This document shows positions 1 to 64,000 of a stretch of 64,000 bases of DNA, piece after piece (within the stretch, counting starts at the first letter, position 1; each line of letters begins with the position of its first letter). The DNA is from Christiangramia sp. OXR-203 (GTDB lineage: Bacteria; Bacteroidota; Bacteroidia; Flavobacteriales; Flavobacteriaceae), in NCBI RefSeq assembly GCF_034372165.1, contig NZ_CP139698.1, positions 3,224,001 through 3,288,000 on the forward strand, written 5' to 3'. The translations under genes were made by a program, and so were the position numbers. The notes below the pieces were generated by a model. It was not told the origin of the DNA and searched no databases. It was given only the letters and a program-made list of their open reading frames with translations.

Positions 1-206
1 TTTTCACAGATCTCTGCAGCTTTATTCCTAACTACCACGTTGTGCCATTCAGTATTGGTCACTCGCTCACCAGTTGTTTTATTGGTGTAGCTTTCATTAG
101 TAGCAATCGGGAAACGCCCCAGCGATCCTCCACCTTCAAAATAATGCATTTTCACGTCATCCCCTGTATGTCCAATCAACATTACCTTGTTCAATGTACC
201 TGTCAT
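1..206 (-). CDS. ssb: Single-stranded DNA-binding protein, N-terminal part (cut by window edge)
   Basis: Reading the minus strand from an ATG at 206 gives 68 residues beginning MTGTLNKVMLIGHTGDDVKM and continuing through GRFPIATNESYTNKTTGERV and TEWHNVVVRNKAAEIC. This is the first half of the OB-fold of bacterial SSB: the LNKVMLIG strand, the phenylalanine/glycine turn and the conserved TEWHNVV segment are all present. SSB coats single-stranded DNA during replication, repair and recombination. The gene runs off the left edge. It follows mutY in the same direction with a 109-base gap, a pairing common in Bacteroidota. A -7-like box (TATCTTTG on the minus strand, 304-297) lies in that gap, but no good -33 partner was found. 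Confidence 0.93.
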   Translation of the reverse strand, partial: MTGTLNKVMLIGHTGDDVKMHYFEGGGSLGRFPIATNESYTNKTTGERVTNTEWHNVVVRNKAAEICE

Positions 207-315
207 TTCAGTATAATTTTGAAGCCAATAAAGGCTTAGTAAGACTAAATTTATTCTAAAATACTAATTTTTTTTCGCCACAATGTCAAAAACGAGCAAA
301 GATATAAACAAGCAT

Positions 316-1368
316 CTATTTATAATCCTCCGGAAGGAACTCATTTAAAAAATTTTCTATAAGCACCGGTACTGGATAATTCTGCAGCTCATTAAAATTA
401 ATGGATTCGAGGCTTTCAGCATCAATATTCACGGTCCAGAAGGTTGTATGCAAATGCTGATGGGATAGTTTATGTACAACCTCCTTCTCATTATATATAT
501 GTAGTTCAAAATTTTGATCACCTACGAGTTCCTGAAAGTTCTCTGTATCAATAAGCTCTGCTTCACCAACTGGCTTATTGGTCTCTATCAACGGAAATTG
601 ATAAAGTCCTGACCAGATGCCCTTTCCTGTTCGTTCTTCAAGAATGGTTTGCTCATCCCTGTAATGAGGGACTACATAATTAAAGTATCGATGCCTGATC
701 TTTGTCTTCTTAATCTTTACAGGCAGCTCCTTGATTTGATCATTCTTCAGAGCCAGACATACATCATTAAAAGGACAGGTCTCACACAAAGGATTTTGAG
801 GCTTGCATTGAATGGCGCCAAATTCCATGATCGCCTGGTTGAAAGTAGCCGGATCTTTATGATCTATGAGTTCCTGTGCGAATGCTTTAAACTCTTTGAT
901 TCCCGGAGTACTATTAATAGGAGTTTCTACCCCAAAAATCCTGGACAGAACACGGTAAACATTACCATCAACGACCGCAACCGGTTCATTAAAGCAGAAA
1001 GAAGCGATAGCACTGGCTGTATAATCACCAATGCCTTTTAAGGTCTTAAGTTCTTTATAATTATCTGGAAAGATCCCCTCAAGCTCCTCGGAAACCTTTA
1101 TCGCTGTGGTGTGCAGGTTTCTCGCTCTTGAGTAGTAACCCAATCCCTGCCATAATTTTAGCACGTCCTGCTCGGGAGCATTCGCCAGGGCATGAACGTC
1201 GGGATACGCTTCAATAAAACGCAGATAATAAGGCAGGCCCTGTTCCACCCGTGTCTGTTGCATTATTATTTCGCTAAGCCAGATTTTATAAGGATCCTGA
1301 GTAGATCTCCATGGTAAGTCGCGTTTGTTTTGCAAATACCATTGCTTCAGTCTTTTGGAAAAAACCAT
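316..1368 (-). CDS. mutY: A/G-specific adenine glycosylase MutY
   Basis: This 350-residue base-excision-repair enzyme removes adenine mispaired with 8-oxoguanine or guanine. The catalytic glutamate lies in SEIIMQQTRVEQG (Glu33). The helix-hairpin-helix region LKGIGDYTASAI is near residues 109-121, and the catalytic aspartate is in VVDGNVYRVLSR (Asp134). The iron-sulfur cluster cysteines are C188, C195, C198 and C204, with the MutY spacing C-x6-C-x2-C-x5-C. A C-terminal NUDIX-like domain (about 225-345) recognises 8-oxoG. The length is typical. It is divergent from the HU gene and directly upstream of ssb. Confidence 0.97.
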   Translation of the reverse strand: MVFSKRLKQWYLQNKRDLPWRSTQDPYKIWLSEIIMQQTRVEQGLPYYLRFIEAYPDVHALANAPEQDVLKLWQGLGYYSRARNLHTTAIKVSEELEGIFPDNYKELKTLKGIGDYTASAIASFCFNEPVAVVDGNVYRVLSRIFGVETPINSTPGIKEFKAFAQELIDHKDPATFNQAIMEFGAIQCKPQNPLCETCPFNDVCLALKNDQIKELPVKIKKTKIRHRYFNYVVPHYRDEQTILEERTGKGIWSGLYQFPLIETNKPVGEAELIDTENFQELVGDQNFELHIYNEKEVVHKLSHQHLHTTFWTVNIDAESLESINFNELQNYPVPVLIENFLNEFLPEDYK

Positions 1369-1427
1369 AGTAATTTAAGAATCTCCGCAATAATAGAGGT
1401 TTATTCCGTTATTATTAGTGAATTAGG

Positions 1428-1460
1428 TTTGAAATATTGCAGATTTAATTCTTATATTTG
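1428..1460 (+). promoter_or_regulatory. Bacteroidota-type promoter of the HU gene
   Basis: A TTTG at 1428-1431 and a perfect TAnnTTTG box (TATATTTG, 1453-1460) are separated by 21 bases, fitting the Bacteroidota sigma-ABfr consensus. The start codon follows 48 bases downstream. Confidence 0.75.
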
Positions 1461-1508
1461 CCCCCTTGAAAAATTGAACCCCAATAATTAAATTTAAATA
1501 GCACGAAA

Positions 1509-1799
1509 ATGACGAAAGCAGATATTGTAGCAAACATTTCAGAAAAACTGGGAATGGAAAAGGCAGACGTACAAGCTACTATAGAATCTTTTATGGATGA
1601 GGTTAAAACATCGCTAGAAAGTGGAGATAACGTGTATCTTCGTGGTTTTGGAAGTTTTGTCGTAAAGACCAGAGCTGAAAAAACTGGAAGAAACATTTCC
1701 AAGAACACAACCATTAAAATTCCTGCTCACAACATTCCTGCATTTAAACCTGCAAAGATTTTTGTAGAAGGAGTTAAATCAAATGTTGAGGTAAAGTAA
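1509..1799 (+). CDS. HU/IHF-family DNA-binding protein
   Basis: This 96-residue nucleoid protein binds and bends DNA as a dimer. It starts MTKADIVANISEKLGMEKADV, the typical HU helical dimer region. It then has the GDNVYLRGFGSFVVKTRAEKTG beta arm entry (about 39-60) and the arm and tail NTTIKIPAHNIPAFKPAK (about 67-84), where the intercalating proline sits in the conserved IPAHNIPAFKP motif. The length is close to the family norm (90-100). The gene has a strong promoter of its own just upstream and is followed 63 bases later by a small basic ribosomal-type peptide. HU and IHF-beta cannot be told apart from sequence alone in this phylum. Confidence 0.95.
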   Translation: MTKADIVANISEKLGMEKADVQATIESFMDEVKTSLESGDNVYLRGFGSFVVKTRAEKTGRNISKNTTIKIPAHNIPAFKPAKIFVEGVKSNVEVK

Positions 1800-1862
1800 A
1801 TTGAAACACCGGACGACCCGGTCTTTCCAAGAAATAAGTATTAATTTAAATGACATTGCACT

Positions 1863-1952
1863 ATGCCAAGTGGTAAAAAAAGAAAAAGACATAAGGTGGC
1901 TACGCACAAGCGTAAGAAGAGAAGAAGAGCTAATCGCCACAAGAAAAAGTAG
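1863..1952 (+). CDS. AURKAIP1/COX24-domain small ribosomal protein (bS22/mS38-like)
   Basis: A 29-codon reading frame starts ATG at 1863 and stops TAG at 1950-1952. It encodes an extremely basic peptide that begins MPSGKKRKRHKVATHKRKK and ends NRHKKK. More than half of the residues are lysine, arginine or histidine. The KRKRHKVATHKRKKRRR pattern is the signature of the AURKAIP1/COX24 domain, known from mitochondrial ribosomal protein mS38 and the bacterial small-subunit protein bS22. It probably sits on 16S rRNA in the small subunit, which is inferred from the family. It lies between HU and RNase G/E and ends inside its own terminator hairpin. It is short enough that gene callers often miss it. 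Confidence 0.85.
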   Translation: MPSGKKRKRHKVATHKRKKRRRANRHKKK

Positions 1953-1971
1953 TGTGACAACTACTTTTTTT
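1944..1971 (+). terminator. Intrinsic terminator of the HU / bS22-like transcript
   Basis: A 10-base-pair stem (1944-1953 with 1960-1969) has a 6-base GTGACA loop and runs into a T tract. The left arm includes the last lysine codon and the stop codon of the small basic gene, so coding end and terminator overlap. Confidence 0.88.
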
Positions 1972-2062
1972 ATTTAATTACAATCGTTCTTTGAAATTGA
2001 AACCTTCAGCAAACGAGTTTTGCTAAAAAGGTTTCTTCAGGATTCAAAACCTGTGAAAAATA

Positions 2063-3658
2063 ATGTTTAATCCATCTGTGTCTGTAAGTATTACAGGTAT
2101 GGATATAAAATCTGGAAGTGTGGACAAAGAATTAATTATCCGGTCCGAACCTTCTGCTGTAGATTTTGCCTTATTAAAAGATGGAAAACTTATTGAACTT
2201 AACAAAGAAGAGGACAGCACCAAATTCAATGTTGGAGATATTTATATTGCCAAAATTCGAAAAGCTGTCCCTGGGTTAAATGCCGCATTTGTAAATGTTG
2301 GCTATGAGAAAGATGGTTTTTTACACTATCATGATCTGGGACCTCAGATTTCTTCTCTAGTAAAGTTCATCAAACGTGTAAGCACAGGTAAACTAAAAGA
2401 TTATTCTTTAAAGAATTTTTCTATTGAAAAGGATATAGACAAAAACGGCTCTATTGCCGATGTCTTAAAATCCAATCAATCGCTACTGGTTCAAATAGTT
2501 AAGGAACCAATCTCCACGAAAGGCCCCAGGATTAGCTCAGAGCTATCCCTGCCGGGGCGCTATATCGTTCTTGTACCTTTTTCAAACAGGGTTTCAGTTT
2601 CTCAAAAAATTGAAAGCAAAGAAGAAAAGGAACGTTTAAAGAGACTGGTAAAAAGCATCAAACCTAAAGGATTTGGTGTAATTGTTAGAACCGTAGCTGA
2701 AGGCAAGAAAGTAGCAGAACTGGACAGAGACCTACAGAATTTAGTTGGTCGCTGGACAGGAATGTGTAAAAAATTGTATAAACCTCATCACCCGTCGAAA
2801 GTACTGGGAGAATTGAACAGAGCCTCTTCACTGTTAAGAGATATATTCAATGATTCGTTTACTTCGATTTGCGTGGATGATGAAACACTTTATACGCAAA
2901 TCAAAGATTATGTGAGCGAAATCGCTCCTGAAAAAGAATCAATCGTAAAGTTGCATCAATCCAATCAACCCATTTTCGAAAAACACGGTATCGAGAGACA
3001 AATAAAAACTTCCTTTGGGCGCACCGTATCTATGAGTAAAGGCGCCTATCTGGTAATAGAACATACTGAAGCCATGCACGTCGTTGACGTAAACTCCGGT
3101 AACCGTTCCAATAAATCCAAAAACCAGGAAGACACTGCGTTAGAGGTTAACATGATAAGTGCCACAGAAATTGCCCGGCAGTTACGCTTGCGTGACATGG
3201 GTGGTATCATTGTAGTGGACTTTATAGACATGAACAAAGCCGAAAACAGAAAGAAACTCTACGATCACCTGCGTAACGAAATGAGTGATGACCGTGCCAA
3301 GCACAAGATTCTACCTCCGAGTAAATTCGGATTGATACAAATTACCAGACAACGCGTAAGGCCTGAAATGAATATCAAGACCCGTGAGGACAATCCGAAC
3401 GGAAACGGCGAGATCGAGGCACCAATTAGTTTGGTGAATAAGATCAAAGTCGATCTTGAAAAGCTTATCAAGAAAGATCATAAAAAGATCACCCTTAGCG
3501 CACACCCCTTTATTGCAGCCTTTTTAACTAAAGGCTTTCCATCTCCCCGCTCCAAGTGGTTTGTAGACCACAAAAGGTGGGTGAAAATTTTACCTCGCGA
3601 TGCTTACACGTATTTAGAGTACCACTTTCACGATAATGACGGGAAAGTGATCCAATAA
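2063..3658 (+). CDS. rng: Ribonuclease G/E family endoribonuclease
   Basis: The protein has up to 531 residues and is a single-strand-specific endoribonuclease for rRNA maturation and mRNA decay. An S1-like RNA-binding region lies near residues 55-135 (GDIYIAKIRKAVPGLNAAFVNVGYEKDGFLH). The catalytic DNase-I-like part contains AYLVIEHTEAMHVVDVNSGN (about 331-350) and GGIIVVDFIDMNKAENR (about 382-398), where the metal-binding aspartates occur. It lacks the long RNase E C-terminal scaffold, so RNase G is the closer match. The start is uncertain. Homology clearly begins at DKELIIRS, which would fit a GTG start at 2120. ATG at 2063 or 2099 would add 19 or 7 residues. Confidence 0.93.
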   Translation: MFNPSVSVSITGMDIKSGSVDKELIIRSEPSAVDFALLKDGKLIELNKEEDSTKFNVGDIYIAKIRKAVPGLNAAFVNVGYEKDGFLHYHDLGPQISSLVKFIKRVSTGKLKDYSLKNFSIEKDIDKNGSIADVLKSNQSLLVQIVKEPISTKGPRISSELSLPGRYIVLVPFSNRVSVSQKIESKEEKERLKRLVKSIKPKGFGVIVRTVAEGKKVAELDRDLQNLVGRWTGMCKKLYKPHHPSKVLGELNRASSLLRDIFNDSFTSICVDDETLYTQIKDYVSEIAPEKESIVKLHQSNQPIFEKHGIERQIKTSFGRTVSMSKGAYLVIEHTEAMHVVDVNSGNRSNKSKNQEDTALEVNMISATEIARQLRLRDMGGIIVVDFIDMNKAENRKKLYDHLRNEMSDDRAKHKILPPSKFGLIQITRQRVRPEMNIKTREDNPNGNGEIEAPISLVNKIKVDLEKLIKKDHKKITLSAHPFIAAFLTKGFPSPRSKWFVDHKRWVKILPRDAYTYLEYHFHDNDGKVIQ

Positions 3659-3662
3659 CAAG

Positions 3663-3697
3663 AACGCCTTTCAAGCAATTGGAAGGCGTTTTTTTAT
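3663..3697 (+). terminator. Intrinsic terminator after RNase G
   Basis: AACGCCTT (3663-3670) pairs with AAGGCGTT (3683-3690). The stem extends two more pairs around an 8-base loop, and seven further T residues follow. Confidence 0.9.
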
Positions 3698-3811
3698 ACC
3701 CTATTCTGAAATTGCCAATTGGCATTTGAGCAACAATTCTTTGGCATTGGTTTAACTACAGCCATGTATTCTTCCGCTTAATTTTATGGTATTAACCATT
3801 TAAAATTAATC

Positions 3812-4294
3812 ATGAAGAATTTAAAGGACCTATTCGAACACCAGCTGAAGGATCTCTACAGCGCAGAAACCCAATTATTAAAAGCTCTTCCTGAGATGGC
3901 TGAAAATGCTACCGATGCTAAGCTGAAGAAAACATTTGAAGCACACCTTGAAGAAACCAAGGAACACCAACAACGCCTGGAAGAAATTTGCAAAGAACTG
4001 GAAATTAAACCAACCGGTGAAACCTGCAAAGCCATGAAAGGTCTTATTGCTGAAGCTGAAGCATTTCTAAAAGAAGATGCTGAAAAAGAAGTGCGTGATG
4101 CCGGTCTAATCGCAGATGCTCAAAGAATAGAGCATTACGAGATCTCAGGATATGGAACCGTAGTTCGTTACGCCAAGGAACTAGGCTACAACAGCATCGC
4201 AAAAAAACTACAAAAAACGCTCGACGAAGAATATAAAGCAGACGAGAAACTGGATAAGCTAGCAGAAGGCCGACTGAATAAAAAAGCTAAATAG
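3812..4294 (+). CDS. DUF892 ferritin-like protein (YciE/YciF type)
   Basis: This is a 160-residue all-helical protein. It begins MKNLKDLFEHQLKDLYSAET, the hallmark start of the DUF892 family, whose members fold as four-helix ferritin-like bundles. Candidate metal ligands are the repeated Glu/His positions: E9 and H10, the EE/EH stretch at about 47-53, and QRIEHYEISGYGT (about 108-120). The biochemical role of the family is not settled; E. coli YciE/YciF are stress-induced. The gene stands alone between two terminators. No clear -7/-33 pair was found in the 115 bases before it. Confidence 0.9.
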   Translation: MKNLKDLFEHQLKDLYSAETQLLKALPEMAENATDAKLKKTFEAHLEETKEHQQRLEEICKELEIKPTGETCKAMKGLIAEAEAFLKEDAEKEVRDAGLIADAQRIEHYEISGYGTVVRYAKELGYNSIAKKLQKTLDEEYKADEKLDKLAEGRLNKKAK

Positions 4295-4314
4295 AACCTT
4301 GATTTAAGTATTTA

Positions 4315-4341
4315 AAACCTTCCTTTCAGGAAGGTTTTTTT
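4315..4341 (+). terminator. Intrinsic terminator after the ferritin-like gene
   Basis: The 10-base-pair stem (4315-4324 with 4328-4337) has a TTC loop, a GC-rich core and a trailing T run. Confidence 0.92.
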
Positions 4342-4396
4342 ATGTTTGAACTTCTAATTTTTCAGCAATTAGAATTCAAAATTCTATATTTGGAAC

Positions 4397-4597
4397 ATGA
4401 GGAAATTCCCACTTCTTGTAAGTAGTATTACCCTAATTCTGGGATTCACATTTTACGGCGAACTAATCACATTCAGCCTATATGACACCTATTATTTGAT
4501 TCCTGCGGAAGTTGTTCTATTTTCCATCTGGTTTTTGATCACTGTTATTTACTGGGCGTTCCAGTTGAAAAGATACTTATCCCGAAATGAAGCATAA
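4397..4597 (+). CDS. Small two-helix membrane protein, unknown function
   Basis: The 66-residue protein has two hydrophobic segments (about 5-27 and 35-58) joined by a short polar turn containing SLYDTYYLIP. It ends in a basic tail (QLKRYLSRNEA). I do not recognise a family. The gene overlaps the start of recX by 11 bases in another frame, so the two are probably translated from one mRNA. The overlap and the well-formed membrane pattern argue that it is real. A link to recX function is not implied by the sequence. Confidence 0.65.
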   Translation: MRKFPLLVSSITLILGFTFYGELITFSLYDTYYLIPAEVVLFSIWFLITVIYWAFQLKRYLSRNEA

Positions 4598-5060
4598 ATT
4601 CAAATCTTATAGTGTAGAGGAAGCTTTACAGAAGCTGATGCATTTCTGCGCTTACAGAGATCGTTCTCAGAAGGAAGTAGAAGACAAATTGAATGAAATG
4701 CATATGATTGATGCAGCAAAGGAAAAGATCATCATAGAACTCATGCAAGAAGGTTTTCTGAATGAAGAACGTTTTGCCAGAAGCTTTGTAAGAGGGAAAT
4801 TCAGAATAAAAAAATGGGGACGTATTAAGATCACCCAAGAATTGAAGAAAAGAGGAATATCGTCACCTATTATCAAAATGGGACTTACCGAGATCAAAGA
4901 ATCTGATTATCGTTCTACTCTGTTCGAACTTGCTGAAAAGAAACTTCAGAAGATCAACGAACCAAATGAATACAAAAGAAAAGGTAAGCTGGCAGATCAT
5001 CTAATGCGCAAAGGCTATGAATCTTCACTTGTTTTTGACTCTATCCAGGAAATACTTTAG
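4587..5060 (+). CDS. recX: Regulatory protein RecX
   Basis: This 157-residue all-helical protein modulates RecA filament growth. It shows the three-repeat RecX pattern: ALQKLMHFCAYRDRSQKEVEDKL (about 13-35), IIIELMQEGFLNEERFARSFVRGKFRIKKWGRIKITQELKKRGI (about 49-92), and a third repeat ending in KLADHLMRKGYESSLVFDSI. The motif LNEERFARSFVRGK is diagnostic. Its stop codon shares the four bases TTAG (5057-5060) with the stop codon of the convergent JmjC-like gene, so no terminator separates them. Confidence 0.94.
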   Translation: MKHKFKSYSVEEALQKLMHFCAYRDRSQKEVEDKLNEMHMIDAAKEKIIIELMQEGFLNEERFARSFVRGKFRIKKWGRIKITQELKKRGISSPIIKMGLTEIKESDYRSTLFELAEKKLQKINEPNEYKRKGKLADHLMRKGYESSLVFDSIQEIL

Positions 5061-5935
5061 TCGATCTTATTCTTGCTATGCGTATTTTTAATAGCCTGCT
5101 GATTCTTGTAATCTATCCATTTTTGTCCGCGTAATTTTCGCATATAATTATCAAAATGCCTCATAAAAACAAGGTTGTATATAGCCTTGGAAAAGTTGGT
5201 AAGCGTTCTTGGAGTTGCCCGTAAACTCATGGAAAAACCGGCAGTAAGATAAGTCATATGATGCCAGTAACCTTCAGGCATATACAAAGTCTCACCGTGT
5301 TTAAGTTCTGTAACGAAGCCTGTGGCTTCTTTAAGCGCAGGAAATTTGCCATAATCTGGATTCGTAAAATCTATATCCTCTCGGCTTATCAAGGCATGAG
5401 GTACCTTGTATAGATATTTACTTTCAGAAGGTGGAAATAAGATACAACGCTTTTTTCCGTGGAAATGAAAATGGAGAATGTTCGCATAGTCTATGTCATA
5501 ATGCATAAACACCTTACTGTTTTCTCCACCAAAAAAAAGCATAGGTAACTGCTTTAAAAAACGCAGACCCATATCTGGAAATTTAAAATCTTTTTGCAGT
5601 GCAGGAACTTCCTTCATTAGATGATATAGAAATATACGGTAATTCGTAGGTTCAAACTTTAGAAGATCCACATAATCCCGCATTTTCATCTTTGTATGCG
5701 GCTCATTGAATTTAAATTCTGAACTAATTGGGCGATCATCATACAAAGGCACTTCCTTTTCGCCGGCAATATCTCTTATATATTGAAGATTCCATTTTTC
5801 GTAAGCAGGCCAATCCTCGATCAAACGTTCGATCACTACTGGTTTTTGCGGTCGAACATAATCTTTTACAAAATCTGCTTTTGAAATGGTTTTAACCTTC
5901 GGTATGTTCTCAAGTCTCATAAATTCATCCTTCAA
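5057..5935 (-). CDS. Cupin-like / JmjC-domain protein, second of a tandem pair
   Basis: The 292-residue protein resembles Fe(II)/2-oxoglutarate oxygenases of the cupin_8/JmjC type, which hydroxylate proteins or RNA-linked residues. The likely iron ligands are H145 and D147 in MHYDIDYANILHFHFHGKK, and H225 or H226 in LYMPEGYWHHMTY. The lysines in GKKRCILFPP resemble the 2-oxoglutarate contact region. It is a close paralogue of the gene just upstream, and the two share the C-terminal motif LRGQKWIDYKN. It overlaps that gene by four bases (ATGA). The paralogue begins at a position matching Met6, so the real start may be 5920. The substrate cannot be told from sequence. Confidence 0.85.
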   Translation of the reverse strand: MKDEFMRLENIPKVKTISKADFVKDYVRPQKPVVIERLIEDWPAYEKWNLQYIRDIAGEKEVPLYDDRPISSEFKFNEPHTKMKMRDYVDLLKFEPTNYRIFLYHLMKEVPALQKDFKFPDMGLRFLKQLPMLFFGGENSKVFMHYDIDYANILHFHFHGKKRCILFPPSESKYLYKVPHALISREDIDFTNPDYGKFPALKEATGFVTELKHGETLYMPEGYWHHMTYLTAGFSMSLRATPRTLTNFSKAIYNLVFMRHFDNYMRKLRGQKWIDYKNQQAIKNTHSKNKID

Positions 5936-6801
5936 TTAATACCGGCATAGCGATTCGTGCGCTCAATTGCCTTGCGGTTTTTGTAGTCTATCCATTTCTG
6001 ACCCTTCAATTTACGCATCAAATTATCATAATTCCGCATAAAAAGAAGATTAGATATAACCTCTCCCAGATCTGATGGTTTTGTGGGCAGCGATCTAAGC
6101 GTGAGTGACAAACTTGGAGTTTCATATTTCACCCAGTGCCACCAGTGACTGGGAATATACAAAGCATCTCCGTGTTCTAAAATGCATTCAAAACCTCGGG
6201 CTTTTGCTAAAGCAGGATATTTTTGTAGATCTGGATCATCCATATCAATGATTTCCATACTTACTATAGAATAGGGCACCTTGTATAAAAAACCTGTTTG
6301 ATCTGGTGGATACAGGATAATACGCTTTTTGCCTGCAAAATTGAAATGGAAATTATTTGCAAGATCCATATCGTAATGCATAACGACCTTAGAACCTTCT
6401 CCTCCAACGAATAATACCGGGAGTTTCTTAAAAAACTTGATTCCCAGTTCCGGATACTCAAAGTCTTCAATAAGTTCCGGGCAGTTCTGAAGTAAATTAA
6501 AGAAGAACATCCGCAGATCTGTAGGACCATTCTCTAGGATATCTATATAGTCTTTGAAAGGTATTTTTTGAGCAGGACCATGAGAATTAGAATGACCGCT
6601 GGCAGGTTTGCCGTCATACAATGGAACGATAATCTCTCCTGCTTTCTCTTTGAAATAATCAAAATTCCACTTTTTGAGAGCAGGCCAATCCTGGCTAAGA
6701 TCTTCAATAATAACCGGTCTTCTGGGTTCAAAATATTCCCGGAGAAAATCTTCTTTTGAAAGATTGCTTCGCCTGGGAATATTTTGGAGATCCAGTTTCA
6801 A
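5932..6801 (-). CDS. Cupin-like / JmjC-domain protein, first of a tandem pair
   Basis: This 289-residue paralogue of the following gene has the same layout. An N-terminal segment LQNIPRRSNLSKEDF leads into RRPVIIEDLSQDWPALKKW, typical of cupin_8/FIH-like proteins. H142 and D144 (MHYDMDLANNFHFNFAGKK) are the likely iron ligands, with H222 in IPSHWWHWVKY as the third. It starts 14 bases after the bioB stop codon and overlaps the next gene by ATGA. The three are therefore probably co-transcribed, and the pair may depend on the biotin operon promoter. Duplication is evident from shared motifs over the full length. Confidence 0.86.
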   Translation of the reverse strand: MKLDLQNIPRRSNLSKEDFLREYFEPRRPVIIEDLSQDWPALKKWNFDYFKEKAGEIIVPLYDGKPASGHSNSHGPAQKIPFKDYIDILENGPTDLRMFFFNLLQNCPELIEDFEYPELGIKFFKKLPVLFVGGEGSKVVMHYDMDLANNFHFNFAGKKRIILYPPDQTGFLYKVPYSIVSMEIIDMDDPDLQKYPALAKARGFECILEHGDALYIPSHWWHWVKYETPSLSLTLRSLPTKPSDLGEVISNLLFMRNYDNLMRKLKGQKWIDYKNRKAIERTNRYAGIN

Positions 6802-6815
6802 TAGATATTCGTTAA

Positions 6816-7907
6816 TTAAACCTTCGTTTTTGCCTTTTGCTGAGCTTCAAGGTTACGCTCGATCTTATGTCCTGGCCGGGACCATTTTGGTTTTTCGTTC
6901 TGACTCTGAAATTGAGAATTTTCAGCTGCAACACTTTCAGGCTGAGATTTCTTAACGAAAGGTTTTTGCGGATTTAAACCAAGCATTTTAAACATTTCCA
7001 TATCCTCATTTACATCAGGATTTGGAGTTGTAAGCAATTTATCTCCAGCAAAAATGGAATTTGCTCCGGCAAAGAAGCACATTGCCTGTCCTTCCCTGCT
7101 CATCTGAGTTCTTCCAGCAGAAAGTCTCACCTGTGTTTCTGGCATTACGATCCTGGTTGTTGCCACCATCCTGATCATATCCCAGATTGGCACTGGCTCC
7201 TGTTCTTCCATGGGCGTTCCTTCTACAGGAACAAGCGCATTGATTGGAACAGATTCCGGCTGTGGATTAAGAGTCGCGAGCGCAACCAGCATTCCTGCAC
7301 GGTCGGCAGGACTCTCTCCCATTCCTATGATCCCGCCACTACAAACTGTCACATTCGTTTTACGAACATTATCGATCGTAGCAAGTCTATCATCAAAACC
7401 ACGGGTAGAAATCACTTCTTTATAGTAATCTTCAGATGTATCCAGGTTGTGATTGTAAGCATAAAGTCCGGCTTCTGCCAGTCTTGCCGCCTGGTTTTCA
7501 GTAAGCATTCCCAGCGTACAGCAAACCTCCATATCAAGTTTATTGATACTTCTTACCATTTCCAGAACATTGTCGAACTCTTCCCCATCCTTTACATTTC
7601 TCCAGGCTGCACCCATACAAACTCTGGAACTTCCAGAAGCTTTAGCGCGCAATGCCTGGGCTTTCACCTGGTTTACACTCATAAGATCATTACCTTCAAG
7701 ATCTGTATGGTAACGGGCCGCCTGCGGACAGTATCCGCAATCTTCAGGACAACCGCCGGTCTTTATAGAAAGTAAAGTTGAAACCTGTACTGTATTTGGA
7801 TCATGATGCTCGCGGTGAATGCTTGCAGCTTCATAAAGCAGATCCATAAATGGTTTGTTATATATATCGAGGATCTCTTCCTTCGTCCAGTCGTGTTTAA
7901 GTGCCAT
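6816..7907 (-). CDS. bioB: Biotin synthase
   Basis: The 363-residue radical-SAM enzyme inserts sulfur into dethiobiotin, the last step of biotin synthesis. The SAM-cluster cysteines are C53, C57 and C60 in GGCPEDCGYCPQ. The family motifs SGSSRVCMGAAWR, YNHNLDTSEDYY, GGIIGMGES and RLSAGRTQMSREGQAMCFFAGANSIFAG are intact. The C-terminal 40 residues (rich in Q, K, E) extend beyond the barrel and look disordered. It is the last biotin gene of the operon. An 88-base gap upstream holds a -7-like box (TATTTTTG on the minus strand, 7932-7925). Confidence 0.97.
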   Translation of the reverse strand: MALKHDWTKEEILDIYNKPFMDLLYEAASIHREHHDPNTVQVSTLLSIKTGGCPEDCGYCPQAARYHTDLEGNDLMSVNQVKAQALRAKASGSSRVCMGAAWRNVKDGEEFDNVLEMVRSINKLDMEVCCTLGMLTENQAARLAEAGLYAYNHNLDTSEDYYKEVISTRGFDDRLATIDNVRKTNVTVCSGGIIGMGESPADRAGMLVALATLNPQPESVPINALVPVEGTPMEEQEPVPIWDMIRMVATTRIVMPETQVRLSAGRTQMSREGQAMCFFAGANSIFAGDKLLTTPNPDVNEDMEMFKMLGLNPQKPFVKKSQPESVAAENSQFQSQNEKPKWSRPGHKIERNLEAQQKAKTKV

Positions 7908-7924
7908 GTAATTCGATTTGTATT

Positions 7925-7932
7925 CAAAAATA
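7925..7932 (-). promoter_or_regulatory. Possible internal -7 box before bioB
   Basis: TATTTTTG on the minus strand matches TAnnTTTG and would give a leader of about 10 bases. No -33 TTG is well spaced, so this is only a candidate internal promoter. Confidence 0.35.
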
Positions 7933-7995
7933 AAGAAAACTAAGCTTTAAAGGGTAAAGCTGCAATAAGTTTTATGAACGCGATTCCTAACAATA

Positions 7996-9147
7996 TTAAT
8001 TTGCAGAAATTAGCAGGGAAACCGCATTCCCACCAAAACCGACAGAATTCACCAGAATGTTTTTTAATTGTGTAGGTTTCTTCTGAAATTTTGAAAAGGG
8101 AACAGTTATAAACTGTTGATGCTGAATCATTAATATCGCCATTTGTATATTCAGAATTCCGGAAGTCGCAAAACTATGACCGGTCTTCCATTTGTTGGAG
8201 GTTATTGCTGGTTGATCATCGCCAAAGATCGCTTTCACCGCATTTACTTCAGCCAGATCACCGCCAATGGTTCCCGGAGCGTGCATAACGATCGCATCAA
8301 TTTCTTCGGAAGCGTCTTTAATTGCCATTTTCATACTCTTCTGAAGACAGAAACCTTCCCGGGATAATGAAGCTCCGTGTTTTAATTCTTCATTGGCATA
8401 CCCAATCCCGCGAATAATAGCTTGCGATTTTTCTGAAGGGTTCTTGCTTAAAGATAATAATCCTGCAGCTTCACTCAAGATCATGCTATTCTTTTGCTTC
8501 TCCATGTTCAGCGATTTACATGGATATTCATCGTCACTTTGCGCATAGATCTTCATGGCATCCATTTGAGCGAGTGTAAAACCTGTAAGAGGTGCTTCGC
8601 TGCCACCGGCAATAAAGTTGTCTCGCATTCCACTTTCCAGCCAGGCGATCGCATTTAAAATTGAATGCATTCCTGTAGAACAGGTAATACTATGCGAAAA
8701 CTCTGGGCCTTCCAGTTGCAGATCCTGCGCAGTCCAGGAGGAAATATTTCCCAAAGTGGTAGTTGGAGAACTATAGGTAGATGCCTTTCCGGTCTCTACA
8801 AATTCTTTGTGATACTTTTCAAAAAGTTCTGTTGCACCACGACTACTTCCTATGTTCAGTCCGGAATTACGATTATTGAAACCCAGTTCATTTTTCAGTT
8901 TCCGACCGGTGAGAATTGCCATTAAAACCGAACGGTCCAGATGGCGATACCTGGAATCTTCCTGCTGAAGCTCTAGTAGTTCATTATTGAGATATTCCGA
9001 TAATTCTCCTGCCCACCAGGATTTTTCAGTAGTAGTTTTTTTACTAAAACGATGGGAGTCATGGAGATAATTACTCCAGATCTCTTCGGCAGAACTTCCT
9101 AATGGTGAAATACTGGCAATGGCGTCTATGGAAATTGGGTTTTTCAA
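7996..9147 (-). CDS. Beta-ketoacyl-ACP synthase-like protein in the biotin operon
   Basis: The 383-residue thiolase-fold protein is of the KAS I/II type. The full Cys-His-His triad is visible: C156 in SITCSTGMHS, H289 in VMHAPGT and H324 in NKWKTGHSFATSG. The C-terminal glycine-rich NSVGFGGNAVSLL loop is also present. It starts at a TTG codon: a stop lies three codons upstream and no other Met occurs before residue 76. Its place between bioA and bioB suggests that it helps make the pimeloyl precursor or a related acyl chain. That is inference; known biotin-linked KAS proteins such as BioZ are of the different FabH type. Ordinary fatty-acid elongation is the alternative. Confidence 0.88.
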   Translation of the reverse strand: MKNPISIDAIASISPLGSSAEEIWSNYLHDSHRFSKKTTTEKSWWAGELSEYLNNELLELQQEDSRYRHLDRSVLMAILTGRKLKNELGFNNRNSGLNIGSSRGATELFEKYHKEFVETGKASTYSSPTTTLGNISSWTAQDLQLEGPEFSHSITCSTGMHSILNAIAWLESGMRDNFIAGGSEAPLTGFTLAQMDAMKIYAQSDDEYPCKSLNMEKQKNSMILSEAAGLLSLSKNPSEKSQAIIRGIGYANEELKHGASLSREGFCLQKSMKMAIKDASEEIDAIVMHAPGTIGGDLAEVNAVKAIFGDDQPAITSNKWKTGHSFATSGILNIQMAILMIQHQQFITVPFSKFQKKPTQLKNILVNSVGFGGNAVSLLISAN

Positions 9148-9162
9148 GGACTTATTTTAAAG

Positions 9163-9170
9163 CAAAAATA
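9163..9170 (-). promoter_or_regulatory. Possible internal -7 box before the KAS-like gene
   Basis: TATTTTTG on the minus strand lies 15 bases before the TTG start. The nearest CAA that could act as -33 is 28 bases away, which is too far, so support is weak. Confidence 0.3.
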
Positions 9171-9209
9171 GTATTGATAGTTCTTTTGGATACTTCATCA
9201 AGCGTTAAT

Positions 9210-10502
9210 TTACGCCTGAAATTGATCTATGCATTCCTGAAGTAATTTATAAATCGATGTCATCTGCTCTTCAGGAGTTACATACGGCGGCACGATATAG
9301 ATCGTATTCCCAAGCGGACGTAAAAACAGCCCATTATCCATAAAAAACCTGAAAAGCTTGTCTCTCAAATTCCCGTAGCGCTCCATTTCCACATGAAGTT
9401 CAAAAGCGAGGATCACACCCATAGAGCGAGCGTTGAGAACCTGCTGATTTTGCTTCAATTCGCGAACGAAATTCTGGTTAGTATTAGAAATTCTGTGAAT
9501 TTTCTGTTGAATTTCTTCGGAAGTTAGTAATTCTATTCCTGCAAGAGCTGCTGTACATGCGAGTGGATTCGCAGTATAGGTATGCCCGTGAAAAAGACCT
9601 TTTGCAATTTCTTCTGAATAAAAAGCATCATAGACCTTTTGATTACAGGAGGTTAGTCCCATAGGCAGCAAGCCTGCCGTTAGAGCTTTGGACATGCAGA
9701 TCACATCTGGTTTTTCTTCAATATAATCTGAAGCAAAATAAGTTCCGGTTTTACCAAAACCGGTCATGACCTCATCTGCCACCAGGAGAACTTCATGTTG
9801 ACGACAAAGTTTCAATATTGCATTCAGGCCCTCAGCATCGTGGAACTTCATTGCTGCAGCCCCCTGAATTAGTGGCTCATAAATAAATCCAGCAATATTT
9901 TCCTTGCTGAGTATAGATTTTAATTGATCAAGAATTGCCTTGTTGTTAGTTCCATCTGGAACCGGAATACGTTCTACACGTATAAAATGATCTTCAAAAG
10001 CTCCATTATAAACTGAGAGTCCGGAGACTGACATTGCGCCAAAAGTATCTCCATGGAATCCATTTTCGAAAGCCAGCATCACTTTTCGATCATTTCCAAG
10101 GTTATGATGATACTGCAAAGCCATTTTGATCCCGATCTCGGTCGCTGTGGAGCCATTATCATTGAAAAACAGTTTTTGCTGCCCTTCAGGTAGAATTTTT
10201 ATCAATGCTTCAGATAGCTCTATGGCAGGTTTATGTGTAAATCCGCTGAAAACCACCTGATCCAGATTCTGCATCTGCGCAGCGACCTTATTTGTGATAT
10301 AGGGATTACAATGCCCATATACTGCAGTGTACCAGGATGAGATTCCGTCGATATAATCACGACCTTCATCATCAGTAAGTATAACTCCGCTCGCTTTTGA
10401 AATTGGCAGCATTTCTGAAGAAACTTTATGCTGTGTAAGCGGATGCCATAAATGCTTGCTGTCTCTTTCTTTAAGATTTGATGTAATGTCTACTTCTTGC
10501 AT
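9210..10502 (-). CDS. bioA: Adenosylmethionine-8-amino-7-oxononanoate aminotransferase
   Basis: This PLP-dependent transaminase converts KAPA to DAPA with SAM as amino donor. The protein has about 430 residues from MQEVDITSN at 10502. A longer frame from 10517 would overlap bioD by 28 bases and adds only MEGEI, so the shorter start is preferred. SKHLWHPLTQHK near the N-terminus, GISSWYTAVYGH and NGSTATEIGIKMA are typical of BioA. DEVMTGFGKTG carries the PLP aspartate, and the Schiff-base lysine is in CMSKALTAGLLPMG (Lys272 from this start). The start overlaps the bioD end by 13 bases. Confidence 0.96.
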   Translation of the reverse strand: MQEVDITSNLKERDSKHLWHPLTQHKVSSEMLPISKASGVILTDDEGRDYIDGISSWYTAVYGHCNPYITNKVAAQMQNLDQVVFSGFTHKPAIELSEALIKILPEGQQKLFFNDNGSTATEIGIKMALQYHHNLGNDRKVMLAFENGFHGDTFGAMSVSGLSVYNGAFEDHFIRVERIPVPDGTNNKAILDQLKSILSKENIAGFIYEPLIQGAAAMKFHDAEGLNAILKLCRQHEVLLVADEVMTGFGKTGTYFASDYIEEKPDVICMSKALTAGLLPMGLTSCNQKVYDAFYSEEIAKGLFHGHTYTANPLACTAALAGIELLTSEEIQQKIHRISNTNQNFVRELKQNQQVLNARSMGVILAFELHVEMERYGNLRDKLFRFFMDNGLFLRPLGNTIYIVPPYVTPEEQMTSIYKLLQECIDQFQA

Positions 10503-11113
10503 AATTTCTCCCTCCATTTTTCAGCATATTCCAGTACTACATTTTTATCAAAGTATGGCTCCTGCTCTATTCTTCCCAGTACTTCAATACCACTATGATC
10601 CTGGATCGCCTGCTCAGTACTTCTATGCTCATTCCCGCTGAAAATGATCTTAATATTTTCTATCCCTCGCGACCTGAGCATTTGAATACTTAACAAAGTG
10701 TGATTTATACTTCCCAGATAATGCCTTGAAACTAGAATAACGCAATCATCTTTTCCAATAAGATCCAAAATTGTGCTTTTATTGTTTAAAGGCACAAGTA
10801 ATCCACCAGCTCCTTCAATAACGAGATCGCGATTGGTTTTAGGCCTTTTAATCTTCTTTATATCGATCTTTATTGAATCAATTTCAGCAGCAGCATGCGG
10901 ACTCATGGGACTATTCAAAGCATAGCTATTCTTATGAAAGGTCGTCATGGAATTGCTAATCAAACGTTCAACCTTGTGAGTATCTGAATTATTTAGATCA
11001 CCTGCCTGTACAGGTTTCCAGTAATCGGCTTCCAGTGCTTCAGTGATCATAGCAGCCGCGATGCTTTTTCCAACATCTGTGCTAATTCCGGTAATAAAAT
11101 AATGAGAAGGCAT
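10490..11113 (-). CDS. bioD: Dethiobiotin synthetase
   Basis: The 207-residue ATP-dependent ligase closes the ureido ring of dethiobiotin. The P-loop is GISTDVGKS (residues 9-17). WKPVQAGD follows near 32-39, carrying the catalytic lysine, and VIEGAGGLLVPLN sits near 98-110. The start shares one base with the bioF stop (TAATG), showing tight coupling. Confidence 0.95.
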   Translation of the reverse strand: MPSHYFITGISTDVGKSIAAAMITEALEADYWKPVQAGDLNNSDTHKVERLISNSMTTFHKNSYALNSPMSPHAAAEIDSIKIDIKKIKRPKTNRDLVIEGAGGLLVPLNNKSTILDLIGKDDCVILVSRHYLGSINHTLLSIQMLRSRGIENIKIIFSGNEHRSTEQAIQDHSGIEVLGRIEQEPYFDKNVVLEYAEKWREKLCKK

Positions 11114-12270
11114 TAATTTGATTTTTGCACAAAGTTAGCCAGCCTTTCCAAGACCTCCGAAATTTCTTGCTTCGAATTATAGGCATGCAGACAAAATCTC
11201 AATCTTTCCTGTCCCACCGGAACCGTTGGCGATAATATAGGTTTTACCACGAAGCCATTTTCCTGTAACTGCAAAGCAATTGACTTGACCCTATCATTAC
11301 CTGATACGATACAACTCTGTATAGCAGAATCACTATTTGTAAATCTTTTTGCCAGCACGTTCTTACCAAGTTCCGCTTTAAAGAAATTAATATTTGCGCG
11401 AAGTTTTGTGATATTCTCAACATCCCATTGTAGATTTTCATAAACTGCAATAATCGTAGCAAGGGTATGTGGTGGTAGTGCAGTGGTATAAATAAAGCTT
11501 CTTGCAAAATTTATCAAATAATTTTTCAGCTTATTACTTCCCAGGATAGCAGCGCCATGGCTCCCAATCGCCTTCCCGAAGGTCTGAATTCTTGCAAACA
11601 CATTTTCTTCGAGACCAAGTTGCTGCACCAAACCAACACCATTTTCTCCAAATACGCCGGTAGCATGAGCTTCATCTATAACTAGTAAGGCATTATACTG
11701 CTTGGAAAGTCTAGTTATTCCTTCTAGATCTGGAATATCTCCATCCATAGAGAATACAGATTCGGTCACTATATAAACCTGGAAATCATTCGATGAATGA
11801 TCGAATTTTCTCAGTTTCGCTTCAAGATCCTGCAGGTTGTTATGAATAAATTTATAAGATTTCGCCAGGCTCATTCTAATACCATCCCGGATAGAAGCGT
11901 GACTCAACTCATCATAGAATATAAAATCACCCTTCTGAGGTACTGCGGAAAAAAAACCCAGATTGGCATCGTAACCAGAATTAAAGATAAGAGCAGATTC
12001 AGCATCATGAAATTCAGCAATCATCTTTTCAGCTTTACTGAATAATGGATGATTACCAGAAAGAAGTCTGGAACCGGTAGCTCCATTTTGATAAGCTTGT
12101 GTCTCCATTATCTCTGAAGTTCTCTTTCTAATAACTTCCGAAGAAGAGAAACCAAGATAATCGTTAGAGAAAAAATCTACACCTTCAATTGCTAAAGGAA
12201 GACTTCTCAAGGAATTATCATTTTTCCTTTTTTCAAGTCTTTTCTCTAATTTTAATGGAAGCTTTTGCAT
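11113..12270 (-). CDS. bioF: 8-amino-7-oxononanoate synthase (or closely related AOS enzyme)
   Basis: The 385-residue PLP enzyme of the alpha-oxoamine synthase family condenses pimeloyl-ACP/CoA with alanine to KAPA. NDYLGFSSSEVI, TGSRLLSGNHPLF and DELSHASIRDGIRMS are diagnostic. VIDEAHATGVFG holds the PLP aspartate, and the lysine is K233 in QTFGKAIGSHGA. It is the first gene of the biotin operon. The start ATG follows a -7 box by only four bases, so its mRNA may be leaderless. KBL and other AOS enzymes look similar, but the bioD/bioA/bioB neighbours settle the assignment. Confidence 0.95.
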   Translation of the reverse strand: MQKLPLKLEKRLEKRKNDNSLRSLPLAIEGVDFFSNDYLGFSSSEVIRKRTSEIMETQAYQNGATGSRLLSGNHPLFSKAEKMIAEFHDAESALIFNSGYDANLGFFSAVPQKGDFIFYDELSHASIRDGIRMSLAKSYKFIHNNLQDLEAKLRKFDHSSNDFQVYIVTESVFSMDGDIPDLEGITRLSKQYNALLVIDEAHATGVFGENGVGLVQQLGLEENVFARIQTFGKAIGSHGAAILGSNKLKNYLINFARSFIYTTALPPHTLATIIAVYENLQWDVENITKLRANINFFKAELGKNVLAKRFTNSDSAIQSCIVSGNDRVKSIALQLQENGFVVKPILSPTVPVGQERLRFCLHAYNSKQEISEVLERLANFVQKSN

Positions 12271-12274
12271 AAGG

Positions 12275-12282
12275 CAAACTTA
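12275..12282 (-). promoter_or_regulatory. -7 box of the biotin operon
   Basis: TAAGTTTG on the minus strand fits TAnnTTTG and is followed by CCTT and the bioF ATG. The whole gap to the divergent MgtC-like gene is 32 bases. No clear -33 TTG is present, and any upstream element must lie inside the neighbour. Confidence 0.5.
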
Positions 12283-12302
12283 AGCAATGAATTTTATAAA
12301 AT

Positions 12303-12746
12303 ATGAACTGGGAACTATTTGCTCTTAGAGTCGTACTTGCAACAATCGCCGGACTTGTGATTGGCTATGAAAGGGAAATCCAGGGCAAAGGTGCGGGATT
12401 AAAAACCAACGCTCTGGTAGCTCTAGGCTCTGCGATCTTTATATTAATGGCTCTAAGGTTTCAGAATGAAGAGTCGGTGGATATCACTCGGGTGCTTGGC
12501 CAGATCGTTGTTGGTATTGGCTTCATTGGTGCAGGAACAATTCTGGAAAAGAAGCGGAAAATTCAGGGTCTTACTACCGCGGCTACAGTCTGGTGTAGTG
12601 CTGCTACCGGATGTCTTGCAGGTTTCGGGATGTATACAGAACTAGGGATAATAAGCGGACTTATTTTGATAATAAATCTCGTTTTTGGATACGTTGAACA
12701 CGAAATGATCAAAAAGGATAAACAGGATGAGGAGAAAAAGGATTAA
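12303..12746 (+). CDS. MgtC/SapB family membrane protein
   Basis: The 147-residue membrane protein has four to five hydrophobic helices. It carries the MgtC signature: RVVLATIAGLVIGYEREIQGKGAGLKTNALVALGSA (about 9-44), GQIVVGIGFIGAGTIL (about 66-81) and IQGLTTAATVWCSAATGCLAGFG (about 87-109). It is the short form without the C-terminal cytosolic domain of virulence MgtC; only a charged tail (KKDKQDEEKKD) follows. Family members are tied to magnesium stress and membrane potential, but the activity is not established. It is divergent from bioF with only a 32-base gap. Confidence 0.92.
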   Translation: MNWELFALRVVLATIAGLVIGYEREIQGKGAGLKTNALVALGSAIFILMALRFQNEESVDITRVLGQIVVGIGFIGAGTILEKKRKIQGLTTAATVWCSAATGCLAGFGMYTELGIISGLILIINLVFGYVEHEMIKKDKQDEEKKD

Positions 12747-12753
12747 CTGCTAA

Positions 12754-13164
12754 TTACTTATCGGCATCATCCATTTTGCTGTGATCTACGTTATCTTCAG
12801 GAGTATCGTCTACCTTACTTTTTAGGATATGAGTGTTCTTTTGATATTTACCTTGCAATTCATCCATTACCGATTTATCCCAGAGTTTAACTCCTATGAA
12901 ATAAGAAGCTCGGCCAATGAGGTGTGCACTTACAGGGGCCGTTAAGAACAGGAATAGAATAATAACAAATGCCTGTGAAGTCACATCTGCATTGCTGAAA
13001 AATATGGTAGAACTAAGTAATAAGAGGCCAACACCGAGAGTGGCCGCTTTGGTAGTTACCGATATACGAAGATAAGTGTCTGGCATACGAACGATCCCGA
13101 TCGCTGCTAAAAGAACGAAAAGGGCTCCCAGTGTTGCTATGGCGGCTATTATGATATCTATCAT
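12754..13164 (-). CDS. mrpG: Mrp/Mnh Na+/H+ antiporter subunit G
   Basis: The 136-residue small subunit has three membrane helices in the first 95 residues. The motif GIVRMPDTYLRISVTTKAATLGVGLLLL (about 23-50) is typical of MrpG/PhaG. The hydrophilic tail (about 105-136, rich in D and K) is longer than in many MrpG proteins. It is the last gene of the seven-gene operon and overlaps mrpF by four bases. Confidence 0.95.
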   Translation of the reverse strand: MIDIIIAAIATLGALFVLLAAIGIVRMPDTYLRISVTTKAATLGVGLLLLSSTIFFSNADVTSQAFVIILFLFLTAPVSAHLIGRASYFIGVKLWDKSVMDELQGKYQKNTHILKSKVDDTPEDNVDHSKMDDADK

Positions 13165-13433
13165 TTCCTTTTACGTTTTTCAAGATAAAATGAAAGCGCT
13201 ACTGTGCTCAAAAATGCGATCAATGCCAGAATTAGAGCAGTATCCATCAAGGTTGATTGGTTGTAAATGATACTGTATATCGCAATGATCCCGATCCCGG
13301 TGGTAATGAGAAGGTCAAGCGAAACAATTTTATCTGCGATGCTTGGCCCTTTCATAAACCTCCACAGTATCAAAACTGCAGAGATCACCAACACAGGTAA
13401 TATGATATAATGTAAATATTCAACTAACGTCAT
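13161..13433 (-). CDS. mrpF: Mrp/Mnh Na+/H+ antiporter subunit F
   Basis: The 90-residue protein has three helices. The middle segment RFMKGPSIADKIVSLDLLITTGIGIIAIY (about 25-53) holds the conserved GPS-ADKI--LD pattern of MrpF. ATGA-type overlaps with mrpE and mrpG show translational coupling. Confidence 0.95.
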   Translation of the reverse strand: MTLVEYLHYIILPVLVISAVLILWRFMKGPSIADKIVSLDLLITTGIGIIAIYSIIYNQSTLMDTALILALIAFLSTVALSFYLEKRKRK

Positions 13434-13906
13434 GACAGCACTTCCAAAATTCTACGTTCAAATCCATCCTTGATTCCGCGAATGAATTTCTCTCTATCCT
13501 TCAGGTACATGGCATGTACAAAAAGAACCTTTTTATCATTAGATACATCGATGCTCAAAGTACCCGGCGTGAGGGATATCATATTCGCGAGAACAGTAAT
13601 CCCGATATCAGACTTAACATCCAGTGGCACCATAATTATACCCGGCGTCACATTAAGTCTTGGCGTGATCACTTCATACGCAACTTCCAGGTTGGCTTTT
13701 ACCAGTTCGTAAAGAAAATTCAGCAACAACAAAATGATCTTCGGAACAATAAGAAAATAACGACTTCGCTTTCTCCCAACAGTGATGATCCATAGAATAT
13801 GAAAATTCAGAAAGAATCCAAACAGGTAGTTTTCGAATGAAAAATCACCCGTAAGGGCAACCCAAACGAACGTTAGCAATATGTTTGAAAGAAATTTATT
13901 CTTCAT
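13430..13906 (-). CDS. mrpE: Mrp/Mnh Na+/H+ antiporter subunit E
   Basis: The 158-residue subunit has two or three N-terminal helices and then a soluble part. The family pattern LLNFLYELVKANLEVAYEVITP (about 60-81), PGIIMVPLD and ANMISLTPGTLSIDVS (about 111-126) is clear. It overlaps mrpF by four bases and lies four bases after mrpD. Confidence 0.95.
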   Translation of the reverse strand: MKNKFLSNILLTFVWVALTGDFSFENYLFGFFLNFHILWIITVGRKRSRYFLIVPKIILLLLNFLYELVKANLEVAYEVITPRLNVTPGIIMVPLDVKSDIGITVLANMISLTPGTLSIDVSNDKKVLFVHAMYLKDREKFIRGIKDGFERRILEVLS

Positions 13907-13910
13907 CTTC

Positions 13911-15425
13911 TTAATTCTTCGTCTTTAAAACTGCCTCAATGTACCCTTCACTATTTACCAGTTCATCAGCAATTCTTGCAGATAGCTCCTGAATATATTC
14001 TGCTCCAAAACCAATATACAAAGATACAATACTAAGCATAGCTACTGGCACGATAAATTGCGAGCGTTTTAGATTGGTCATCTTATGATAATAACCAAAA
14101 TATTTTCTTTCTGGCATTTCCTTAGCATCTTTCCAGAAAACTTCAGCCCACATTTTCGCAATAATCACTAATGTTATAAAGCTGGCAAAAATGATCGCAG
14201 CTACGGTGATATAATTACCTCCCGTAAATCCTGCTTTAATTAGATTGATCTTTGGCCAGAAACCAGATAATGGCGGAATCCCAACCAGGGAAAATAACGG
14301 GATAAAGAGCAATAAACTTATTTTCGGGTATTTGGCATAAATACCTCCAAGATCACGCATGCTGTTAGTTCCTGTGATTCTATAGACCACCCCGCTTAGC
14401 ATGAAAAGATTGGTTTTAACGATAATATCATGAATAAGGTAGAAGATCGCACCTGCAATAGCAATTTCTGTAAACATCCCAATTCCTGCAATCATATAAC
14501 CAATATGACAGATAATAAGATATGAAAATACCTTTCTCATATTATTCTGGACCAATGCGCCAATCCCACCACTCACTAAAGTAAGTATAGCAATGACCAT
14601 AATGATATTATTCAGGAAGGGTTCGTTGACAAATATTAGAGTGAAAACTCTAATGAGGGCATAAACACCTACTTTGGTCAGTAATCCTCCAAAAATCGCC
14701 GACACGGCAAACGGAGGCGTATGATAAGAAGCCGGTAACCAGAAATACAGCGGAAAAACTCCCGCTTTGATCCCGAAACCTATTAAGAATAATATTGCGG
14801 TGATTTGAACGAGTCCGCGATTTTCCACAGCAGCAACCTGACCTGCAAGATCTGCCATATTTAAGCTTCCGGTAATTCCGTAAAGTACGGCGATCGCCGT
14901 AAGGAAGATCATAGAAGCCAAGATGTTTAGTGTGAAATATTTTACAGCACCTTCTAGCTGAGCCTTTTCACCACCAATGGTTATTAATACGAACGAACTA
15001 ATAATAATGATCTCAAACCATACATAGAGGTTAAAGATGTCCCCAGTTAAAAAAGCTCCATTCAAACCTAGTAGCAGGAAATGAAATATGGGAAAGTAGC
15101 CAAACCTTAGCCGGTCCCTTAATACTGAACCTGCGGAAAATATGGAGACTGCAAGTCCTGAAATCGCCGTTAATAGTACAAGCGTAGCCGCCAGCGAATC
15201 TGCAACAAATGTGATTCCGAAGGGAGCTTCCCAGTTTCCGGCCTGGATAGTTTGAGTTCCATTTTGCCATATATAGCTGAAAAGCACGATCGCCAGAATT
15301 ACGCTCAGCGTACTACCAAAGATGCTGAAGATCTTCTGAAAACGAATCCTGGACCAGCCGAACATCAGGATAATACTGATGGCCATCTGTAAGAAAAGCG
15401 GGTATAATATTAATTGCTGTGTCAT
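13911..15425 (-). CDS. mrpD: Mrp/Mnh Na+/H+ antiporter subunit D
   Basis: This 504-residue, roughly 14-helix subunit is homologous to complex I NuoM/NuoN and forms a proton path. [13 protein letters not shown] (about 134-146) carries the key glutamate. The lysine region [44 protein letters not shown] (about 216-259) and the broken-helix segment near [15 protein letters not shown]-like [16 protein letters not shown] (about 336-351) are present. It overlaps mrpC by four bases. Confidence 0.96.
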
Positions 15426-15775
15426 GAATCTTCGTCGGTTGCGTTCATTTCATCCAAATCATCAGTTCTTACTACGGTATGCGCCCTTTTTACCAGAACG
15501 ATGGCAAAAGACTGCAAACCAAAACTAATTACAATGGCAGTAAGGATCAATGCCTGCGGTACAGGATCGGCAAAGGCTTCTACGAAAACCTTGGAATCAC
15601 CAGGTATAATTGGCGGGGCTCCTTTGGTTATTCTTCCGAGGAGAAAAATAAGCAGGTTTGCGCCGTTACCGAGTAATATGATCCCTATAATAAGTTTCAC
15701 CATACTTCGGCGAAGCATCATATAAATACCAGTTCCGTATAGAATACCTACCATTAATGCTAAAAGTATCTCCAT
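15422..15775 (-). CDS. mrpC: Mrp/Mnh Na+/H+ antiporter subunit C
   Basis: The 117-residue three-helix protein is homologous to NuoK. The signature is [35 protein letters not shown] (about 14-48), followed by [23 protein letters not shown] (about 72-94). It overlaps mrpD and lies one base after mrpB. Confidence 0.96.
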
Positions 15776-15776
15776 A

Positions 15777-16193
15777 TCAGGCCGATTCAGAAATTGTAAA
15801 GATTATTGTAAGAGTTACTCCATTTACCACAAGGTAAACACCAATATCGAAAAACAGGGCAGAACCTACGCTGCCAAGTATAGCAACTGTATCGTGTGAC
15901 CAAAGCCCGGTCATAAATGGCAGATCAAAAAATATTACCGGAGCCAGACCAGCCATAAACGAAATAGCGAGTCCTACGGGTAATAAAAATCCCGGATGCA
16001 CGATTAAAAGCTCTTTCGTCTTTTCGAGTCCGTTGGCGAATGAATGCAAAATAAATGCAATAGATGCAATAAGACCGCCAACAAACCCACCACCAGGCAG
16101 GTAGTGCCCACGGAGAAGGATAAAGACCGAAAACACCAACAATACCGGTAAAAGGTAATTAGAAGCTGTTTTTAATATAATGGTTGTCCGCAT
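15777..16193 (-). CDS. mrpB: Mrp/Mnh Na+/H+ antiporter subunit B
   Basis: The 138-residue four-helix protein carries the MrpB hallmark [27 protein letters not shown] (about 27-53). The C-terminal helix includes [19 protein letters not shown]. It starts one base after the mrpA stop. Confidence 0.96.
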
Positions 16194-16194
16194 A

Positions 16195-18543
16195 TTATTG
16201 TTCCTTATTTACCTGTTTTAGACTTGTATCTGCGTATCGTTTTCTATCCTTCATCTTAAGTCTTAATTTCATCAAGCCGAATACTCCTACTGCTGCTATG
16301 GATAATACTGAAACTTCTATTAGTGTATCTGCACCACGGAAGTCCACCAGAATCACGTTCACCACATTTTTACCATGAGCTTCTACATATGAGTTTGCAG
16401 CATAGAACTCCCCAACCTGCTTACTTACAGGTTCAGAAAGTACTTCAAGTGCTAAAATGGTAATTATAAGTCCGAAAACACTGGATAAAATACCATCTCT
16501 CATTCGTGTTTTATAATCTGAAAGCTTCAGATACTTCGGTAATTTATATAATACAAGAACGAACAGGATCACCGTTAGTGTATCAATTGAGAACTGGGTC
16601 ATAGCCAAATCTGGTGCCGAGTAGAATACGAAGATCAGACAAATTGAAAGACCAACAACACCCATTGCTGCAACTGCTGCCAGACGACTATCAGTAAAAA
16701 CAGTATAGAAAATTCCCGCAATCAGGATCAAAGTAGTGGTGATCTCATAGACTGTGATTTTAGATAACGAATTATAATCGATCACAAAACGAGTATTCCC
16801 AATCATGATGTACCCAACTAATACCACCAGAAAGAGAATAATGATGGAAATATAGTTTCTTAAGTATCCATTCTGAAAGAAATTCGTCCAGAAGTTAGAG
16901 AATTGCACAAAACCTTTATTTAGAAGATTCAGAATATTTTCCGGAGATATTGCATTAAATTTTGCTGCAGATGCCACCAGTTTTTCAGAAGGTTTGATAA
17001 TAAAATATAAAGTAGTTCCAACACCTATTGTGATCAAACTAAGAATAAAAATAAGATTAAATCCGTGCCATAACGCCAGATGAATTTCAGAAGCATCACC
17101 ACCAAGAGCCGTAACTACAGGTTTAATTAAAGCACCTTCAATTAAAAATGGAGCAATTCCAAAAACAAGACCTAATGTTGCCAGTAACACCGGCGGAATC
17201 CACATGATTGAACCAGGAGCTTTCACGTTTTTGTGTTCTTCAGGCAGTTTCCCGGTGAATGGCTTGATTCCCGCTACAAAACCTGCATATAGCAAGAGAA
17301 TCTTAGTAAGAACTATCGCGATCATTGAAATGATGATAATCGTGTCTGAATGATATGTAGCTTCGTAGGTAAGTTCCTTCCCAAGAAAACCTATAGTTGG
17401 AGGAATCCCGGCACTGGAAATTGCCGCCAGAATCCCGGCGATCCCAACTGGAAGCATAATTTTGTTCAGTCCCGCAAGTCTGGTGACATCACGGGTATGT
17501 GTTTGATGATCTATGATTCCCGTTACCAGGAACAATGTTGCTTTGTACAAGGCATGAACAATGATAAATACTGCTGCAGCCAGGAATGCTTCTTCGGTTC
17601 CCAGACCAATTAGAAACACCAGAATACCTAAGGCCGATATTGTTGAATAGGCCAGAATGCCTTTAAGATCTGTTCTGAACAAGGTATGAATCGCAGAATA
17701 TAGCATGGTAATTCCCCCAACGACGATCAGCGTATAATTCCAGATATTTTCACCTCCAAGAATAGGAGTGAAACGCATTAATAAATAGATTCCTGCTTTT
17801 ACCATTGTGGCAGAATGCAGGTAGGTAGACACAGGTGTTGGAGCCTTCATTGCTCCAGGTAACCAGAAGTGAAATGGGAATTGAGCCGATTTTGTGAAAG
17901 CTGCACCAAACAACAATATGACAGCAACGGCATAGAATTCGTTTCCACGAATAGCTTCACTCATACTCAGCATTTCTGTAATGCTGTAAGTGCCCGTAAT
18001 ATTATTTAGTAGTAAAGCTGAAGCAAGAAGCAACAATCCTCCTATTCCGGTAATACCCAAAGCGGTCATTGCCGATTTTCGAGAAGCCGGATTAGTATTA
18101 TTGAAGCCGATTAGAAAGAAAGAACTAATACTTGTAAGTTCCCAGAACACAAACAAAGTGATCATGTTATCAGAAAGTACCAGTCCAAGCATCGCACCCA
18201 TGAACGCAGCTAGATAGCCATAAAATCTGTCCAGGTACTCGTGTCCTTTTAAGTAAGAAGAGGTATATGCAAAGACAAGGAAACCTATCCCCGTGATCAT
18301 TAAAGAAAATAGCAATGACAGACCATCCAGCTTAAAACCAAGATCTACACCAAAGGATGGAATCCATTGAAAAGATCTGGTAATTACTTCACCATCTGCA
18401 ATTGGAGCTATAAACTGGAAAAAATATAAAAAGAGCCCAAGTGGTACTACGGAAGCTAGTATCGAGAGCTTACCTTTAAAAAACTTCCCTACAAAAACCA
18501 AGAGAATAGAAAATATAAATCCTGTAAGAATTGCGGTAAGCAT
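16195..18543 (-). CDS. mrpA: Mrp/Mnh Na+/H+ antiporter subunit A
   Basis: The largest Mrp subunit is about 782 residues from ATG at 18543. It is homologous to NuoL in its first 500 residues and carries the extra MbhD/MbhE-like helices typical of MrpA towards the C-terminus (ELMTQF-type PDLAMTQFSIDTLTVILFVL near 640). FWELTSISSFFLIGFNN holds the conserved glutamate, and FTKSAQFPFHFWLPGAMKAPTPVSTYLHSATMVKAG holds the lysine and histidine of the proton path. An in-frame TTG at 18567 would add eight residues, but it coincides with a perfect -7 box, so ATG is chosen. The complex exports sodium for protons, suiting a marine organism. Confidence 0.96.
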   Translation of the reverse strand: MLTAILTGFIFSILLVFVGKFFKGKLSILASVVPLGLFLYFFQFIAPIADGEVITRSFQWIPSFGVDLGFKLDGLSLLFSLMITGIGFLVFAYTSSYLKGHEYLDRFYGYLAAFMGAMLGLVLSDNMITLFVFWELTSISSFFLIGFNNTNPASRKSAMTALGITGIGGLLLLASALLLNNITGTYSITEMLSMSEAIRGNEFYAVAVILLFGAAFTKSAQFPFHFWLPGAMKAPTPVSTYLHSATMVKAGIYLLMRFTPILGGENIWNYTLIVVGGITMLYSAIHTLFRTDLKGILAYSTISALGILVFLIGLGTEEAFLAAAVFIIVHALYKATLFLVTGIIDHQTHTRDVTRLAGLNKIMLPVGIAGILAAISSAGIPPTIGFLGKELTYEATYHSDTIIIISMIAIVLTKILLLYAGFVAGIKPFTGKLPEEHKNVKAPGSIMWIPPVLLATLGLVFGIAPFLIEGALIKPVVTALGGDASEIHLALWHGFNLIFILSLITIGVGTTLYFIIKPSEKLVASAAKFNAISPENILNLLNKGFVQFSNFWTNFFQNGYLRNYISIIILFLVVLVGYIMIGNTRFVIDYNSLSKITVYEITTTLILIAGIFYTVFTDSRLAAVAAMGVVGLSICLIFVFYSAPDLAMTQFSIDTLTVILFVLVLYKLPKYLKLSDYKTRMRDGILSSVFGLIITILALEVLSEPVSKQVGEFYAANSYVEAHGKNVVNVILVDFRGADTLIEVSVLSIAAVGVFGLMKLRLKMKDRKRYADTSLKQVNKEQ

Positions 18544-18564
18544 ACTTAGTAAATCTGTTTGTCG

Positions 18565-18572
18565 CAAATATA
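18565..18572 (-). promoter_or_regulatory. -7 box of the Mrp operon
   Basis: TATATTTG on the minus strand matches TAnnTTTG and gives a leader of about 15 bases before ATG at 18543. No well-spaced -33 TTG was found. Confidence 0.55.
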
Positions 18573-18712
18573 ATAGTTATTATTGAAGAATAGTTTTAGC
18601 GCAATCAATAATCCTGGAGATAAACGTGATTTCTACATTAAATACTCTCTATTTAATTCACATTCAATTCCTATCGATTTTACTTGATACTTAGAAATAT
18701 TTACAAATTAAA

Positions 18713-18761
18713 TTATTGATAATCGATAATTTATTTTATGTTTGTTATCGTAAAACGATAA
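18713..18761 (+). promoter_or_regulatory. Promoter with two operator-like palindromes before the DUF2975/XRE array
   Basis: The promoter has TTG at 18716-18718 and TATGTTTG at 18737-18744, 18 bases apart. A perfect inverted repeat TTATCG-N5-CGATAA occupies 18745-18761, right after the -7 box and over the expected transcription start. A second copy with one mismatch, TTATTG-N5-CGATAA, lies at 18713-18729 over the -33 element. The two have the same 6-5-6 geometry and start 32 bases apart, close to three helical turns. This suits co-operative repression by a small dimeric HTH protein, and the XRE regulator at the end of the array is the natural candidate (inferred). Confidence 0.7.
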
Positions 18762-18769
18762 TTATATCA

Positions 18770-19266
18770 ATGAAACTTGTAATTTGGTTACGGAATATTT
18801 TCAGTACAGCGTATTATTTGACCATCATTATATTAATGGTAGTCTTAGGATTAATGATTTTTGCTATAGTTGCCGACTCTGAAATGGTAAGGGAATTTGT
18901 AGACAGATCACCAAATCTTATTGTTAAATCAAAATCAGCCTTATTTGCTGCATTATCTTTTACTTTCATTTCTGGAGCATTCTGGATTTATATACTTAGA
19001 CTACTTAGAAATCTAACCTGGAATCTTTCTATCAGGGATTTATTTTCAGATATCAAATATCCACTTTCAAGCTATCAGGACAGTTAATAATTATTGTGAC
19101 TGTTCTAGATTACATTACGAAATTTATTTTTGAAGCATTATTCAATGAAAAATTAAAAAGTTTCGATCTCTTCGATTTTATCCTTGCCATTGGAATTGGA
19201 TTATTCCTAATTCTATTATCGCAAGTTTTTCAAAAAGCTAAGAATCTGAAAGATGAAATGAATTAA
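18770..19266 (+). pseudogene. DUF2975 membrane protein, copy 1, frameshifted
   Basis: The first half runs from ATG at 18770 to a stop at 19085-19087 (105 residues, two hydrophobic helices near 9-30 and 55-76). The second half continues in the +2 frame through FKLSGQLIIIVTVLDYITK to a stop at 19264-19266 and ends KAKNLKDEMN. Together the halves match the full-length neighbours, which have AGRLIVLASILDAIV and KAKSFKEENKLTV at the same places. Adding one T to the TTT run near 19065-19067 rejoins the frames as KYPLFKLSGQLI. A second lost A at about 19258 leaves an out-of-frame remnant of the ELTV tail. The copy is therefore probably dead, unless there is a sequencing error or programmed frameshifting. 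Confidence 0.8.
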
Positions 19267-19284
19267 CCGTTTATAAATTATTTA

Positions 19285-19821
19285 ATGAAGCCCATATCCC
19301 TCCTCAAATACTCTTTAAATGTTTTCCTAATATCACTCCTGGCAATAAACTTATTAAAGCTATTAATTGTATTATTTTATTTTTTCAATCCAGACCATGA
19401 TTTTTTTGGAGGCTTTTCAATTCTTCCAGATGAGATAAACAATCAGCCAATTACCAAAAATTATAACTGGACAACTACACTTTTTGGTATTGACATTATC
19501 AGTTCTATCTTATTTATTTATTTGATTTTAAAGTTCAAAAATCTCGTTTCTCTTTTGAATACTACCGATCTCTTTAATTTTCAGCAACAAAAGCTTTTTA
19601 AAAACATAGGTATTTTGTTAATAATTTATGCTGGAATAAAATGGATATCTCTTTTTATCTATAAAAATTTTCTTGAATCCTCTCCAAGAACTGTGACTTA
19701 CGATTTTGATGGCACCGGTTCTTTCTGGTTTGTTTTGATTCTTGGACTATTATTTACTTACATCTCCTACGCTTTCAAGGAAGCACGATTTCACAGGGAA
19801 GAAAATGAATTAACCGTTTAA
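19285..19821 (+). CDS. DUF2975 family membrane protein, copy 2
   Basis: The 178-residue protein has four predicted membrane helices (about 10-34, 65-85, 107-127, 147-165). A polar loop after helix 1 contains DHDFFGGFSILPDEIN. It ends FHREENELTV; the EENELTV tail is a hallmark of DUF2975 proteins that neighbour small XRE regulators. Function is unknown: family members occur in many Firmicutes and Bacteroidota next to YozG-like HTH proteins. The gene lies 18 bases after the broken copy 1 and 11 bases before copy 3, so it is part of one transcript. Confidence 0.82.
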   Translation: MKPISLLKYSLNVFLISLLAINLLKLLIVLFYFFNPDHDFFGGFSILPDEINNQPITKNYNWTTTLFGIDIISSILFIYLILKFKNLVSLLNTTDLFNFQQQKLFKNIGILLIIYAGIKWISLFIYKNFLESSPRTVTYDFDGTGSFWFVLILGLLFTYISYAFKEARFHREENELTV

Positions 19822-19832
19822 CATAAAACTAT

Positions 19833-20348
19833 ATGAAGCCACCAATTTTACTTAAAACTATTTTAGATATATGCTTCTTCATCCTATTGATTAGTTTAAT
19901 TGCTTCGATGGGTATTATACTATCTCATCTATTTTTAACATCAGAGGGTATGCCCATATATTTAAATGACCATATTATTGGCGAAATAACAATGCCGAAA
20001 ATAATTTTACTAATACTAGCAATTTTCCAAGCTGGTATTTTTTTATTTTCTGTATATACTTTAAGAAAAGTAGTACATAACTTTTTTAAAAAAAGATTAT
20101 TTACCTCTATACAAATAACGGGATTAAATTTAGCTGGAAGATTAATTGTTTTGGCTAGTATTTTAGATGCTATTGTGAGTTTTTCATCGAATCTTATTCT
20201 GGAATCAAATCTGAAACTTCGTTTTGGAATCGAATCTACTTTTGGTTCATTTTGGCTACAATTAGCTATGGGACTTTTTCTAATTCTGTTATCCAAATCT
20301 TTTGAAAAAGCCAAGAGCTTTAAGGAAGAAAACAAACTAACCGTTTAA
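19833..20348 (+). CDS. DUF2975 family membrane protein, copy 3
   Basis: The 171-residue protein has four hydrophobic helices (about 11-34, 55-76, 98-120, 140-158). After helix 2 comes LRKVVHNFFKKRLFTSIQITGLNLAGRLIVLASILD, the most conserved part of the family. After helix 4 comes LLSKSFEKAKSFKEENKLTV at the C-terminus. The XRE regulator starts two bases after its stop, the usual DUF2975-HTH arrangement. Divergence from copy 2 is large outside the tail, so the duplication is not recent. A membrane-sensor or anti-regulator role is only a guess. Confidence 0.85.
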   Translation: MKPPILLKTILDICFFILLISLIASMGIILSHLFLTSEGMPIYLNDHIIGEITMPKIILLILAIFQAGIFLFSVYTLRKVVHNFFKKRLFTSIQITGLNLAGRLIVLASILDAIVSFSSNLILESNLKLRFGIESTFGSFWLQLAMGLFLILLSKSFEKAKSFKEENKLTV

Positions 20349-20350
20349 GT

Positions 20351-20557
20351 ATGGCCATTATCATAAATCTCGATCAGATTCTGGAAGAAAGAGGCATGAA
20401 AAGTAATGAACTGGCTGAAATGGTTGGGATTACCACCGCAAACCTGTCTATCCTTAAAACCGGGAAAGCCAAAGCTGTTCGGTTTTCCACACTTGAAGCT
20501 ATTTGCCAGGCTCTGGATTGCCAACCCGGGGATATTCTGGAATATTTGCCAGATTAG
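20351..20557 (+). CDS. XRE/Cro-CI type small transcriptional regulator (YozG-like)
   Basis: The 68-residue protein is a single helix-turn-helix domain: NLDQILEERGMKSNELAEMVGITTANLSILKTGKAKAVRFSTLEAICQALDCQPGDILEYLPD. The recognition helix is about TTANLSILKTGKAKAV (28-43), and the ending CQPGDILEY is typical of YozG-like proteins. It is translationally close-coupled to DUF2975 copy 3 (two-base gap). It probably binds as a dimer to the TTATCG-N5-CGATAA palindromes at the array promoter and controls its own operon (inferred). Confidence 0.93.
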   Translation: MAIIINLDQILEERGMKSNELAEMVGITTANLSILKTGKAKAVRFSTLEAICQALDCQPGDILEYLPD

Positions 20558-20606
20558 AAAAATTCCGACTTATTCTCTTAAATTTAGCTACCTAAAATTT
20601 CAATTT

Positions 20607-22382
20607 ATGCGATCATTATTAATGTTACTGCTATTAACTTCCATGGCAGCAACTTCACAGGTAAACACTTATAAAATTTCCTTCAGCAATGCTGTTCATC
20701 ATGAAGCAAAAATAGAAGTAACATTTCCGAAGATAAAATCACAAGAACTAACTGTACGAATGAGCCGTACTTCTCCTGGTAGATACGCCCTGCATGAATT
20801 TGCTAAAAACGTGTACGGCTTCAAAGCTTTCAATAGCGAGGGAAAAGAATTAGAAATTACTAGAGAGAATCCTTATTCCTGGACGGTAAAGAATACAGAT
20901 GGCAACGTTAACATAGAGTATATACTCTACGCAAATCGCGGAGATGGCACTTATTCTCAGGTTGATGCCAGCCATGCTCATTTAAATATTCCAGCCACCT
21001 TCATGTATTCCGAAGAATTGAAAGATCGTGATATTGAGTTACAGATCGATCTTCAGGATCAACCAGACTGGAAGATCGCTACGCAGCTTGAGAAGATCAA
21101 TGAGAATACATTTAAAGCGCCAGATCTGTATTATTTTATGGATAGCCCGATAGAGATCAGCGATCATCAAGTCAAAAGTTTCGAGCATGATGGTCAGAAA
21201 ATTGAATTTGTGCTGCATCATCAGGGAACTGAAGCTGAACTTGAGCAATATTTTGAGCAGGTTAAAGCGATCGTAGAACAGGAAGCAGCCGTTTTCGGCG
21301 AATTACCAGATTATGATTATGGACGATATACTTTCCTGGCTTGCTATATGCCAAATGCCAGCGGCGACGGAATGGAACATCGCAACAGTACGATTCTTAC
21401 AAAGACAGATGCTCTGGCAGATGGTGGAATGAAAGGTAATATTGGCACCGTTGCTCATGAATTTTTTCATGGATGGAATGTGGAGCGTATTCGCCCTGCG
21501 GATCTGGAACCTTTCAGTTTTTCTGAAGTAAATATGAGTCGAAACTTGTGGTTTGCTGAAGGTTTCACCAGTTATTATACCGGATTAATCCTGCATCGTG
21601 CAGGCATCACTTCAGAAAAAGAATATATAGAAGGGCTTTCCGGAACTTTCAATTATGTCTGGAATTCACCAGCTACCCAGTATTTTAATCCTATGGAAAT
21701 GAGCATGCAGGCACCATTTGTAGATGCAGCCAAGTCTGTAGATCCTGTAAATCGTGAAAACACTTTTATCTCCTATTATTCCTACGGAAGTATCCTTGGT
21801 CTCGCACTGGATCTTTCTCTAAGAGAAAAAGATCTGAATCTCGATAATTTCATGAAAATGATGTGGCAGAAGTATGGCAAGAATGAAGTTGCTTACGATA
21901 CGGAGGATATTGAAAATACACTTACAGCATATGCGGGCAAAGAATTTTCAAATAATTTCTTTGCAAAGCATATTAGAACTGGTGGACAACCGGAATATAA
22001 GGAGTTGTTCGATCAAGTTGGTGTTAGCATTACACAGGAGGTCGAAAAGAATCATTTTGGAGCTAGTTTTCGGGAAACTGAGAATGGACTGGAAATTAGT
22101 CGAAATACTGTAATAGGAAGTCCTGCTTACGTAGCTGGCCTGGACGAAGGAGATTTGATTACTTCAGTAAATGGAACTCCAGTAAATACTTCAAAAGCAA
22201 TGGAGGAAATGATAGCCGGTACTGCTGAAGGTAAAAAGATAAAGCTCGCGTATCAGCGATTTGGAGAGACTGAAACTACTTCTGTAGAACTTTCAGCAGA
22301 TCCTGAATACAAGATCACATTATCTGAAAATGCTTCGAAAGAACAATTAGAGAACCGAAAGAAATGGCTGGAATCTAAATAA
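20607..22382 (+). CDS. M61 family glycyl aminopeptidase-like protease with PDZ domain
   Basis: This secreted or periplasmic zinc metallopeptidase has 591 residues from ATG at 20607. The signal peptide is MRSLLMLLLLTSMAATSQ. The zinc site is H284-E285-x-x-H288 (TVAHEFFHGWNVERIRP), with the third ligand E318 in LWFAEGFTSYY. A PDZ domain lies near 505-575 (GSPAYVAGLDEGDLITSVNGTPVN). This matches the M61 layout: N-terminal domain, gluzincin domain, PDZ. The frame stays open upstream to 20406, but that part overlaps the XRE gene and is not protein-like. Confidence 0.94.
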   Translation: MRSLLMLLLLTSMAATSQVNTYKISFSNAVHHEAKIEVTFPKIKSQELTVRMSRTSPGRYALHEFAKNVYGFKAFNSEGKELEITRENPYSWTVKNTDGNVNIEYILYANRGDGTYSQVDASHAHLNIPATFMYSEELKDRDIELQIDLQDQPDWKIATQLEKINENTFKAPDLYYFMDSPIEISDHQVKSFEHDGQKIEFVLHHQGTEAELEQYFEQVKAIVEQEAAVFGELPDYDYGRYTFLACYMPNASGDGMEHRNSTILTKTDALADGGMKGNIGTVAHEFFHGWNVERIRPADLEPFSFSEVNMSRNLWFAEGFTSYYTGLILHRAGITSEKEYIEGLSGTFNYVWNSPATQYFNPMEMSMQAPFVDAAKSVDPVNRENTFISYYSYGSILGLALDLSLREKDLNLDNFMKMMWQKYGKNEVAYDTEDIENTLTAYAGKEFSNNFFAKHIRTGGQPEYKELFDQVGVSITQEVEKNHFGASFRETENGLEISRNTVIGSPAYVAGLDEGDLITSVNGTPVNTSKAMEEMIAGTAEGKKIKLAYQRFGETETTSVELSADPEYKITLSENASKEQLENRKKWLESK

Positions 22383-22407
22383 TTAACAGGTCAAAAATGC
22401 TCATAAA

Positions 22408-22435
22408 AAAAGCCTTTCAGAAATGAAAGGCTTTT
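22408..22435. terminator. Bidirectional terminator between M61 peptidase and atpC
   Basis: A perfect 12-base-pair stem (22408-22419 with 22424-22435) closes on a GAAA tetraloop. On the minus strand it is followed by seven T residues, so it is strongest for atpC. The plus-strand tail is weaker (CTTTTAATTT). Confidence 0.9.
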
Positions 22436-22456
22436 AATTTTATAAGAATGAGAATA

Positions 22457-22753
22457 TTAATCAGCTAAAATAATAGCTTTATTATCCTTCATTTCAAGAA
22501 CTCCACCTTTAATGGTGTAGTACAAAACTTCAGTATTGTTTCCTTCCGTTCTAAAAGCCGACTGATCCTTAGCTTTGATCTCGTTCGTGCTTCCGGCTGC
22601 AAGGTCGATTTTTACATCGCCTTCAGTAAGAACAGATACGATAGGTGCGTGATTGTTCAGCATTTGAAATTCACCATCATTTCCTGGAACTTTCACAGCA
22701 TCTACTTTAGCTCTGAATACTACCGCCTCTGGAGTAACTATCTCTAAATACAT
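22457..22753 (-). CDS. atpC: ATP synthase F1 epsilon subunit, short form
   Basis: The 98-residue protein is only the beta-sandwich domain: MYLEIVTPEAVVFRAKVDAVKVPGNDGEFQMLNNHAPIVSVLTEGDVKI, then the GGVLEMKDNKAIILAD end. The C-terminal helical hairpin of E. coli epsilon, which inhibits ATP hydrolysis, is absent (usual length about 135). The short form is usual in this phylum. The gene follows atpD by 10 bases. Confidence 0.95.
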   Translation of the reverse strand: MYLEIVTPEAVVFRAKVDAVKVPGNDGEFQMLNNHAPIVSVLTEGDVKIDLAAGSTNEIKAKDQSAFRTEGNNTEVLYYTIKGGVLEMKDNKAIILAD

Positions 22754-22763
22754 TTAACTAATT

Positions 22764-24275
<1,512 letters not shown>

Positions 24276-24369
24276 TTATCTAATTCTTTTAATTTTATTA
24301 CGTAAAATTCAAATACCTACTTGCTTGATTTCAAAATTGATAAATCAGAAATAGGTCATTTTCAGGGTG

Positions 24370-24377
24370 CAAAGATA
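24370..24377 (-). promoter_or_regulatory. -7 box of atpD-atpC
   Basis: TATCTTTG on the minus strand fits TAnnTTTG, about 95 bases before the atpD start. No clear -33 TTG is present. The rest of the gap 24276-24480 shows no open frame or RNA structure that I recognise. Confidence 0.5.
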
Positions 24378-24480
24378 AATTTTTCTCTGAAAAAACAGAT
24401 TGAAATAAAGAGAAGTTTTTAATGTTTTAAAAATGCCTGAATTTCCAAGGTTAAGCCACGATAAAAATCTTATTAAAACG

Positions 24481-24510
24481 AAATAGCCTCTTCGATCGAA
24501 GAGGCTATTT
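24481..24510 (-). terminator. Terminator after glmS (30-base perfect palindrome)
   Basis: AAATAGCCTCTTC pairs perfectly with GAAGAGGCTATTT across a central GATC. It lies 19 bases after the glmS stop. The following minus-strand tail is T-rich (TTTCGTTTT). Confidence 0.85.
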
Positions 24511-24529
24511 TATCTAATATGTCAAACAA

Positions 24530-26377
24530 TTATTCTACCGTAACAGACTTTGCAAGGTTTCGTGGTTGATCCACATTTTTTCCAAGCATTACTGCAATAT
24601 GATAGGATAATAACTGTAATGGGATCGTTGTAAGTAAAGGAGTAAGTGATTCCATAGTTTCCGGAACTTCAATTACATAATCTGCAAGATCTCTAACTTC
24701 TTCATCTCCCTTAGTAACGATACCAATGATCTTTCCTTTTCTGGATTTAATCTCCTGTATGTTACTCACTACTTTTTCGTAATGTCCTTTCTTTGTAGCA
24801 ATCACTACCACTGGCATTTGCTCATCGATCAATGCGATTGGTCCATGCTTCATCTCTGCCGCAGGATAACCTTCAGCATGGATATAAGAAATCTCTTTTA
24901 GTTTTAAAGCACCCTCAAGCGCTACAGGGAAATTATACCCTCTACCTAAATAAAGACAGTTTGGAGCATCTTTATATTTAGCCGCAACCTCCTGAATTAG
25001 TTCATCAGACTTAAGTGCTTCTTTAACTTTCTCTGGAATTCGCTCCAATTCCTGTAAATGGAATTGGAAATCGCTATGAGAAATGGTCCCTTTAAACTTT
25101 CCAAGCTTGAGAGCCATTAATGTAAGCACTGTTATTTGAGTTGTAAACGCTTTTGTGGAAGCAACACCAATTTCTGGCCCAGCATGTGTATAAGCTCCTG
25201 CGTGAGTTTCTCTTGAAATTGAAGATCCTACAACGTTACAAACTCCAAAAGTGAAAGCTCCCTTTTCTTTGGCTAGCTTGATTGCCGCCATAGTATCTGC
25301 AGTTTCACCACTCTGGGATATGGAAATAACCACATCGTTTTCTGAGATCACTGGATTTCTATATCTAAATTCTGAAGCGTATTCTACTTCTACAGGAATT
25401 CTTGCGATATCTTCAAAAATATATTCTGCTACCAGACCTGCATGCCATGATGTACCACAAGCAACAATAATAATACGTTTTGCATTCGCAATACGCTCCA
25501 TATTATCATCTACCCCGGCCATTCTAATGATGCCTTGATCTACCAGCATTCTACCTCTATAGGTATCGCTAATTGCATTTGGCTGCTCATGAATTTCCTT
25601 CAGCATAAAATGCTCGTAACCACCTTTTTCGATCTGCTCCAGGTTCATTTGCAATTCCTGCACATAAGGATCTACTAGTGAATCATCATGAATCTTTCTC
25701 ACTTTTACATCCTTATCTCTACGAATAACTGCCATCTCTCCGTCTTCCAGATAGATCGCGTTATTAGTAAATTCTAGAAATGGTGATGCATCTGATGCTA
25801 CGAAAAACTCATCTTCTCCCACTCCAATAGCTAACGGACTTCCAAGTCTCGCTACTACAATTTCGTCTGGCTTCGTTTTATTAAACACAGCAATCGCATA
25901 GGCACCTATTGTCTGGTTCAAAGCAATCTGAACTGCCTTACCTAATTTCACTTTTTCGTTTATGATCACATCTTCGATAAGATTTACCAATACTTCAGTA
26001 TCGGTATCACTTTTAAAAGTGTAACCACGTTTTTTCAATTCCTTTTTCAAAGAATCATAATTCTCAATAATCCCGTTATGTATAATAACTAGGTCACCGG
26101 AATTTGAATAGTGAGGATGAGAGTTTATATCATTCGGCTCACCGTGAGTTGCCCATCTGGTATGACCAATTCCTACAGTTCCATTTGTAGTAACTTCCTC
26201 CTCGAATTTCTGCTTTAGATCGGCTACCTTACCTTTCGTTTTACACATCTTCAGCTCTTCACCATCGTATAGAGCGATACCGGCACTATCGTAACCACGA
26301 TATTCCAGTCTTTGTAATCCTTTTAAAACAATAGGGTAAGCTTCTCTATGCCCTATGTATCCAACAATTCCACACAT
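24530..26377 (-). CDS. glmS: Glutamine-fructose-6-phosphate aminotransferase (isomerizing)
   Basis: The 615-residue enzyme makes glucosamine-6-phosphate from fructose-6-phosphate and glutamine, the first step to peptidoglycan and LPS amino sugars. The N-terminal glutaminase starts MCGIVGYIGH with nucleophile Cys2, then RLEYRGYDSAG and GHTRWATHGEPN. Two SIS domains follow (VACGTSWHAGLVAEY, SISQSGETADTMAA and LGRGYNFPVALEGALKLKEISYIHAEGYPAAEMKHGP). The C-terminus DQPRNLAKSVTVE is canonical. It follows the DUF4270 gene by only five bases, which suggests one transcript. No glmS ribozyme was seen. Confidence 0.98.
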   Translation of the reverse strand: MCGIVGYIGHREAYPIVLKGLQRLEYRGYDSAGIALYDGEELKMCKTKGKVADLKQKFEEEVTTNGTVGIGHTRWATHGEPNDINSHPHYSNSGDLVIIHNGIIENYDSLKKELKKRGYTFKSDTDTEVLVNLIEDVIINEKVKLGKAVQIALNQTIGAYAIAVFNKTKPDEIVVARLGSPLAIGVGEDEFFVASDASPFLEFTNNAIYLEDGEMAVIRRDKDVKVRKIHDDSLVDPYVQELQMNLEQIEKGGYEHFMLKEIHEQPNAISDTYRGRMLVDQGIIRMAGVDDNMERIANAKRIIIVACGTSWHAGLVAEYIFEDIARIPVEVEYASEFRYRNPVISENDVVISISQSGETADTMAAIKLAKEKGAFTFGVCNVVGSSISRETHAGAYTHAGPEIGVASTKAFTTQITVLTLMALKLGKFKGTISHSDFQFHLQELERIPEKVKEALKSDELIQEVAAKYKDAPNCLYLGRGYNFPVALEGALKLKEISYIHAEGYPAAEMKHGPIALIDEQMPVVVIATKKGHYEKVVSNIQEIKSRKGKIIGIVTKGDEEVRDLADYVIEVPETMESLTPLLTTIPLQLLSYHIAVMLGKNVDQPRNLAKSVTVE

Positions 26378-26382
26378 ATTTC

Positions 26383-27954
26383 TTAATTATAGTTGGTATA
26401 ATATATTCTCAATTTCAATCTCTTATTTTCATCTGCGGAATTGCTACCGTGCAATACGGTTCCTTCCGGAGTTAATACAGAACCCGTAGGAATTCTGGTA
26501 AGCTCTTCTGAATTTCTTACTGCAGAATTTAAAGAACCTGCAATTACTCCCTGACTTGACCTTGATACCACCGTATTAATATTAGGCACTGCTACAAGTC
26601 CTAGTTTCACATTATCTCCATCATTATTCAGAATGTTGGATAAATGGTTAGTGATTCTTAAAGTATAATAATAACCATCTTCTCCTTCTTCAACCTGCAA
26701 CGGACTAGAAAAAGTCGTCAAACTCGCTGATGGATCTGCCGCATTTAGCGTAAGATCTATCGCGTAATCGCCAAGAAAAGCATTATTAGTAAAGTCATAC
26801 AAATATAGTCTATCTGGATTTTCACCTTCATAAACATCACGATTTACAAAAAATTCCAGGGTAGCTTCATTGATCAATAGATCTTGTGATCTTAGATCGT
26901 CAAGCACCAATGTATCTGGAAATAGCTCAATAATCGCCATACTTCCTTGCTGTCCTTTAATATAAAGATTTTCAGCACCGGTTTCTGAAGATTGCGACTC
27001 AATTTCCTGTAAAATATCAGATGGATATGCTCCCTCCAATAGATTCACTCTGTTTCCAGAAGCAAAATTCAAGGTATAACTCCCACGAACACCCTCTTCA
27101 AGCTCATCATCTACCTCGCGATCACTACGATAATACAGAGTGATCTTAGCATCCTGATTATTCAGATTAAAGAAGATCTGTGATCCTTCGGTTCCATTCT
27201 CCTCAGCTTTGATATATAAATTTCTGAAGTAGTTTTTGAAATCGGTATTCGAAGATAATTCAGAAGAACCTTCCTTATCAATGATTTTGGCCTCAAAGTA
27301 ATCCACCGGGAGTTTTATCCTGAAAGATGGTGTATTGGCGATAGTATCGGTCCCATCTTCCCCGACTTCGTAAGAATCGAAAGCCAAAGGAGAAGGAACG
27401 AAATTCTCTTCTTCATAGATGGCCGGCCCTACAATATTCTGTTCGAATAGTTGCTTTTGATCTGAATAATATCTCTGAGCCGATTCAAAACCAGCATCAG
27501 GATCGAGATCATTCAGCAAAAAGTTCGTCTCGAAGATGGATAATTTGAAAGAACCATTTCCATAAATGGAATCCAGCTCGTATGTTACCTCATCATCATC
27601 TGAAGTAGCTGCTTCCGAAGAATAATAGGGGATCTTAAGCACCACACTATCAAGTTCTATGTTGTCGCCAAAATCTGGATCCAAAGTAGATAATCTCAAC
27701 TCGCTAACTATACTAGCGACAGATTTACCGTACAGATCGTGATTAGTAACACCCAGAAAGAAATTGGACGAGTTATTGGTTTGTACTGAATTAAGCTTTT
27801 TAGTGTAGGCATTCACGTTGAACTCCCGAACTTCAACATTCGAAGGATTGGTTATGATCTCTCCTCCTATTTCTGAAAAGTCTTCATCACACCCTACAAA
27901 AGCGGAAATAACAGCCATAAAGACTGTTATTCTGTATAAATTATTTAATCTCAT
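26383..27954 (-). CDS. DUF4270 domain lipoprotein
   Basis: The 523-residue protein has a lipoprotein signal (MRLNNLYRITVFMAVISAFVGC, lipid cysteine at 22) followed by DEDFSEIGGEI, the standard start of DUF4270 proteins. The rest is beta-rich with paired patterns such as LDSVVLKIPYYSS and INEATLEFFVNRDVYEGENPDRLYLYDFTNN. These resemble the carbohydrate-binding-like jelly rolls of cell-surface proteins. Function is unknown; the family is confined to Bacteroidota. It sits between the GT5-like gene and glmS with 5 and 11 base gaps. Confidence 0.88.
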   Translation of the reverse strand: MRLNNLYRITVFMAVISAFVGCDEDFSEIGGEIITNPSNVEVREFNVNAYTKKLNSVQTNNSSNFFLGVTNHDLYGKSVASIVSELRLSTLDPDFGDNIELDSVVLKIPYYSSEAATSDDDEVTYELDSIYGNGSFKLSIFETNFLLNDLDPDAGFESAQRYYSDQKQLFEQNIVGPAIYEEENFVPSPLAFDSYEVGEDGTDTIANTPSFRIKLPVDYFEAKIIDKEGSSELSSNTDFKNYFRNLYIKAEENGTEGSQIFFNLNNQDAKITLYYRSDREVDDELEEGVRGSYTLNFASGNRVNLLEGAYPSDILQEIESQSSETGAENLYIKGQQGSMAIIELFPDTLVLDDLRSQDLLINEATLEFFVNRDVYEGENPDRLYLYDFTNNAFLGDYAIDLTLNAADPSASLTTFSSPLQVEEGEDGYYYTLRITNHLSNILNNDGDNVKLGLVAVPNINTVVSRSSQGVIAGSLNSAVRNSEELTRIPTGSVLTPEGTVLHGSNSADENKRLKLRIYYTNYN

Positions 27955-27965
27955 TTAAATTTTTC

Positions 27966-28781
27966 TTACGATTCTGACAATACTTTAGTGTCATAAAATT
28001 CCTGATACGCGTGAGAGAAATTTTCTTTTTCGGTATAAGGAAGAACCGGTTTATTAAGCTTCTTAATGTAATCCTGCAACTCTTCAGGCACATCATCACC
28101 ACCCATTACTACAGCATCTGAATTATCTACTGCCGTCTTCAAAATATTTACGAAGTTTGGAGTTTTTAGATGCTTTACGTTAGCATTTTCAAAACCATCA
28201 AACAAAATTTTCTCACGTAGTTCTTCATCTAACGTTCCATCGAAACTTTGATTGTAAACAGAGGTCACAATTTTTGCATCACGGAATAATGGCTCATTCC
28301 CGTAATAATTTCTTAAATAAAGTGGTAAAAGAGAAGATAACCATCCATGTACATGAATGATATCTGGAGACCAGTTCAGTTTTTTTACTGTTTCGATCAC
28401 CCCTTTTGCAAAAAATATTGCTCTTTCGTCATTATCAGAAAAGAGATTTCCATCTTCATCTGTCAAAGTTGCCTTCCTTTTAAAATAATCTTCATTATCA
28501 ATAAAATAAACCTGCATTCTCTCCTTTGGGATGGAAGCAACTTTAATGATTAGAGGCATATCAAGATCGTTGATCACCAGGTTCATCCCGGATAATCGAA
28601 TCACTTCATGTAATTGATGCCTTCTTTCATTTATATTTCCGAATCTTGGCATAAAGATCCTTATCTGTCCGCCTAGGTTATTAACCATTTTTGCAGCTTC
28701 AAAGGAAGTAGATGAGATATCGGTTTCAGGTAAGTACGGTATAACTTCAGACGAGACGTATAACACTCTCTTATCTTTCAT
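27966..28781 (-). CDS. GT5-type glycogen/starch synthase N-terminal domain protein
   Basis: The 271-residue protein matches only the N-terminal Rossmann domain of glycogen synthases: RVLYVSSEVIPYLPETDISSTSFEAAKMVNNLGGQIRIFMPRFG, then SPDIIHVHGWLSSLLPLYLRNYYG. Full GlgA has about 470-480 residues, so the C-terminal sugar-nucleotide domain is missing. The KxGGLxDV substrate motif that should follow the first strand is replaced by ETDISSTSF. It is therefore doubtful as a glycosyltransferase. It heads an operon with the DUF4270 lipoprotein and glmS and is divergent from panC. Confidence 0.85.
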   Translation of the reverse strand: MKDKRVLYVSSEVIPYLPETDISSTSFEAAKMVNNLGGQIRIFMPRFGNINERRHQLHEVIRLSGMNLVINDLDMPLIIKVASIPKERMQVYFIDNEDYFKRKATLTDEDGNLFSDNDERAIFFAKGVIETVKKLNWSPDIIHVHGWLSSLLPLYLRNYYGNEPLFRDAKIVTSVYNQSFDGTLDEELREKILFDGFENANVKHLKTPNFVNILKTAVDNSDAVVMGGDDVPEELQDYIKKLNKPVLPYTEKENFSHAYQEFYDTKVLSES

Positions 28782-28821
28782 ATATTCTTTGCTTTAGTTA
28801 CGTTTCCGAATAAAAAACACG

Positions 28822-28868
28822 CAAAATTACAAAATTTTATGCAGATTGCCACAGATATATTAAGTTTG
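28822..28868. promoter_or_regulatory. Divergent promoter region between the GT5-like gene and panC
   Basis: A plus-strand -7 box TAAGTTTG (28861-28868) sits 23 bases before panC. A minus-strand box TAATTTTG (28829-28822) sits 40 bases before the GT5-like gene. Well-spaced -33 elements are not evident for either. Confidence 0.45.
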
Positions 28869-28891
28869 CACGCTGTTAATTTTAAAATAAA

Positions 28892-29743
28892 ATGCAGGTT
28901 TTTAGGGAGAAAGGACGTTTACTTGAGGCTATTCGCGAGAAGAAATCTGAAGAAAAGAGCATCGGACTGGTGCCAACCATGGGTGCTTTACATGAAGGTC
29001 ATCTATCCCTGGTTCAATTCGCCACACAACAAACAGATCAGGTTGTTGTATCCATATTTGTAAATCCAACTCAATTTGATGACCCGGATGATCTGGAAAA
29101 ATACCCTAGAAATCTCGAGCAGGATATCGCATTATTAAAGACTAAATTCGAAAATTTATGGATTTTTAGCCCTAATGCGACTGAACTCTATGACGGCAAG
29201 ATCGTTTCCCAGCAATTTGATTTTGGTGGCTTGGAGAATGTCATGGAAGGAAAATTTAGAAATGGACATTTTAATGGTGTTGGCACCGTAGTGAAAAAAT
29301 TGTTCGAAGCCACGGAACCTGATAAAGCTTTTTTCGGTGAAAAGGATTTTCAGCAATTACAGATTATTCGCAAACTTACAGATCTCACAAAACTACCAGT
29401 GGAAATCATTGGCTGCCCAATTTTAAGAGAGGATAGCGGACTTGCAAGGTCGTCACGAAATGAACGTCTAACTGATGCAAACAGGCAGAAAGCAGCTTTT
29501 ATTTATAAAACGCTACAAACTGCCAGTGAGCTATTTGGCACAAAAAGTGCTAAAGAAGTGACAGACTGGGTTGAGGCGGCATTTCAAGATCAGGATGTTC
29601 TGGAACTGGAATATTTTATGATTGCTGAAGCTAATAGTCTTCAAAAAATTGAAACCAAAGAAAAAGAAAAACAATACAGGGCGTTCATCGCAGTATATGC
29701 AGACGATATTCGTCTCATCGATAACATCGCTCTGAACAATTAA
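28892..29743 (+). CDS. panC: Pantothenate synthetase
   Basis: The 283-residue enzyme joins pantoate and beta-alanine with ATP. VPTMGALHEGHLSLVQFA (about 28-45) holds the HIGH-like motif. SIFVNPTQFDDPDDLEKYPR (about 54-73) and FFGEKDFQQLQIIRKL (about 147-162) are canonical, and REDSGLARSSRN is the KMSKS-like loop. panD follows after three bases, a pairing that joins the two branches of vitamin B5 synthesis. Confidence 0.97.
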   Translation: MQVFREKGRLLEAIREKKSEEKSIGLVPTMGALHEGHLSLVQFATQQTDQVVVSIFVNPTQFDDPDDLEKYPRNLEQDIALLKTKFENLWIFSPNATELYDGKIVSQQFDFGGLENVMEGKFRNGHFNGVGTVVKKLFEATEPDKAFFGEKDFQQLQIIRKLTDLTKLPVEIIGCPILREDSGLARSSRNERLTDANRQKAAFIYKTLQTASELFGTKSAKEVTDWVEAAFQDQDVLELEYFMIAEANSLQKIETKEKEKQYRAFIAVYADDIRLIDNIALNN

Positions 29744-29749
29744 TTCATG

Positions 29750-30100
29750 ATGCAGATTCACGTAGTAAAATCCAAAATTCACAGAGTTAAAGTAACCGGT
29801 GCAGATCTAAATTATATTGGTAGTATCACTATCGATGAAGATTTAATGGAAGCGGCGAATATCATTGAAGGTGAAAAGGTACAGATCGTTAATAATAATA
29901 ACGGTGAACGTCTTGAAACTTACGTAATTCCAGGCCCTAGAAATTCAGGTGAGATCACTTTAAACGGTGCGGCAGCAAGAAAAGTTGCCAAGGACGATAT
30001 TTTGATCATTATCGCGTATGGAATTATGGAAATAGAAGAAGCTAAAAACTTTAAACCCTCATTGGTATTTCCTGATGAAGAAACCAATCTTTTGAAATAA
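29750..30100 (+). CDS. panD: Aspartate 1-decarboxylase proenzyme
   Basis: The protein makes beta-alanine for PanC and has a pyruvoyl group formed by self-cleavage. From the second ATG (29750) it has 116 residues, and the cleavage pair GS in YIGSITID falls at G24-S25, the same as in E. coli. A preceding ATG at 29747 gives one more Met. [23 protein letters not shown] is the typical C-terminal half. Confidence 0.97.
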
Positions 30101-30104
30101 GGCG

Positions 30105-31070
30105 TTGAGCAAAAAATTCAAAAAGTTTTTAAAAATTAGTATCCCCTTATTTCTGGGGATTTTTTTAGTATGGTATTCATTACAGAGTTCTACTGCCCAG
30201 GAACGTGCAAGCCTGTGGCAGAGTATTGTTGATGCCAACAAATTCTGGATTGCAATTTCTTTTGTTCTTGGAACGCTTTCACATCTTTCCAGGGCTTATC
30301 GTTGGAAGTTTATGCTGGAACCAATGGGTTATACCACCCGGCTTCCAAATCGTTTCATGGCAGTAATGGTCGCCTATCTTGCTAACTTCGGAATTCCAAG
30401 ATCTGGTGAAGTTTTGCGTGCTGCCACGCTAACTACTTATGAAAAGGTTCCTTTTGAAAAAGGTTTCGGAACCATTATTTCTGAAAGAGTTGCTGATCTA
30501 CTTATTCTAATGCTCATCATTGGCGTTGCGCTTATTTTGCAAACCGACGATCTTTTAGGATACCTGCATGATCAGAACATTAAACCCATGAATACCCTAC
30601 TCATTTTTCTGGGACTGGTAGTACTCGGAGTTTTAGGCCTTACAGTTATTAAAAGATCGAACTGGGGACCTTTTAAAAAAATAAAAAAACTCGCAAAAGG
30701 CCTGCTGGAAGGGATGCGAAGTATCCTGAACATGCGCCAGAAATGGGCTTTTATAGGACATACCATCTTTATCTGGTCAATGTACCTATGCATGTTCTTC
30801 GTAATAAAACTAAGCGTTCCAGAGACTGCAGATGCTACTCCAGGCACCATTCTGGCTGCATTCGTTGTGGGAAGTTTTGCAGTTTCAGCAACTAATGGTG
30901 GCATAGGAGTCTATCCATTAGCCGTAGGCGGAATCCTGATGTTCTTTGGGATCGAATCACATGCTGCTGAAGCGCTTGGCTGGATCTCCTGGGCAACTCA
31001 AACCGCTGTGGTTCTGTTATTTGGCGGACTATCATTTATACTGTTACCGCTTTTTAATAACAGGAAATAA
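30105..31070 (+). CDS. UPF0104 / LPG-synthase-TM family flippase-like protein
   Basis: The 321-residue integral membrane protein has about eight helices. The family pattern LGTLSHLSRAYRWKFMLEPMGY (about 53-74) is followed by MAVMVAYLANFGIPRSGEVLRAATLTTYEKVPFEKGFGTIISERVADLLILM. This domain is shared with the flippase half of MprF and with lipid-modifying exporters; the substrate here is unknown. The start must be TTG at 30105: a stop lies four codons upstream and the next Met is residue 70. It starts four bases after panD, so it is in the pan operon. Confidence 0.88.
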   Translation: MSKKFKKFLKISIPLFLGIFLVWYSLQSSTAQERASLWQSIVDANKFWIAISFVLGTLSHLSRAYRWKFMLEPMGYTTRLPNRFMAVMVAYLANFGIPRSGEVLRAATLTTYEKVPFEKGFGTIISERVADLLILMLIIGVALILQTDDLLGYLHDQNIKPMNTLLIFLGLVVLGVLGLTVIKRSNWGPFKKIKKLAKGLLEGMRSILNMRQKWAFIGHTIFIWSMYLCMFFVIKLSVPETADATPGTILAAFVVGSFAVSATNGGIGVYPLAVGGILMFFGIESHAAEALGWISWATQTAVVLLFGGLSFILLPLFNNRK

Positions 31071-31105
31071 TACTTACCTTTCCTGTCCGAATCAATACTA
31101 CACCT

Positions 31106-32251
31106 ATGAAACGTTTATCAACCATGCTATTGGCACTCATTCTGCCTTTAGTAAGCTGGTCGCAGATCTTGCACGAGACCGTCAACTCTCAAAAGTTAGG
31201 AGAACAAAGAGAAATTAAAATTCAACTTCCCAGAAATTACGAACAGAATTCAGAGAAGAGATACCCTGTTGTGGTCGTTCTGGATGGAGACTACCTGTTC
31301 GAACCCGTAGCTGGTATGGTAGATTATTATTCTTACTGGAAAGATATTCCTGAAATGATCGTTGTGGGAATCAATCAGGATGGAATTCGTATGGAAGACA
31401 CAGCCTATGGAGAAAACTCTCTTCCTGCAGATAAAGGCGCTAAGTTTTTTGAATTTATAGGTATGGAATTACTCGCCAGTCTCGATCAAAAATACAGAAC
31501 TTCAAATTTCCGTATGATCGTAGGGCATGATTTTACGGCTAATTTTATCAATTATTATCTCCTTAAACAGGAGCCTATTTTCAAAGGTTATATTAATCTT
31601 AGTCCTGATCTGGCTCCAGAAGTAGCGAACTGGGTTACGGATGCATTAGAATCTTCAGAATCCAAAAAATGGTTCTATCTGGCAACTTCAAACGAGGATA
31701 TTCCTGCACTAAAATCTGGTATTGCCAGTTTTGATAATCAATTGAAAGGCATCAACAATAAGCTGGTTTCTTATAAATTTGAAGAATTTACGGGTGAATC
31801 TCACTACTCGCTGGTCGGTAAGGCCATACCATCTGCAATTTCAAGCATGTTTGAGATCTACCGCCCTATTTCAACCAAAGATTATAATGAAATCCTTCTG
31901 CAAACTTCCATATCTCCTACCCAATATCTTACCGAGAAATATGAGTCGATCGAAGAACTTTATGGTCTTAAAAGACAAATAAGCATCAACGATTTTATGG
32001 CTGTTCATAACGCTATTGAAAAAACACGAAACTGGGAAGCCTATAAGGATCTTTACAAACTTGCTTTTGATCATTATCCGGGAACCATGTTGGGAACATT
32101 CTTCGAAGCCCGACATGAAGAAGAAACCGGGAATCCCAAAAAGGCAATGCGTATGTATCAAAATGCCTACGGACAAAAAAGTATCGCGTTCCTGGATGCA
32201 GATTATATGCTGGAGAAGGCAGATGCAATCAAAAAAGATTTCGGTTATTAG
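31106..32251 (+). CDS. Secreted esterase-fold protein lacking the nucleophile serine
   Basis: The 381-residue protein has a signal peptide (MKRLSTMLLALILPLVSWSQ). It then has an alpha/beta hydrolase of the Fes/esterase-D type: YPVVVVLDGDYLFEPVAGMVDYY, EMIVVGINQDGIRMEDT. The nucleophile elbow reads IVGHDFTANFINYY, with Asp142 where GxSxG esterases have Ser. A histidine in GESHYSLVGKAIPSA (about 232) is kept. Residues 300-381 are helical and TPR-like (EEETGNPKKAMRMYQNAY). The gene lies in line with panCD and before radA. It may be a binding protein or a changed enzyme. Confidence 0.82.
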   Translation: MKRLSTMLLALILPLVSWSQILHETVNSQKLGEQREIKIQLPRNYEQNSEKRYPVVVVLDGDYLFEPVAGMVDYYSYWKDIPEMIVVGINQDGIRMEDTAYGENSLPADKGAKFFEFIGMELLASLDQKYRTSNFRMIVGHDFTANFINYYLLKQEPIFKGYINLSPDLAPEVANWVTDALESSESKKWFYLATSNEDIPALKSGIASFDNQLKGINNKLVSYKFEEFTGESHYSLVGKAIPSAISSMFEIYRPISTKDYNEILLQTSISPTQYLTEKYESIEELYGLKRQISINDFMAVHNAIEKTRNWEAYKDLYKLAFDHYPGTMLGTFFEARHEEETGNPKKAMRMYQNAYGQKSIAFLDADYMLEKADAIKKDFGY

Positions 32252-32269
32252 CAGAATATAATTTAGAAG

Positions 32270-33634
32270 ATGGCAAAGGTAAAGACAACATTCTATTGTC
32301 AGAAATGTGGTGCACAATACGCAAAATGGCAGGGGAAATGCAACAGTTGCGGCGACTGGAATACGATAGTAGAAGAGCTTGTTGCTAAACCTGAAAAAAA
32401 GGACTGGAAAACCAGTGCCAGTAAGGAAGCCAAAAAATTAGCCAGGCCGTTGCTCATTGCTGAAATTGAAACTACACCACACGACCGTCTGAATACTGGA
32501 AACAATGAACTAAATCGTGTACTTGGAGGTGGGCTCGTTCCGGGGTCGCTTACTTTGCTCGGTGGTGAACCAGGAATTGGGAAAAGTACGCTACTACTTC
32601 AGATCAGTCTGCAACTAAAATACAAGGTATTATACGTTTCCGGAGAAGAAAGTCAGCAGCAAATAAAAATGCGCGCTGAACGTATCGACCCTAATCCTGC
32701 CAACTGTTTTATCCTTACCGAAACTAAGACTCAGAATATCTTCCGTCAGGTAGAAGAGATCGAGCCTGAAGTGGTTATTATCGATTCGATCCAGACCTTG
32801 CATAGTGATTATATTGAAAGCGCTCCGGGAAGCATTTCGCAGATAAGGGAATGCACTGCCGAGCTTATAAAATTTGCTAAGGAAAGTAATACTCCGGTCA
32901 TTTTGATAGGGCATATCACGAAAGAAGGAAGTATCGCTGGCCCGAAGGTTCTTGAGCATATGGTCGATACCGTTTTGCAGTTTGAAGGAGATCGAAACCA
33001 TGTATACAGGATCCTTAGAGCGCATAAAAATCGCTTCGGAAGCACACATGAATTAGGCATCTATGAGATGCAGGGCAGCGGACTCCGGGAAGTCAACAAT
33101 CCTTCAGAAATACTTATTTCCAAGAATGATGAAGATCTAAGTGGAACAGCCATCGCTTCTACACTGGAAGGAATGCGACCATTAATGATCGAGATCCAGG
33201 CTTTGGTAAGCACCGCTGTCTACGGGACACCACAGCGCTCTACCACCGGTTATAATGCCAAAAGACTGAATATGTTATTGGCAGTTCTCGAGAAAAGAGC
33301 TGGATTCAGGCTGGGAGCGAAAGATGTTTTCCTGAATGTTACTGGCGGTATTAGTGTGGATGACCCGGCGATAGACCTCGCGGTTGTTGCTGCAATTCTG
33401 TCTTCAAACGAAGATATTGCCCTTCCAAAAGATATCTGTTTTGCTGCTGAAATTGGCCTCGCTGGTGAGGTGAGACCTGTAACCAGGGTCGAGCAAAGAA
33501 TTCTTGAGGCCGAGAAACTTGGTTTTGCCAGCATTATGGTCTCTAAACAGAATAAATTCCCGAAATCTGAATATCATATCAGGGTCATTAAAGTTTCCAA
33601 AATTGAAGATGTTGTAAGTCATCTTTTTGAATAG
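32270..33634 (+). CDS. radA: DNA repair protein RadA
   Basis: The 454-residue RecA-like helicase acts in branch migration of recombination intermediates. The zinc finger has C10, C13, C24 and C27 (FYCQKCGAQYAKWQGKCNSCG). Walker A is GGEPGIGKST (98-107), and VVIIDSIQTLHS is Walker B. The RadA-specific KNRFG motif is at 253-257. The C-terminal Lon-like domain begins near 290 (GMRPLMIEIQALVSTAVYGTPQRSTTGYN) and has no catalytic Ser/Lys pair, as usual. Confidence 0.97.
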   Translation: MAKVKTTFYCQKCGAQYAKWQGKCNSCGDWNTIVEELVAKPEKKDWKTSASKEAKKLARPLLIAEIETTPHDRLNTGNNELNRVLGGGLVPGSLTLLGGEPGIGKSTLLLQISLQLKYKVLYVSGEESQQQIKMRAERIDPNPANCFILTETKTQNIFRQVEEIEPEVVIIDSIQTLHSDYIESAPGSISQIRECTAELIKFAKESNTPVILIGHITKEGSIAGPKVLEHMVDTVLQFEGDRNHVYRILRAHKNRFGSTHELGIYEMQGSGLREVNNPSEILISKNDEDLSGTAIASTLEGMRPLMIEIQALVSTAVYGTPQRSTTGYNAKRLNMLLAVLEKRAGFRLGAKDVFLNVTGGISVDDPAIDLAVVAAILSSNEDIALPKDICFAAEIGLAGEVRPVTRVEQRILEAEKLGFASIMVSKQNKFPKSEYHIRVIKVSKIEDVVSHLFE

Positions 33635-33667
33635 ACTGGCACAATTGCTGCGTATATTTAGCTCGAT

Positions 33668-34801
33668 ATGAAGCAAATGCGCAACCTTAGGTATATTTTT
33701 ATTTTCTTGCTTATTTCTGGCTGTTCTCAGCTGGAAAAGGCTGAAGATCTTATTTCAGGTCTTTCTGAAAAAGAGAAATATCAACGGGATCAGGATATTT
33801 CAGATGAATTATTTAGTCTTTGGGAATCCAGGATTCAGAAAGCTTTAAACGATAGTATTGAAGTTGAAATGCCCTATACCGAAGCAGGAAACTTGAAACC
33901 TAAAAGCTTCCATATTTATTCTTACCAGGCGTATTTAAAACCAGGTGAGATCCTGAACACAAATTTTAAAACCGACTCCTCCTCCACCCTTATTTTTACT
34001 GAAATATATCGTCGTAACAATCAAACTAAAAAGTTTGAACAGGTTTTAAAACCTAAACCTGATGGTTCTATCTCCTACGAAGTAGAAGAAAACGGACTCT
34101 ATAAAGTGATCTTTCAGCCGGAAATTGAAGCTCATACACCGTTTACAATTCAACTTGCCATACTACCGGCTTATCAATTTCCAGTTTCTGGCGGGGAAAA
34201 TGCAGATATTGGTAGTTACTGGGGAGATATTCGGGATGGTGGCAGCCGGGACCATGAGGGTATAGATATTTTTGCAGATCGGGGAACGCCGGTGATCGCA
34301 ACAACTTCAGGAAGAATAGGTTTTTCAGGAGAGAAAGGCCTTGGTGGAAAACAGGTCTGGCTGCGTGATTCTAAACGATCTCAATCTCTATATTATGCTC
34401 ACCTGGATAGTATAGTACCAAATTTAAATTCGGTCAAAACTGGCGATACTCTTGGCTTTGTTGGCAATACCGGAAATGCAAAAACCACACCTCCACATTT
34501 ACACTTCGGAATATATCGCAGGAATACTGGAGCGATTGATCCGCTGGGATTTGTTTATAAAACTGAAACCCTGGAAAGTGCTATTCCGAAGGAAAATGAA
34601 ATAGCGCGACAACTTAGAGTAAATTCGAACAAAGCAAATCTTAGGAATAAAGCAGCGGCCAGTAATTCTAAAATAATGAAAACTGCCAGAAATGGCGAAT
34701 TGTTGTTCGTACAAGGTAAAACGGCCGATTGGTATCATGTTCGTGATAGCCTCGATCGTTCTATGTATGTGCATGAGAGCCTGGTAAGACCAAGTATTTA
34801 G
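33668..34801 (+). CDS. M23 family metallopeptidase lipoprotein with SH3 domain
   Basis: The 377-residue protein is probably anchored by Cys19 (IFIFLLISGCSQ). The LytM/M23 domain has H196 and D200 in SRDHEGIDIFADRGTPV. Its active-site pair is H277-L-H279 in TPPHLHFGIYRR, and HLDS near 245 completes the set. An SH3-like domain fills about 315-377 (LRVNSNKANLRNKAA, ending YVHESLVRPSI). It likely cuts or remodels peptidoglycan in the periplasm. Its stop overlaps the stop of the convergent aldo/keto reductase by TTAG (34798-34801). Confidence 0.93.
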   Translation: MKQMRNLRYIFIFLLISGCSQLEKAEDLISGLSEKEKYQRDQDISDELFSLWESRIQKALNDSIEVEMPYTEAGNLKPKSFHIYSYQAYLKPGEILNTNFKTDSSSTLIFTEIYRRNNQTKKFEQVLKPKPDGSISYEVEENGLYKVIFQPEIEAHTPFTIQLAILPAYQFPVSGGENADIGSYWGDIRDGGSRDHEGIDIFADRGTPVIATTSGRIGFSGEKGLGGKQVWLRDSKRSQSLYYAHLDSIVPNLNSVKTGDTLGFVGNTGNAKTTPPHLHFGIYRRNTGAIDPLGFVYKTETLESAIPKENEIARQLRVNSNKANLRNKAAASNSKIMKTARNGELLFVQGKTADWYHVRDSLDRSMYVHESLVRPSI

Positions 34802-35832
34802 GGTGCAGGATTCGGAATTTGTTGATGGATCTCATCGATCTCTTTCAAAATTTCATCGCTAAGAACGATATCAACACTTTCAATATTTTCCTTTAGTTGC
34901 TCCATGGTCGTAGCACCAATAATATTGCTGGTTACGAATTTTTGCTGATTCACAAAAGCTAAAGCGAGATGGGTTAAACTAAGATCATGCTTATCTGCAA
35001 GATCTTTGTATTTCCTGGTTGCTTCGACTGCCAGATCGTTTGAATATCTCTTATACTGCGGAAACAGATCTAAACGGGAGTTCTTTTGAATACCATTTAA
35101 ATGCTTTCCACTAAGCGTTCCCATTCCAAGCGGTGAATACGGAAATAAGCCTACATTCTCCCGATGAAGTATTTCTGTTAATCCAACCTCGTCTTTTCGA
35201 TTCAGCAGACTGTATGGATTTTGAACGGTCACTACTTTCGGCAGTTTATCTCCTGCAGCCTGAAGGAATTTCATGAGTCCGTACGGAGTTTCGTTACTCA
35301 AACCTATATGACCTATTTTCCCTTGCTGAACAAACTCCTGCAAAGATTCCAGGATCTCCTGAAAGTTTTCTTCCCAGGCTTCAGATTCATCATGCTTATA
35401 ATCCAGTTTTCCGAAGAAATTGGTATTACGTTCCGGCCAGTGCAACTGGTAAAGATCGATGTAACCTGTTTGCAATCTCTTTAAGGAATTATGCAATGCA
35501 TCCTGGATGGCCTCTTTATGAAAACCAAGATTTTCGCGAATATGCGAAACCATATCTCCGGGACCAGCCACTTTGCTGGCGATCACCACATCATCTCTTC
35601 TTCCGGTTTTCTTCAACCAGGACCCGATCACTTTTTCTGTACTTCCCTGAGTTTCTGCCTTCGTTGGGATCGAGTACATTTCAGCAGTATCAATAAAGTT
35701 CACACCTTTATCCAGGGCGTAATCTATTTGCTCGTGACCTTCAGCCTCTGTATTCTGCTCGCCCCAGGTCATGGAACCAAGACAGATCTTACTAACTTTA
35801 ATATTGGTATTTGGTAGATTGTTGTATTTCAT
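34798..35832 (-). CDS. Aldo/keto reductase (Tas-like)
   Basis: The 344-residue NADP-dependent TIM-barrel oxidoreductase has the catalytic tetrad in FIDTAEMYS (Asp, Tyr), VIASKVAG (Lys) and DLYQLHWPER (His). The stretch NTNFFGKLDYKHDESEAWEENFQEILESLQEFVQQGKIGHIGLSNETPYGLMKF is typical of the Tas subfamily. The substrate is unknown. It starts four bases after the OmpA-type gene stop, in the same direction. Confidence 0.93.
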   Translation of the reverse strand: MKYNNLPNTNIKVSKICLGSMTWGEQNTEAEGHEQIDYALDKGVNFIDTAEMYSIPTKAETQGSTEKVIGSWLKKTGRRDDVVIASKVAGPGDMVSHIRENLGFHKEAIQDALHNSLKRLQTGYIDLYQLHWPERNTNFFGKLDYKHDESEAWEENFQEILESLQEFVQQGKIGHIGLSNETPYGLMKFLQAAGDKLPKVVTVQNPYSLLNRKDEVGLTEILHRENVGLFPYSPLGMGTLSGKHLNGIQKNSRLDLFPQYKRYSNDLAVEATRKYKDLADKHDLSLTHLALAFVNQQKFVTSNIIGATTMEQLKENIESVDIVLSDEILKEIDEIHQQIPNPAP

Positions 35833-35836
35833 CTAA

Positions 35837-36799
35837 TTATTCAATTTCATTAAGAACGCGAGTGATTTCATCCAGTTTTGGAGTAAGAATCACTTCAATT
35901 CTACGGTTTTTGGCTTTTCCTGCTTCAGAATCATTATTGGCGATTGGTGCATATTCACCTCTACCAGCAGCGGTAAGACTTTGAGGGTCAATCTGGTTGT
36001 TTTCGCGTAGGATCTGCACTATAGACGTCGCTCTTTTAGTAGAAAGATCCCAGTTGTCTTTTAACTGACCGCTACCACCATAAGGCACATTATCTGTATG
36101 TCCTTCAATTAGAACTGCGATATCGGGATTTTGGGCAAGTACGCTTCCCAGCTGTTTAACTGCTTTTCTTCCTTCCTGGTTCACTGCCCAGCTACCAGAA
36201 TCGAACAGCAATTTATTTTCCATGGAAACATATACTTTTCCATCTTTTTGCTCAACGCTTAATCCCTTACCCTCAAATTTTGTAAGAGCATTTGATACTG
36301 CATTCTTAAGAGCGTTCATCTTGGCGTCTTTAGCTGCAATAACAGACTCCAGTTCATCGATTCTCTGAGAACGGAGATTGAGGTCTTTTTGAAGCTTTTC
36401 CAGTCGGTTCTTTTCAGTAATCAGGTCGGCTTCTTTTTCGTCTAATTGCGCGAGTAACTCTCTATTTTGACGGGAATTCTCCAAAATGGCTGCTGAACTG
36501 TTTTGCTCCAGCGCATCATAGGATTCCTCCAGGCTGGAATAGTTCTTCTGCAACGCAGCAAATTTCTGCATAAGATCATTTCGCTCTGTGGTAGCAGCAT
36601 CGTACTCTTTTTGTAAGCTGGCAAGATCATTGCCAAGCTTTTCCGAATTACTTCGGAAGGAATTGAGGTCCTCAGTCATGCTTCTATTCTCACGCTGAAG
36701 GTCTGCATTTCTACCTTCCAGATCATTGTATTTTTTCGATGAAACACAGGATGTTCCCAATGCCAGAAGTGTTAAAATTGTAAGAATTTTAAGTTTCAT
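35837..36799 (-). CDS. OmpA-family lipoprotein with coiled coil
   Basis: The protein has 320 residues from ATG at 36799; an upstream Met at 36835 would overlap the exonuclease gene and is not signal-like. The lipoprotein signal is MKLKILTILTLLALGTSC. A long coiled coil follows (about 20-170, heptads rich in L, E, Q, N). The OmpA peptidoglycan-binding domain fills about 195-310: LLFDSGSWAVNQEGRKAVKQL, VLIEGHTDNVPYG, WDLSTKRATSIVQIL and AKNRRIEVILTPK. It probably links the outer membrane to peptidoglycan. Confidence 0.93.
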   Translation of the reverse strand: MKLKILTILTLLALGTSCVSSKKYNDLEGRNADLQRENRSMTEDLNSFRSNSEKLGNDLASLQKEYDAATTERNDLMQKFAALQKNYSSLEESYDALEQNSSAAILENSRQNRELLAQLDEKEADLITEKNRLEKLQKDLNLRSQRIDELESVIAAKDAKMNALKNAVSNALTKFEGKGLSVEQKDGKVYVSMENKLLFDSGSWAVNQEGRKAVKQLGSVLAQNPDIAVLIEGHTDNVPYGGSGQLKDNWDLSTKRATSIVQILRENNQIDPQSLTAAGRGEYAPIANNDSEAGKAKNRRIEVILTPKLDEITRVLNEIE

Positions 36800-36804
36800 A
36801 TTTT

Positions 36805-37569
36805 TTATTTTTCGATTTCTACTAGAACGGGACAATGGTCACTATGGTATGCTTCCGGCAGGATTACTGCTCTTTTCAAGCGATCTTTAAGTGGCGCTGC
36901 CACCAGGTTATAATCGATCCTCCATCCCTTATTGTTATTTCGTGCATTGGCTCTGTAACTCCACCAGGAATACTGATCTGGCTCTTCATTAAAATGACGA
37001 AAGCTATCTATAAAGCCACTTTGCATCAACCTATCGATCCACTGTCGTTCTTCAGGAAGAAATCCGGAAGTGTTTTTTAATCTCACCGGATCGTGAATAT
37101 CGATGGCTTCGTGACAAATGTTATAATCCCCGCCAATGATCAAATTAGGTCTGGACTTTTTAAGTTCATCTATATAATACTGGAAGTCCTCCATAAATTT
37201 GAACTTAAAATCGAGCCTTGCAGTATTGGTACCCGATGGCAAATAGAGACTCATGACTGAAAGTTCTCCAAAATCTGCCCGAATTACCCGGCCTTCATAA
37301 TCCATATAATCTATTCCGGTCCCATACTCTACATGATCTGGTTTGGTTTTACTCAAAATTGCCACGCCGCTATAACCCTTTTTAGTTGCGGGATACCAGT
37401 ATTGATATGGATACCCAGCTTTTTCAAAGACTCCCAGATCAAGTTGTTCTGGAGTAGCTTTAATTTCCTGAATAAGAACCACATCTGGATCTGCCTGTTG
37501 TAACCAGTCAAGAAAACCTTTCTTGATCGCAGCCCTGATGCCGTTTACATTATATGAGATAATAGTCAT
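36805..37569 (-). CDS. xth: Exodeoxyribonuclease III
   Basis: The 254-residue AP endonuclease/3'-5' exonuclease belongs to the EEP fold. NVNGIRAAIKKGFLDWL, VLIQEIKATPEQ (metal glutamate), GYSGVAILSK, GGDYNICHEAIDIHDP and the ending AYHSDHCPVLVEIEK contain the catalytic Asn, Glu, Asp and His residues. It is upstream of the OmpA gene by five bases. Confidence 0.96.
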   Translation of the reverse strand: MTIISYNVNGIRAAIKKGFLDWLQQADPDVVLIQEIKATPEQLDLGVFEKAGYPYQYWYPATKKGYSGVAILSKTKPDHVEYGTGIDYMDYEGRVIRADFGELSVMSLYLPSGTNTARLDFKFKFMEDFQYYIDELKKSRPNLIIGGDYNICHEAIDIHDPVRLKNTSGFLPEERQWIDRLMQSGFIDSFRHFNEEPDQYSWWSYRANARNNNKGWRIDYNLVAAPLKDRLKRAVILPEAYHSDHCPVLVEIEK

Positions 37570-37585
37570 AGAATTCGATTTTGCA

Positions 37586-37630
37586 CAAAAATAACGCTAT
37601 CTGAACTTTTCGTGGTCCCGGATAGCGTTA
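37586..37630 (-). terminator. Terminator of the T9SS-protein gene, overlapping the xth promoter region
   Basis: TAACGCTATC (37592-37601) pairs perfectly with GATAGCGTTA (37621-37630) across a 19-base loop, followed on the minus strand by TTTTTG. The same bases give a -7 box TATTTTTG (37593-37586, minus) suited to xth, so end and start signals overlap. Confidence 0.75.
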
Positions 37631-37650
37631 TGATTTATTTAAAATGATTG

Positions 37651-40647
37651 TTATTTGACGATAAAGCGTTTTACTTTTCCAACTTTTCTTGTACCTACGC
37701 GAACCAGGTAAACTCCCCTTGCAGCGTATGACATATCCAAATCGTAGATATAACCATCCCCTTCATTCAGGATCAGGTTTTCCAGAAGCAATTGTCCGCT
37801 AATATCATGAACCGTGAGACGTAGTGGTTCATTAAAGCTTGTTTCCATTACTACCCTGTAAAGTCCTTCTATGGTTGGATTTGAAACCACGATCAATTCG
37901 GCTTCATTTAGGATGAAGTCTTCAATATCTAAAGTACTGTCAATGATATTTACTGAATAATCATGTGTTGTTCCATAGGCCATTACTGAACATGGATCAT
38001 TTAGATCTCCATCAAAACTGGTATCGCCAGCTCTAATTCTCAGTAAGTGTTGTCCCAATTTGGCATCTTCAGGTAAACTGAAATTATAGGTAAAAGGCGT
38101 ATTAATTTCCGGAATCACTTCCGAAGTAATTAGTCTTTCAGAATCTTCAAAAACCGCATTATCATTTAGATCGATCCACATGGAAAACTTCTCCACATCA
38201 TCATCTGCAAAATTGGTTTGAACAGTTACGCTATAATCGTTGATTGATCGATCAAGATTCGTAGTACCTCCAATAAAATCAAGATATCCTGTAGTACATG
38301 GAATTCTTTCATTTACAAAATCATTGATCTCGAAATAAAATATACCATCCCCCTGGGAACAATCTGAACCTTCTGGAATACAATCTAGATTGGCAACCGA
38401 TGTCCTTTCTGAATCATTCGATGGATCAAAATCGTTTGCCAGTCTGGTTCTGGCTGTAATCGTATATCTCCCGGAACTTGAGAAATTAGAAGTTTGATTA
38501 AAAGTATAAGTTTCAAGACCTCCGACTTCAAGGGCTCCAGTGAAAACTTCAGAAACAGTAGCATTATTTCCAATTTGGTAAGAAACCGGGATATTGCTTT
38601 GCGGCTCTCCCCCAAAGTTCTCGATCGTGACAGTCACCTGCTCAGAAGCACTCAGATTCTCTCCAGACTCCGGCGCGTCGATAGAAGTAACTCCAACATC
38701 ATTAGGTGGTAAGTTCTTCACCTCAGCTTCGATACTATCATTTCCGGGATTAACATCACCTTCAAGATTGGTAGAAATAACCAGTGTATAGATCTGGCCT
38801 ACTTCGGAAAGATCTGCGAGTTCAGAAAAATTAAATTCAGCAACACTTTCCGCAGGAATGGTTTCAGTATAGGTTTGAGTTACAGTTTCACCTCCATTTA
38901 TGGTATAGCTGATCTCAAAATTAGATTGAGGATTAAGTCCGAAATTTCTAAGCCTGATGCTAATTTGTTCTGAAGCTGTTAAACTTGCATCTTCGGGACT
39001 TTCCAGGCTAATCACTCCAATATCGTTGAGTTCGGTTGCAGAAAATCTAAAAACGCCCACTTTATTAAGACGTCTTGTTCCTTCAAAATATTCCGCATTA
39101 TGCCAGAAGGTTAGATCATCTACCGGGTCTATACTTAGATGCGCATAATCTCCATAGCGTCCAAAAGGACTGGGCTGCGGACTCAATCCCTCCACAATGC
39201 TTTGCTCTTCGATGCTCATGATTCCCAATGCATCATTTACGTACCTGCCGGTATAACGAATGGAAGGGAAAATTGGATCTACAGGATTATCATCCAGAAT
39301 CGTAAAACCGAGAGCTATGTTTCCCCGGGCATCTATCCCTATGCTTCCGCTAAATCTATCACTAGGGTCCGGGGCATACGTACCTTCCTGGTAAACACTC
39401 CAGGCTGCTCCATCGTTTGCCTGTCTTAGTTCATACCAGCGAATGCCCGCATGTTCAGCAGGACTAGCATCCACATCTACCACAAAGTTCATAACGACCG
39501 AATTGTGATCTTCAAACCTGCGATACTGGGTCATGTACATCATGGCACCTTGCAGGGCATCAATATCTGTATCACTCCCTGGCTGAGCAAGATTTTTAAA
39601 GCTACCACCATCAAATGTTGCTATAAACGGTGATACACCATCAGTAAGCTCCTGACTTAACCTTATGCTGGAAGATGAAAGGTCCTCCCAGTTTACATCC
39701 ATAAGCCAGATCTTTAAGTGATCTTCATTAACCCCAGCCCATTGATCGTCCTGTAAATAAATAATTGGCGCATCTCCTGCAGGTGGAAGATCTGATCCCA
39801 TCACACTGAAACCTGCCGGACTGTAGAATCCATTATTCTGAATTCCCGGTAAAGGAAAACCCAGTATTCTAACATCATTTGCACCTGCCAGCATTCTATC
39901 ACGCTCCAGAACATAAACAATTTCTTTACCCTGTGGTTCTAAGGCATCCTTGTTGGTAGTGATATAATAACCGTCGCTCCAAAGTGAAATTTTTGGATAA
40001 TCTGGCAATGATTCCAGGTCAAATCTATAGGTATACCATCCACTGTTTACAGGATCGGGACCCTGAGAAACTGCGAAAAGCAATGCCGCAGGAGAATTAC
40101 TTGTACCTCTTGGTGCAAGGTCATCACTAAATTGCATGACCACGAACCTATCTGCCGACTCATCGTAGAAAACGATAGGATCCCCATCAGTTTCATCATT
40201 GAAAGCACCACCAATACTGGCGAGCGAGGAACCTGGGATTAAAACATTTCCCTGCTTATCCCAGATCGCAAATTCAGAATTCCATGCGTTCACATAATGA
40301 TTTCGACCTACGGCACCTGTTGGATCTGAAGGAGTTGATCTCGTATCTGCTCCATCAAAAGTGAATATTGGCGCTTTCGCCGGGATCTCACCTTTTTTCT
40401 TTTGTACAGTAGGATCATCCCTTTTTGGCAGGCCTTTCCCTGGAACGATCTTATTGATCCCCCTGTTTCTCGGATTATAAAGCTTTTGCTTTTTGGTAGA
40501 AGGTATCAATCGTTTCTTTGAAAGTGCTCCCGATTTAATTACGCTGGCAGAATCTATGAATGCAGGTCCCATTCTTTCTTTTTCCTGGGAAAAAACGTTC
40601 AGCTGAAAAAGAAATAAAAGTGGAAGTAATAGTATATATTTTTTCAT
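37651..40647 (-). CDS. Large secreted protein with CARDB-like repeats, GEVED-like domain and T9SS sorting domain
   Basis: The 998-residue protein has the signal peptide MKKYILLLPLLFLFQLNVFSQ. A beta-rich N-terminal region of about 460 residues (FTFDGADTRSTPSDPTGAVGRNHYVNAWNSEFAIWDKQGN) may be a propeller. Two CARDB-like repeats follow (NDIGVISLESPEDASLTASEQISIRLRNFG and NDVGVTSIDAPESGENLSASEQVTVTIENFG). A GEVED-like segment is DDDVEKFSMWIDLNDNAVFEDSERLI. The C-terminal type IX sorting domain covers about 925-998, ending ARGVYLVRVGTRKVGKVKRFIVK. It is exported through the outer membrane by T9SS and held at the surface or released. No catalytic motif was recognised. Confidence 0.9.
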   Translation of the reverse strand: MKKYILLLPLLFLFQLNVFSQEKERMGPAFIDSASVIKSGALSKKRLIPSTKKQKLYNPRNRGINKIVPGKGLPKRDDPTVQKKKGEIPAKAPIFTFDGADTRSTPSDPTGAVGRNHYVNAWNSEFAIWDKQGNVLIPGSSLASIGGAFNDETDGDPIVFYDESADRFVVMQFSDDLAPRGTSNSPAALLFAVSQGPDPVNSGWYTYRFDLESLPDYPKISLWSDGYYITTNKDALEPQGKEIVYVLERDRMLAGANDVRILGFPLPGIQNNGFYSPAGFSVMGSDLPPAGDAPIIYLQDDQWAGVNEDHLKIWLMDVNWEDLSSSSIRLSQELTDGVSPFIATFDGGSFKNLAQPGSDTDIDALQGAMMYMTQYRRFEDHNSVVMNFVVDVDASPAEHAGIRWYELRQANDGAAWSVYQEGTYAPDPSDRFSGSIGIDARGNIALGFTILDDNPVDPIFPSIRYTGRYVNDALGIMSIEEQSIVEGLSPQPSPFGRYGDYAHLSIDPVDDLTFWHNAEYFEGTRRLNKVGVFRFSATELNDIGVISLESPEDASLTASEQISIRLRNFGLNPQSNFEISYTINGGETVTQTYTETIPAESVAEFNFSELADLSEVGQIYTLVISTNLEGDVNPGNDSIEAEVKNLPPNDVGVTSIDAPESGENLSASEQVTVTIENFGGEPQSNIPVSYQIGNNATVSEVFTGALEVGGLETYTFNQTSNFSSSGRYTITARTRLANDFDPSNDSERTSVANLDCIPEGSDCSQGDGIFYFEINDFVNERIPCTTGYLDFIGGTTNLDRSINDYSVTVQTNFADDDVEKFSMWIDLNDNAVFEDSERLITSEVIPEINTPFTYNFSLPEDAKLGQHLLRIRAGDTSFDGDLNDPCSVMAYGTTHDYSVNIIDSTLDIEDFILNEAELIVVSNPTIEGLYRVVMETSFNEPLRLTVHDISGQLLLENLILNEGDGYIYDLDMSYAARGVYLVRVGTRKVGKVKRFIVK

Positions 40648-40709
40648 CGCGAATGCATCAACTTCAATAATGACTAAAAATAGACATTATCAAATTTAAT
40701 CAATATAAA

Positions 40710-40737
40710 AAAGGCAATTAATCGCTTAATTGCCTTT
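40710..40737 (-). terminator. Terminator after glyS
   Basis: A perfect 12-base-pair stem (40710-40721 with 40726-40737) closes on a TCGC loop. The minus-strand tail is TTTATATTG. Confidence 0.85.
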
Positions 40738-40767
40738 ATATCGGGACTATACCAAAAATGAATATGT

Positions 40768-42312
40768 CTATGCGAAATCTTTCATCCAGGTTTTAAAGTC
40801 GGTTTCTTTTCTAATCAATGCATTGAGTTCAGAGATTTTCACTCTTTTCTGCTCCATGGTATCGCGAAATCTCACAGTTACTGAATCATCTTCCAGTGAG
40901 TCATGATCTACCGTAATACAAAGCGGAGTTCCGGCAGCATCCTGTCTTCTATATCTACGCCCAATGGCATCTTTCTCATCATACTGTACTCTAAAATCCC
41001 ATTGAAGTTCATCAATGATCTTATGGGCAAGTTCCGGCAAGCCGTCTTTCTTCACCAGTGGCAATACTGCGGCTTTTGTTGGAGCCAGTACCGCAGGAAG
41101 TTTTAATACCGTACGGGTATTCCCATCTTCCAGTTGTTCTTCTTTTAACGAAGATGAAAGAACTGCCAGGAACATGCGATCAAGACCTATCGAGGTTTCG
41201 ATCACATAAGGCACATAATTTTCTTTAAGCTCAGGATCGTAGAACCTCAGCTTTTTACCAGAATGTTCTTCATGAGCTTTAAGGTCAAAATCTGTTCTCG
41301 AATGAATTCCTTCAAGTTCCTTAAATCCAAATGGGAAATCAAATTCAATATCTGCCGCTGCATTTGCGTAATGCGCTAATTTTTCATGATCATGGAATCT
41401 GTAATTCTCTTCACCCAGACCTAATGATCTATGCCAGTTTAATCGTACTTCTTTCCATTTCTCGTACCACTCAAGTTCTTCACCCGGTCGTACAAAAAAT
41501 TGCATTTCCATTTGTTCAAATTCTCTCATTCTGAAAATGAACTGTCTGGCTACGATCTCATTTCTGAAGGCTTTACCAATCTGTGCTATCCCGAAAGGAA
41601 TTTTCATTCTTCCTGTTTTCTGAACATTCAGAAAGTTTACAAAGATACCCTGAGCAGTTTCTGGTCTCAGGTATAGATCTGTAGCAGAATCGGCTGAAGC
41701 TCCTAGTTTAGTTCCAAACATAAGGTTGAACTGTCTAACTTCAGTCCAGTTCTTGGAACCTGTATCGGGATCTGCGATTTCAAGTTCTTCTATCAACTTT
41801 TTGACATCATCAAGATCCTCATTGGTAAGCGAGCGAGCCAGTCTTTCCAGGATCTCTTTACGATCACCTAAATATCTTTGCACTCTTGGATTGGTCTGCC
41901 TGTACATTTCTTCATCGAAATCTTCACCAAACCTTTTCTTTGCTTTTGCTATTTCCTTTTCTGCTTTCTGAAGTAGCTTTTCAGCATAATCCTCTACCAG
42001 AACATCTGCGCGATATCTCTTTTTAGAATCTTTATTGTCAATAAGAGGATCATTAAAGGCATCGACGTGGCCAGAAGCCTTCCAGGTGGTGGGATGCATT
42101 AAGATTGAAGCATCTATCCCAACAATATTCTGGTGTAACTGCGTCATACTTCTCCACCAGTATTCCTTAATGTTTTTCTTCAGCTCAGCTCCATTCTGGC
42201 CATAGTCATATACAGCACTCAGGCCATCATAGATCTCACTGGATTGAAATATATACCCATACTCCTTGGCATGGGAAATCACGTTCTTAAAAAGGTCTTC
42301 TTGTTTTGCCAT
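40768..42312 (-). CDS. glyS: Glycine-tRNA ligase, dimeric eukaryote/archaea-like type
   Basis: The 514-residue class II synthetase is of the alpha2 type. Early motifs are YGYIFQSSEIYDGLSAVYDYGQNGAELKKN and HPTTWKASGHVDAFNDPL. Motif 2 is GKAFRNEIVARQFIFRMREFEQMEMQFF, and motif 3 is ETSIGLDRMFLAVL. The anticodon-binding domain (about 395-510) has APTKAAVLPLVKKDG and YDEKDAIGRRYRRQDAAGTPLCITVDHDSLED. The bacterial alpha2beta2 form is not used here, as in other Bacteroidota. Its ATG follows a -7 box by four bases. Confidence 0.97.
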   Translation of the reverse strand: MAKQEDLFKNVISHAKEYGYIFQSSEIYDGLSAVYDYGQNGAELKKNIKEYWWRSMTQLHQNIVGIDASILMHPTTWKASGHVDAFNDPLIDNKDSKKRYRADVLVEDYAEKLLQKAEKEIAKAKKRFGEDFDEEMYRQTNPRVQRYLGDRKEILERLARSLTNEDLDDVKKLIEELEIADPDTGSKNWTEVRQFNLMFGTKLGASADSATDLYLRPETAQGIFVNFLNVQKTGRMKIPFGIAQIGKAFRNEIVARQFIFRMREFEQMEMQFFVRPGEELEWYEKWKEVRLNWHRSLGLGEENYRFHDHEKLAHYANAAADIEFDFPFGFKELEGIHSRTDFDLKAHEEHSGKKLRFYDPELKENYVPYVIETSIGLDRMFLAVLSSSLKEEQLEDGNTRTVLKLPAVLAPTKAAVLPLVKKDGLPELAHKIIDELQWDFRVQYDEKDAIGRRYRRQDAAGTPLCITVDHDSLEDDSVTVRFRDTMEQKRVKISELNALIRKETDFKTWMKDFA

Positions 42313-42316
42313 GGAA

Positions 42317-42358
42317 CAAAAATAAAAAAACCGCCCTGAATAAGCTTCAAGGCGGTCT
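42317..42358 (-). promoter_or_regulatory. Overlapping terminator (upstream gene) and promoter (glyS)
   Basis: On the minus strand, ACCGCC and GGCGGT arms (42330-42335 and 42351-42356) with TGAA/TTCA inner pairs form a hairpin ending in a seven-T run, a terminator for the coiled-coil gene. Within it, TTG (42350-42348) and TATTTTTG (42324-42317), 23 bases apart, form a promoter whose box ends four bases before the glyS ATG. Confidence 0.7.
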
Positions 42359-42378
42359 GTATTTTATATTTTAATAAT

Positions 42379-43260
42379 CTACTTCAGGCTAAAACTTCCG
42401 TTTGCAAGAAGAACAGCGTCATTATAAACATAGACCTTATAAGTTCCTTCCAGTAGTTTATCCTCATCTGTATTCGAAAGAATACAAACATCCAGTTCAT
42501 CTTTTTCATAGAATACTTTCGAAGATGCACTATAAACCATCGCTCCACCCTCATGTTGCACCACGATCTGGTCACCTACCAGTTCATTTTCAGGATTATA
42601 AACCTGTACGTACATGGTTTTCTCACCTGTATCTGCAAGATCATTGGCCGTTAAAGTAAAACAGGTTCTAATCTGGTCAATACGTCCTGTTCTATCATTT
42701 TCAACAAGTTTCCCGCTATTTCTAACGATTACACCTTCTCCTTTTAAACCGGTGATTTTAAGTCGTGATGCCTTGTCAACCTTTGTAGAAAGACTTTGAT
42801 TCGTATTCCGTAAAGAATCTGAAAATCTTGTTCTTTCCTGCAAAGCAACGCTTGTACTATCCAGAGAAGTACTCAATTGTTGATTCTGCGCACTTAAACT
42901 ATCTACCACGCGAAATAGTCTGTCTTTCTCAGCTTTTAAATTACCGATCTCTCTTCTATATCTCGAGATCATAACCAGATTCGCTTCATTATCTTTTACT
43001 GAATCTAATAATCTAGTAATTCGATCACGCGCATTTACGAGGTCCTGATCCATCACCTCATTCTCATCGATCGCCTCATCGTATTTAATGATAAGTTCGT
43101 TCAATTCATCTTCTATAACTGTTTTTTCCTTCTGAAGGATCTCTTTATTCTCCTTTTCTTCGTTATAGAATTTAATGGTGTAAATACTCAGGGCAATAAG
43201 CGCCACGGCAAGTACACCCGTAAGAACTTTTAATGCAGTATTGCTTTTATTTTCTGTCAT
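42379..43260 (-). CDS. Membrane-anchored coiled-coil protein, unknown function
   Basis: The 293-residue protein has one N-terminal membrane helix (about 10-28, LKVLTGVLAVALIALSIYTI). A long coiled coil of about 140 residues (30-170, heptads rich in E, K, L, N) comes next. A C-terminal beta domain follows (GLKGEGVIVRNSGKLVENDRTGRIDQIRTCFTLTAND through YVYNDAVLLANGSFSLK). The bulk should face the periplasm. The layout resembles flavobacterial proteins annotated only as hypothetical. It precedes glyS but has its own terminator, so no functional link is implied. Confidence 0.8.
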   Translation of the reverse strand: MTENKSNTALKVLTGVLAVALIALSIYTIKFYNEEKENKEILQKEKTVIEDELNELIIKYDEAIDENEVMDQDLVNARDRITRLLDSVKDNEANLVMISRYRREIGNLKAEKDRLFRVVDSLSAQNQQLSTSLDSTSVALQERTRFSDSLRNTNQSLSTKVDKASRLKITGLKGEGVIVRNSGKLVENDRTGRIDQIRTCFTLTANDLADTGEKTMYVQVYNPENELVGDQIVVQHEGGAMVYSASSKVFYEKDELDVCILSNTDEDKLLEGTYKVYVYNDAVLLANGSFSLK

Positions 43261-43322
43261 TATGAATCAATTTAGTTTGTAAATTTATACGTTTAACCAA
43301 GTCTGGTACAAGCCATTAACAA

Positions 43323-44003
43323 ATGTTTCACGATTTCATTAATCTTCTTTATCCGGCTTCCTGTCACATTTGTCAGGCAGAACTTGTGAAAAATGAGCAT
43401 ATACTTTGTACCAGTTGCCTGCATGATCTTCCGGTTACCAGATATCATTTAGATAACGACAATCCGGTCAAAAAAATTTTCCAGGGCAGGGTAAAGATAG
43501 ACAAAGCAACCGCATTATTACATTTCAGAAAAAAATCTGGGGTACAACAGCTTATCCATGATCTGAAATATCGCGGACACCAGGAAATTGGAAAATATCT
43601 TGGTACATGGCTGGGAGAAGAGCTATCGGCTATAGATGATTACAGGAAAATTGACCTTGTTCTTCCTGTTCCTTTGCATAAATCCAGATTAAAAGAACGC
43701 GGTTACAACCAGGTAGAAGCTTTTGGAATCGAGATCGCTAACAAGCTGGATGCTGAGTATAGATCTGATCTTATTTTGAAAGTAAACGCCATGCAAACAC
43801 AAACCAAAAAAGGCAGGATCTCCCGTTGGGGCAAGATTGAGCAAACGCTCCAAATTCAGAAGCCCGATGAATTGAAGGGAAAGAATGTGTTGCTGGTTGA
43901 TGATCTGGTTACAACCGGAGCGACTCTGGAAGCCTGTGCTCATAAATTACTTGAAATAGAAAATATCAGCATATCTATCGCTACCATGGCAATTACACAC
44001 TAA
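43323..44003 (+). CDS. comF: ComF family protein (phosphoribosyltransferase fold)
   Basis: The 226-residue protein has an N-terminal zinc finger with C14, C17, C29 and C32 (PASCHICQAELVKNEHILCTSC). The PRTase domain includes LVLPVPLHKSRLKERGYNQVEAF and the PRPP loop NVLLVDDLVTTGATLEAC. ComF proteins support natural transformation in some bacteria; in many lineages the role is undefined. It is divergent from the coiled-coil gene. Confidence 0.93.
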   Translation: MFHDFINLLYPASCHICQAELVKNEHILCTSCLHDLPVTRYHLDNDNPVKKIFQGRVKIDKATALLHFRKKSGVQQLIHDLKYRGHQEIGKYLGTWLGEELSAIDDYRKIDLVLPVPLHKSRLKERGYNQVEAFGIEIANKLDAEYRSDLILKVNAMQTQTKKGRISRWGKIEQTLQIQKPDELKGKNVLLVDDLVTTGATLEACAHKLLEIENISISIATMAITH

Positions 44004-44060
44004 GCATTACGTTGTAATTCAAAATAATTGTTTCTTTGCTAAAAGAATTCCCTTTCATTC

Positions 44061-45665
44061 ATGAAGAAAAGAGTACCCGGTTTTATTCTCGTTTTGATAC
44101 TTCTGTTCACCACAGTACAGTGTGCAAAGAAAGGAATGCCCGAGGGCGGACCGGTAGATGAAGATCCGCCAAAATTCTTGAGAGCAAACCCAGAAAATTT
44201 TACTACTAATTTCGACAAAGAGGAAATCCGAATTTACTTCGATGAATATATTAAGCTGGACAAACCTTCCCAGCAGATCATTATTTCTCCTCCCATGGTC
44301 CCGAAACCGAACATCATGCCTCTGGGAACTGCGAGAAAAGATATAAAGATAGAGATCACTGATACTCTGGAAGAGAATACTACCTATGCCATTAACTTCG
44401 GAAAATCTATCGTAGACAACAATGAGGGGAATCCCTATGATTATTTCAAATATGTATTTTCAACAGGAGATTACATAGATTCACTAGCAGTTTCAGGTAT
44501 TGTTAGAGACGCTAAGCTGAAAGAACCTTCAGAAGTAATTTCTGTAATGCTTTATGAAGCCGATACATCTTACACAGACTCCATAGTTTTCAAGGAAACT
44601 CCAAGGTATATCACTTACTCCCAGGATAGCACTTTTAATTTCAGTCTTGAAAATCTTAAGGCAGGTACCTACAGAATGGTTGCACTTATGGATAGCAACG
44701 ATAATTACCTGTATAATCCTAAAAAGGAAAAAATTGGTTTCGTAGAAGGTGATATTACGATTCCTACTGAAGAAACCTTTGAGCTTACAGTTTTCAAGGA
44801 ACAGCTCGAATTCGAACCTAAAAAGCCCAATCATTTTAAAGGGAACCAGATCATTTTTGGTTATGAAGGATATGCAGATCCCGATAGTATTAAAATCGAT
44901 TTGCTTTCCGCCAGGCCTGAAGGTTTCCGCTCGAGAATAATAAAGGACCCTGTAAAAGACACCTTATATTACTGGTATAATACCAGTCCGGAACTGGATA
45001 CCCTCATGTTTGCGGTGAATTCACCAAAGACGCAGGATACTTTAATTGCGAGAATGGGTAATCTGGAACGTGACTCCTTAATGGTTTCAACTGAAAATGG
45101 CGATTTGATCAAAGATTTTAAGTTAAAAGCCAATACACCAATCGTTAGTTATGCTGCAGACCAGATCAGGATCATGGACATGGATTCTGCCGATGTTCCT
45201 TTTGAAGCTGAATTTGATCCCTTACTGAATGAAGTGAGACTGAAATTCGAGAAAAAGCCCTCAAATAATTATAATATCACTGCATTTCCTGGTGCAATCA
45301 CAGACCTTTTTGAAGACACCAATGACACGATCTATAAGAACATTACCACTAAAGATCTTTCAGCATTTGGTACTATCATCATAGATCTTCAGAATATTCA
45401 GCAATTTCCAGTGATCGTACAGTTAACGAATATTAAAGGTGAAATTCTCGCTGAGCAATATTCAGAAGACCGGTCGAATTTCACTTTCAATTATCTTAAT
45501 CCCGGGGATATCCTGGTGCGTGTTATTTTTGATAGCAACGCTAACCAAAAGTGGGACACCGGTAATTTCCTCAAAAAGGTTCAGCCGGAAAGGATTCAGT
45601 ATCTAAGAGACACTTTGGAAGTTCGCGCTAACTGGGATCAACCGTATACATTTAGTCTAGACTAA
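44061..45665 (+). CDS. Ig-like (Big_5) domain lipoprotein
   Basis: The 534-residue protein is anchored through a lipobox cysteine (LLFTTVQCAKKGMPEGGPVDEDPPKF). A Big_5/SbsA Ig-like domain spans about 35-140 (ANPENFTTNFDKEEIRIYFDEYIKLDKPSQQIIISPP, ending YAINFGKSIVDNNEGNPYDYFKYVFSTGD). Later beta-sandwich repeats include FNFSLENLKAGTYRMVALMDSNDNYLYNPKKEKIGF and, near the end, FNYLNPGDILVRVIFDSNANQKWDTGNFLKKVQPE. Such proteins are common outer-membrane lipoproteins of Bacteroidota with unknown role. Its 3' end overlaps the convergent nitrilase gene by 14 bases. Confidence 0.88.
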   Translation: MKKRVPGFILVLILLFTTVQCAKKGMPEGGPVDEDPPKFLRANPENFTTNFDKEEIRIYFDEYIKLDKPSQQIIISPPMVPKPNIMPLGTARKDIKIEITDTLEENTTYAINFGKSIVDNNEGNPYDYFKYVFSTGDYIDSLAVSGIVRDAKLKEPSEVISVMLYEADTSYTDSIVFKETPRYITYSQDSTFNFSLENLKAGTYRMVALMDSNDNYLYNPKKEKIGFVEGDITIPTEETFELTVFKEQLEFEPKKPNHFKGNQIIFGYEGYADPDSIKIDLLSARPEGFRSRIIKDPVKDTLYYWYNTSPELDTLMFAVNSPKTQDTLIARMGNLERDSLMVSTENGDLIKDFKLKANTPIVSYAADQIRIMDMDSADVPFEAEFDPLLNEVRLKFEKKPSNNYNITAFPGAITDLFEDTNDTIYKNITTKDLSAFGTIIIDLQNIQQFPVIVQLTNIKGEILAEQYSEDRSNFTFNYLNPGDILVRVIFDSNANQKWDTGNFLKKVQPERIQYLRDTLEVRANWDQPYTFSLD

Positions 45666-46431
45666 AAGAATCACGATCCTGTAAGAATTTCAATTTCTCA
45701 CGGGTTTCCAGCATTTCCTTTTTAGATAGTTCGAATTCCTCCACGAATTCTTCAGATCTATTCAGGCCGGTGATCGCATTACCTAAAACATCGTAAGCAG
45801 CAGAATGCCCGTTGTAAACATAGCCATCTCCATCCTCACCGGTTCTATTCAATCCAATGCAGTAGCTCATATTTTCGATAGCACGCGCTTTCAGTAATGC
45901 ATCCCACGCGTTCACACGTTTTTCTGGCCAGTTAGCTACATAGATTAATACATCATAATCTTCAGTATTTCTAGCCCATACCGGGAATCGAAGGTCATAG
46001 CATACCAGCGGACAAATCTTCCATCCTTTGTAGTCTACGATCAACCTGTCTTTTCCGGCAGTATACGTAAGATGTTCCTTTGCCAGAGTGAAAGTGTGTC
46101 GTTTATCATAAATTTTATAATCCCCATCAGGAAATACAAAAAAGAGTCGGTTATAATATTCGCCATGATCTTTAATGATCACACTTCCGGTAATTGCTGA
46201 GTTTTTATGTTTAGCCGTTTGGATCATCCATCTAAGTGTCTTTCCATCTGTTTCTTCAGCAAGATTTTCAGCATTCATACTGAAACCTGTCGTGAACATT
46301 TCCGGCAATACAATAAGTTCTGTCTTATCGCTGATCGCTTCTATCTTTTCGGAAAACATCTGCAGATTCGCATCAGAATTTTCCCATTCCAGCTTAGCCT
46401 GAATTATGGCTACTTGTAATTTATCATCCAT
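45652..46431 (-). CDS. Nitrilase-family amidohydrolase (omega-amidase, YafV/Nit2-like)
   Basis: The protein has 259 residues from MDDKLQVAIIQ at 46431; the open frame extends to 46467 but the -7 box covers that part. The catalytic triad is E44 (VLPEMFTTGFSM), K110 (YDKRHTFTLAKEHLTY) and C144 (CPLVCYDLRFPVWARN). The CYDLRFPVW pattern and overall length match omega-amidases, which hydrolyse 2-oxoglutaramate and 2-oxosuccinamate in methionine salvage and metabolite repair. The exact substrate is inferred. Confidence 0.93.
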   Translation of the reverse strand: MDDKLQVAIIQAKLEWENSDANLQMFSEKIEAISDKTELIVLPEMFTTGFSMNAENLAEETDGKTLRWMIQTAKHKNSAITGSVIIKDHGEYYNRLFFVFPDGDYKIYDKRHTFTLAKEHLTYTAGKDRLIVDYKGWKICPLVCYDLRFPVWARNTEDYDVLIYVANWPEKRVNAWDALLKARAIENMSYCIGLNRTGEDGDGYVYNGHSAAYDVLGNAITGLNRSEEFVEEFELSKKEMLETREKLKFLQDRDSFSLD

Positions 46432-46434
46432 ACT

Positions 46435-46468
46435 CAAAAATATAAAATTCGTGTAAAGCTGTGCCAAA
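46435..46468 (-). promoter_or_regulatory. Promoter of the nitrilase gene with -7 box abutting the start codon
   Basis: On the minus strand, TTTG (46468-46465), a 22-base spacer and TATTTTTG (46442-46435) are followed by only three bases and the ATG. Such spacing implies a leaderless or nearly leaderless mRNA. Confidence 0.65.
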
Positions 46469-46534
46469 GCAGTGTTAAATCATTGTGCAACGCCTGCTTT
46501 ATAAATAGTTTTATTCCACATTAAAATCAAAATC

Positions 46535-47044
46535 ATGAGTGTAGCAAATTTCTTTCAGAAGGATTCATATGTTTCTAATACAAGTCGTAGCGTAATTTCA
46601 GGTTTTATTGGTGGTCTTGCCGGGACTGCAGTTAAAACCCTTATCGAGCAGGTTCTTCCGGTTAGAGAAATTGACCAGAAGTCCTCCCAAATGAAAATAG
46701 TAGACGACCTTTCGACTAAGATCACAGGTAGCCCGGTAAGCACTCACAACGAAGCACTGGCAGAACAGTTAGTGAACATTCCAATGGGTGGTTCTCTTGG
46801 AGCCGCTTATGGATATGGTAAAAAGAATCGTTTTGGTCTTAAACCTATGGATGGGATCATTTTTGGTGCTACGACCTGGGCTTCTACCCACGAGACTTCT
46901 TTACCAATATTAGGTCTTGAGCCTAAACCTACAGATGTACCAGTAAGAATGCAAATCAATGAGCTTTTTGCCCATGTTGCATTTGGCGTAACTACAGAGC
47001 TAGTAAGACATTATATCGATAAGCAAATGAGAGAGAGCAACTAA
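46535..47044 (+). CDS. DUF1440/YagU-like membrane protein
   Basis: The 169-residue protein has glycine-rich hydrophobic segments: SVISGFIGGLAGTAVKTLIEQVLPVRE (about 18-44), IPMGGSLGAAYGYGKKNRFG (about 82-101), MDGIIFGATTWASTHETSLPILGL and ELFAHVAFGVTTELVRHYID. The P-P-R opening and the GGLAGTAVKTLIE segment resemble the DUF1440/YagU family of inner-membrane proteins, linked in E. coli to acid resistance. I am only moderately sure of the family. Its stop codon shares CTAA (47041-47044) with the stop of the convergent helicase gene. Confidence 0.7.
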   Translation: MSVANFFQKDSYVSNTSRSVISGFIGGLAGTAVKTLIEQVLPVREIDQKSSQMKIVDDLSTKITGSPVSTHNEALAEQLVNIPMGGSLGAAYGYGKKNRFGLKPMDGIIFGATTWASTHETSLPILGLEPKPTDVPVRMQINELFAHVAFGVTTELVRHYIDKQMRESN

Positions 47045-49509
47045 GCCTCTAATTGCTTCAACATTCTTTTAATTCTGTCTTCAAGTTTTTCTGAAGATAA
47101 TTTTTCACGCATTCTATCTGTAATGATTGGAAATGAGAAGGGTGTTGGTTTCGCACATTTTTTCCAGACGATCGTTTGTTTCGAAATTCTATCAAGGGAG
47201 ATTCTTAATCTCCCTTCTTCCAATTGATGTTCAAAAGTCTCCTGAAAGGCTTGCTGATACAGTAAATTATCCTCTTCATAATCTCTAAAAACACTGAATA
47301 ATAGTTGAGAATTCGACTGAAGGTGTTTGCTTTTGATCAGCTTATTAGGATAGCCGGTAAATACCAATCCAGCAATTACTGCTATATCGCGGAATTTTCT
47401 ACGGGCCATTTCCGTAGCATTCAGACTTTTATAGAGATCATCCATTAAAAAATCTGCAGAAAACAGATTGTTATCCAATACTTGCTGCATATCGATCTCC
47501 TGGTCTGAAAGTAATTCGAATCCGTAATCATTAAATGCGATTGAAAAGCTTATAGGAACTAGCAAACTGATACGGTAAGCAAGTAAACTACCCAGAGCTT
47601 CATGCACAAATCTCCCGTCAAAAGGATAGAAAACGGCATGATAACCTTCCCGGGTTTTAAAAGTTTCTATTAAAAACTCATCTGCCTTTGGAATGATTGA
47701 ATCTCTTTGCTGTCTCTTGAAAATAGGCTTTAATGCTTCAAATTCAGGACTGGTCTTCTCATCCTGCTCTAGTGCTGAAGCTTCATACATTTCATCACGT
47801 AATAATTCACTCATTTGAGCTGAGAAAGTCATTCTTCCACCAGACCAACTGGGTACTTTGGCCGTTTTCTTTTTTGATTTTCTAACCAGCACCTGCATGT
47901 TCTTAATTCGAACGAGTTCCAGGTTTCTACCGGCAAACGTGAAAACATCACCGGGTTTTAATTTGGATATAAAGAACTCTTCCATAGTTCCTATATAACC
48001 ACCCTTAATATATTTTACACTCAGTACGGCGTCGCTTACGATCGTTCCAATTTGAAGTCGGTGACGCATGGCAACTCCCCGGTTATTGATCTTAAACTTT
48101 CCATCTTCCTCGATCTCGACTTTTTTGTATTCATCGTAAGACTGAAGACTCTGGCTCCCTTTGGTAATAAAATTCAGGATCCATCGCCATTGATCTTCGG
48201 TGATACCCTGGAAGCAAAACGTACTGGCGATTTCTGGAAAGATCTCTTTTGGGAAGAAACCGTTGGAGACTGCCAGCGTATTTAAATATTGAACCAGAAC
48301 GTCAAAACTCATCAGGTAAGGCACTCGATCCTCTACCGCCTTTTTTACTACGGCCTTTTGTAAAGCTGAAGCCTCGATCAACTCTATAGCATGTGTTGGT
48401 AGAAAGTAGATCAAACTTACCTTCCCAGGCTGGTGACCACTTCTACCCGCCCTTTGTAAAAATCTCGCTACACCTTTGGGCCCGCCAATTTGCACGATAG
48501 TTTCTACTGGTGCGAAATCTACTCCAAGGTCAAGACTCGAAGTACAGACCACAGCTTTCAAACTTTCATTTCTTATCGCCTGCTCGACCCAGAGCCTGGT
48601 CTCTTTATTGATACTCCCATGATGCATGGCCACTTCACCGGCAAACTCTGGGTATTTACTTAGTAATTTCTGAAACCAAAGTTCACATTGTGACCTGGTA
48701 TTTGTGAAAAGCAGCGTGGTTCTGGATTCCTTGATAATAGGCACGACCTCATCCAGCAAATGCAGACCTAGATGTCCACGCCAGGGGAATTTCTCCATTT
48801 TCTTCGGAATAATAGATCGAACATCGATCTTCTTTTTCAGGAATGCTCTTACCAAAACCGAATTTTCATAGGCTTTGGATTCTGGTCCTAGCAACACTTC
48901 CCTTGCCTGATCAAGATTCCCAATAGTGGCAGAAATACCCCAGATCCTTAGATCTTTGGAGATAGTTTTCAATCGGGAAAGGCCTAATTCTACCTGTACA
49001 CCTCTTTTGGTCCCCAGCAGTTCATGCCACTCATCGATCACGATCGCCTGCAGATCCTTGAATGTCTTATCGTAGTTCTTAGAAGCCAATAGTAATTGCA
49101 GACTTTCAGGAGTCGTAATGAGTAGATCTGGCATGGAGCGTTTCTGCGCGGCCCGGTCCTTCTGGGAAGTATCTCCAGTCCTGATACCCACGGTAAATTG
49201 AGTTCCCATTTCTTCCGCAAAGCGTGAAGCGGCTTGCTCGATCTCAACACTTAGTGCTCTAAGCGGAGTGATCCATATCGCCTTTAGACCTTTCTTGTGT
49301 TTTGTTTTATAATCCGGATTTTTACGAATATAGTCCAGTACTATTGGCACCCACAGTGCGTAAGTTTTCCCACTGCCCGTAGGCGCATTCAATAATCCGT
49401 TTTTCTTCTGAAGATAGGCTGTCCAGGTATCCTTTTGAAATTTAAAGGGTTTCCAGTCCTGTCCCGCAAACCAGTCATCTGCCAGTCCTATGAGTTCTGC
49501 GCGCTTCAT
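47041..49509 (-). CDS. Ligase-associated DNA damage response DEXH-box helicase (Lhr-like)
   Basis: The 822-residue SF2 helicase has Walker A in NAPTGSGKTYALWVP (42-49). Motif Ia is WITPLRALSVEIEQAA, and motif II is VIDEWHELLG (DEWH). Motif III is ISATIGNL, motif IV LLFTNTRSQCELWFQ, motif V VVCTSSLDLGVDFAPVETIVQIG, and motif VI RFLQRAGRSGHQPG. A long Lhr-type C-terminal region (about 400-822) follows. Lhr-core proteins unwind DNA:DNA and RNA:DNA hybrids. It starts one base from the ligase stop, so the two are coupled. This is the helicase of the exonuclease-ligase-helicase repair set. Confidence 0.95.
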   Translation of the reverse strand: MKRAELIGLADDWFAGQDWKPFKFQKDTWTAYLQKKNGLLNAPTGSGKTYALWVPIVLDYIRKNPDYKTKHKKGLKAIWITPLRALSVEIEQAASRFAEEMGTQFTVGIRTGDTSQKDRAAQKRSMPDLLITTPESLQLLLASKNYDKTFKDLQAIVIDEWHELLGTKRGVQVELGLSRLKTISKDLRIWGISATIGNLDQAREVLLGPESKAYENSVLVRAFLKKKIDVRSIIPKKMEKFPWRGHLGLHLLDEVVPIIKESRTTLLFTNTRSQCELWFQKLLSKYPEFAGEVAMHHGSINKETRLWVEQAIRNESLKAVVCTSSLDLGVDFAPVETIVQIGGPKGVARFLQRAGRSGHQPGKVSLIYFLPTHAIELIEASALQKAVVKKAVEDRVPYLMSFDVLVQYLNTLAVSNGFFPKEIFPEIASTFCFQGITEDQWRWILNFITKGSQSLQSYDEYKKVEIEEDGKFKINNRGVAMRHRLQIGTIVSDAVLSVKYIKGGYIGTMEEFFISKLKPGDVFTFAGRNLELVRIKNMQVLVRKSKKKTAKVPSWSGGRMTFSAQMSELLRDEMYEASALEQDEKTSPEFEALKPIFKRQQRDSIIPKADEFLIETFKTREGYHAVFYPFDGRFVHEALGSLLAYRISLLVPISFSIAFNDYGFELLSDQEIDMQQVLDNNLFSADFLMDDLYKSLNATEMARRKFRDIAVIAGLVFTGYPNKLIKSKHLQSNSQLLFSVFRDYEEDNLLYQQAFQETFEHQLEEGRLRISLDRISKQTIVWKKCAKPTPFSFPIITDRMREKLSSEKLEDRIKRMLKQLEA

Positions 49510-51101
49510 TATGGTATAAGCGCTTTTAGATCATCCAGCGTATTGGCTTCTTCGATCTTTTTGTCTAATCTCCAGCGAAGTATCCTGGGGAACCTTGTTG
49601 CGACACCACTTTTATGTCTTTTAGATTCCGCAATGCCTTCAAATGCAATCTCGAATACGTAATGTGGAGTTACACTTCTAACCGGGCCAAAGCGGTCTAG
49701 CGTATTTCTTTTGATCCAGGCATCCAGCTTTCTGAATTCCTTGTCGGTAAGACCGGAATAAGCCTTTGCGAAAGTGACCAGTTCTTTTTTTTCCTCATCC
49801 CAAAGCCCGAATGTGTAATCTGTAAATAAATTACTTCTCCTTCCATGACCTCGCATGGCGTAGGTAAGAACAGCATCTATCGTAAGCGGATCAACTTTCC
49901 ATTTCCACCAGTCGCCTTTTTTCCTCCCTACGAGATACGGGGAATCAAGCCTTTTCAGCATTAATCCTTCCGACTTTACTTCTCTCGAATTTTCGCGCTC
50001 TACAGCGGCTTCTTCCCAAGTTTTAAATCTTATACTTTCTGAAAGATGTAATGGCAGCTCTTCGCTTCGAACTTCGTGATATAGCTTTTCCAGGATCTCA
50101 CGTCTCTCTCCAAATGCTGTATCCCGAATGTCCTCACCTTCCCATTCCAGAATATCATAGGCTTTTAGAATCACCGGTGTTTTTTCCAGAAGCTTCTTAC
50201 CAACATTCTTACGTCCAATCCGTGTTTGCAGGTCATTAAAAGTTCCAATTTCACCATCTGGAAATGGCAGAATTTCTCCATCGATGACCGTTCCGTTGGG
50301 TACAACGCCAACCAAAGCTTCAAATTCGGGGTATTTATCGGTTACCAGTTCTTCTCCTCGTGACCAAACAAATAACTGGTCATTTCTAATAATTACCTGC
50401 GAACGTATACCATCCCATTTATGCTCTGCGCTCCATTCTGAAACATCTCCAAGTGCATCAGGTTCATCTTCAATGGCGTAAGCCAGATAAAATGGATATG
50501 GTTTTGAAAGAAAATCCTCTTCATTTTCCTCGAGAATAAGCTTGTTATAGGTAATCTTTGAAGGTTCCCAGTTACCCATTAATTTATAAGCGAGGATATC
50601 TTCATCGATTTCGGTAGCTTTCGCCAGGGCACGAGTCATCAATTTCTGACTTACTCCAATTCTAAAACTTCCGGTTATAAGCTTGGTGAATACGAATCGT
50701 TCGTAATAATTCAGATTTAACCAGTTGTCAAAAAGATATTCCTTTTTTACTTCTTCTGGCTTTTTCTTCAATTCAAGGATCTCCTGTAAAAATTGATTCA
50801 AACTCTTTTCCGTAGAACTATCGCTCTTCGGAATAACAAGTGCAATGGTTTCAGCCAGATCCCCAACAATATGATAGGACTCTTCAAATAGCCAGAGCGG
50901 GATATTCGCTAATTCTGAAGCCCATTCCCGCATGAGTGTGGTATTTACCGGTCGGGGTGGTCTTCGATGACTCAAGATCGCGATAGTCCAAACCTTGTCC
51001 TTGTCTTCAGCATTTTTAAAATACTCGGTAAGAGCTTCAACTTTCAAGGTAGTTTTATTGGTACTATCCAGGGTTTTGATCAAATCTGCAAATGCTCTCA
51101 T
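49509..51101 (-). CDS. ATP-dependent DNA ligase of the ligase-associated damage response operon
   Basis: The 530-residue ligase has the adenylated lysine K228 in SAEHKWDGIRSQV (motif I KxDG). Motif III is TVIDGEILPF, and motif V is SEGLMLKRLDSPYLVGRKKGDWWKWK. An N-terminal DNA-binding domain (about 1-200) and a C-terminal OB domain (about 420-530, ending VATRFPRILRWRLDKK) complete the LigB-like layout. It is separate from the NAD-dependent replicative LigA. Its start overlaps the exonuclease stop by four bases. Confidence 0.96.
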   Translation of the reverse strand: MRAFADLIKTLDSTNKTTLKVEALTEYFKNAEDKDKVWTIAILSHRRPPRPVNTTLMREWASELANIPLWLFEESYHIVGDLAETIALVIPKSDSSTEKSLNQFLQEILELKKKPEEVKKEYLFDNWLNLNYYERFVFTKLITGSFRIGVSQKLMTRALAKATEIDEDILAYKLMGNWEPSKITYNKLILEENEEDFLSKPYPFYLAYAIEDEPDALGDVSEWSAEHKWDGIRSQVIIRNDQLFVWSRGEELVTDKYPEFEALVGVVPNGTVIDGEILPFPDGEIGTFNDLQTRIGRKNVGKKLLEKTPVILKAYDILEWEGEDIRDTAFGERREILEKLYHEVRSEELPLHLSESIRFKTWEEAAVERENSREVKSEGLMLKRLDSPYLVGRKKGDWWKWKVDPLTIDAVLTYAMRGHGRRSNLFTDYTFGLWDEEKKELVTFAKAYSGLTDKEFRKLDAWIKRNTLDRFGPVRSVTPHYVFEIAFEGIAESKRHKSGVATRFPRILRWRLDKKIEEANTLDDLKALIP

Positions 51102-52120
51102 TCCGAATCCTTTTCTTTATCGCTTTCCAGTTGCCCGGTCTCACTTTCGTATTGAGTTTCTTCCGTTCGTGCATCATAACCCTGTTCGCGAAGATATTTC
51201 GAAAATATATCGGTATATCCATGAGTACAGATCACTTTTTCGCAACCAGTTTCTTTTATCGACGATAGCAAACCCTGCCAGTCACAATGATCACTGAGCA
51301 CAAAACCTTTATCGATCGCCCGTCTTCTTCTGGCACCACGAAAAGTCATCCATCCACTGGCTGAAGCAGTTACATATGGCACCATTTTCCTGATCCAGGT
51401 ACTTCCATGAGCACTTCCCGGGGCAAGTACAATATTACCTTTTAGTTCTTCTTTCGTAGTTTCTCTTGTCACTCTTGTAGTTTCATGAAAATCCATTTGA
51501 GAACGTAAAACTTCAGTCATATTTTCGATCGCTCCATGAGTATAAATCTTTCCAATCGATGGATCTAAATGCTTCAGTAATCGCTGGGCTTTTCCGAGGG
51601 AATAACCGAAGAGTACAGAAGTTCTTCCATCTGACTGGTTTTGATCCCACCAGTTATTTATTTCAGCAAAAACCTGCTTCTGTGGGGTCCATTTAAAAGC
51701 GGGCAGTCCAAAGGTACATTCAGTAATAAAAGTATGGCATTTTACAGGTTCATAAGGCACCGCAACACCATCATCCTCGGTCTTATAATCTCCGGTAAAA
51801 ACCCAGATTTCACCTTTATATTCCACCCTGATCTGGGAAGAACCAATAATATGACCCGCCGGATGCAACGAAAATTTCACTCCGTTGATCGTAAAGCTTT
51901 CATTCCATTTCTTGCCGGTGACATTTATTTCTCCCAGCCGGTGACTAATGATAGGCACATTGCTATGATGCGTGATATATTTCTTGTGACCATACCTGCT
52001 ATGATCTGCATGACCATGAGAAATAATCGCCTTATCCACAGGTTTCCACGGATCCAGATATACATCTGCAGCAGCACAGTAAATTCCTTTGTCGTTAAAA
52101 GCCAGTAGCGGTGTTTCCAT
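51098..52120 (-). CDS. Ligase-associated DNA damage response exonuclease (beta-CASP metallo-beta-lactamase)
   Basis: The 340-residue enzyme has the metallo-beta-lactamase motif H35-x-H37-x-D39-H40 (ISHGHADHS). Later histidines occur in HPAGHIIGSSQIRVE and FTGDYK, and the beta-CASP-like ending is VLSDHCDWQGLLSSIKETGCEKVICTHGYTD. Related proteins include CPSF/Artemis-type nucleases. The last 25 residues are acidic and probably disordered. It is the first gene of the operon with the ATP-dependent ligase and Lhr-like helicase. Confidence 0.94.
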   Translation of the reverse strand: METPLLAFNDKGIYCAAADVYLDPWKPVDKAIISHGHADHSRYGHKKYITHHSNVPIISHRLGEINVTGKKWNESFTINGVKFSLHPAGHIIGSSQIRVEYKGEIWVFTGDYKTEDDGVAVPYEPVKCHTFITECTFGLPAFKWTPQKQVFAEINNWWDQNQSDGRTSVLFGYSLGKAQRLLKHLDPSIGKIYTHGAIENMTEVLRSQMDFHETTRVTRETTKEELKGNIVLAPGSAHGSTWIRKMVPYVTASASGWMTFRGARRRRAIDKGFVLSDHCDWQGLLSSIKETGCEKVICTHGYTDIFSKYLREQGYDARTEETQYESETGQLESDKEKDSE

Positions 52121-52213
52121 AAATTCTGAAGAAAATTGAATTTAAATAATACTGGATTCAAACGGAAAGGATTAAGAAAAGATTAGCGAACGACTAGCAA
52201 GAATAATGCTGGC

Positions 52214-52249
52214 TTTGCGTAATTAAAGTGCGGGATATCTTTATATTTG
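52214..52249 (+). promoter_or_regulatory. Promoter of the TerB-like gene
   Basis: TTTG (52214-52217) and TATATTTG (52242-52249) are 24 bases apart, slightly wide but otherwise a match to the Bacteroidota consensus. The start codon is 22 bases after the box. Confidence 0.6.
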
Positions 52250-52270
52250 TAAGACTAAATTATATTACAA

Positions 52271-52702
52271 ATGTCCTTTTCAGATTTATTTGGCTCAGGA
52301 GAGCATCTAAGAAACTTAAGTCATTTTGCATCGATTGTAAACCTTGCAGCCATTGACGGCGAGATTAACGATAGAGAAGAGAAATTGCTTCAAAGATTTG
52401 CCCGTAAACTGGATATTAACGAAGAAGAATATGCGAAGGTTATAGAAAACCCAAAAGCATTTCCTCTTACGGGATCCAATAGTGTGGAAAGAAGACTAGA
52501 GCGCCTGCACGATCTTTTCAAGATCATCTTTGCAGATAATGAGATCGACGAAGAAGAAACTGAACTTATCAAGCGCTACGCGATTGGCCTTGGTTTTTCC
52601 AGCCAGGCTTCTGAAGGAATTATCGAGCGTTCTATCCAGATCTTTAGCGGACAGTTAAATTTCGATGATTATCGTTATTTGCTAGAAAAAGATAATGACT
52701 GA
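52271..52702 (+). CDS. TerB-like (tellurite resistance B domain) protein
   Basis: The 143-residue all-helical protein has the twin-repeat TerB pattern. [28 protein letters not shown] (about 20-47) and [28 protein letters not shown] (about 82-109) each carry an acidic D-G-x-I/N-x-I-D loop able to bind calcium-like ions. TerB domains occur in tellurite, phage and stress functions; no terC/terD neighbours are here, so a specific role is unknown. Its 3' end overlaps the convergent fbp gene by 28 bases. Confidence 0.88.
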
Positions 52703-53721
52703 GACTGATCTTTAGTTTCTGCTTTTCGCATAAATTCTTCAGCTTTTTCCACCATTTTCCTGCTTCCGCAGAAGAAGGGAACACGTTCGTGAAGCTCAGT
52801 AGGTTTTATATCCATAATTCTCTGGAAACCATCACTGGCTTTACCTCCCGCCTGTTCTGTTAAATATGCGAATGGATTGCACTCATAAAGCAGTCTCAAT
52901 TTACCATTATTGGCTTTGGAACTCTTCGGGTACATAAAAATTCCACCTTTGATCATATTCCGGTGAATGTCTGATACCATCGAACCAATATACCTGGAAG
53001 TATAAGGACGATCTCCCTGTTCTTCCTGGCAGTATTTGATATAATCCTTTACTCCCTGCGGGAAATGTATGTAATTCCCTTCATTAATTGAATAGATTCT
53101 TCCATCTTCAGGAAATTTCATATCTGGATGCGAAAGATACCAGGATCCTAAAGCAGGATTTAATGTAAATCCATTCACACCATGCCCTGTGGTATATACC
53201 AGCATCGTTGAAGTTCCGTAAATAATATACCCTGCCGCAACCTGCATATTTCCGGGTTGAAGAAAATCTTCTTTCTGAACCGGAGTCCCAATAGGTGTGA
53301 CTCTTTGATAGATCGAGAAAATAGTTCCAACAGACACGTTTACGTCTATATTCGAACTGCCATCCAAAGGATCCATCAATACGACATATTTGTTTTTATG
53401 ATCGCGTTTATGCCCTTCGATCCGGATAAAATCATCATTTTCTTCGGAAGCGATCCCACAAACGATTTCGCGATTTGTCAAAGTCTGAATGAATTTATTA
53501 TTCGCATAGACATCCAGCTTTTGCTGGTCTTCACCCTGAATATTAGTCTCACCATATGCGCCTATGATATCCACTAGTCCGGCTTTGTTCACCTCGTGAT
53601 TTACTACTTTGGCAGCTAGCCGAATAGAATTTATAAGTCTGGATAATTCTCCGGAAGATCCCGGGAAATCTGACTGGTTTTCGATAATAAATTCTCCGAG
53701 AGTTTGATTTGGCTTAGACAT
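52675..53721 (-). CDS. fbp: Fructose-1,6-bisphosphatase class I
   Basis: The 348-residue gluconeogenic phosphatase has metal and substrate motifs [25 protein letters not shown] (about 115-139) and [10 protein letters not shown] (about 90-99). The stretch [22 protein letters not shown] (about 240-261) and the [25 protein letters not shown] segment (about 271-295) are typical. The serine- and glutamine-rich tail ([16 protein letters not shown]) extends past the family end and is what overlaps the TerB-like gene. Confidence 0.97.
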
Positions 53722-53798
53722 GAAATTGGGTTTCTGGCCGCTAAAGTATTAAATTTTGATCTTACTATAACGATTTCGCTGGCAATACTACTATTGTT

Positions 53799-53806
53799 TA
53801 AATTTG
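53799..53806 (+). promoter_or_regulatory. -7 box of the first SSAT-like gene
   Basis: TAAATTTG matches TAnnTTTG and ends 15 bases before the ATG. No spaced -33 TTG was found. Confidence 0.4.
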
Positions 53807-53821
53807 TAGAAAAGTATTTAT

Positions 53822-54310
53822 ATGGAAATTAACATTAGAAAGGCGGAAGCCCGGGACATGCAGGACGTGCTTGGCCTTATCAAAGAACTCGCAATCTTCG
53901 AAAAAGAGCCAGACGCGGTGATTATTTCTGAAGAAAATCTTATAAGAGATGGTTTTGGGGAGCATCCTCTTTTTACCTGTTTTGTTGCTGAAGTTGAAGG
54001 GAAGATCCACGGAATGGCGCTTATATATTTCAGGTATTCCACATGGAAAGGAAAAACTGTTCATCTTGAGGATCTGGTAGTTCGGGAAAGCTACAGAGGC
54101 AAAGGACTGGGATCTGCTCTCTATAGCCGGGTGATCAAATTTGCTTCCGAAGAAAAGGTAAAAAGAACAGAATGGGTGGTACTAAACTGGAATAAAAATG
54201 CTGCCGATTTTTACCGCAGAAGTGGCGCTAATGTCATGCAGGACTGGGATACGGTACAAATGGATGCAGATGGCATGCACGCCTATCTCCAAAATAAAAA
54301 TATGCTTTAA
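53822..54310 (+). CDS. GNAT acetyltransferase, SSAT-like (first of tandem pair)
   Basis: The 162-residue acetyltransferase begins INIRKAEARDMQDVLGLIKELAIFEKEPDAV. It then shows YFRYSTWKGKTVHLEDLVVRESYRGKGLGSALYSRVIKFA, where RGKGLG is the acetyl-CoA pyrophosphate loop. The YSTWKG-LEDL-V signature is that of spermidine/spermine N1-acetyltransferase (SAT1/SAT2) and thialysine acetyltransferases. Substrates are therefore probably polyamines or amino acids such as thialysine (inferred). A close paralogue follows 55 bases downstream. Confidence 0.9.
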   Translation: MEINIRKAEARDMQDVLGLIKELAIFEKEPDAVIISEENLIRDGFGEHPLFTCFVAEVEGKIHGMALIYFRYSTWKGKTVHLEDLVVRESYRGKGLGSALYSRVIKFASEEKVKRTEWVVLNWNKNAADFYRRSGANVMQDWDTVQMDADGMHAYLQNKNML

Positions 54311-54343
54311 TATGGCTTTAATAGACTTATCATCTACAATCCC

Positions 54344-54351
54344 TACTTTTG
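54344..54351 (+). promoter_or_regulatory. -7 box of the second SSAT-like gene
   Basis: TACTTTTG matches TAnnTTTG, 14 bases before the ATG, in the 55-base gap between the paralogues. The -33 element is not evident. Confidence 0.4.
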
Positions 54352-54365
54352 TTAAAATTTGACTT

Positions 54366-54839
54366 ATGGAATATACAATTAGAGAGGCCAGACGTGAAGA
54401 TATGCGGGATGTTCTGGAACTTATAAAAGAACTTGCCGCACATGAAAACCATCTCGATGATGTAGAGGTAGACGTTGCTGCACTGGAAAAAGAAGGTTTT
54501 GAACATGAAAATTTTAAATGTTTTGTAGCCGATGTTTCCGGAAATATTGAAGGAATGGCGCTGGTATACTTCAGGTTTTCTACCTGGAAAGGAAGAACCG
54601 TACACCTTGAAGATCTTATCGTTCGTGAGAGTATGCGTGGAACAGGTCTTGGCGGAGCTTTATACCAGCAAGTTGTAAAATATGGTCATGAACATGGCGT
54701 TAAACGTATAGAATGGGTCGTTTCAGAAGGAAATAGAAATGCGATCGAATTTTATGAAAACACAGGTGCACAGATAAAGGAGAGCTGGAAGACCGTACAT
54801 ATGGAAGAAAGTGGCATCCATAAAAATGTGAAAAAGTAG
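54366..54839 (+). CDS. GNAT acetyltransferase, SSAT-like (second of tandem pair)
   Basis: This 157-residue paralogue of the preceding gene shares the same frame of motifs: YTIREARREDMRDVLELIKELAAHE, YFRFSTWKGRTVHLEDLIVRESMRGTGLGGALY (acetyl-CoA loop RGTGLG) and EWVVSEGNRNAIEFYENTGAQIKESW. The aspartate kinase gene begins on its last stop base, so the two are coupled in translation. The pair arose by tandem duplication. Differences near residues 25-45 (acidic DDVEVDV against FEKEPDAVII) may reflect different substrates. Confidence 0.9.
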   Translation: MEYTIREARREDMRDVLELIKELAAHENHLDDVEVDVAALEKEGFEHENFKCFVADVSGNIEGMALVYFRFSTWKGRTVHLEDLIVRESMRGTGLGGALYQQVVKYGHEHGVKRIEWVVSEGNRNAIEFYENTGAQIKESWKTVHMEESGIHKNVKK

Positions 54840-56092
54840 TGATCAAAGTATTTAAGTTTGGTGGTGCTTCCGTAAAAGATGCTGAGGGCGTACGTAACCT
54901 TTTAAAGGTTCTTGAAGTTACAGGAACTGCAGAAAAACTGATCGTAATTTCAGCGATGGGTAAAACAACGAATGCTCTAGAGTTTGTTGTTCAAGAATAC
55001 CTGCAAAATTCCAGAGTTTCAAATACGCTGGAGGAGGTGAAAACCTATCATCTGGAGATTATGCATGAGCTTTTTCCAGATACAAGAGCACAGGTTTTTA
55101 CTAAAATTCAAAGGCTCTTCACCGAACTCGAAAACTTTTTAGACCATAATAAATCAATACAATACGATTTCGTTTACGACCAGGTGGTGAGCTTTGGTGA
55201 ATTGCTTTCTACCACTATCGTTAGCGAATACCTTAATAGTCACAATATTACCTCAAAATGGCTGGATGCACGACAATTTATTAAAACCGATAGTACCAAT
55301 CGGGAAGCTCAGGTAAACTGGAGTAAAACTCAGGACCTCGTACTCAGCCACATCGACACTTCAAAACTTAATATCACTCAGGGTTTTATTGCTTCAGATG
55401 CGAACAATTTTACAACGACATTGGGTCGTGAAGGTTCAGATTATTCAGCAGCGATCCTGGCCTATTGTCTTAATGCGGAAAATGTAACGATCTGGAAAGA
55501 TGTTCCCGGAGTTCTGAATGCAGACCCACGGCACTTTACCGAAACTCATTTGCTCAACCAGATCTCCTACGAGGAGGCTATAGAACTTGCGTTTTACGGT
55601 GCTTCGGTGATACATCCAAAAACACTACAGCCATTACAAAGAAAGGAAATTCCGCTTTATGTACGCTCTTTTATTAATCCTGCGGAAGAAGGCACTGCTG
55701 TAAGTAAAGGCAGGACTATTTTTCCTGAAGTACCCTGCTTCATCGTGAAAAAGAATCAGGTTTTGATCTCATTGTCATCACTGGATTTCAGCTTTATGGT
55801 GGAGAAGAATATTTCTGAAATATTCCGACTTTTTCACAAATATCAAATGAAGGTGGATCTTATTCAGAATTCGGCTATTAGTTTTAAAGTTTGTGTAGAT
55901 AATAAATTCAACCAGCTTGAAAAACTGATTCAACATCTTAAGGCGCGATTTAAAGTTGATTACAAAACCGGTGTTTCTCTTTATACCATAAGGCATTTCA
56001 ATGCTGAAGCGATCGCTAGCCTGGAAAAGGATAAAAACGTACTTTTAAAACAATTGACCCAAAACACCGTTCAACTGGTAGCTGAAGTTTGA
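54839..56092 (+). CDS. Aspartate kinase
   Basis: The 417-residue enzyme makes aspartyl phosphate for lysine, threonine and methionine synthesis. It opens with the kinase motif KVFKFGGASVKDAEGVRNL. Other conserved parts are FVYDQVVSFGELLSTTIVSEYL, TTLGREGSDYSAAILAYCL, TIWKDVPGVLNADPR and ISYEEAIELAFYGASVIHPKTLQPL. ACT domains follow from about residue 295. The start is GTG, overlapping the previous stop codon by one base. It is shorter than E. coli LysC (about 450), mainly at the ends. No threonine or lysine leader is visible. Confidence 0.95.
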   Translation: MIKVFKFGGASVKDAEGVRNLLKVLEVTGTAEKLIVISAMGKTTNALEFVVQEYLQNSRVSNTLEEVKTYHLEIMHELFPDTRAQVFTKIQRLFTELENFLDHNKSIQYDFVYDQVVSFGELLSTTIVSEYLNSHNITSKWLDARQFIKTDSTNREAQVNWSKTQDLVLSHIDTSKLNITQGFIASDANNFTTTLGREGSDYSAAILAYCLNAENVTIWKDVPGVLNADPRHFTETHLLNQISYEEAIELAFYGASVIHPKTLQPLQRKEIPLYVRSFINPAEEGTAVSKGRTIFPEVPCFIVKKNQVLISLSSLDFSFMVEKNISEIFRLFHKYQMKVDLIQNSAISFKVCVDNKFNQLEKLIQHLKARFKVDYKTGVSLYTIRHFNAEAIASLEKDKNVLLKQLTQNTVQLVAEV

Positions 56093-56125
56093 TTCTAGGT
56101 CAAAAACTAACCAAACCAGTCAATT

Positions 56126-57937
56126 ATGGGAATTGTAAGTGCAAGAGAAGTAGCCCAAGTGATGAATCTTTGCAAATTTGGTTTTCTTGGCAACAGCATA
56201 GGTTGGTTGATCCTCAAAACCACGAAACTTTCTCGCATTAATCGAGAATACGATAAACGCAAAAACCTAAATGGGATTGATTTTATAGATTCTATTCTAA
56301 ATGAATTTGAAATCGATTTTGATATTCCGGAAAAAGACCTGAAAAGAATTCCAAAGGATGGTGCTTTTATTACCGTTTCCAATCATCCTCTTGGAGGAAT
56401 TGATGGAATGATCCTGATGAAGCTGGTTCTGGAAAAAAGACCCGATTACAAGGTCATTGCAAACTTTCTTTTGCACCGTCTTGATCCGCTCAAACCTTAT
56501 ATCCTGCCGGTAAATCCTTTTGAAGACCATAAGGATGCGAAGTCCAGTCTGGGAGGAATGAAAAGATCGATCGCACATCTTAAAGCCGGGAATGCCCTCG
56601 GAATTTTTCCTGCCGGGGAAGTTTCAACAAGCAGGGACAAGCATTTGATCGTAGATAAACCCTGGGAACCTTCAGCCATGAAACTTATTCAGAAATCGAA
56701 AGTTCCAGTGCTTCCTATCTATTTCCATGCTAAGAATAGCGTATTTTTCTATCGCCTGGCTAGTATGAGCGATGTGCTGCGTACTGCAAAATTGCCCAGT
56801 GAAATGCTTTCCCAGAAACGTAGAAAAATAAAGGTTAGAATAGGTCATCCAATTTCAGTAGAAGATCAGAAAGAGCACACAAATCTGGAAGCGTATACTG
56901 CATTTATACGACGAAAAACATATATGCTTGCCAATGTTTTTGAGAAAAAAAATTTACTGTCTAAACTTCCCAGAACATTAAAGATTCCCAGATCTCCAAA
57001 AGACGTTGCTGAAGAAACCAATTCAGAATTAATGAGTCTTGAAGTGGAGAATTGCAGAAGAATGGATAAAAGGCTACTGCAAAGTAAAAACTACGAGGTG
57101 TTTCTGGCAAAACGTGAAGTGATCCCAAACATCCTGAATGAAATTGGCAGATTAAGGGAGATCACATTTCGGGAAGTGGGAGAAGGCACCAACAAAAGTG
57201 TGGACCTTGACAAATTTGATGATCATTATCACCATTTGTTCCTATGGGATCGAGAAGCTGAAAAGATCGCCGGCGCTTACAGAATGGGAATGGGAAATGA
57301 GATTTTTGCAGCTCATGGAATCGATGGTTTCTACCTGCAGGACCTGTTTGGTTTTGAATCAGAACTTTACAAAATGATGAGCGAGAGCATCGAAATGGGT
57401 CGGGCGTTTATAATCAAAGAATACCAGCTAAAGCCCATGCCTTTGTTCTTATTATGGAAAGGAATTGTGCATTGTACATTAAGGTTTCCTGAACATAAAT
57501 ATCTTATTGGCGGAGTCACCATAAGTGACAAATTCAGTAATTTTTCAAAATCTCTCATGATCGAGTTTATGAAGTCCAATTATTACGATCCATATGTTGC
57601 CCAGTATGTTCACCCCAAGAAAGAATTTAAAGTAAAACTTGTCGATGCCGATAAAGATCTTGTTTTCGATGAAAGTGAAGCTGATCTTAACAAATTTGAC
57701 CGCATCATTGATGAGCTGGAACCAGAAAACCTCAGACTTCCGGTGCTTATAAAAAAATATATCAAGCAAAACGCTAAGGTGGTTGCTTTTAACGTAGACC
57801 CTTTGTTTAATGATGCGATAGACGGACTTATGTATATAAGGATCGCTGATCTACCGGAGAGCACGGTCAAACCGGTGATGGAAGAGTTTCAGAAAGAACT
57901 TGAAGAGCGGGCGGCGGCAACTGCAAAAGATAAATAA
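56126..57937 (+). CDS. Fused lysophospholipid acyltransferase / GNAT N-acyltransferase (OlsF-like aminolipid synthase)
   Basis: The 603-residue two-domain protein has a PlsC-like acyltransferase at the N-terminus: SNHPLGGIDGMILMKLV with H87 and D93 (HX5D variant), PVNPFEDH, and ALGIFPAGEVSTSRDKHLIVDKPW. The C-terminal part (about 330-520) resembles OlsB/hemolysin-type N-acyltransferases: LREITFREVGEGTNKSVDLDKFDDHYHHLFLWDREAEKIAGAYRMGMG. The order OlsA-like then OlsB-like is that of OlsF, which makes ornithine lipids from ornithine in Flavobacterium and Serratia, or glycine lipids in relatives. The amino acid head group is not decided by the sequence. The basic start MGIVSAREVAQVM has no signal peptide. 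Confidence 0.88.
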   Translation: MGIVSAREVAQVMNLCKFGFLGNSIGWLILKTTKLSRINREYDKRKNLNGIDFIDSILNEFEIDFDIPEKDLKRIPKDGAFITVSNHPLGGIDGMILMKLVLEKRPDYKVIANFLLHRLDPLKPYILPVNPFEDHKDAKSSLGGMKRSIAHLKAGNALGIFPAGEVSTSRDKHLIVDKPWEPSAMKLIQKSKVPVLPIYFHAKNSVFFYRLASMSDVLRTAKLPSEMLSQKRRKIKVRIGHPISVEDQKEHTNLEAYTAFIRRKTYMLANVFEKKNLLSKLPRTLKIPRSPKDVAEETNSELMSLEVENCRRMDKRLLQSKNYEVFLAKREVIPNILNEIGRLREITFREVGEGTNKSVDLDKFDDHYHHLFLWDREAEKIAGAYRMGMGNEIFAAHGIDGFYLQDLFGFESELYKMMSESIEMGRAFIIKEYQLKPMPLFLLWKGIVHCTLRFPEHKYLIGGVTISDKFSNFSKSLMIEFMKSNYYDPYVAQYVHPKKEFKVKLVDADKDLVFDESEADLNKFDRIIDELEPENLRLPVLIKKYIKQNAKVVAFNVDPLFNDAIDGLMYIRIADLPESTVKPVMEEFQKELEERAAATAKDK

Positions 57938-58023
57938 GCTGCTGTTAAGATACTGTTATTCTGATGTTTTTACTGGACATTGGAAAGCCTGATTCTTAAC
58001 TTGCAAATCTAAACGCTAACAAC

Positions 58024-58677
58024 ATGGAAAATATATTAATAGCCGGTGCAACCGGTGCTACAGGAAAAAGAGTAATCGAAATCCTGAACAACTCTGAAAG
58101 TTTCAATCCGCTGGCACTTATTCGAAAAGAAGAGCAAAGACAGCAGTTTGAAGATATGGACGTAGAAGCTGTGATGGGAGATCTTGAAGGAGATGTAAGT
58201 CACACCATGAAAGGAATTGATAAAGTGATCTTCGCCGCAGGATCTGGTGGAGGAACCAGTGAGGAAAAAACCATTGCCGTAGACCAGGAAGGTGCTAAAA
58301 AACTTATTGATGCAGCGAAAAATTCCAACGTTCAGAAATTTGTAATGTTGAGCGCAATGGCAGCAGATGAACCATCAAAAAATGAAGATCTTAAGCATTA
58401 TCTAGAAGCGAAAAAAGAAGCTGACGACTATCTTCGTGCAAGTGGATTGAATTATACGATCGTTAGACCAGGTGCGTTGACCGATGATCTTGGCCTTGCT
58501 AAAGTTGAAGTTGCAGAAGGTTCACTTGGAAAAAGAGGAGAGATTTCCAGAGATGATGTAGCATTTTTACTGGTAATGTCACTGGCAGATCCATTGGTGA
58601 AGAATATGACTTTTGAGGCAATTGAAGGTACGCAATCTATAAAAGAAGCTTTATTAGATCTTACCACTAAAGCTTAA
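58024..58677 (+). CDS. NAD(P)-binding atypical SDR family protein
   Basis: The 217-residue Rossmann protein has the dinucleotide loop ILIAGATGATGKRVIEIL (about 4-21) with the GATGATG pattern of atypical short-chain dehydrogenases. It continues with AVMGDLEGDVSHTMKGIDKVIFAAGSGGG and LRASGLNYTIVRPGALTDD. There is no classical YxxxK; AKKEADDYL takes that place. Family members bind NAD(P)H and may act as redox sensors or oxidoreductases. The substrate is unknown. Confidence 0.92.
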   Translation: MENILIAGATGATGKRVIEILNNSESFNPLALIRKEEQRQQFEDMDVEAVMGDLEGDVSHTMKGIDKVIFAAGSGGGTSEEKTIAVDQEGAKKLIDAAKNSNVQKFVMLSAMAADEPSKNEDLKHYLEAKKEADDYLRASGLNYTIVRPGALTDDLGLAKVEVAEGSLGKRGEISRDDVAFLLVMSLADPLVKNMTFEAIEGTQSIKEALLDLTTKA

Positions 58678-58695
58678 ATAAAAGATTAAATCAGG

Positions 58696-58726
58696 AAAAA
58701 AGCCATGCGATGCATGGCTTTTTTTT
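58696..58726. terminator. Bidirectional terminator between the SDR and VOC genes
   Basis: A 13-base-pair stem (58696-58708 with 58712-58724) closes on GAT, with T tracts on both strands. Its right end touches the stop codon of the VOC gene. Confidence 0.92.
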
Positions 58727-59135
58727 ATTCGTTGTCTTTTTCTTTCTCTTCGAGGAAAACCTGATCTACAGGCTCCCATAATTCGATCTTGTTTCCTTCA
58801 GGATCCAGGATCCAGCCAAACTTACCATAGTCATAATTTTCCATTTCGCCTACAACTTCTACTCCTTCAATTTTCAAAACCTTCAGTAATTCTTCCAGGT
58901 TCTCTACCCTGAAATTCATCATGAATTGTTTTTCCGAAGGTTGAAAATATTCAGTTTTATGATCCATAGGGCTCCATTGCGTTGAACAATCATTTCCCTG
59001 TTTATCCTTCCACCAGAAAGTACAACCGTATTGATCAGTATTCAAACCTAGATGCTGATTGTACCAGCTTTTTGTAGCATCAGGATCTTTCGCTTTGAAA
59101 AAGAAACCGCCTAAACCTGTAACCCTGTTTTTCAT
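58725..59135 (-). CDS. VOC family protein (glyoxalase/bleomycin resistance fold)
   Basis: The 136-residue protein has the paired beta-alpha-beta-beta-beta VOC modules. It begins RVTGLGGFFFKAKDPDATKSWYNQHLGLNTDQYG and ends YGKFGWILDPEGNKIELWEPVDQVF, where the last glutamate (IELWEP) is a typical metal ligand. The enzyme activity is unknown. The gene stands alone before a bidirectional terminator. Confidence 0.92.
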   Translation of the reverse strand: MKNRVTGLGGFFFKAKDPDATKSWYNQHLGLNTDQYGCTFWWKDKQGNDCSTQWSPMDHKTEYFQPSEKQFMMNFRVENLEELLKVLKIEGVEVVGEMENYDYGKFGWILDPEGNKIELWEPVDQVFLEEKEKDNE

Positions 59136-59210
59136 AATGATTCGAATTTAAAGTTCTATTACTTGTTTAAAGGGAATTGAGATCTTTAATGTTCTAAAGT
59201 GAAGCTCTTG

Positions 59211-60188
59211 CTATTTCTTCTCATCTCCAAAGCTTCCAATGATCTTATCTGCAATCACCGTGGCTAGTTTTTCATGAGATTCTCTAGTCCAGCCTGCAAC
59301 ATGCGGACTCAATAGTGTATGTGGCATGAACATTAGTTCTCTTAAAGCCTCCGGAATAGAATCTGCCGCACTTATGCTTACATTCTTCTTATTCCCGAAA
59401 AGACTTTCAAAACTGGATTTTTCATATTCCAGTACATCCAGTCCTGCTCCAAGGATCTTTCCCTCTTTTAATGCGCCAACAAGATCTTCTGTCACCGCAC
59501 TTTTTCCTCTCGCGGTATTGATGAACCAGATAGGTTTCTTAAAGTTAGCAATAAATTCCTTATTGATCATTTGATGGGTCTTCTCTGTTAATGGAGTATG
59601 TAAACTCACGACATCCGCCTTTTCAAAAAATTCATCGTAGGTAACCTGTCTTGCATTCTCATCTGCAATCCCATCTTTTAGATCATAAAAGATAACATCA
59701 ACATCAAAACCTCTAAGCTTTTTTGCAAAACTCTTTCCCATATTTCCGTAGCCTATTAAACCAACGGTTTTCCCGTCCAGTTCCACGCCACGATTTTCTT
59801 CACGATGCCATAATCCTTCGCGAACCTCGCGATCTGCTTTGTTGAGCCGGTTAAAGAGTGATAAGAGCATTCCAAGAGCATGTTCCCCAACGGCATTCGC
59901 ATTTCCTTCCGGCGCAGAAAATAGTTTGATTCCGCGTTCCTGAGCATATTCCACGTCAATGCTTTCGAGTCCGGCGCCAACCCGGGCGATAAATTTCAAA
60001 TTTGGCGCAGCATCAATAAATTCTTTATCAATCTTATACCTGCTTCTTATGACGATACCATCATATAAATGTTGATTTTGCAGGGTTTCTTCACGGCTTT
60101 GTTCGAAGCCTTCCACATTATGATGACCAGCTTCAGCCAGTTTTTGCATTAATATTGGATGGTTGGTATCTGCGTGTAGGATGATCAT
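59211..60188 (-). CDS. D-isomer specific 2-hydroxyacid dehydrogenase (phosphoglycerate dehydrogenase-like)
   Basis: The enzyme has 325 residues from MIILHADTNHPILMQ; an upstream Met at 60212 adds eight polar residues. The NAD loop is GLIGYGNMGKSFAKKL (about 143-158). The catalytic Arg is in WFINTARGKSAV, the Glu in GLDVLEYEKSSF, and the His in HTLLSPHVAGWTRES. It lacks the ACT domain of classic SerA, so it could be SerA-like or a glyoxylate/hydroxypyruvate reductase. Confidence 0.92.
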   Translation of the reverse strand: MIILHADTNHPILMQKLAEAGHHNVEGFEQSREETLQNQHLYDGIVIRSRYKIDKEFIDAAPNLKFIARVGAGLESIDVEYAQERGIKLFSAPEGNANAVGEHALGMLLSLFNRLNKADREVREGLWHREENRGVELDGKTVGLIGYGNMGKSFAKKLRGFDVDVIFYDLKDGIADENARQVTYDEFFEKADVVSLHTPLTEKTHQMINKEFIANFKKPIWFINTARGKSAVTEDLVGALKEGKILGAGLDVLEYEKSSFESLFGNKKNVSISAADSIPEALRELMFMPHTLLSPHVAGWTRESHEKLATVIADKIIGSFGDEKK

Positions 60189-60221
60189 GTCTTTCTTATT
60201 TGAATTTAGCAATTTTCACAG

Positions 60222-60240
60222 TTTCAGTAATCTACTGAAA
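60222..60240 (-). terminator. Possible weak terminator between mgtE and the 2-hydroxyacid dehydrogenase gene
   Basis: TTTCAGTA pairs with TACTGAAA over a 3-base loop in the 101-base gap. The stem is AT-rich and no strong T tract follows, so it may only attenuate. Confidence 0.35.
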
Positions 60241-60289
60241 ATGCCTGCTGCAAAGTTAAGAATGATTTGGCAGAAGCCGTAGAACAGTC

Positions 60290-61642
60290 CTAGAAACCTA
60301 AGATCGCCTTGGCGATTAGAAAGTAAGTAAGGATCCCGAAAACATCGTTACTGGTAGTGATAAATGGTCCGGTAGCAACAGCAGGATCAATATTATTTTT
60401 ATTCAGAATAATGGGGATAAAAGTACCAATAAGTGCGGCTAATACAATCACAGAGATCAAGGCCACCCCAATACTGATCGATTCCTGAATAGTGGTTCCG
60501 AAGAAATATGAACTAATAGCGAAAACTATAATGGCTATAGAAGTTCCATTTATAAGTGCGAGACCAAATTCCTTTAGTAATCTGGATAGAATATTCCCTC
60601 TAAGACTATCATTCGCGAGTCCTTGTACGATGATCGCGCTGGACTGTACTCCAACGTTCCCGGCAGTTGCCTGGATAAGCGGCACAAATACCAGTAAGTT
60701 TGGATACGTTGTTAGTATGGTTTCAAAACCAGAAATAATACTGGCAGCTCCAAGACCACCGAACATCCCGATCATTAGCCAGGGTAATCTTGCCCTGGTT
60801 TGTTTGAAAATATTATCATCGGCCTCCACATCTTCAGAGATACCTGCGGCCATCTGGTAATCCTTTTCAGCTTCTTCCCTTACAAAATCAAGAATATCAT
60901 CAACGGTAATTCTTCCTACAAGGCGATTCATTTCATCCACTACGGGAATCGCTTCAAGGTCATACTTTTGCATGATCCTCGCTACCTCATCACCTTCAGT
61001 GTGCACATTTACATAGTCCACCTGCGGAATATAAACATCGCTGATATTGGCATTGCTGGAAGCAGTTAGTAGATCTTTAAGGGAAAGTCTTCCTTTTAGT
61101 TTATTCTTGGAATCGACTACATAAATTGAATGAACACGGGTCACGTTCTCAGCCTGCTTTCGCATCTCGGCCATACAGCCGGTAACACTCCAGTTCTCAT
61201 TAACCTTCACGAGCTCTTTTGCCATAAGACCACCGGCAGAATCTTCGTCATAACGAAGCAGTTCCACGATATGATCTGCATGCTCCTCATCTTCAATCTC
61301 AGCGATCACATTTTGCTGAAGTTCCGGTGACAGTTCAGAAATAATATCTGCTGCATCATCGGTATCCATTTCGTTCAGCTCTGAAGCGATCTCGCTTGGA
61401 GAGAGATTTTCAAGAATACGTTCCCGAACATTCTCTTCCAGCTCCATAAGAGCTTCAGCAGTTTTCTCACTATCCAGAAGCCTCACGATATACGTGGCTT
61501 CTTCCAGGTTTATTTCGGTAAGAATTTCAGCAATATCAGCGTGATGCACGTCTTCAAGGTGCAACAACAATTCCTCATCGTTTCCTTGTTCGATGAGGTA
61601 CTGGATCTTGTCAATTAATTCTTCACTTATTTGAAACTGCAT
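60290..61642 (-). CDS. mgtE: Magnesium transporter MgtE
   Basis: The 450-residue magnesium channel has an N-terminal superhelical sensor domain (about 1-125, repeated [21 protein letters not shown] motifs). Two CBS domains follow (about 135-255: [24 protein letters not shown] and [25 protein letters not shown]). Five membrane helices (about 285-450) include the pore [16 protein letters not shown] and [28 protein letters not shown]. The layout and length are standard. Its start overlaps the end of rsmA by 20 bases. Confidence 0.97.
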
Positions 61643-62444
61643 ACGGCTCTATTTTTTGCGTCAGTTCAATAAACTGCTGGAAACCGAGTTGTTCCGGTCG
61701 AGATCCAAATATAGTATCTTCCCTTAAATTATCTGGAAGATTAAGACTTTTTAAAGAGTTACGAAGTGTTTTTCTACGTTGGTTAAAAGAAGTTTTCACC
61801 ACGGTGAAAAACAGCTTTTCATTACAGGGAAGACTATAGTTTTCCTTACGTTTTAAACGTAGAACTCCGCTATCCACTTTAGGTGGTGGATTGAAAACTG
61901 TTGGGGGCACCGTAAACAGATATTCTGCTTCATAAAATGCCTGAACAAGTACGCTCAAAATCCCGTAAGCTTTACTTCCTTCCTTTTCACAAATTCGTTT
62001 AGCCACTTCTTTCTGAAACATTCCAGAAAATTCTGGGATCTGGTCACGCATTTGCAAAACCTTAAAAACTATCTGTGTAGAAATATTATAGGGAAAATTA
62101 CCAATTACGGCGAACTGTTCCTCTCTAAAGATACTTCCAAGGTCATGTTTTAAGAAGTCTTTTTCATGAATACGACCACGTAAATGCAGGTAATGACTTT
62201 CCAGATATTCCACACTTTCTGAATCGATCTCGATTACGTGAACTTCAGTATCTTTTTCAAGAAGATACTTGGTAAGCACACCCATCCCTGGACCTATCTC
62301 CAAAGTTTTCCTATATCCGGAATAATCGAGGGTATCCGCGATTTTCCTGGCGATATTCTCATCGGTCAAAAAATGCTGACCCAAATGTTTCTTTGCGCGA
62401 ACATCTGTATTGGAGTCCTGTTTTGGTGGCCTGTTATTCTTCAT
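61623..62444 (-). CDS. rsmA: 16S rRNA dimethyladenosine transferase
   Basis: The 273-residue methyltransferase (KsgA) dimethylates two adenines near the 3' end of 16S r[23 protein letters not shown] is the family start. [15 protein letters not shown] binds SAM, and [17 protein letters not shown] carries the NxPY-type catalytic motif. [18 protein letters not shown] and [13 protein letters not shown] follow. It sits between a DUF4286 gene (five bases) and mgtE (overlapping), a conserved flavobacterial order. Confidence 0.97.
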
Positions 62445-62449
62445 GATAA

Positions 62450-62770
62450 TTATTCTGGGGAAGTATATTCACCAATTAGTTCAAGTTCGGTTCTAAAAGC
62501 TACAAATTTACCTTCGAAAGCTTTGGAACTTGCCCGCATTTTAGTGGCATCTTCCTGGTAATATCGCTCCAGTACTTCCTTACTTTCCGTAGTATACTGG
62601 ACTGAATATGTGATGCCACCCATTGGTTCCTGCACCATCACCTTGGTCATCAAAGCTTTGCTGAACTTTCCGGTTTTCAACATTTCCGGGATATGTTCTT
62701 TTTGCATCCATTCCATCCATTGGTCGTGGATCTCTTCCTGAATATTAACGGTGACATTGTATATGATCAT
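62450..62770 (-). CDS. DUF4286 family protein
   Basis: The 106-residue protein starts [31 protein letters not shown], the typical DUF4286 opening, from ATG at 62770; a longer frame to 62818 adds a non-conserved stretch. The sequence predicts a small ferredoxin-like alpha/beta fold. Function is unknown. It is directly upstream of rsmA by five bases. Confidence 0.9.
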
Positions 62771-62957
62771 TTGCAATCTTTTATTGTCAAATATCCGATT
62801 TTTGGTCCGGCAAATCAAAATATGCAGAATTATTAAAACTCTTGATGCTTAGACTTCGTTATATATAAATATTATAGTTCATCCATGCTTGGGAGAGAAA
62901 TCAGTAGTTTAGAACAAAACAATAATTTATCATCTAATTACTGAATAACAACATGTA

Positions 62958-63017
62958 GCTTTAACCATAGGTTTACTCACGATTTTAAACTATTAATAAA
63001 AAGGCGATGGTTAAAGC
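62958..63017. repeat. Inverted repeat upstream of the CHRD lipoprotein gene
   Basis: GCTTTAACCAT (62958-62968) is repeated inverted as ATGGTTAAAGC (63007-63017), with 38 bases between and 31 bases before the ATG. It could form a hairpin in the 5' leader or mark a regulator site. The rest of the 278-base gap 62771-63048 shows no gene. Confidence 0.6.
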
Positions 63018-63048
63018 CTAAGTTCGTCTAACAATTAAATTATTAAAT

Positions 63049-64000
63049 ATGAAACGCTTTATCCATTTAACATTTCTTTCAGTTCTATTATCAGTTATTT
63101 TCGTAGCGTGTAGTAGCGATGATGATAATATAGACGATACAGTCGAAACACCCGTTACACAAATTAATTCTGTTACTTATGAACTAGGCTCTGTATCTAA
63201 TTCTTCAATTTCTGGTAAGGCTAAAATTATTGAAAATAGTGATGCTACAATTACTGTTGAACTCTCATTAGAAAATACTTCTGAAGGTTCAGAACATCCA
63301 GCCCATATTCATTTCAACACAGCCGCAGAAGGTGGTGACATAGCTATTACCCTGGGCAGCGTAAATGGAGATACAGGTGAAAGCAGTGTTACTTTTAATT
63401 CTTTAGACAACGGTACGCCTATAACTTATGAGGAACTGATCGATTTTGACGGCTATATTAATGTACACTTTAGTAGTTCGGAACTTTCTACCTTGATTGC
63501 TCAGGGAGATATAGGACAAAATGAACTAACTGGTAATTTTAAAGCCTATGAACTGAATGAAAAGGACATCGCCGGGATAAGTGGTACAATAGAATTTGCG
63601 GAGCGGGTAAATAAGACTACACTTGTAACTATTTCTTTAGAGGGAACTATTGAAGGGAATACGCACCCAGCTCATATCCACGAAAATGATGTAGCTACAA
63701 CGGGGGATATTATTGCTGGACTAAATGCCGTAGACGGAGCAACCGGTATAAGTAAAACGCAGATTGAGAATTTAGTAGGAGGTGCCACCATTACATACGA
63801 AGAATTTCTTTCCAGCAATGCTTACGTGAACGTACACTTGAGTGATGATAACTTATCAACCATTATTGCCCAGGGGAACATTGGGGATAATGAGAATATC
63901 GATACTGTAGACTCTAAAACATATGATGTTACAAATAATGGTGCAACTGCATATATTTGGAACGGAGAGGAGTTTAATAATAATTCAAATCCCAATCTTA
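63049..64000 (+). CDS. CHRD-repeat lipoprotein (cut by window edge)
   Basis: The open frame from ATG at 63049 runs 317 codons to the right edge with no stop. It has a lipoprotein signal (MKRFIHLTFLSVLLSVIFVAC) followed by SSDDDN, an acidic stretch typical of surface-exported flavobacterial lipoproteins. Two similar units follow, each with HPAHIH (about 83-88 and 205-210) and a later GYINVHF / AYVNVHLS with a LIAQGDIG-type end. This is the CHRD-like pattern. After the second unit TYDVTNNGATAYIWNGEEFNNNSNPNL begins another domain, perhaps cupredoxin-like. Function is unknown; the paired histidines could bind metal. Confidence 0.85.
   Translation, partial: MKRFIHLTFLSVLLSVIFVACSSDDDNIDDTVETPVTQINSVTYELGSVSNSSISGKAKIIENSDATITVELSLENTSEGSEHPAHIHFNTAAEGGDIAITLGSVNGDTGESSVTFNSLDNGTPITYEELIDFDGYINVHFSSSELSTLIAQGDIGQNELTGNFKAYELNEKDIAGISGTIEFAERVNKTTLVTISLEGTIEGNTHPAHIHENDVATTGDIIAGLNAVDGATGISKTQIENLVGGATITYEEFLSSNAYVNVHLSDDNLSTIIAQGNIGDNENIDTVDSKTYDVTNNGATAYIWNGEEFNNNSNPNL

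Follow-up and report, generated by a model that had tools for sequence, protein, structure and literature searches.

The window (the whole stretch of 64,000 nucleotides of Christiangramia sp. OXR-203 DNA analysed here) contains a group of genes for DUF2975 membrane proteins that ends with the gene of a 68-residue XRE regulator. The coordinates of these genes, together with those of the promoter and the putative operators in front of them, are collected in Table 1. The first gene of the group is broken, while both of the following DUF2975 genes and the XRE gene are intact, and relatives with an intact first gene are found in the genus. The C-terminal piece of the broken gene matches PF11188 with 20.9 bits, which is under the 27-bit cut-off, and its N-terminal piece has no PF11188 match. 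The ORF that follows the XRE gene is presumably an M61-type peptidase, and the divergent gene upstream of the group is taken here to be an antiporter-type subunit. An antiporter-type gene occurs near the locus in 17/20 cases in the genus, in 5/37 in the family (where flanks were short) and in 0/80 loci from wider contigs; the corresponding figures for an M61-type gene are 18/20, 6/37 and 4/80. Both neighbours were considered as partners of the system and rejected. Within the genus (loci L027-L046 together with positions 18770-20348 of the window) the DUF2975 genes vary in number from one to three and form five groups at 40% identity; the operator and the XRE gene are conserved between the species despite this varying slot.

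Table 1. Features of the DUF2975-XRE locus, in window coordinates
Feature	Position	Strand	Basis
Operator 1, TTATTGATAATCGATAA	18713..18729	.	spans -33 element; -33/-35 site recurs across phyla
-33 TTG, within left half of operator 1	18716..18718	+	sequence
-7 box TATGTTTG, consensus TAnnTTTG, adjoins operator 2	18737..18744	+	sequence
Operator 2, TTATCGTAAAACGATAA	18745..18761	.	spans inferred transcription start
Transcription start, inferred	18749	+	from flavobacterial -7 box position (PMC9723704, accessible text)
First DUF2975-type gene, broken, two frames	18770..19266 (18770-19087, then 19096-19266)	+	two relatives match in two frames
DUF2975 membrane protein, 178 aa, C-terminus REENELTV	19285..19821	+	PF11188 36.0 bits, cut-off 27
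Tail codons REENELTV	19795..19818	+	conserved C-terminal tail
DUF2975 membrane protein, 171 aa, C-terminus KEENKLTV	19833..20348	+	PF11188 37.9 bits, cut-off 27
Tail codons KEENKLTV	20322..20345	+	conserved C-terminal tail
XRE regulator, 68 aa, HTH_26, last gene of DUF2975 group	20351..20557	+	PF13443 89.8 bits, cut-off 22

The first-pass annotation had described two palindromes of 6-5-6 geometry in front of this group, 32 bp apart from start to start, and both are confirmed from the sequence. It had called the second a perfect TTATCG-N5-CGATAA, which it is, and the first a copy with one mismatch. That mismatch is present relative to the string given; however, the comparative consensus described below reads TTATYG in its left half, so the deviating base lies within the consensus and both operators are exact under TTATYG-N5-CRATAA. 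TTG near position -33 is an element of Bacteroidota sigma-A promoters. The TTG in operator 1 is separated by 18 nt from TATGTTTG, a full match to TAnnTTTG, and both sigma-A promoter features of Bacteroidota, the TAnnTTTG -7 box and the TTG near -33, are therefore found at this locus. The flavobacterial -7 box is placed at -12 to -5 in the accessible part of the relevant paper (PMC9723704), and with this placement transcription would start at about 18749, operator 1 would extend from about -36 to -20 and operator 2 from about -4 to +13. The promoter anatomy of 18713-18761 thus bears out the earlier proposal that one operator lies over the -33 element and the other over the start. The ATG of the first gene is at 18770. 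A scan with the sigma-70 consensus, which does not model Bacteroidota promoters, gave nothing at 18713-18761.

Simple counts of the motif are not above chance. The window contains three matches with at most two mismatches to TTATCG-N5-CGATAA, against 3.64 expected, and the genome contains four places with at most one mismatch, against nine for the reversed pattern. TTATYG-N5-CRATAA is exact at three places in the 3.40 Mb genome (control, one); two of these are operators 1 and 2, and the third sits inside a 290-aa ORF. There are two further genomic sites with one mismatch, one of them inside an ORF. The other, TTATCGTATATTGATAA at C1:2041323-2041339 (L003), overlaps no listed ORF of at least 100 aa and is a possible second target of the regulator. 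Because the counts in window and genome do not exceed chance, the case must rest on comparison; at the level of sequence, what is unusual about the motif is its pairing and its conservation, not its frequency.

We therefore compared DUF2975-XRE loci from other genomes. In the family Flavobacteriaceae the search started from the site and asked for two exact copies of TTATYG-N5-CRATAA with any gap of 8-22; the Bacillota loci and the other loci outside the family were found through the XRE protein. The exact pair occurs in 76 of 397 family genomes, and the reversed-pattern control in none among the matches listed; as the compared loci are related, these and the following counts are not independent. 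Among the matches listed there are 75 pair places, from 73 of the 76 genomes (G278 is counted twice, apparently because the ends of its contig overlap), and in all 75 the pair faces a homologue of the 68-aa XRE protein no more than 2.1 kb away. At 74 of them the pair lies 30-2084 bp upstream of the XRE match and is directed towards it. The 75th (G335, L154) was resolved by fetching the region and is upstream of the XRE gene as well, as are the pairs in G123 and G323 (L080, L081), two of the three genomes outside this listing. The distance between pair and XRE gene at the 74 places is 30 bp in one case, 458-641 bp in 41 and at least 849 bp in the remaining 32, where it falls into the ranges 849-1147, 1312-1666 and 1967-2084 bp. 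These distances step by about one DUF2975 gene, and the operons would therefore hold from none to about four such genes, an estimate from spacing for which gene content was checked in the genus only. The 30-bp case is L155 (G301), where the XRE gene follows the double operator so closely that no DUF2975 gene lies between them.

In the genus, the XRE gene was found in 21 of 24 genomes and the exact pair in 17. The pair is absent from all three genomes that gave no XRE match (one of which is only 67% complete), and four genomes with an XRE match lack the exact pair. Across the whole family, 173 of these 397 genomes have an XRE gene (E <= 1e-10); as 76 genomes bear the exact pair, it is missing from the majority of those with an XRE gene.

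Single sites have a wider distribution than the pair, and the widely distributed one is the site over the -33/-35 element. Outside the family, XRE matches were obtained in 79 genomes, and 39 of these contributed one Bacteroidota locus each (19 were fetched with the search and 20 were picked to span many families). Within 1500 bp upstream of the XRE gene, 24 of the 39 have an exact TTATYG-N5-CRATAA and five a copy with one mismatch. In dinucleotide shuffles the respective numbers are 0.1 and 1.05, and the reversed pattern gives 0 and 2. The remaining ten have no site with up to one mismatch within these 1500 bp. A wider contig scan provided 80 named loci, in each of which we recorded the best-matching site in the upstream sequence, to a maximum of 3000 bp; the background rate implies about 0.06 such sites per 3-kb locus. 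All 31 Bacillota loci of this set have a site upstream of the XRE gene (27 exact, four with one mismatch), as do 39 of the 45 Bacteroidota loci (34 exact, five with one mismatch) and the four loci from other phyla (one exact, three with one mismatch). The labels Bacillota, Gemmatimonadetes, Pirellulales, Roizmanbacteria and Magasanikbacteria are those of the database records, and metagenome bins among them may be mis-binned. Outside the family a locus usually has a single good site, which often lies a few bases ahead of a -7 or -10 box; an exact TAnnTTTG follows 5-9 nt after 31 of 75 single Bacteroidota sites. A second site at 31-33 bp is seen mainly in Flavobacteriaceae. The expectation of the first-pass annotation that the palindrome should recur upstream of related DUF2975-XRE loci thus holds within the genus, the family and the phylum, and between phyla. 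Judged by these alignments of sites and genes, TTATYG-N5-CRATAA accompanies the XRE gene across phyla, its left half often doubling as a -33/-35 element. The double arrangement is not essential by the same measure, since over half of the XRE-bearing family genomes are without the exact pair and most non-family loci have a single site.

A minority of loci lack the site. Among 234 XRE-bearing locus records, 17 have no site within 2300 bp upstream. For part of these, short flanks or distance are responsible: L175 has an exact site at -2728, and L001 is the locus of the window itself with a shortened flank. Eight loci (L134, L135, L143, L148, L153, L189, L193 and L207) have at least 2.6 kb of upstream sequence and no site with fewer than two mismatches in it. 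In L134 and L153 the region of the recognition helix differs and no DUF2975-sized ORF lies directly before the XRE gene; the differences fit a changed specificity but prove nothing.

The spacing of the sites was analysed in a promoter set from which loci with less than 450 bp upstream had been dropped, the last 2300 bp being used and near-identical sequences collapsed (217 to 179). To assess spacing, we also removed those loci that had been retrieved with the operator pattern, which left 150 non-redundant loci fetched by protein. In these, 56 second sites with at most one mismatch were found 10-70 bp away, against 0.35 expected from the background rate, at offsets of 21 bp (5), 30-34 bp (45) and 43 bp (2), with four singles at 54-66 bp. 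When two mismatches are allowed there are 88 second sites against 4.56 expected, at 21 bp (22), 30-35 bp (47), 42-43 bp (3) and 52-56 bp (7); the other nine, at 17-19, 25, 58-59 or 66 bp, depart from the helical periodicity or lie at its margin. The main groups of offsets correspond to about two, three, four and five helical turns, and the vector strength at 10.5 bp is 0.83 for the stricter and 0.74 for the looser set. In 61 of 70 pairs an exact TAnnTTTG closes the spacer and abuts site 2. Among 30 Bacillota loci, 19 have a -10-like hexamer exactly 17 nt after the TTGNNN position of the operator, and nine have one at 38 nt, that is 17 + 21, or two turns further. These nine loci are of Clostridia type by eye, and at least L192 and L218 among them have a one-mismatch second site two turns downstream.

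At the fifth base of the left half, T occurs in 53 of the 70 first sites found in pairs and in only 24 of the 70 second sites; it occurs there in 65 of 75 single Bacteroidota sites, and among 30 Bacillota sites in 23, while the mirror base on the right has the corresponding identity in 12 of 30. Such a preference in left halves that lie over -33/-35 is as expected if the TTG also serves the polymerase. In the genus of the window this shared role is weakened, because the left half of site 1 often reads TTATCG there. Taken together, the near-helical spacing and the overlap with the -33/-35 element and the start fit the suggestion, made at the outset, of a layout suited to co-operative repression.

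The XRE protein itself is strongly conserved. The mean column identity among 32 homologues is 83%, and N31, S33, K36 and R44 are among the invariant residues. In its own genome the 68-aa protein has no second match at E <= 0.001. An AlphaFold2 model (pLDDT 82.1) consists of five helices, the third at 29-37, flanked on either side by short strands. Foldseek matched the model to 19 PDB chains at E <= 0.001, all of them HTH regulators. The predicted fold is of the Cro/CI-type HTH class, and the best PDB matches of the model are VanUg (3tyr), SaPI2 Stl and CylR2 (2xiu).

The DUF2975 proteins are much more variable, except at their C-terminal end. Of 86 ORFs between operator and XRE gene (84 from the wider contig loci and two from the window), 74 match PF11188 with E <= 0.01. 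Three ORFs of this set match Band_7. These are presumably the long ones of L194, L219 and L229, three Bacteroidales MAGs in which this operator and the XRE gene enclose another gene pair, encoding a protein of about 200 aa that ends in SYTI or SLII and another of 455-473 aa; the repressor may have changed its partner at these loci. Over 253 pairs from 23 loci, mean identity is about 18% for the bodies of the DUF2975 proteins, 77% for their XRE partners and 55% for the last eight DUF2975 residues. This tail reads KxEN[DE]LT[VI], and its eight columns hold seven of the ten most conserved of the protein. The motif is present in 75 of the 86 ORFs. Of 108 further loci examined, 105 have a long ORF that stops directly ahead of the XRE gene, and 94 of these carry the motif too; most of the 11 misses are close variants of the tail. 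Translation coupling to the XRE start was considered as the cause of the motif and rejected, since most first genes of two-gene operons carry the tail as well.

The AlphaFold2 model of the 171-aa DUF2975 protein is a four-helix bundle (pLDDT 89.5). The average charge per sequence is +1.85 for the N-terminus and +1.77 for the second loop, -1.31 and -0.88 for the other two loops, and -1.06 for the tail. With four helices, these loop charges place both ends of the protein inside, despite the net negative tail, and the tail should then face the cytoplasm, where the repressor is. The tail is a candidate docking site for the repressor, though a net negative tail could serve folding or turnover instead. 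The DUF2975 fold has no Foldseek match in the PDB at E <= 0.001. VIA-align gave Z values of up to 9.1, which are common for helical bundles, and no relative of known fold is claimed.

Comparison of these loci shows that site, promoter element and regulator gene travel together. On this basis 18713-18761 is, with good probability, the double operator of the 68-residue HTH_26 (YozG-like) XRE protein, by which it would repress its own DUF2975 (YoaS-like) operon. XRE dimers would bind each 17-bp site, and two dimers on one face of the DNA, three turns apart, would cover the -33 element and the start and so shut off the operon. The gene of the repressor would be included, and the result would be negative autoregulation, a self-limiting loop. 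The DUF2975 products would be four-helix membrane proteins with both ends inside, whose variable outer loops may sense something and whose conserved tail KxEN[DE]LT[VI] may hold or release the repressor, much as SdpI does with SdpR. An outside signal would then relieve repression without a phosphorelay. We put the chances at about even that the DUF2975 proteins perceive an external cue and retain or release the repressor by way of the tail.

Two other accounts of the locus, both improbable, deserve discussion. In one the DUF2975 protein is a membrane-acting toxin and the XRE protein an antitoxin that is also an autorepressor at the same operators. The two-part operon with the XRE gene last would suit such a system, and the DUF2975 tail could be an antitoxin-binding site. 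Pairs of Xre with a 'YoaS-like' membrane protein were listed by Makarova et al. 2009, with 32 occurrences. In the accessible text of that paper (PMC2701414) such pairs were then excluded, as none of the type II systems detected until then had a membrane component, and a reply to a reviewer adds that a system whose putative toxin is a membrane protein could be of a new kind. The genus locus, however, keeps its chromosomal neighbours, unlike the usual mobile toxin-antitoxin pair, and one to three DUF2975 genes per regulator within one genus are unlike one toxin with one antitoxin; we consider this account unlikely. Of similarly low probability is that the XRE protein binds as an activator, or represses at one site only, without co-operativity. 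Many non-family loci have a single good site, and in the 9/30 Bacillota loci with the hexamer at 38 nt the better site is shifted upstream by two turns from where the -35 element usually lies, a position that an activator could also occupy. Yet 19/30 Bacillota loci and the majority of Bacteroidota pairs have the site across the -35/-33 position, with site 2 over the start, and both placements would block the polymerase; furthermore, 79/88 second sites fall at 21, 30-35, 42-43 or 52-56 bp.

It is very unlikely that another regulator binds the sites and that their link to the XRE gene is mere neighbourhood. Some XRE loci are indeed without a site, but the link extends from Flavobacteriaceae to Bacillota, while the two other neighbours examined are entirely or nearly absent from the 80 loci of the wider contig scan (antiporter-type 0/80, M61-type 4/80), and the genus genomes without an XRE match are also without the pair. 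That the palindromes arose by chance in AT-rich DNA, as the lack of enrichment in window and genome would allow, can practically be dismissed in view of their conservation, pairing and linkage to the XRE gene.

The preferred reading, a double operator at which the XRE protein represses its own operon, can be set beside several known systems. The DUF2975 and XRE proteins of the window belong to PF11188 and PF13443, respectively, and among the closest known systems are the YoaS/YozG pair and the HTH_26 regulators (VanUg, PDB 3tyr). We take YoaS to be a DUF2975 protein and YozG to be its partner in B. subtilis. The pair formed by DUF2975 and an XRE partner is found from Flavobacteria to Bacilli and Clostridia. 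A second likeness is to CylR1/CylR2 of Enterococcus faecalis: the XRE protein is predicted to be a small single-domain repressor of the CylR2 fold, its model superposing on chain B of 2xiu (a 65-residue chain) with Foldseek TM scores of 0.81/0.84 and E 2.8e-4. CylR2 is absent from the eight PDB sequences found by a sequence search with the XRE protein at E up to 0.1. It is encoded with a suspected membrane protein, CylR1, which is thought to relay a signal, possibly without a phosphorelay; CylR1 is predicted to have three helices, against four in the DUF2975 model, the two partners being compared by description (PMC3709268, accessible text). CylR2 acts on a divergent toxin operon, whereas the promoter that carries the sites described here belongs to the operon encoding the repressor itself. 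The anatomy of the locus also differs from the CylR-type layout, in which the site lies between divergent regulator and biosynthetic operons; the divergent neighbour here is the antiporter-type gene.

A third likeness is to SdpI/SdpR of Bacillus subtilis. SdpR is of the ArsR type, which is another fold family, and SdpI is, we assume, not a DUF2975 protein. As in the present case, a polytopic membrane protein and an autorepressor are encoded within one operon. On a signal, SdpI sequesters the autorepressor, according to the accessible portion of a review (PMC1626106), while sequestration by the DUF2975 proteins is only inferred. By analogy, the DUF2975-XRE loci would resemble SdpI/SdpR and CylR1/CylR2 in principle, without membership in either. 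In a Streptomyces antibiotic cluster, the DUF2975 gene cppC adjoins a helix-turn-helix gene, cppD (PMC7827011, accessible text), and a pair of this kind may also serve cluster regulation in actinobacteria.

The open-access literature has little on these proteins. For DUF2975 it yielded annotation only, subscription papers being mostly outside the search. No operator, promoter position or tail motif of YoaS/YozG was seen in the accessible texts, and none of them gave an operator for YozG, whose branch is called barely characterised. Six common operator strings were not found in the open-access literature either, and a description elsewhere is possible.

In a broader and more tentative reading, to which we give somewhat less than even weight, the loci would form a phylum-spanning family of membrane receptors and autorepressors, in which a near-invariant 68-aa repressor, with one operator set into the -35/-33 element, is joined to rapidly evolving four-helix sensors that retain just the short cytoplasmic tail as a repressor plug. 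The sensors would be swapped, multiplied (from none to about four per operon, by spacing) or broken, with operator and repressor untouched. An operator shared across phyla makes the nearly unstudied DUF2975-XRE family directly testable: the operator predicts where the regulator binds and which promoter it shuts, and the tail predicts the contact through which the membrane protein could switch it. The principle of the CylR1/CylR2 switch would thereby be carried far outside the setting of toxin operons.
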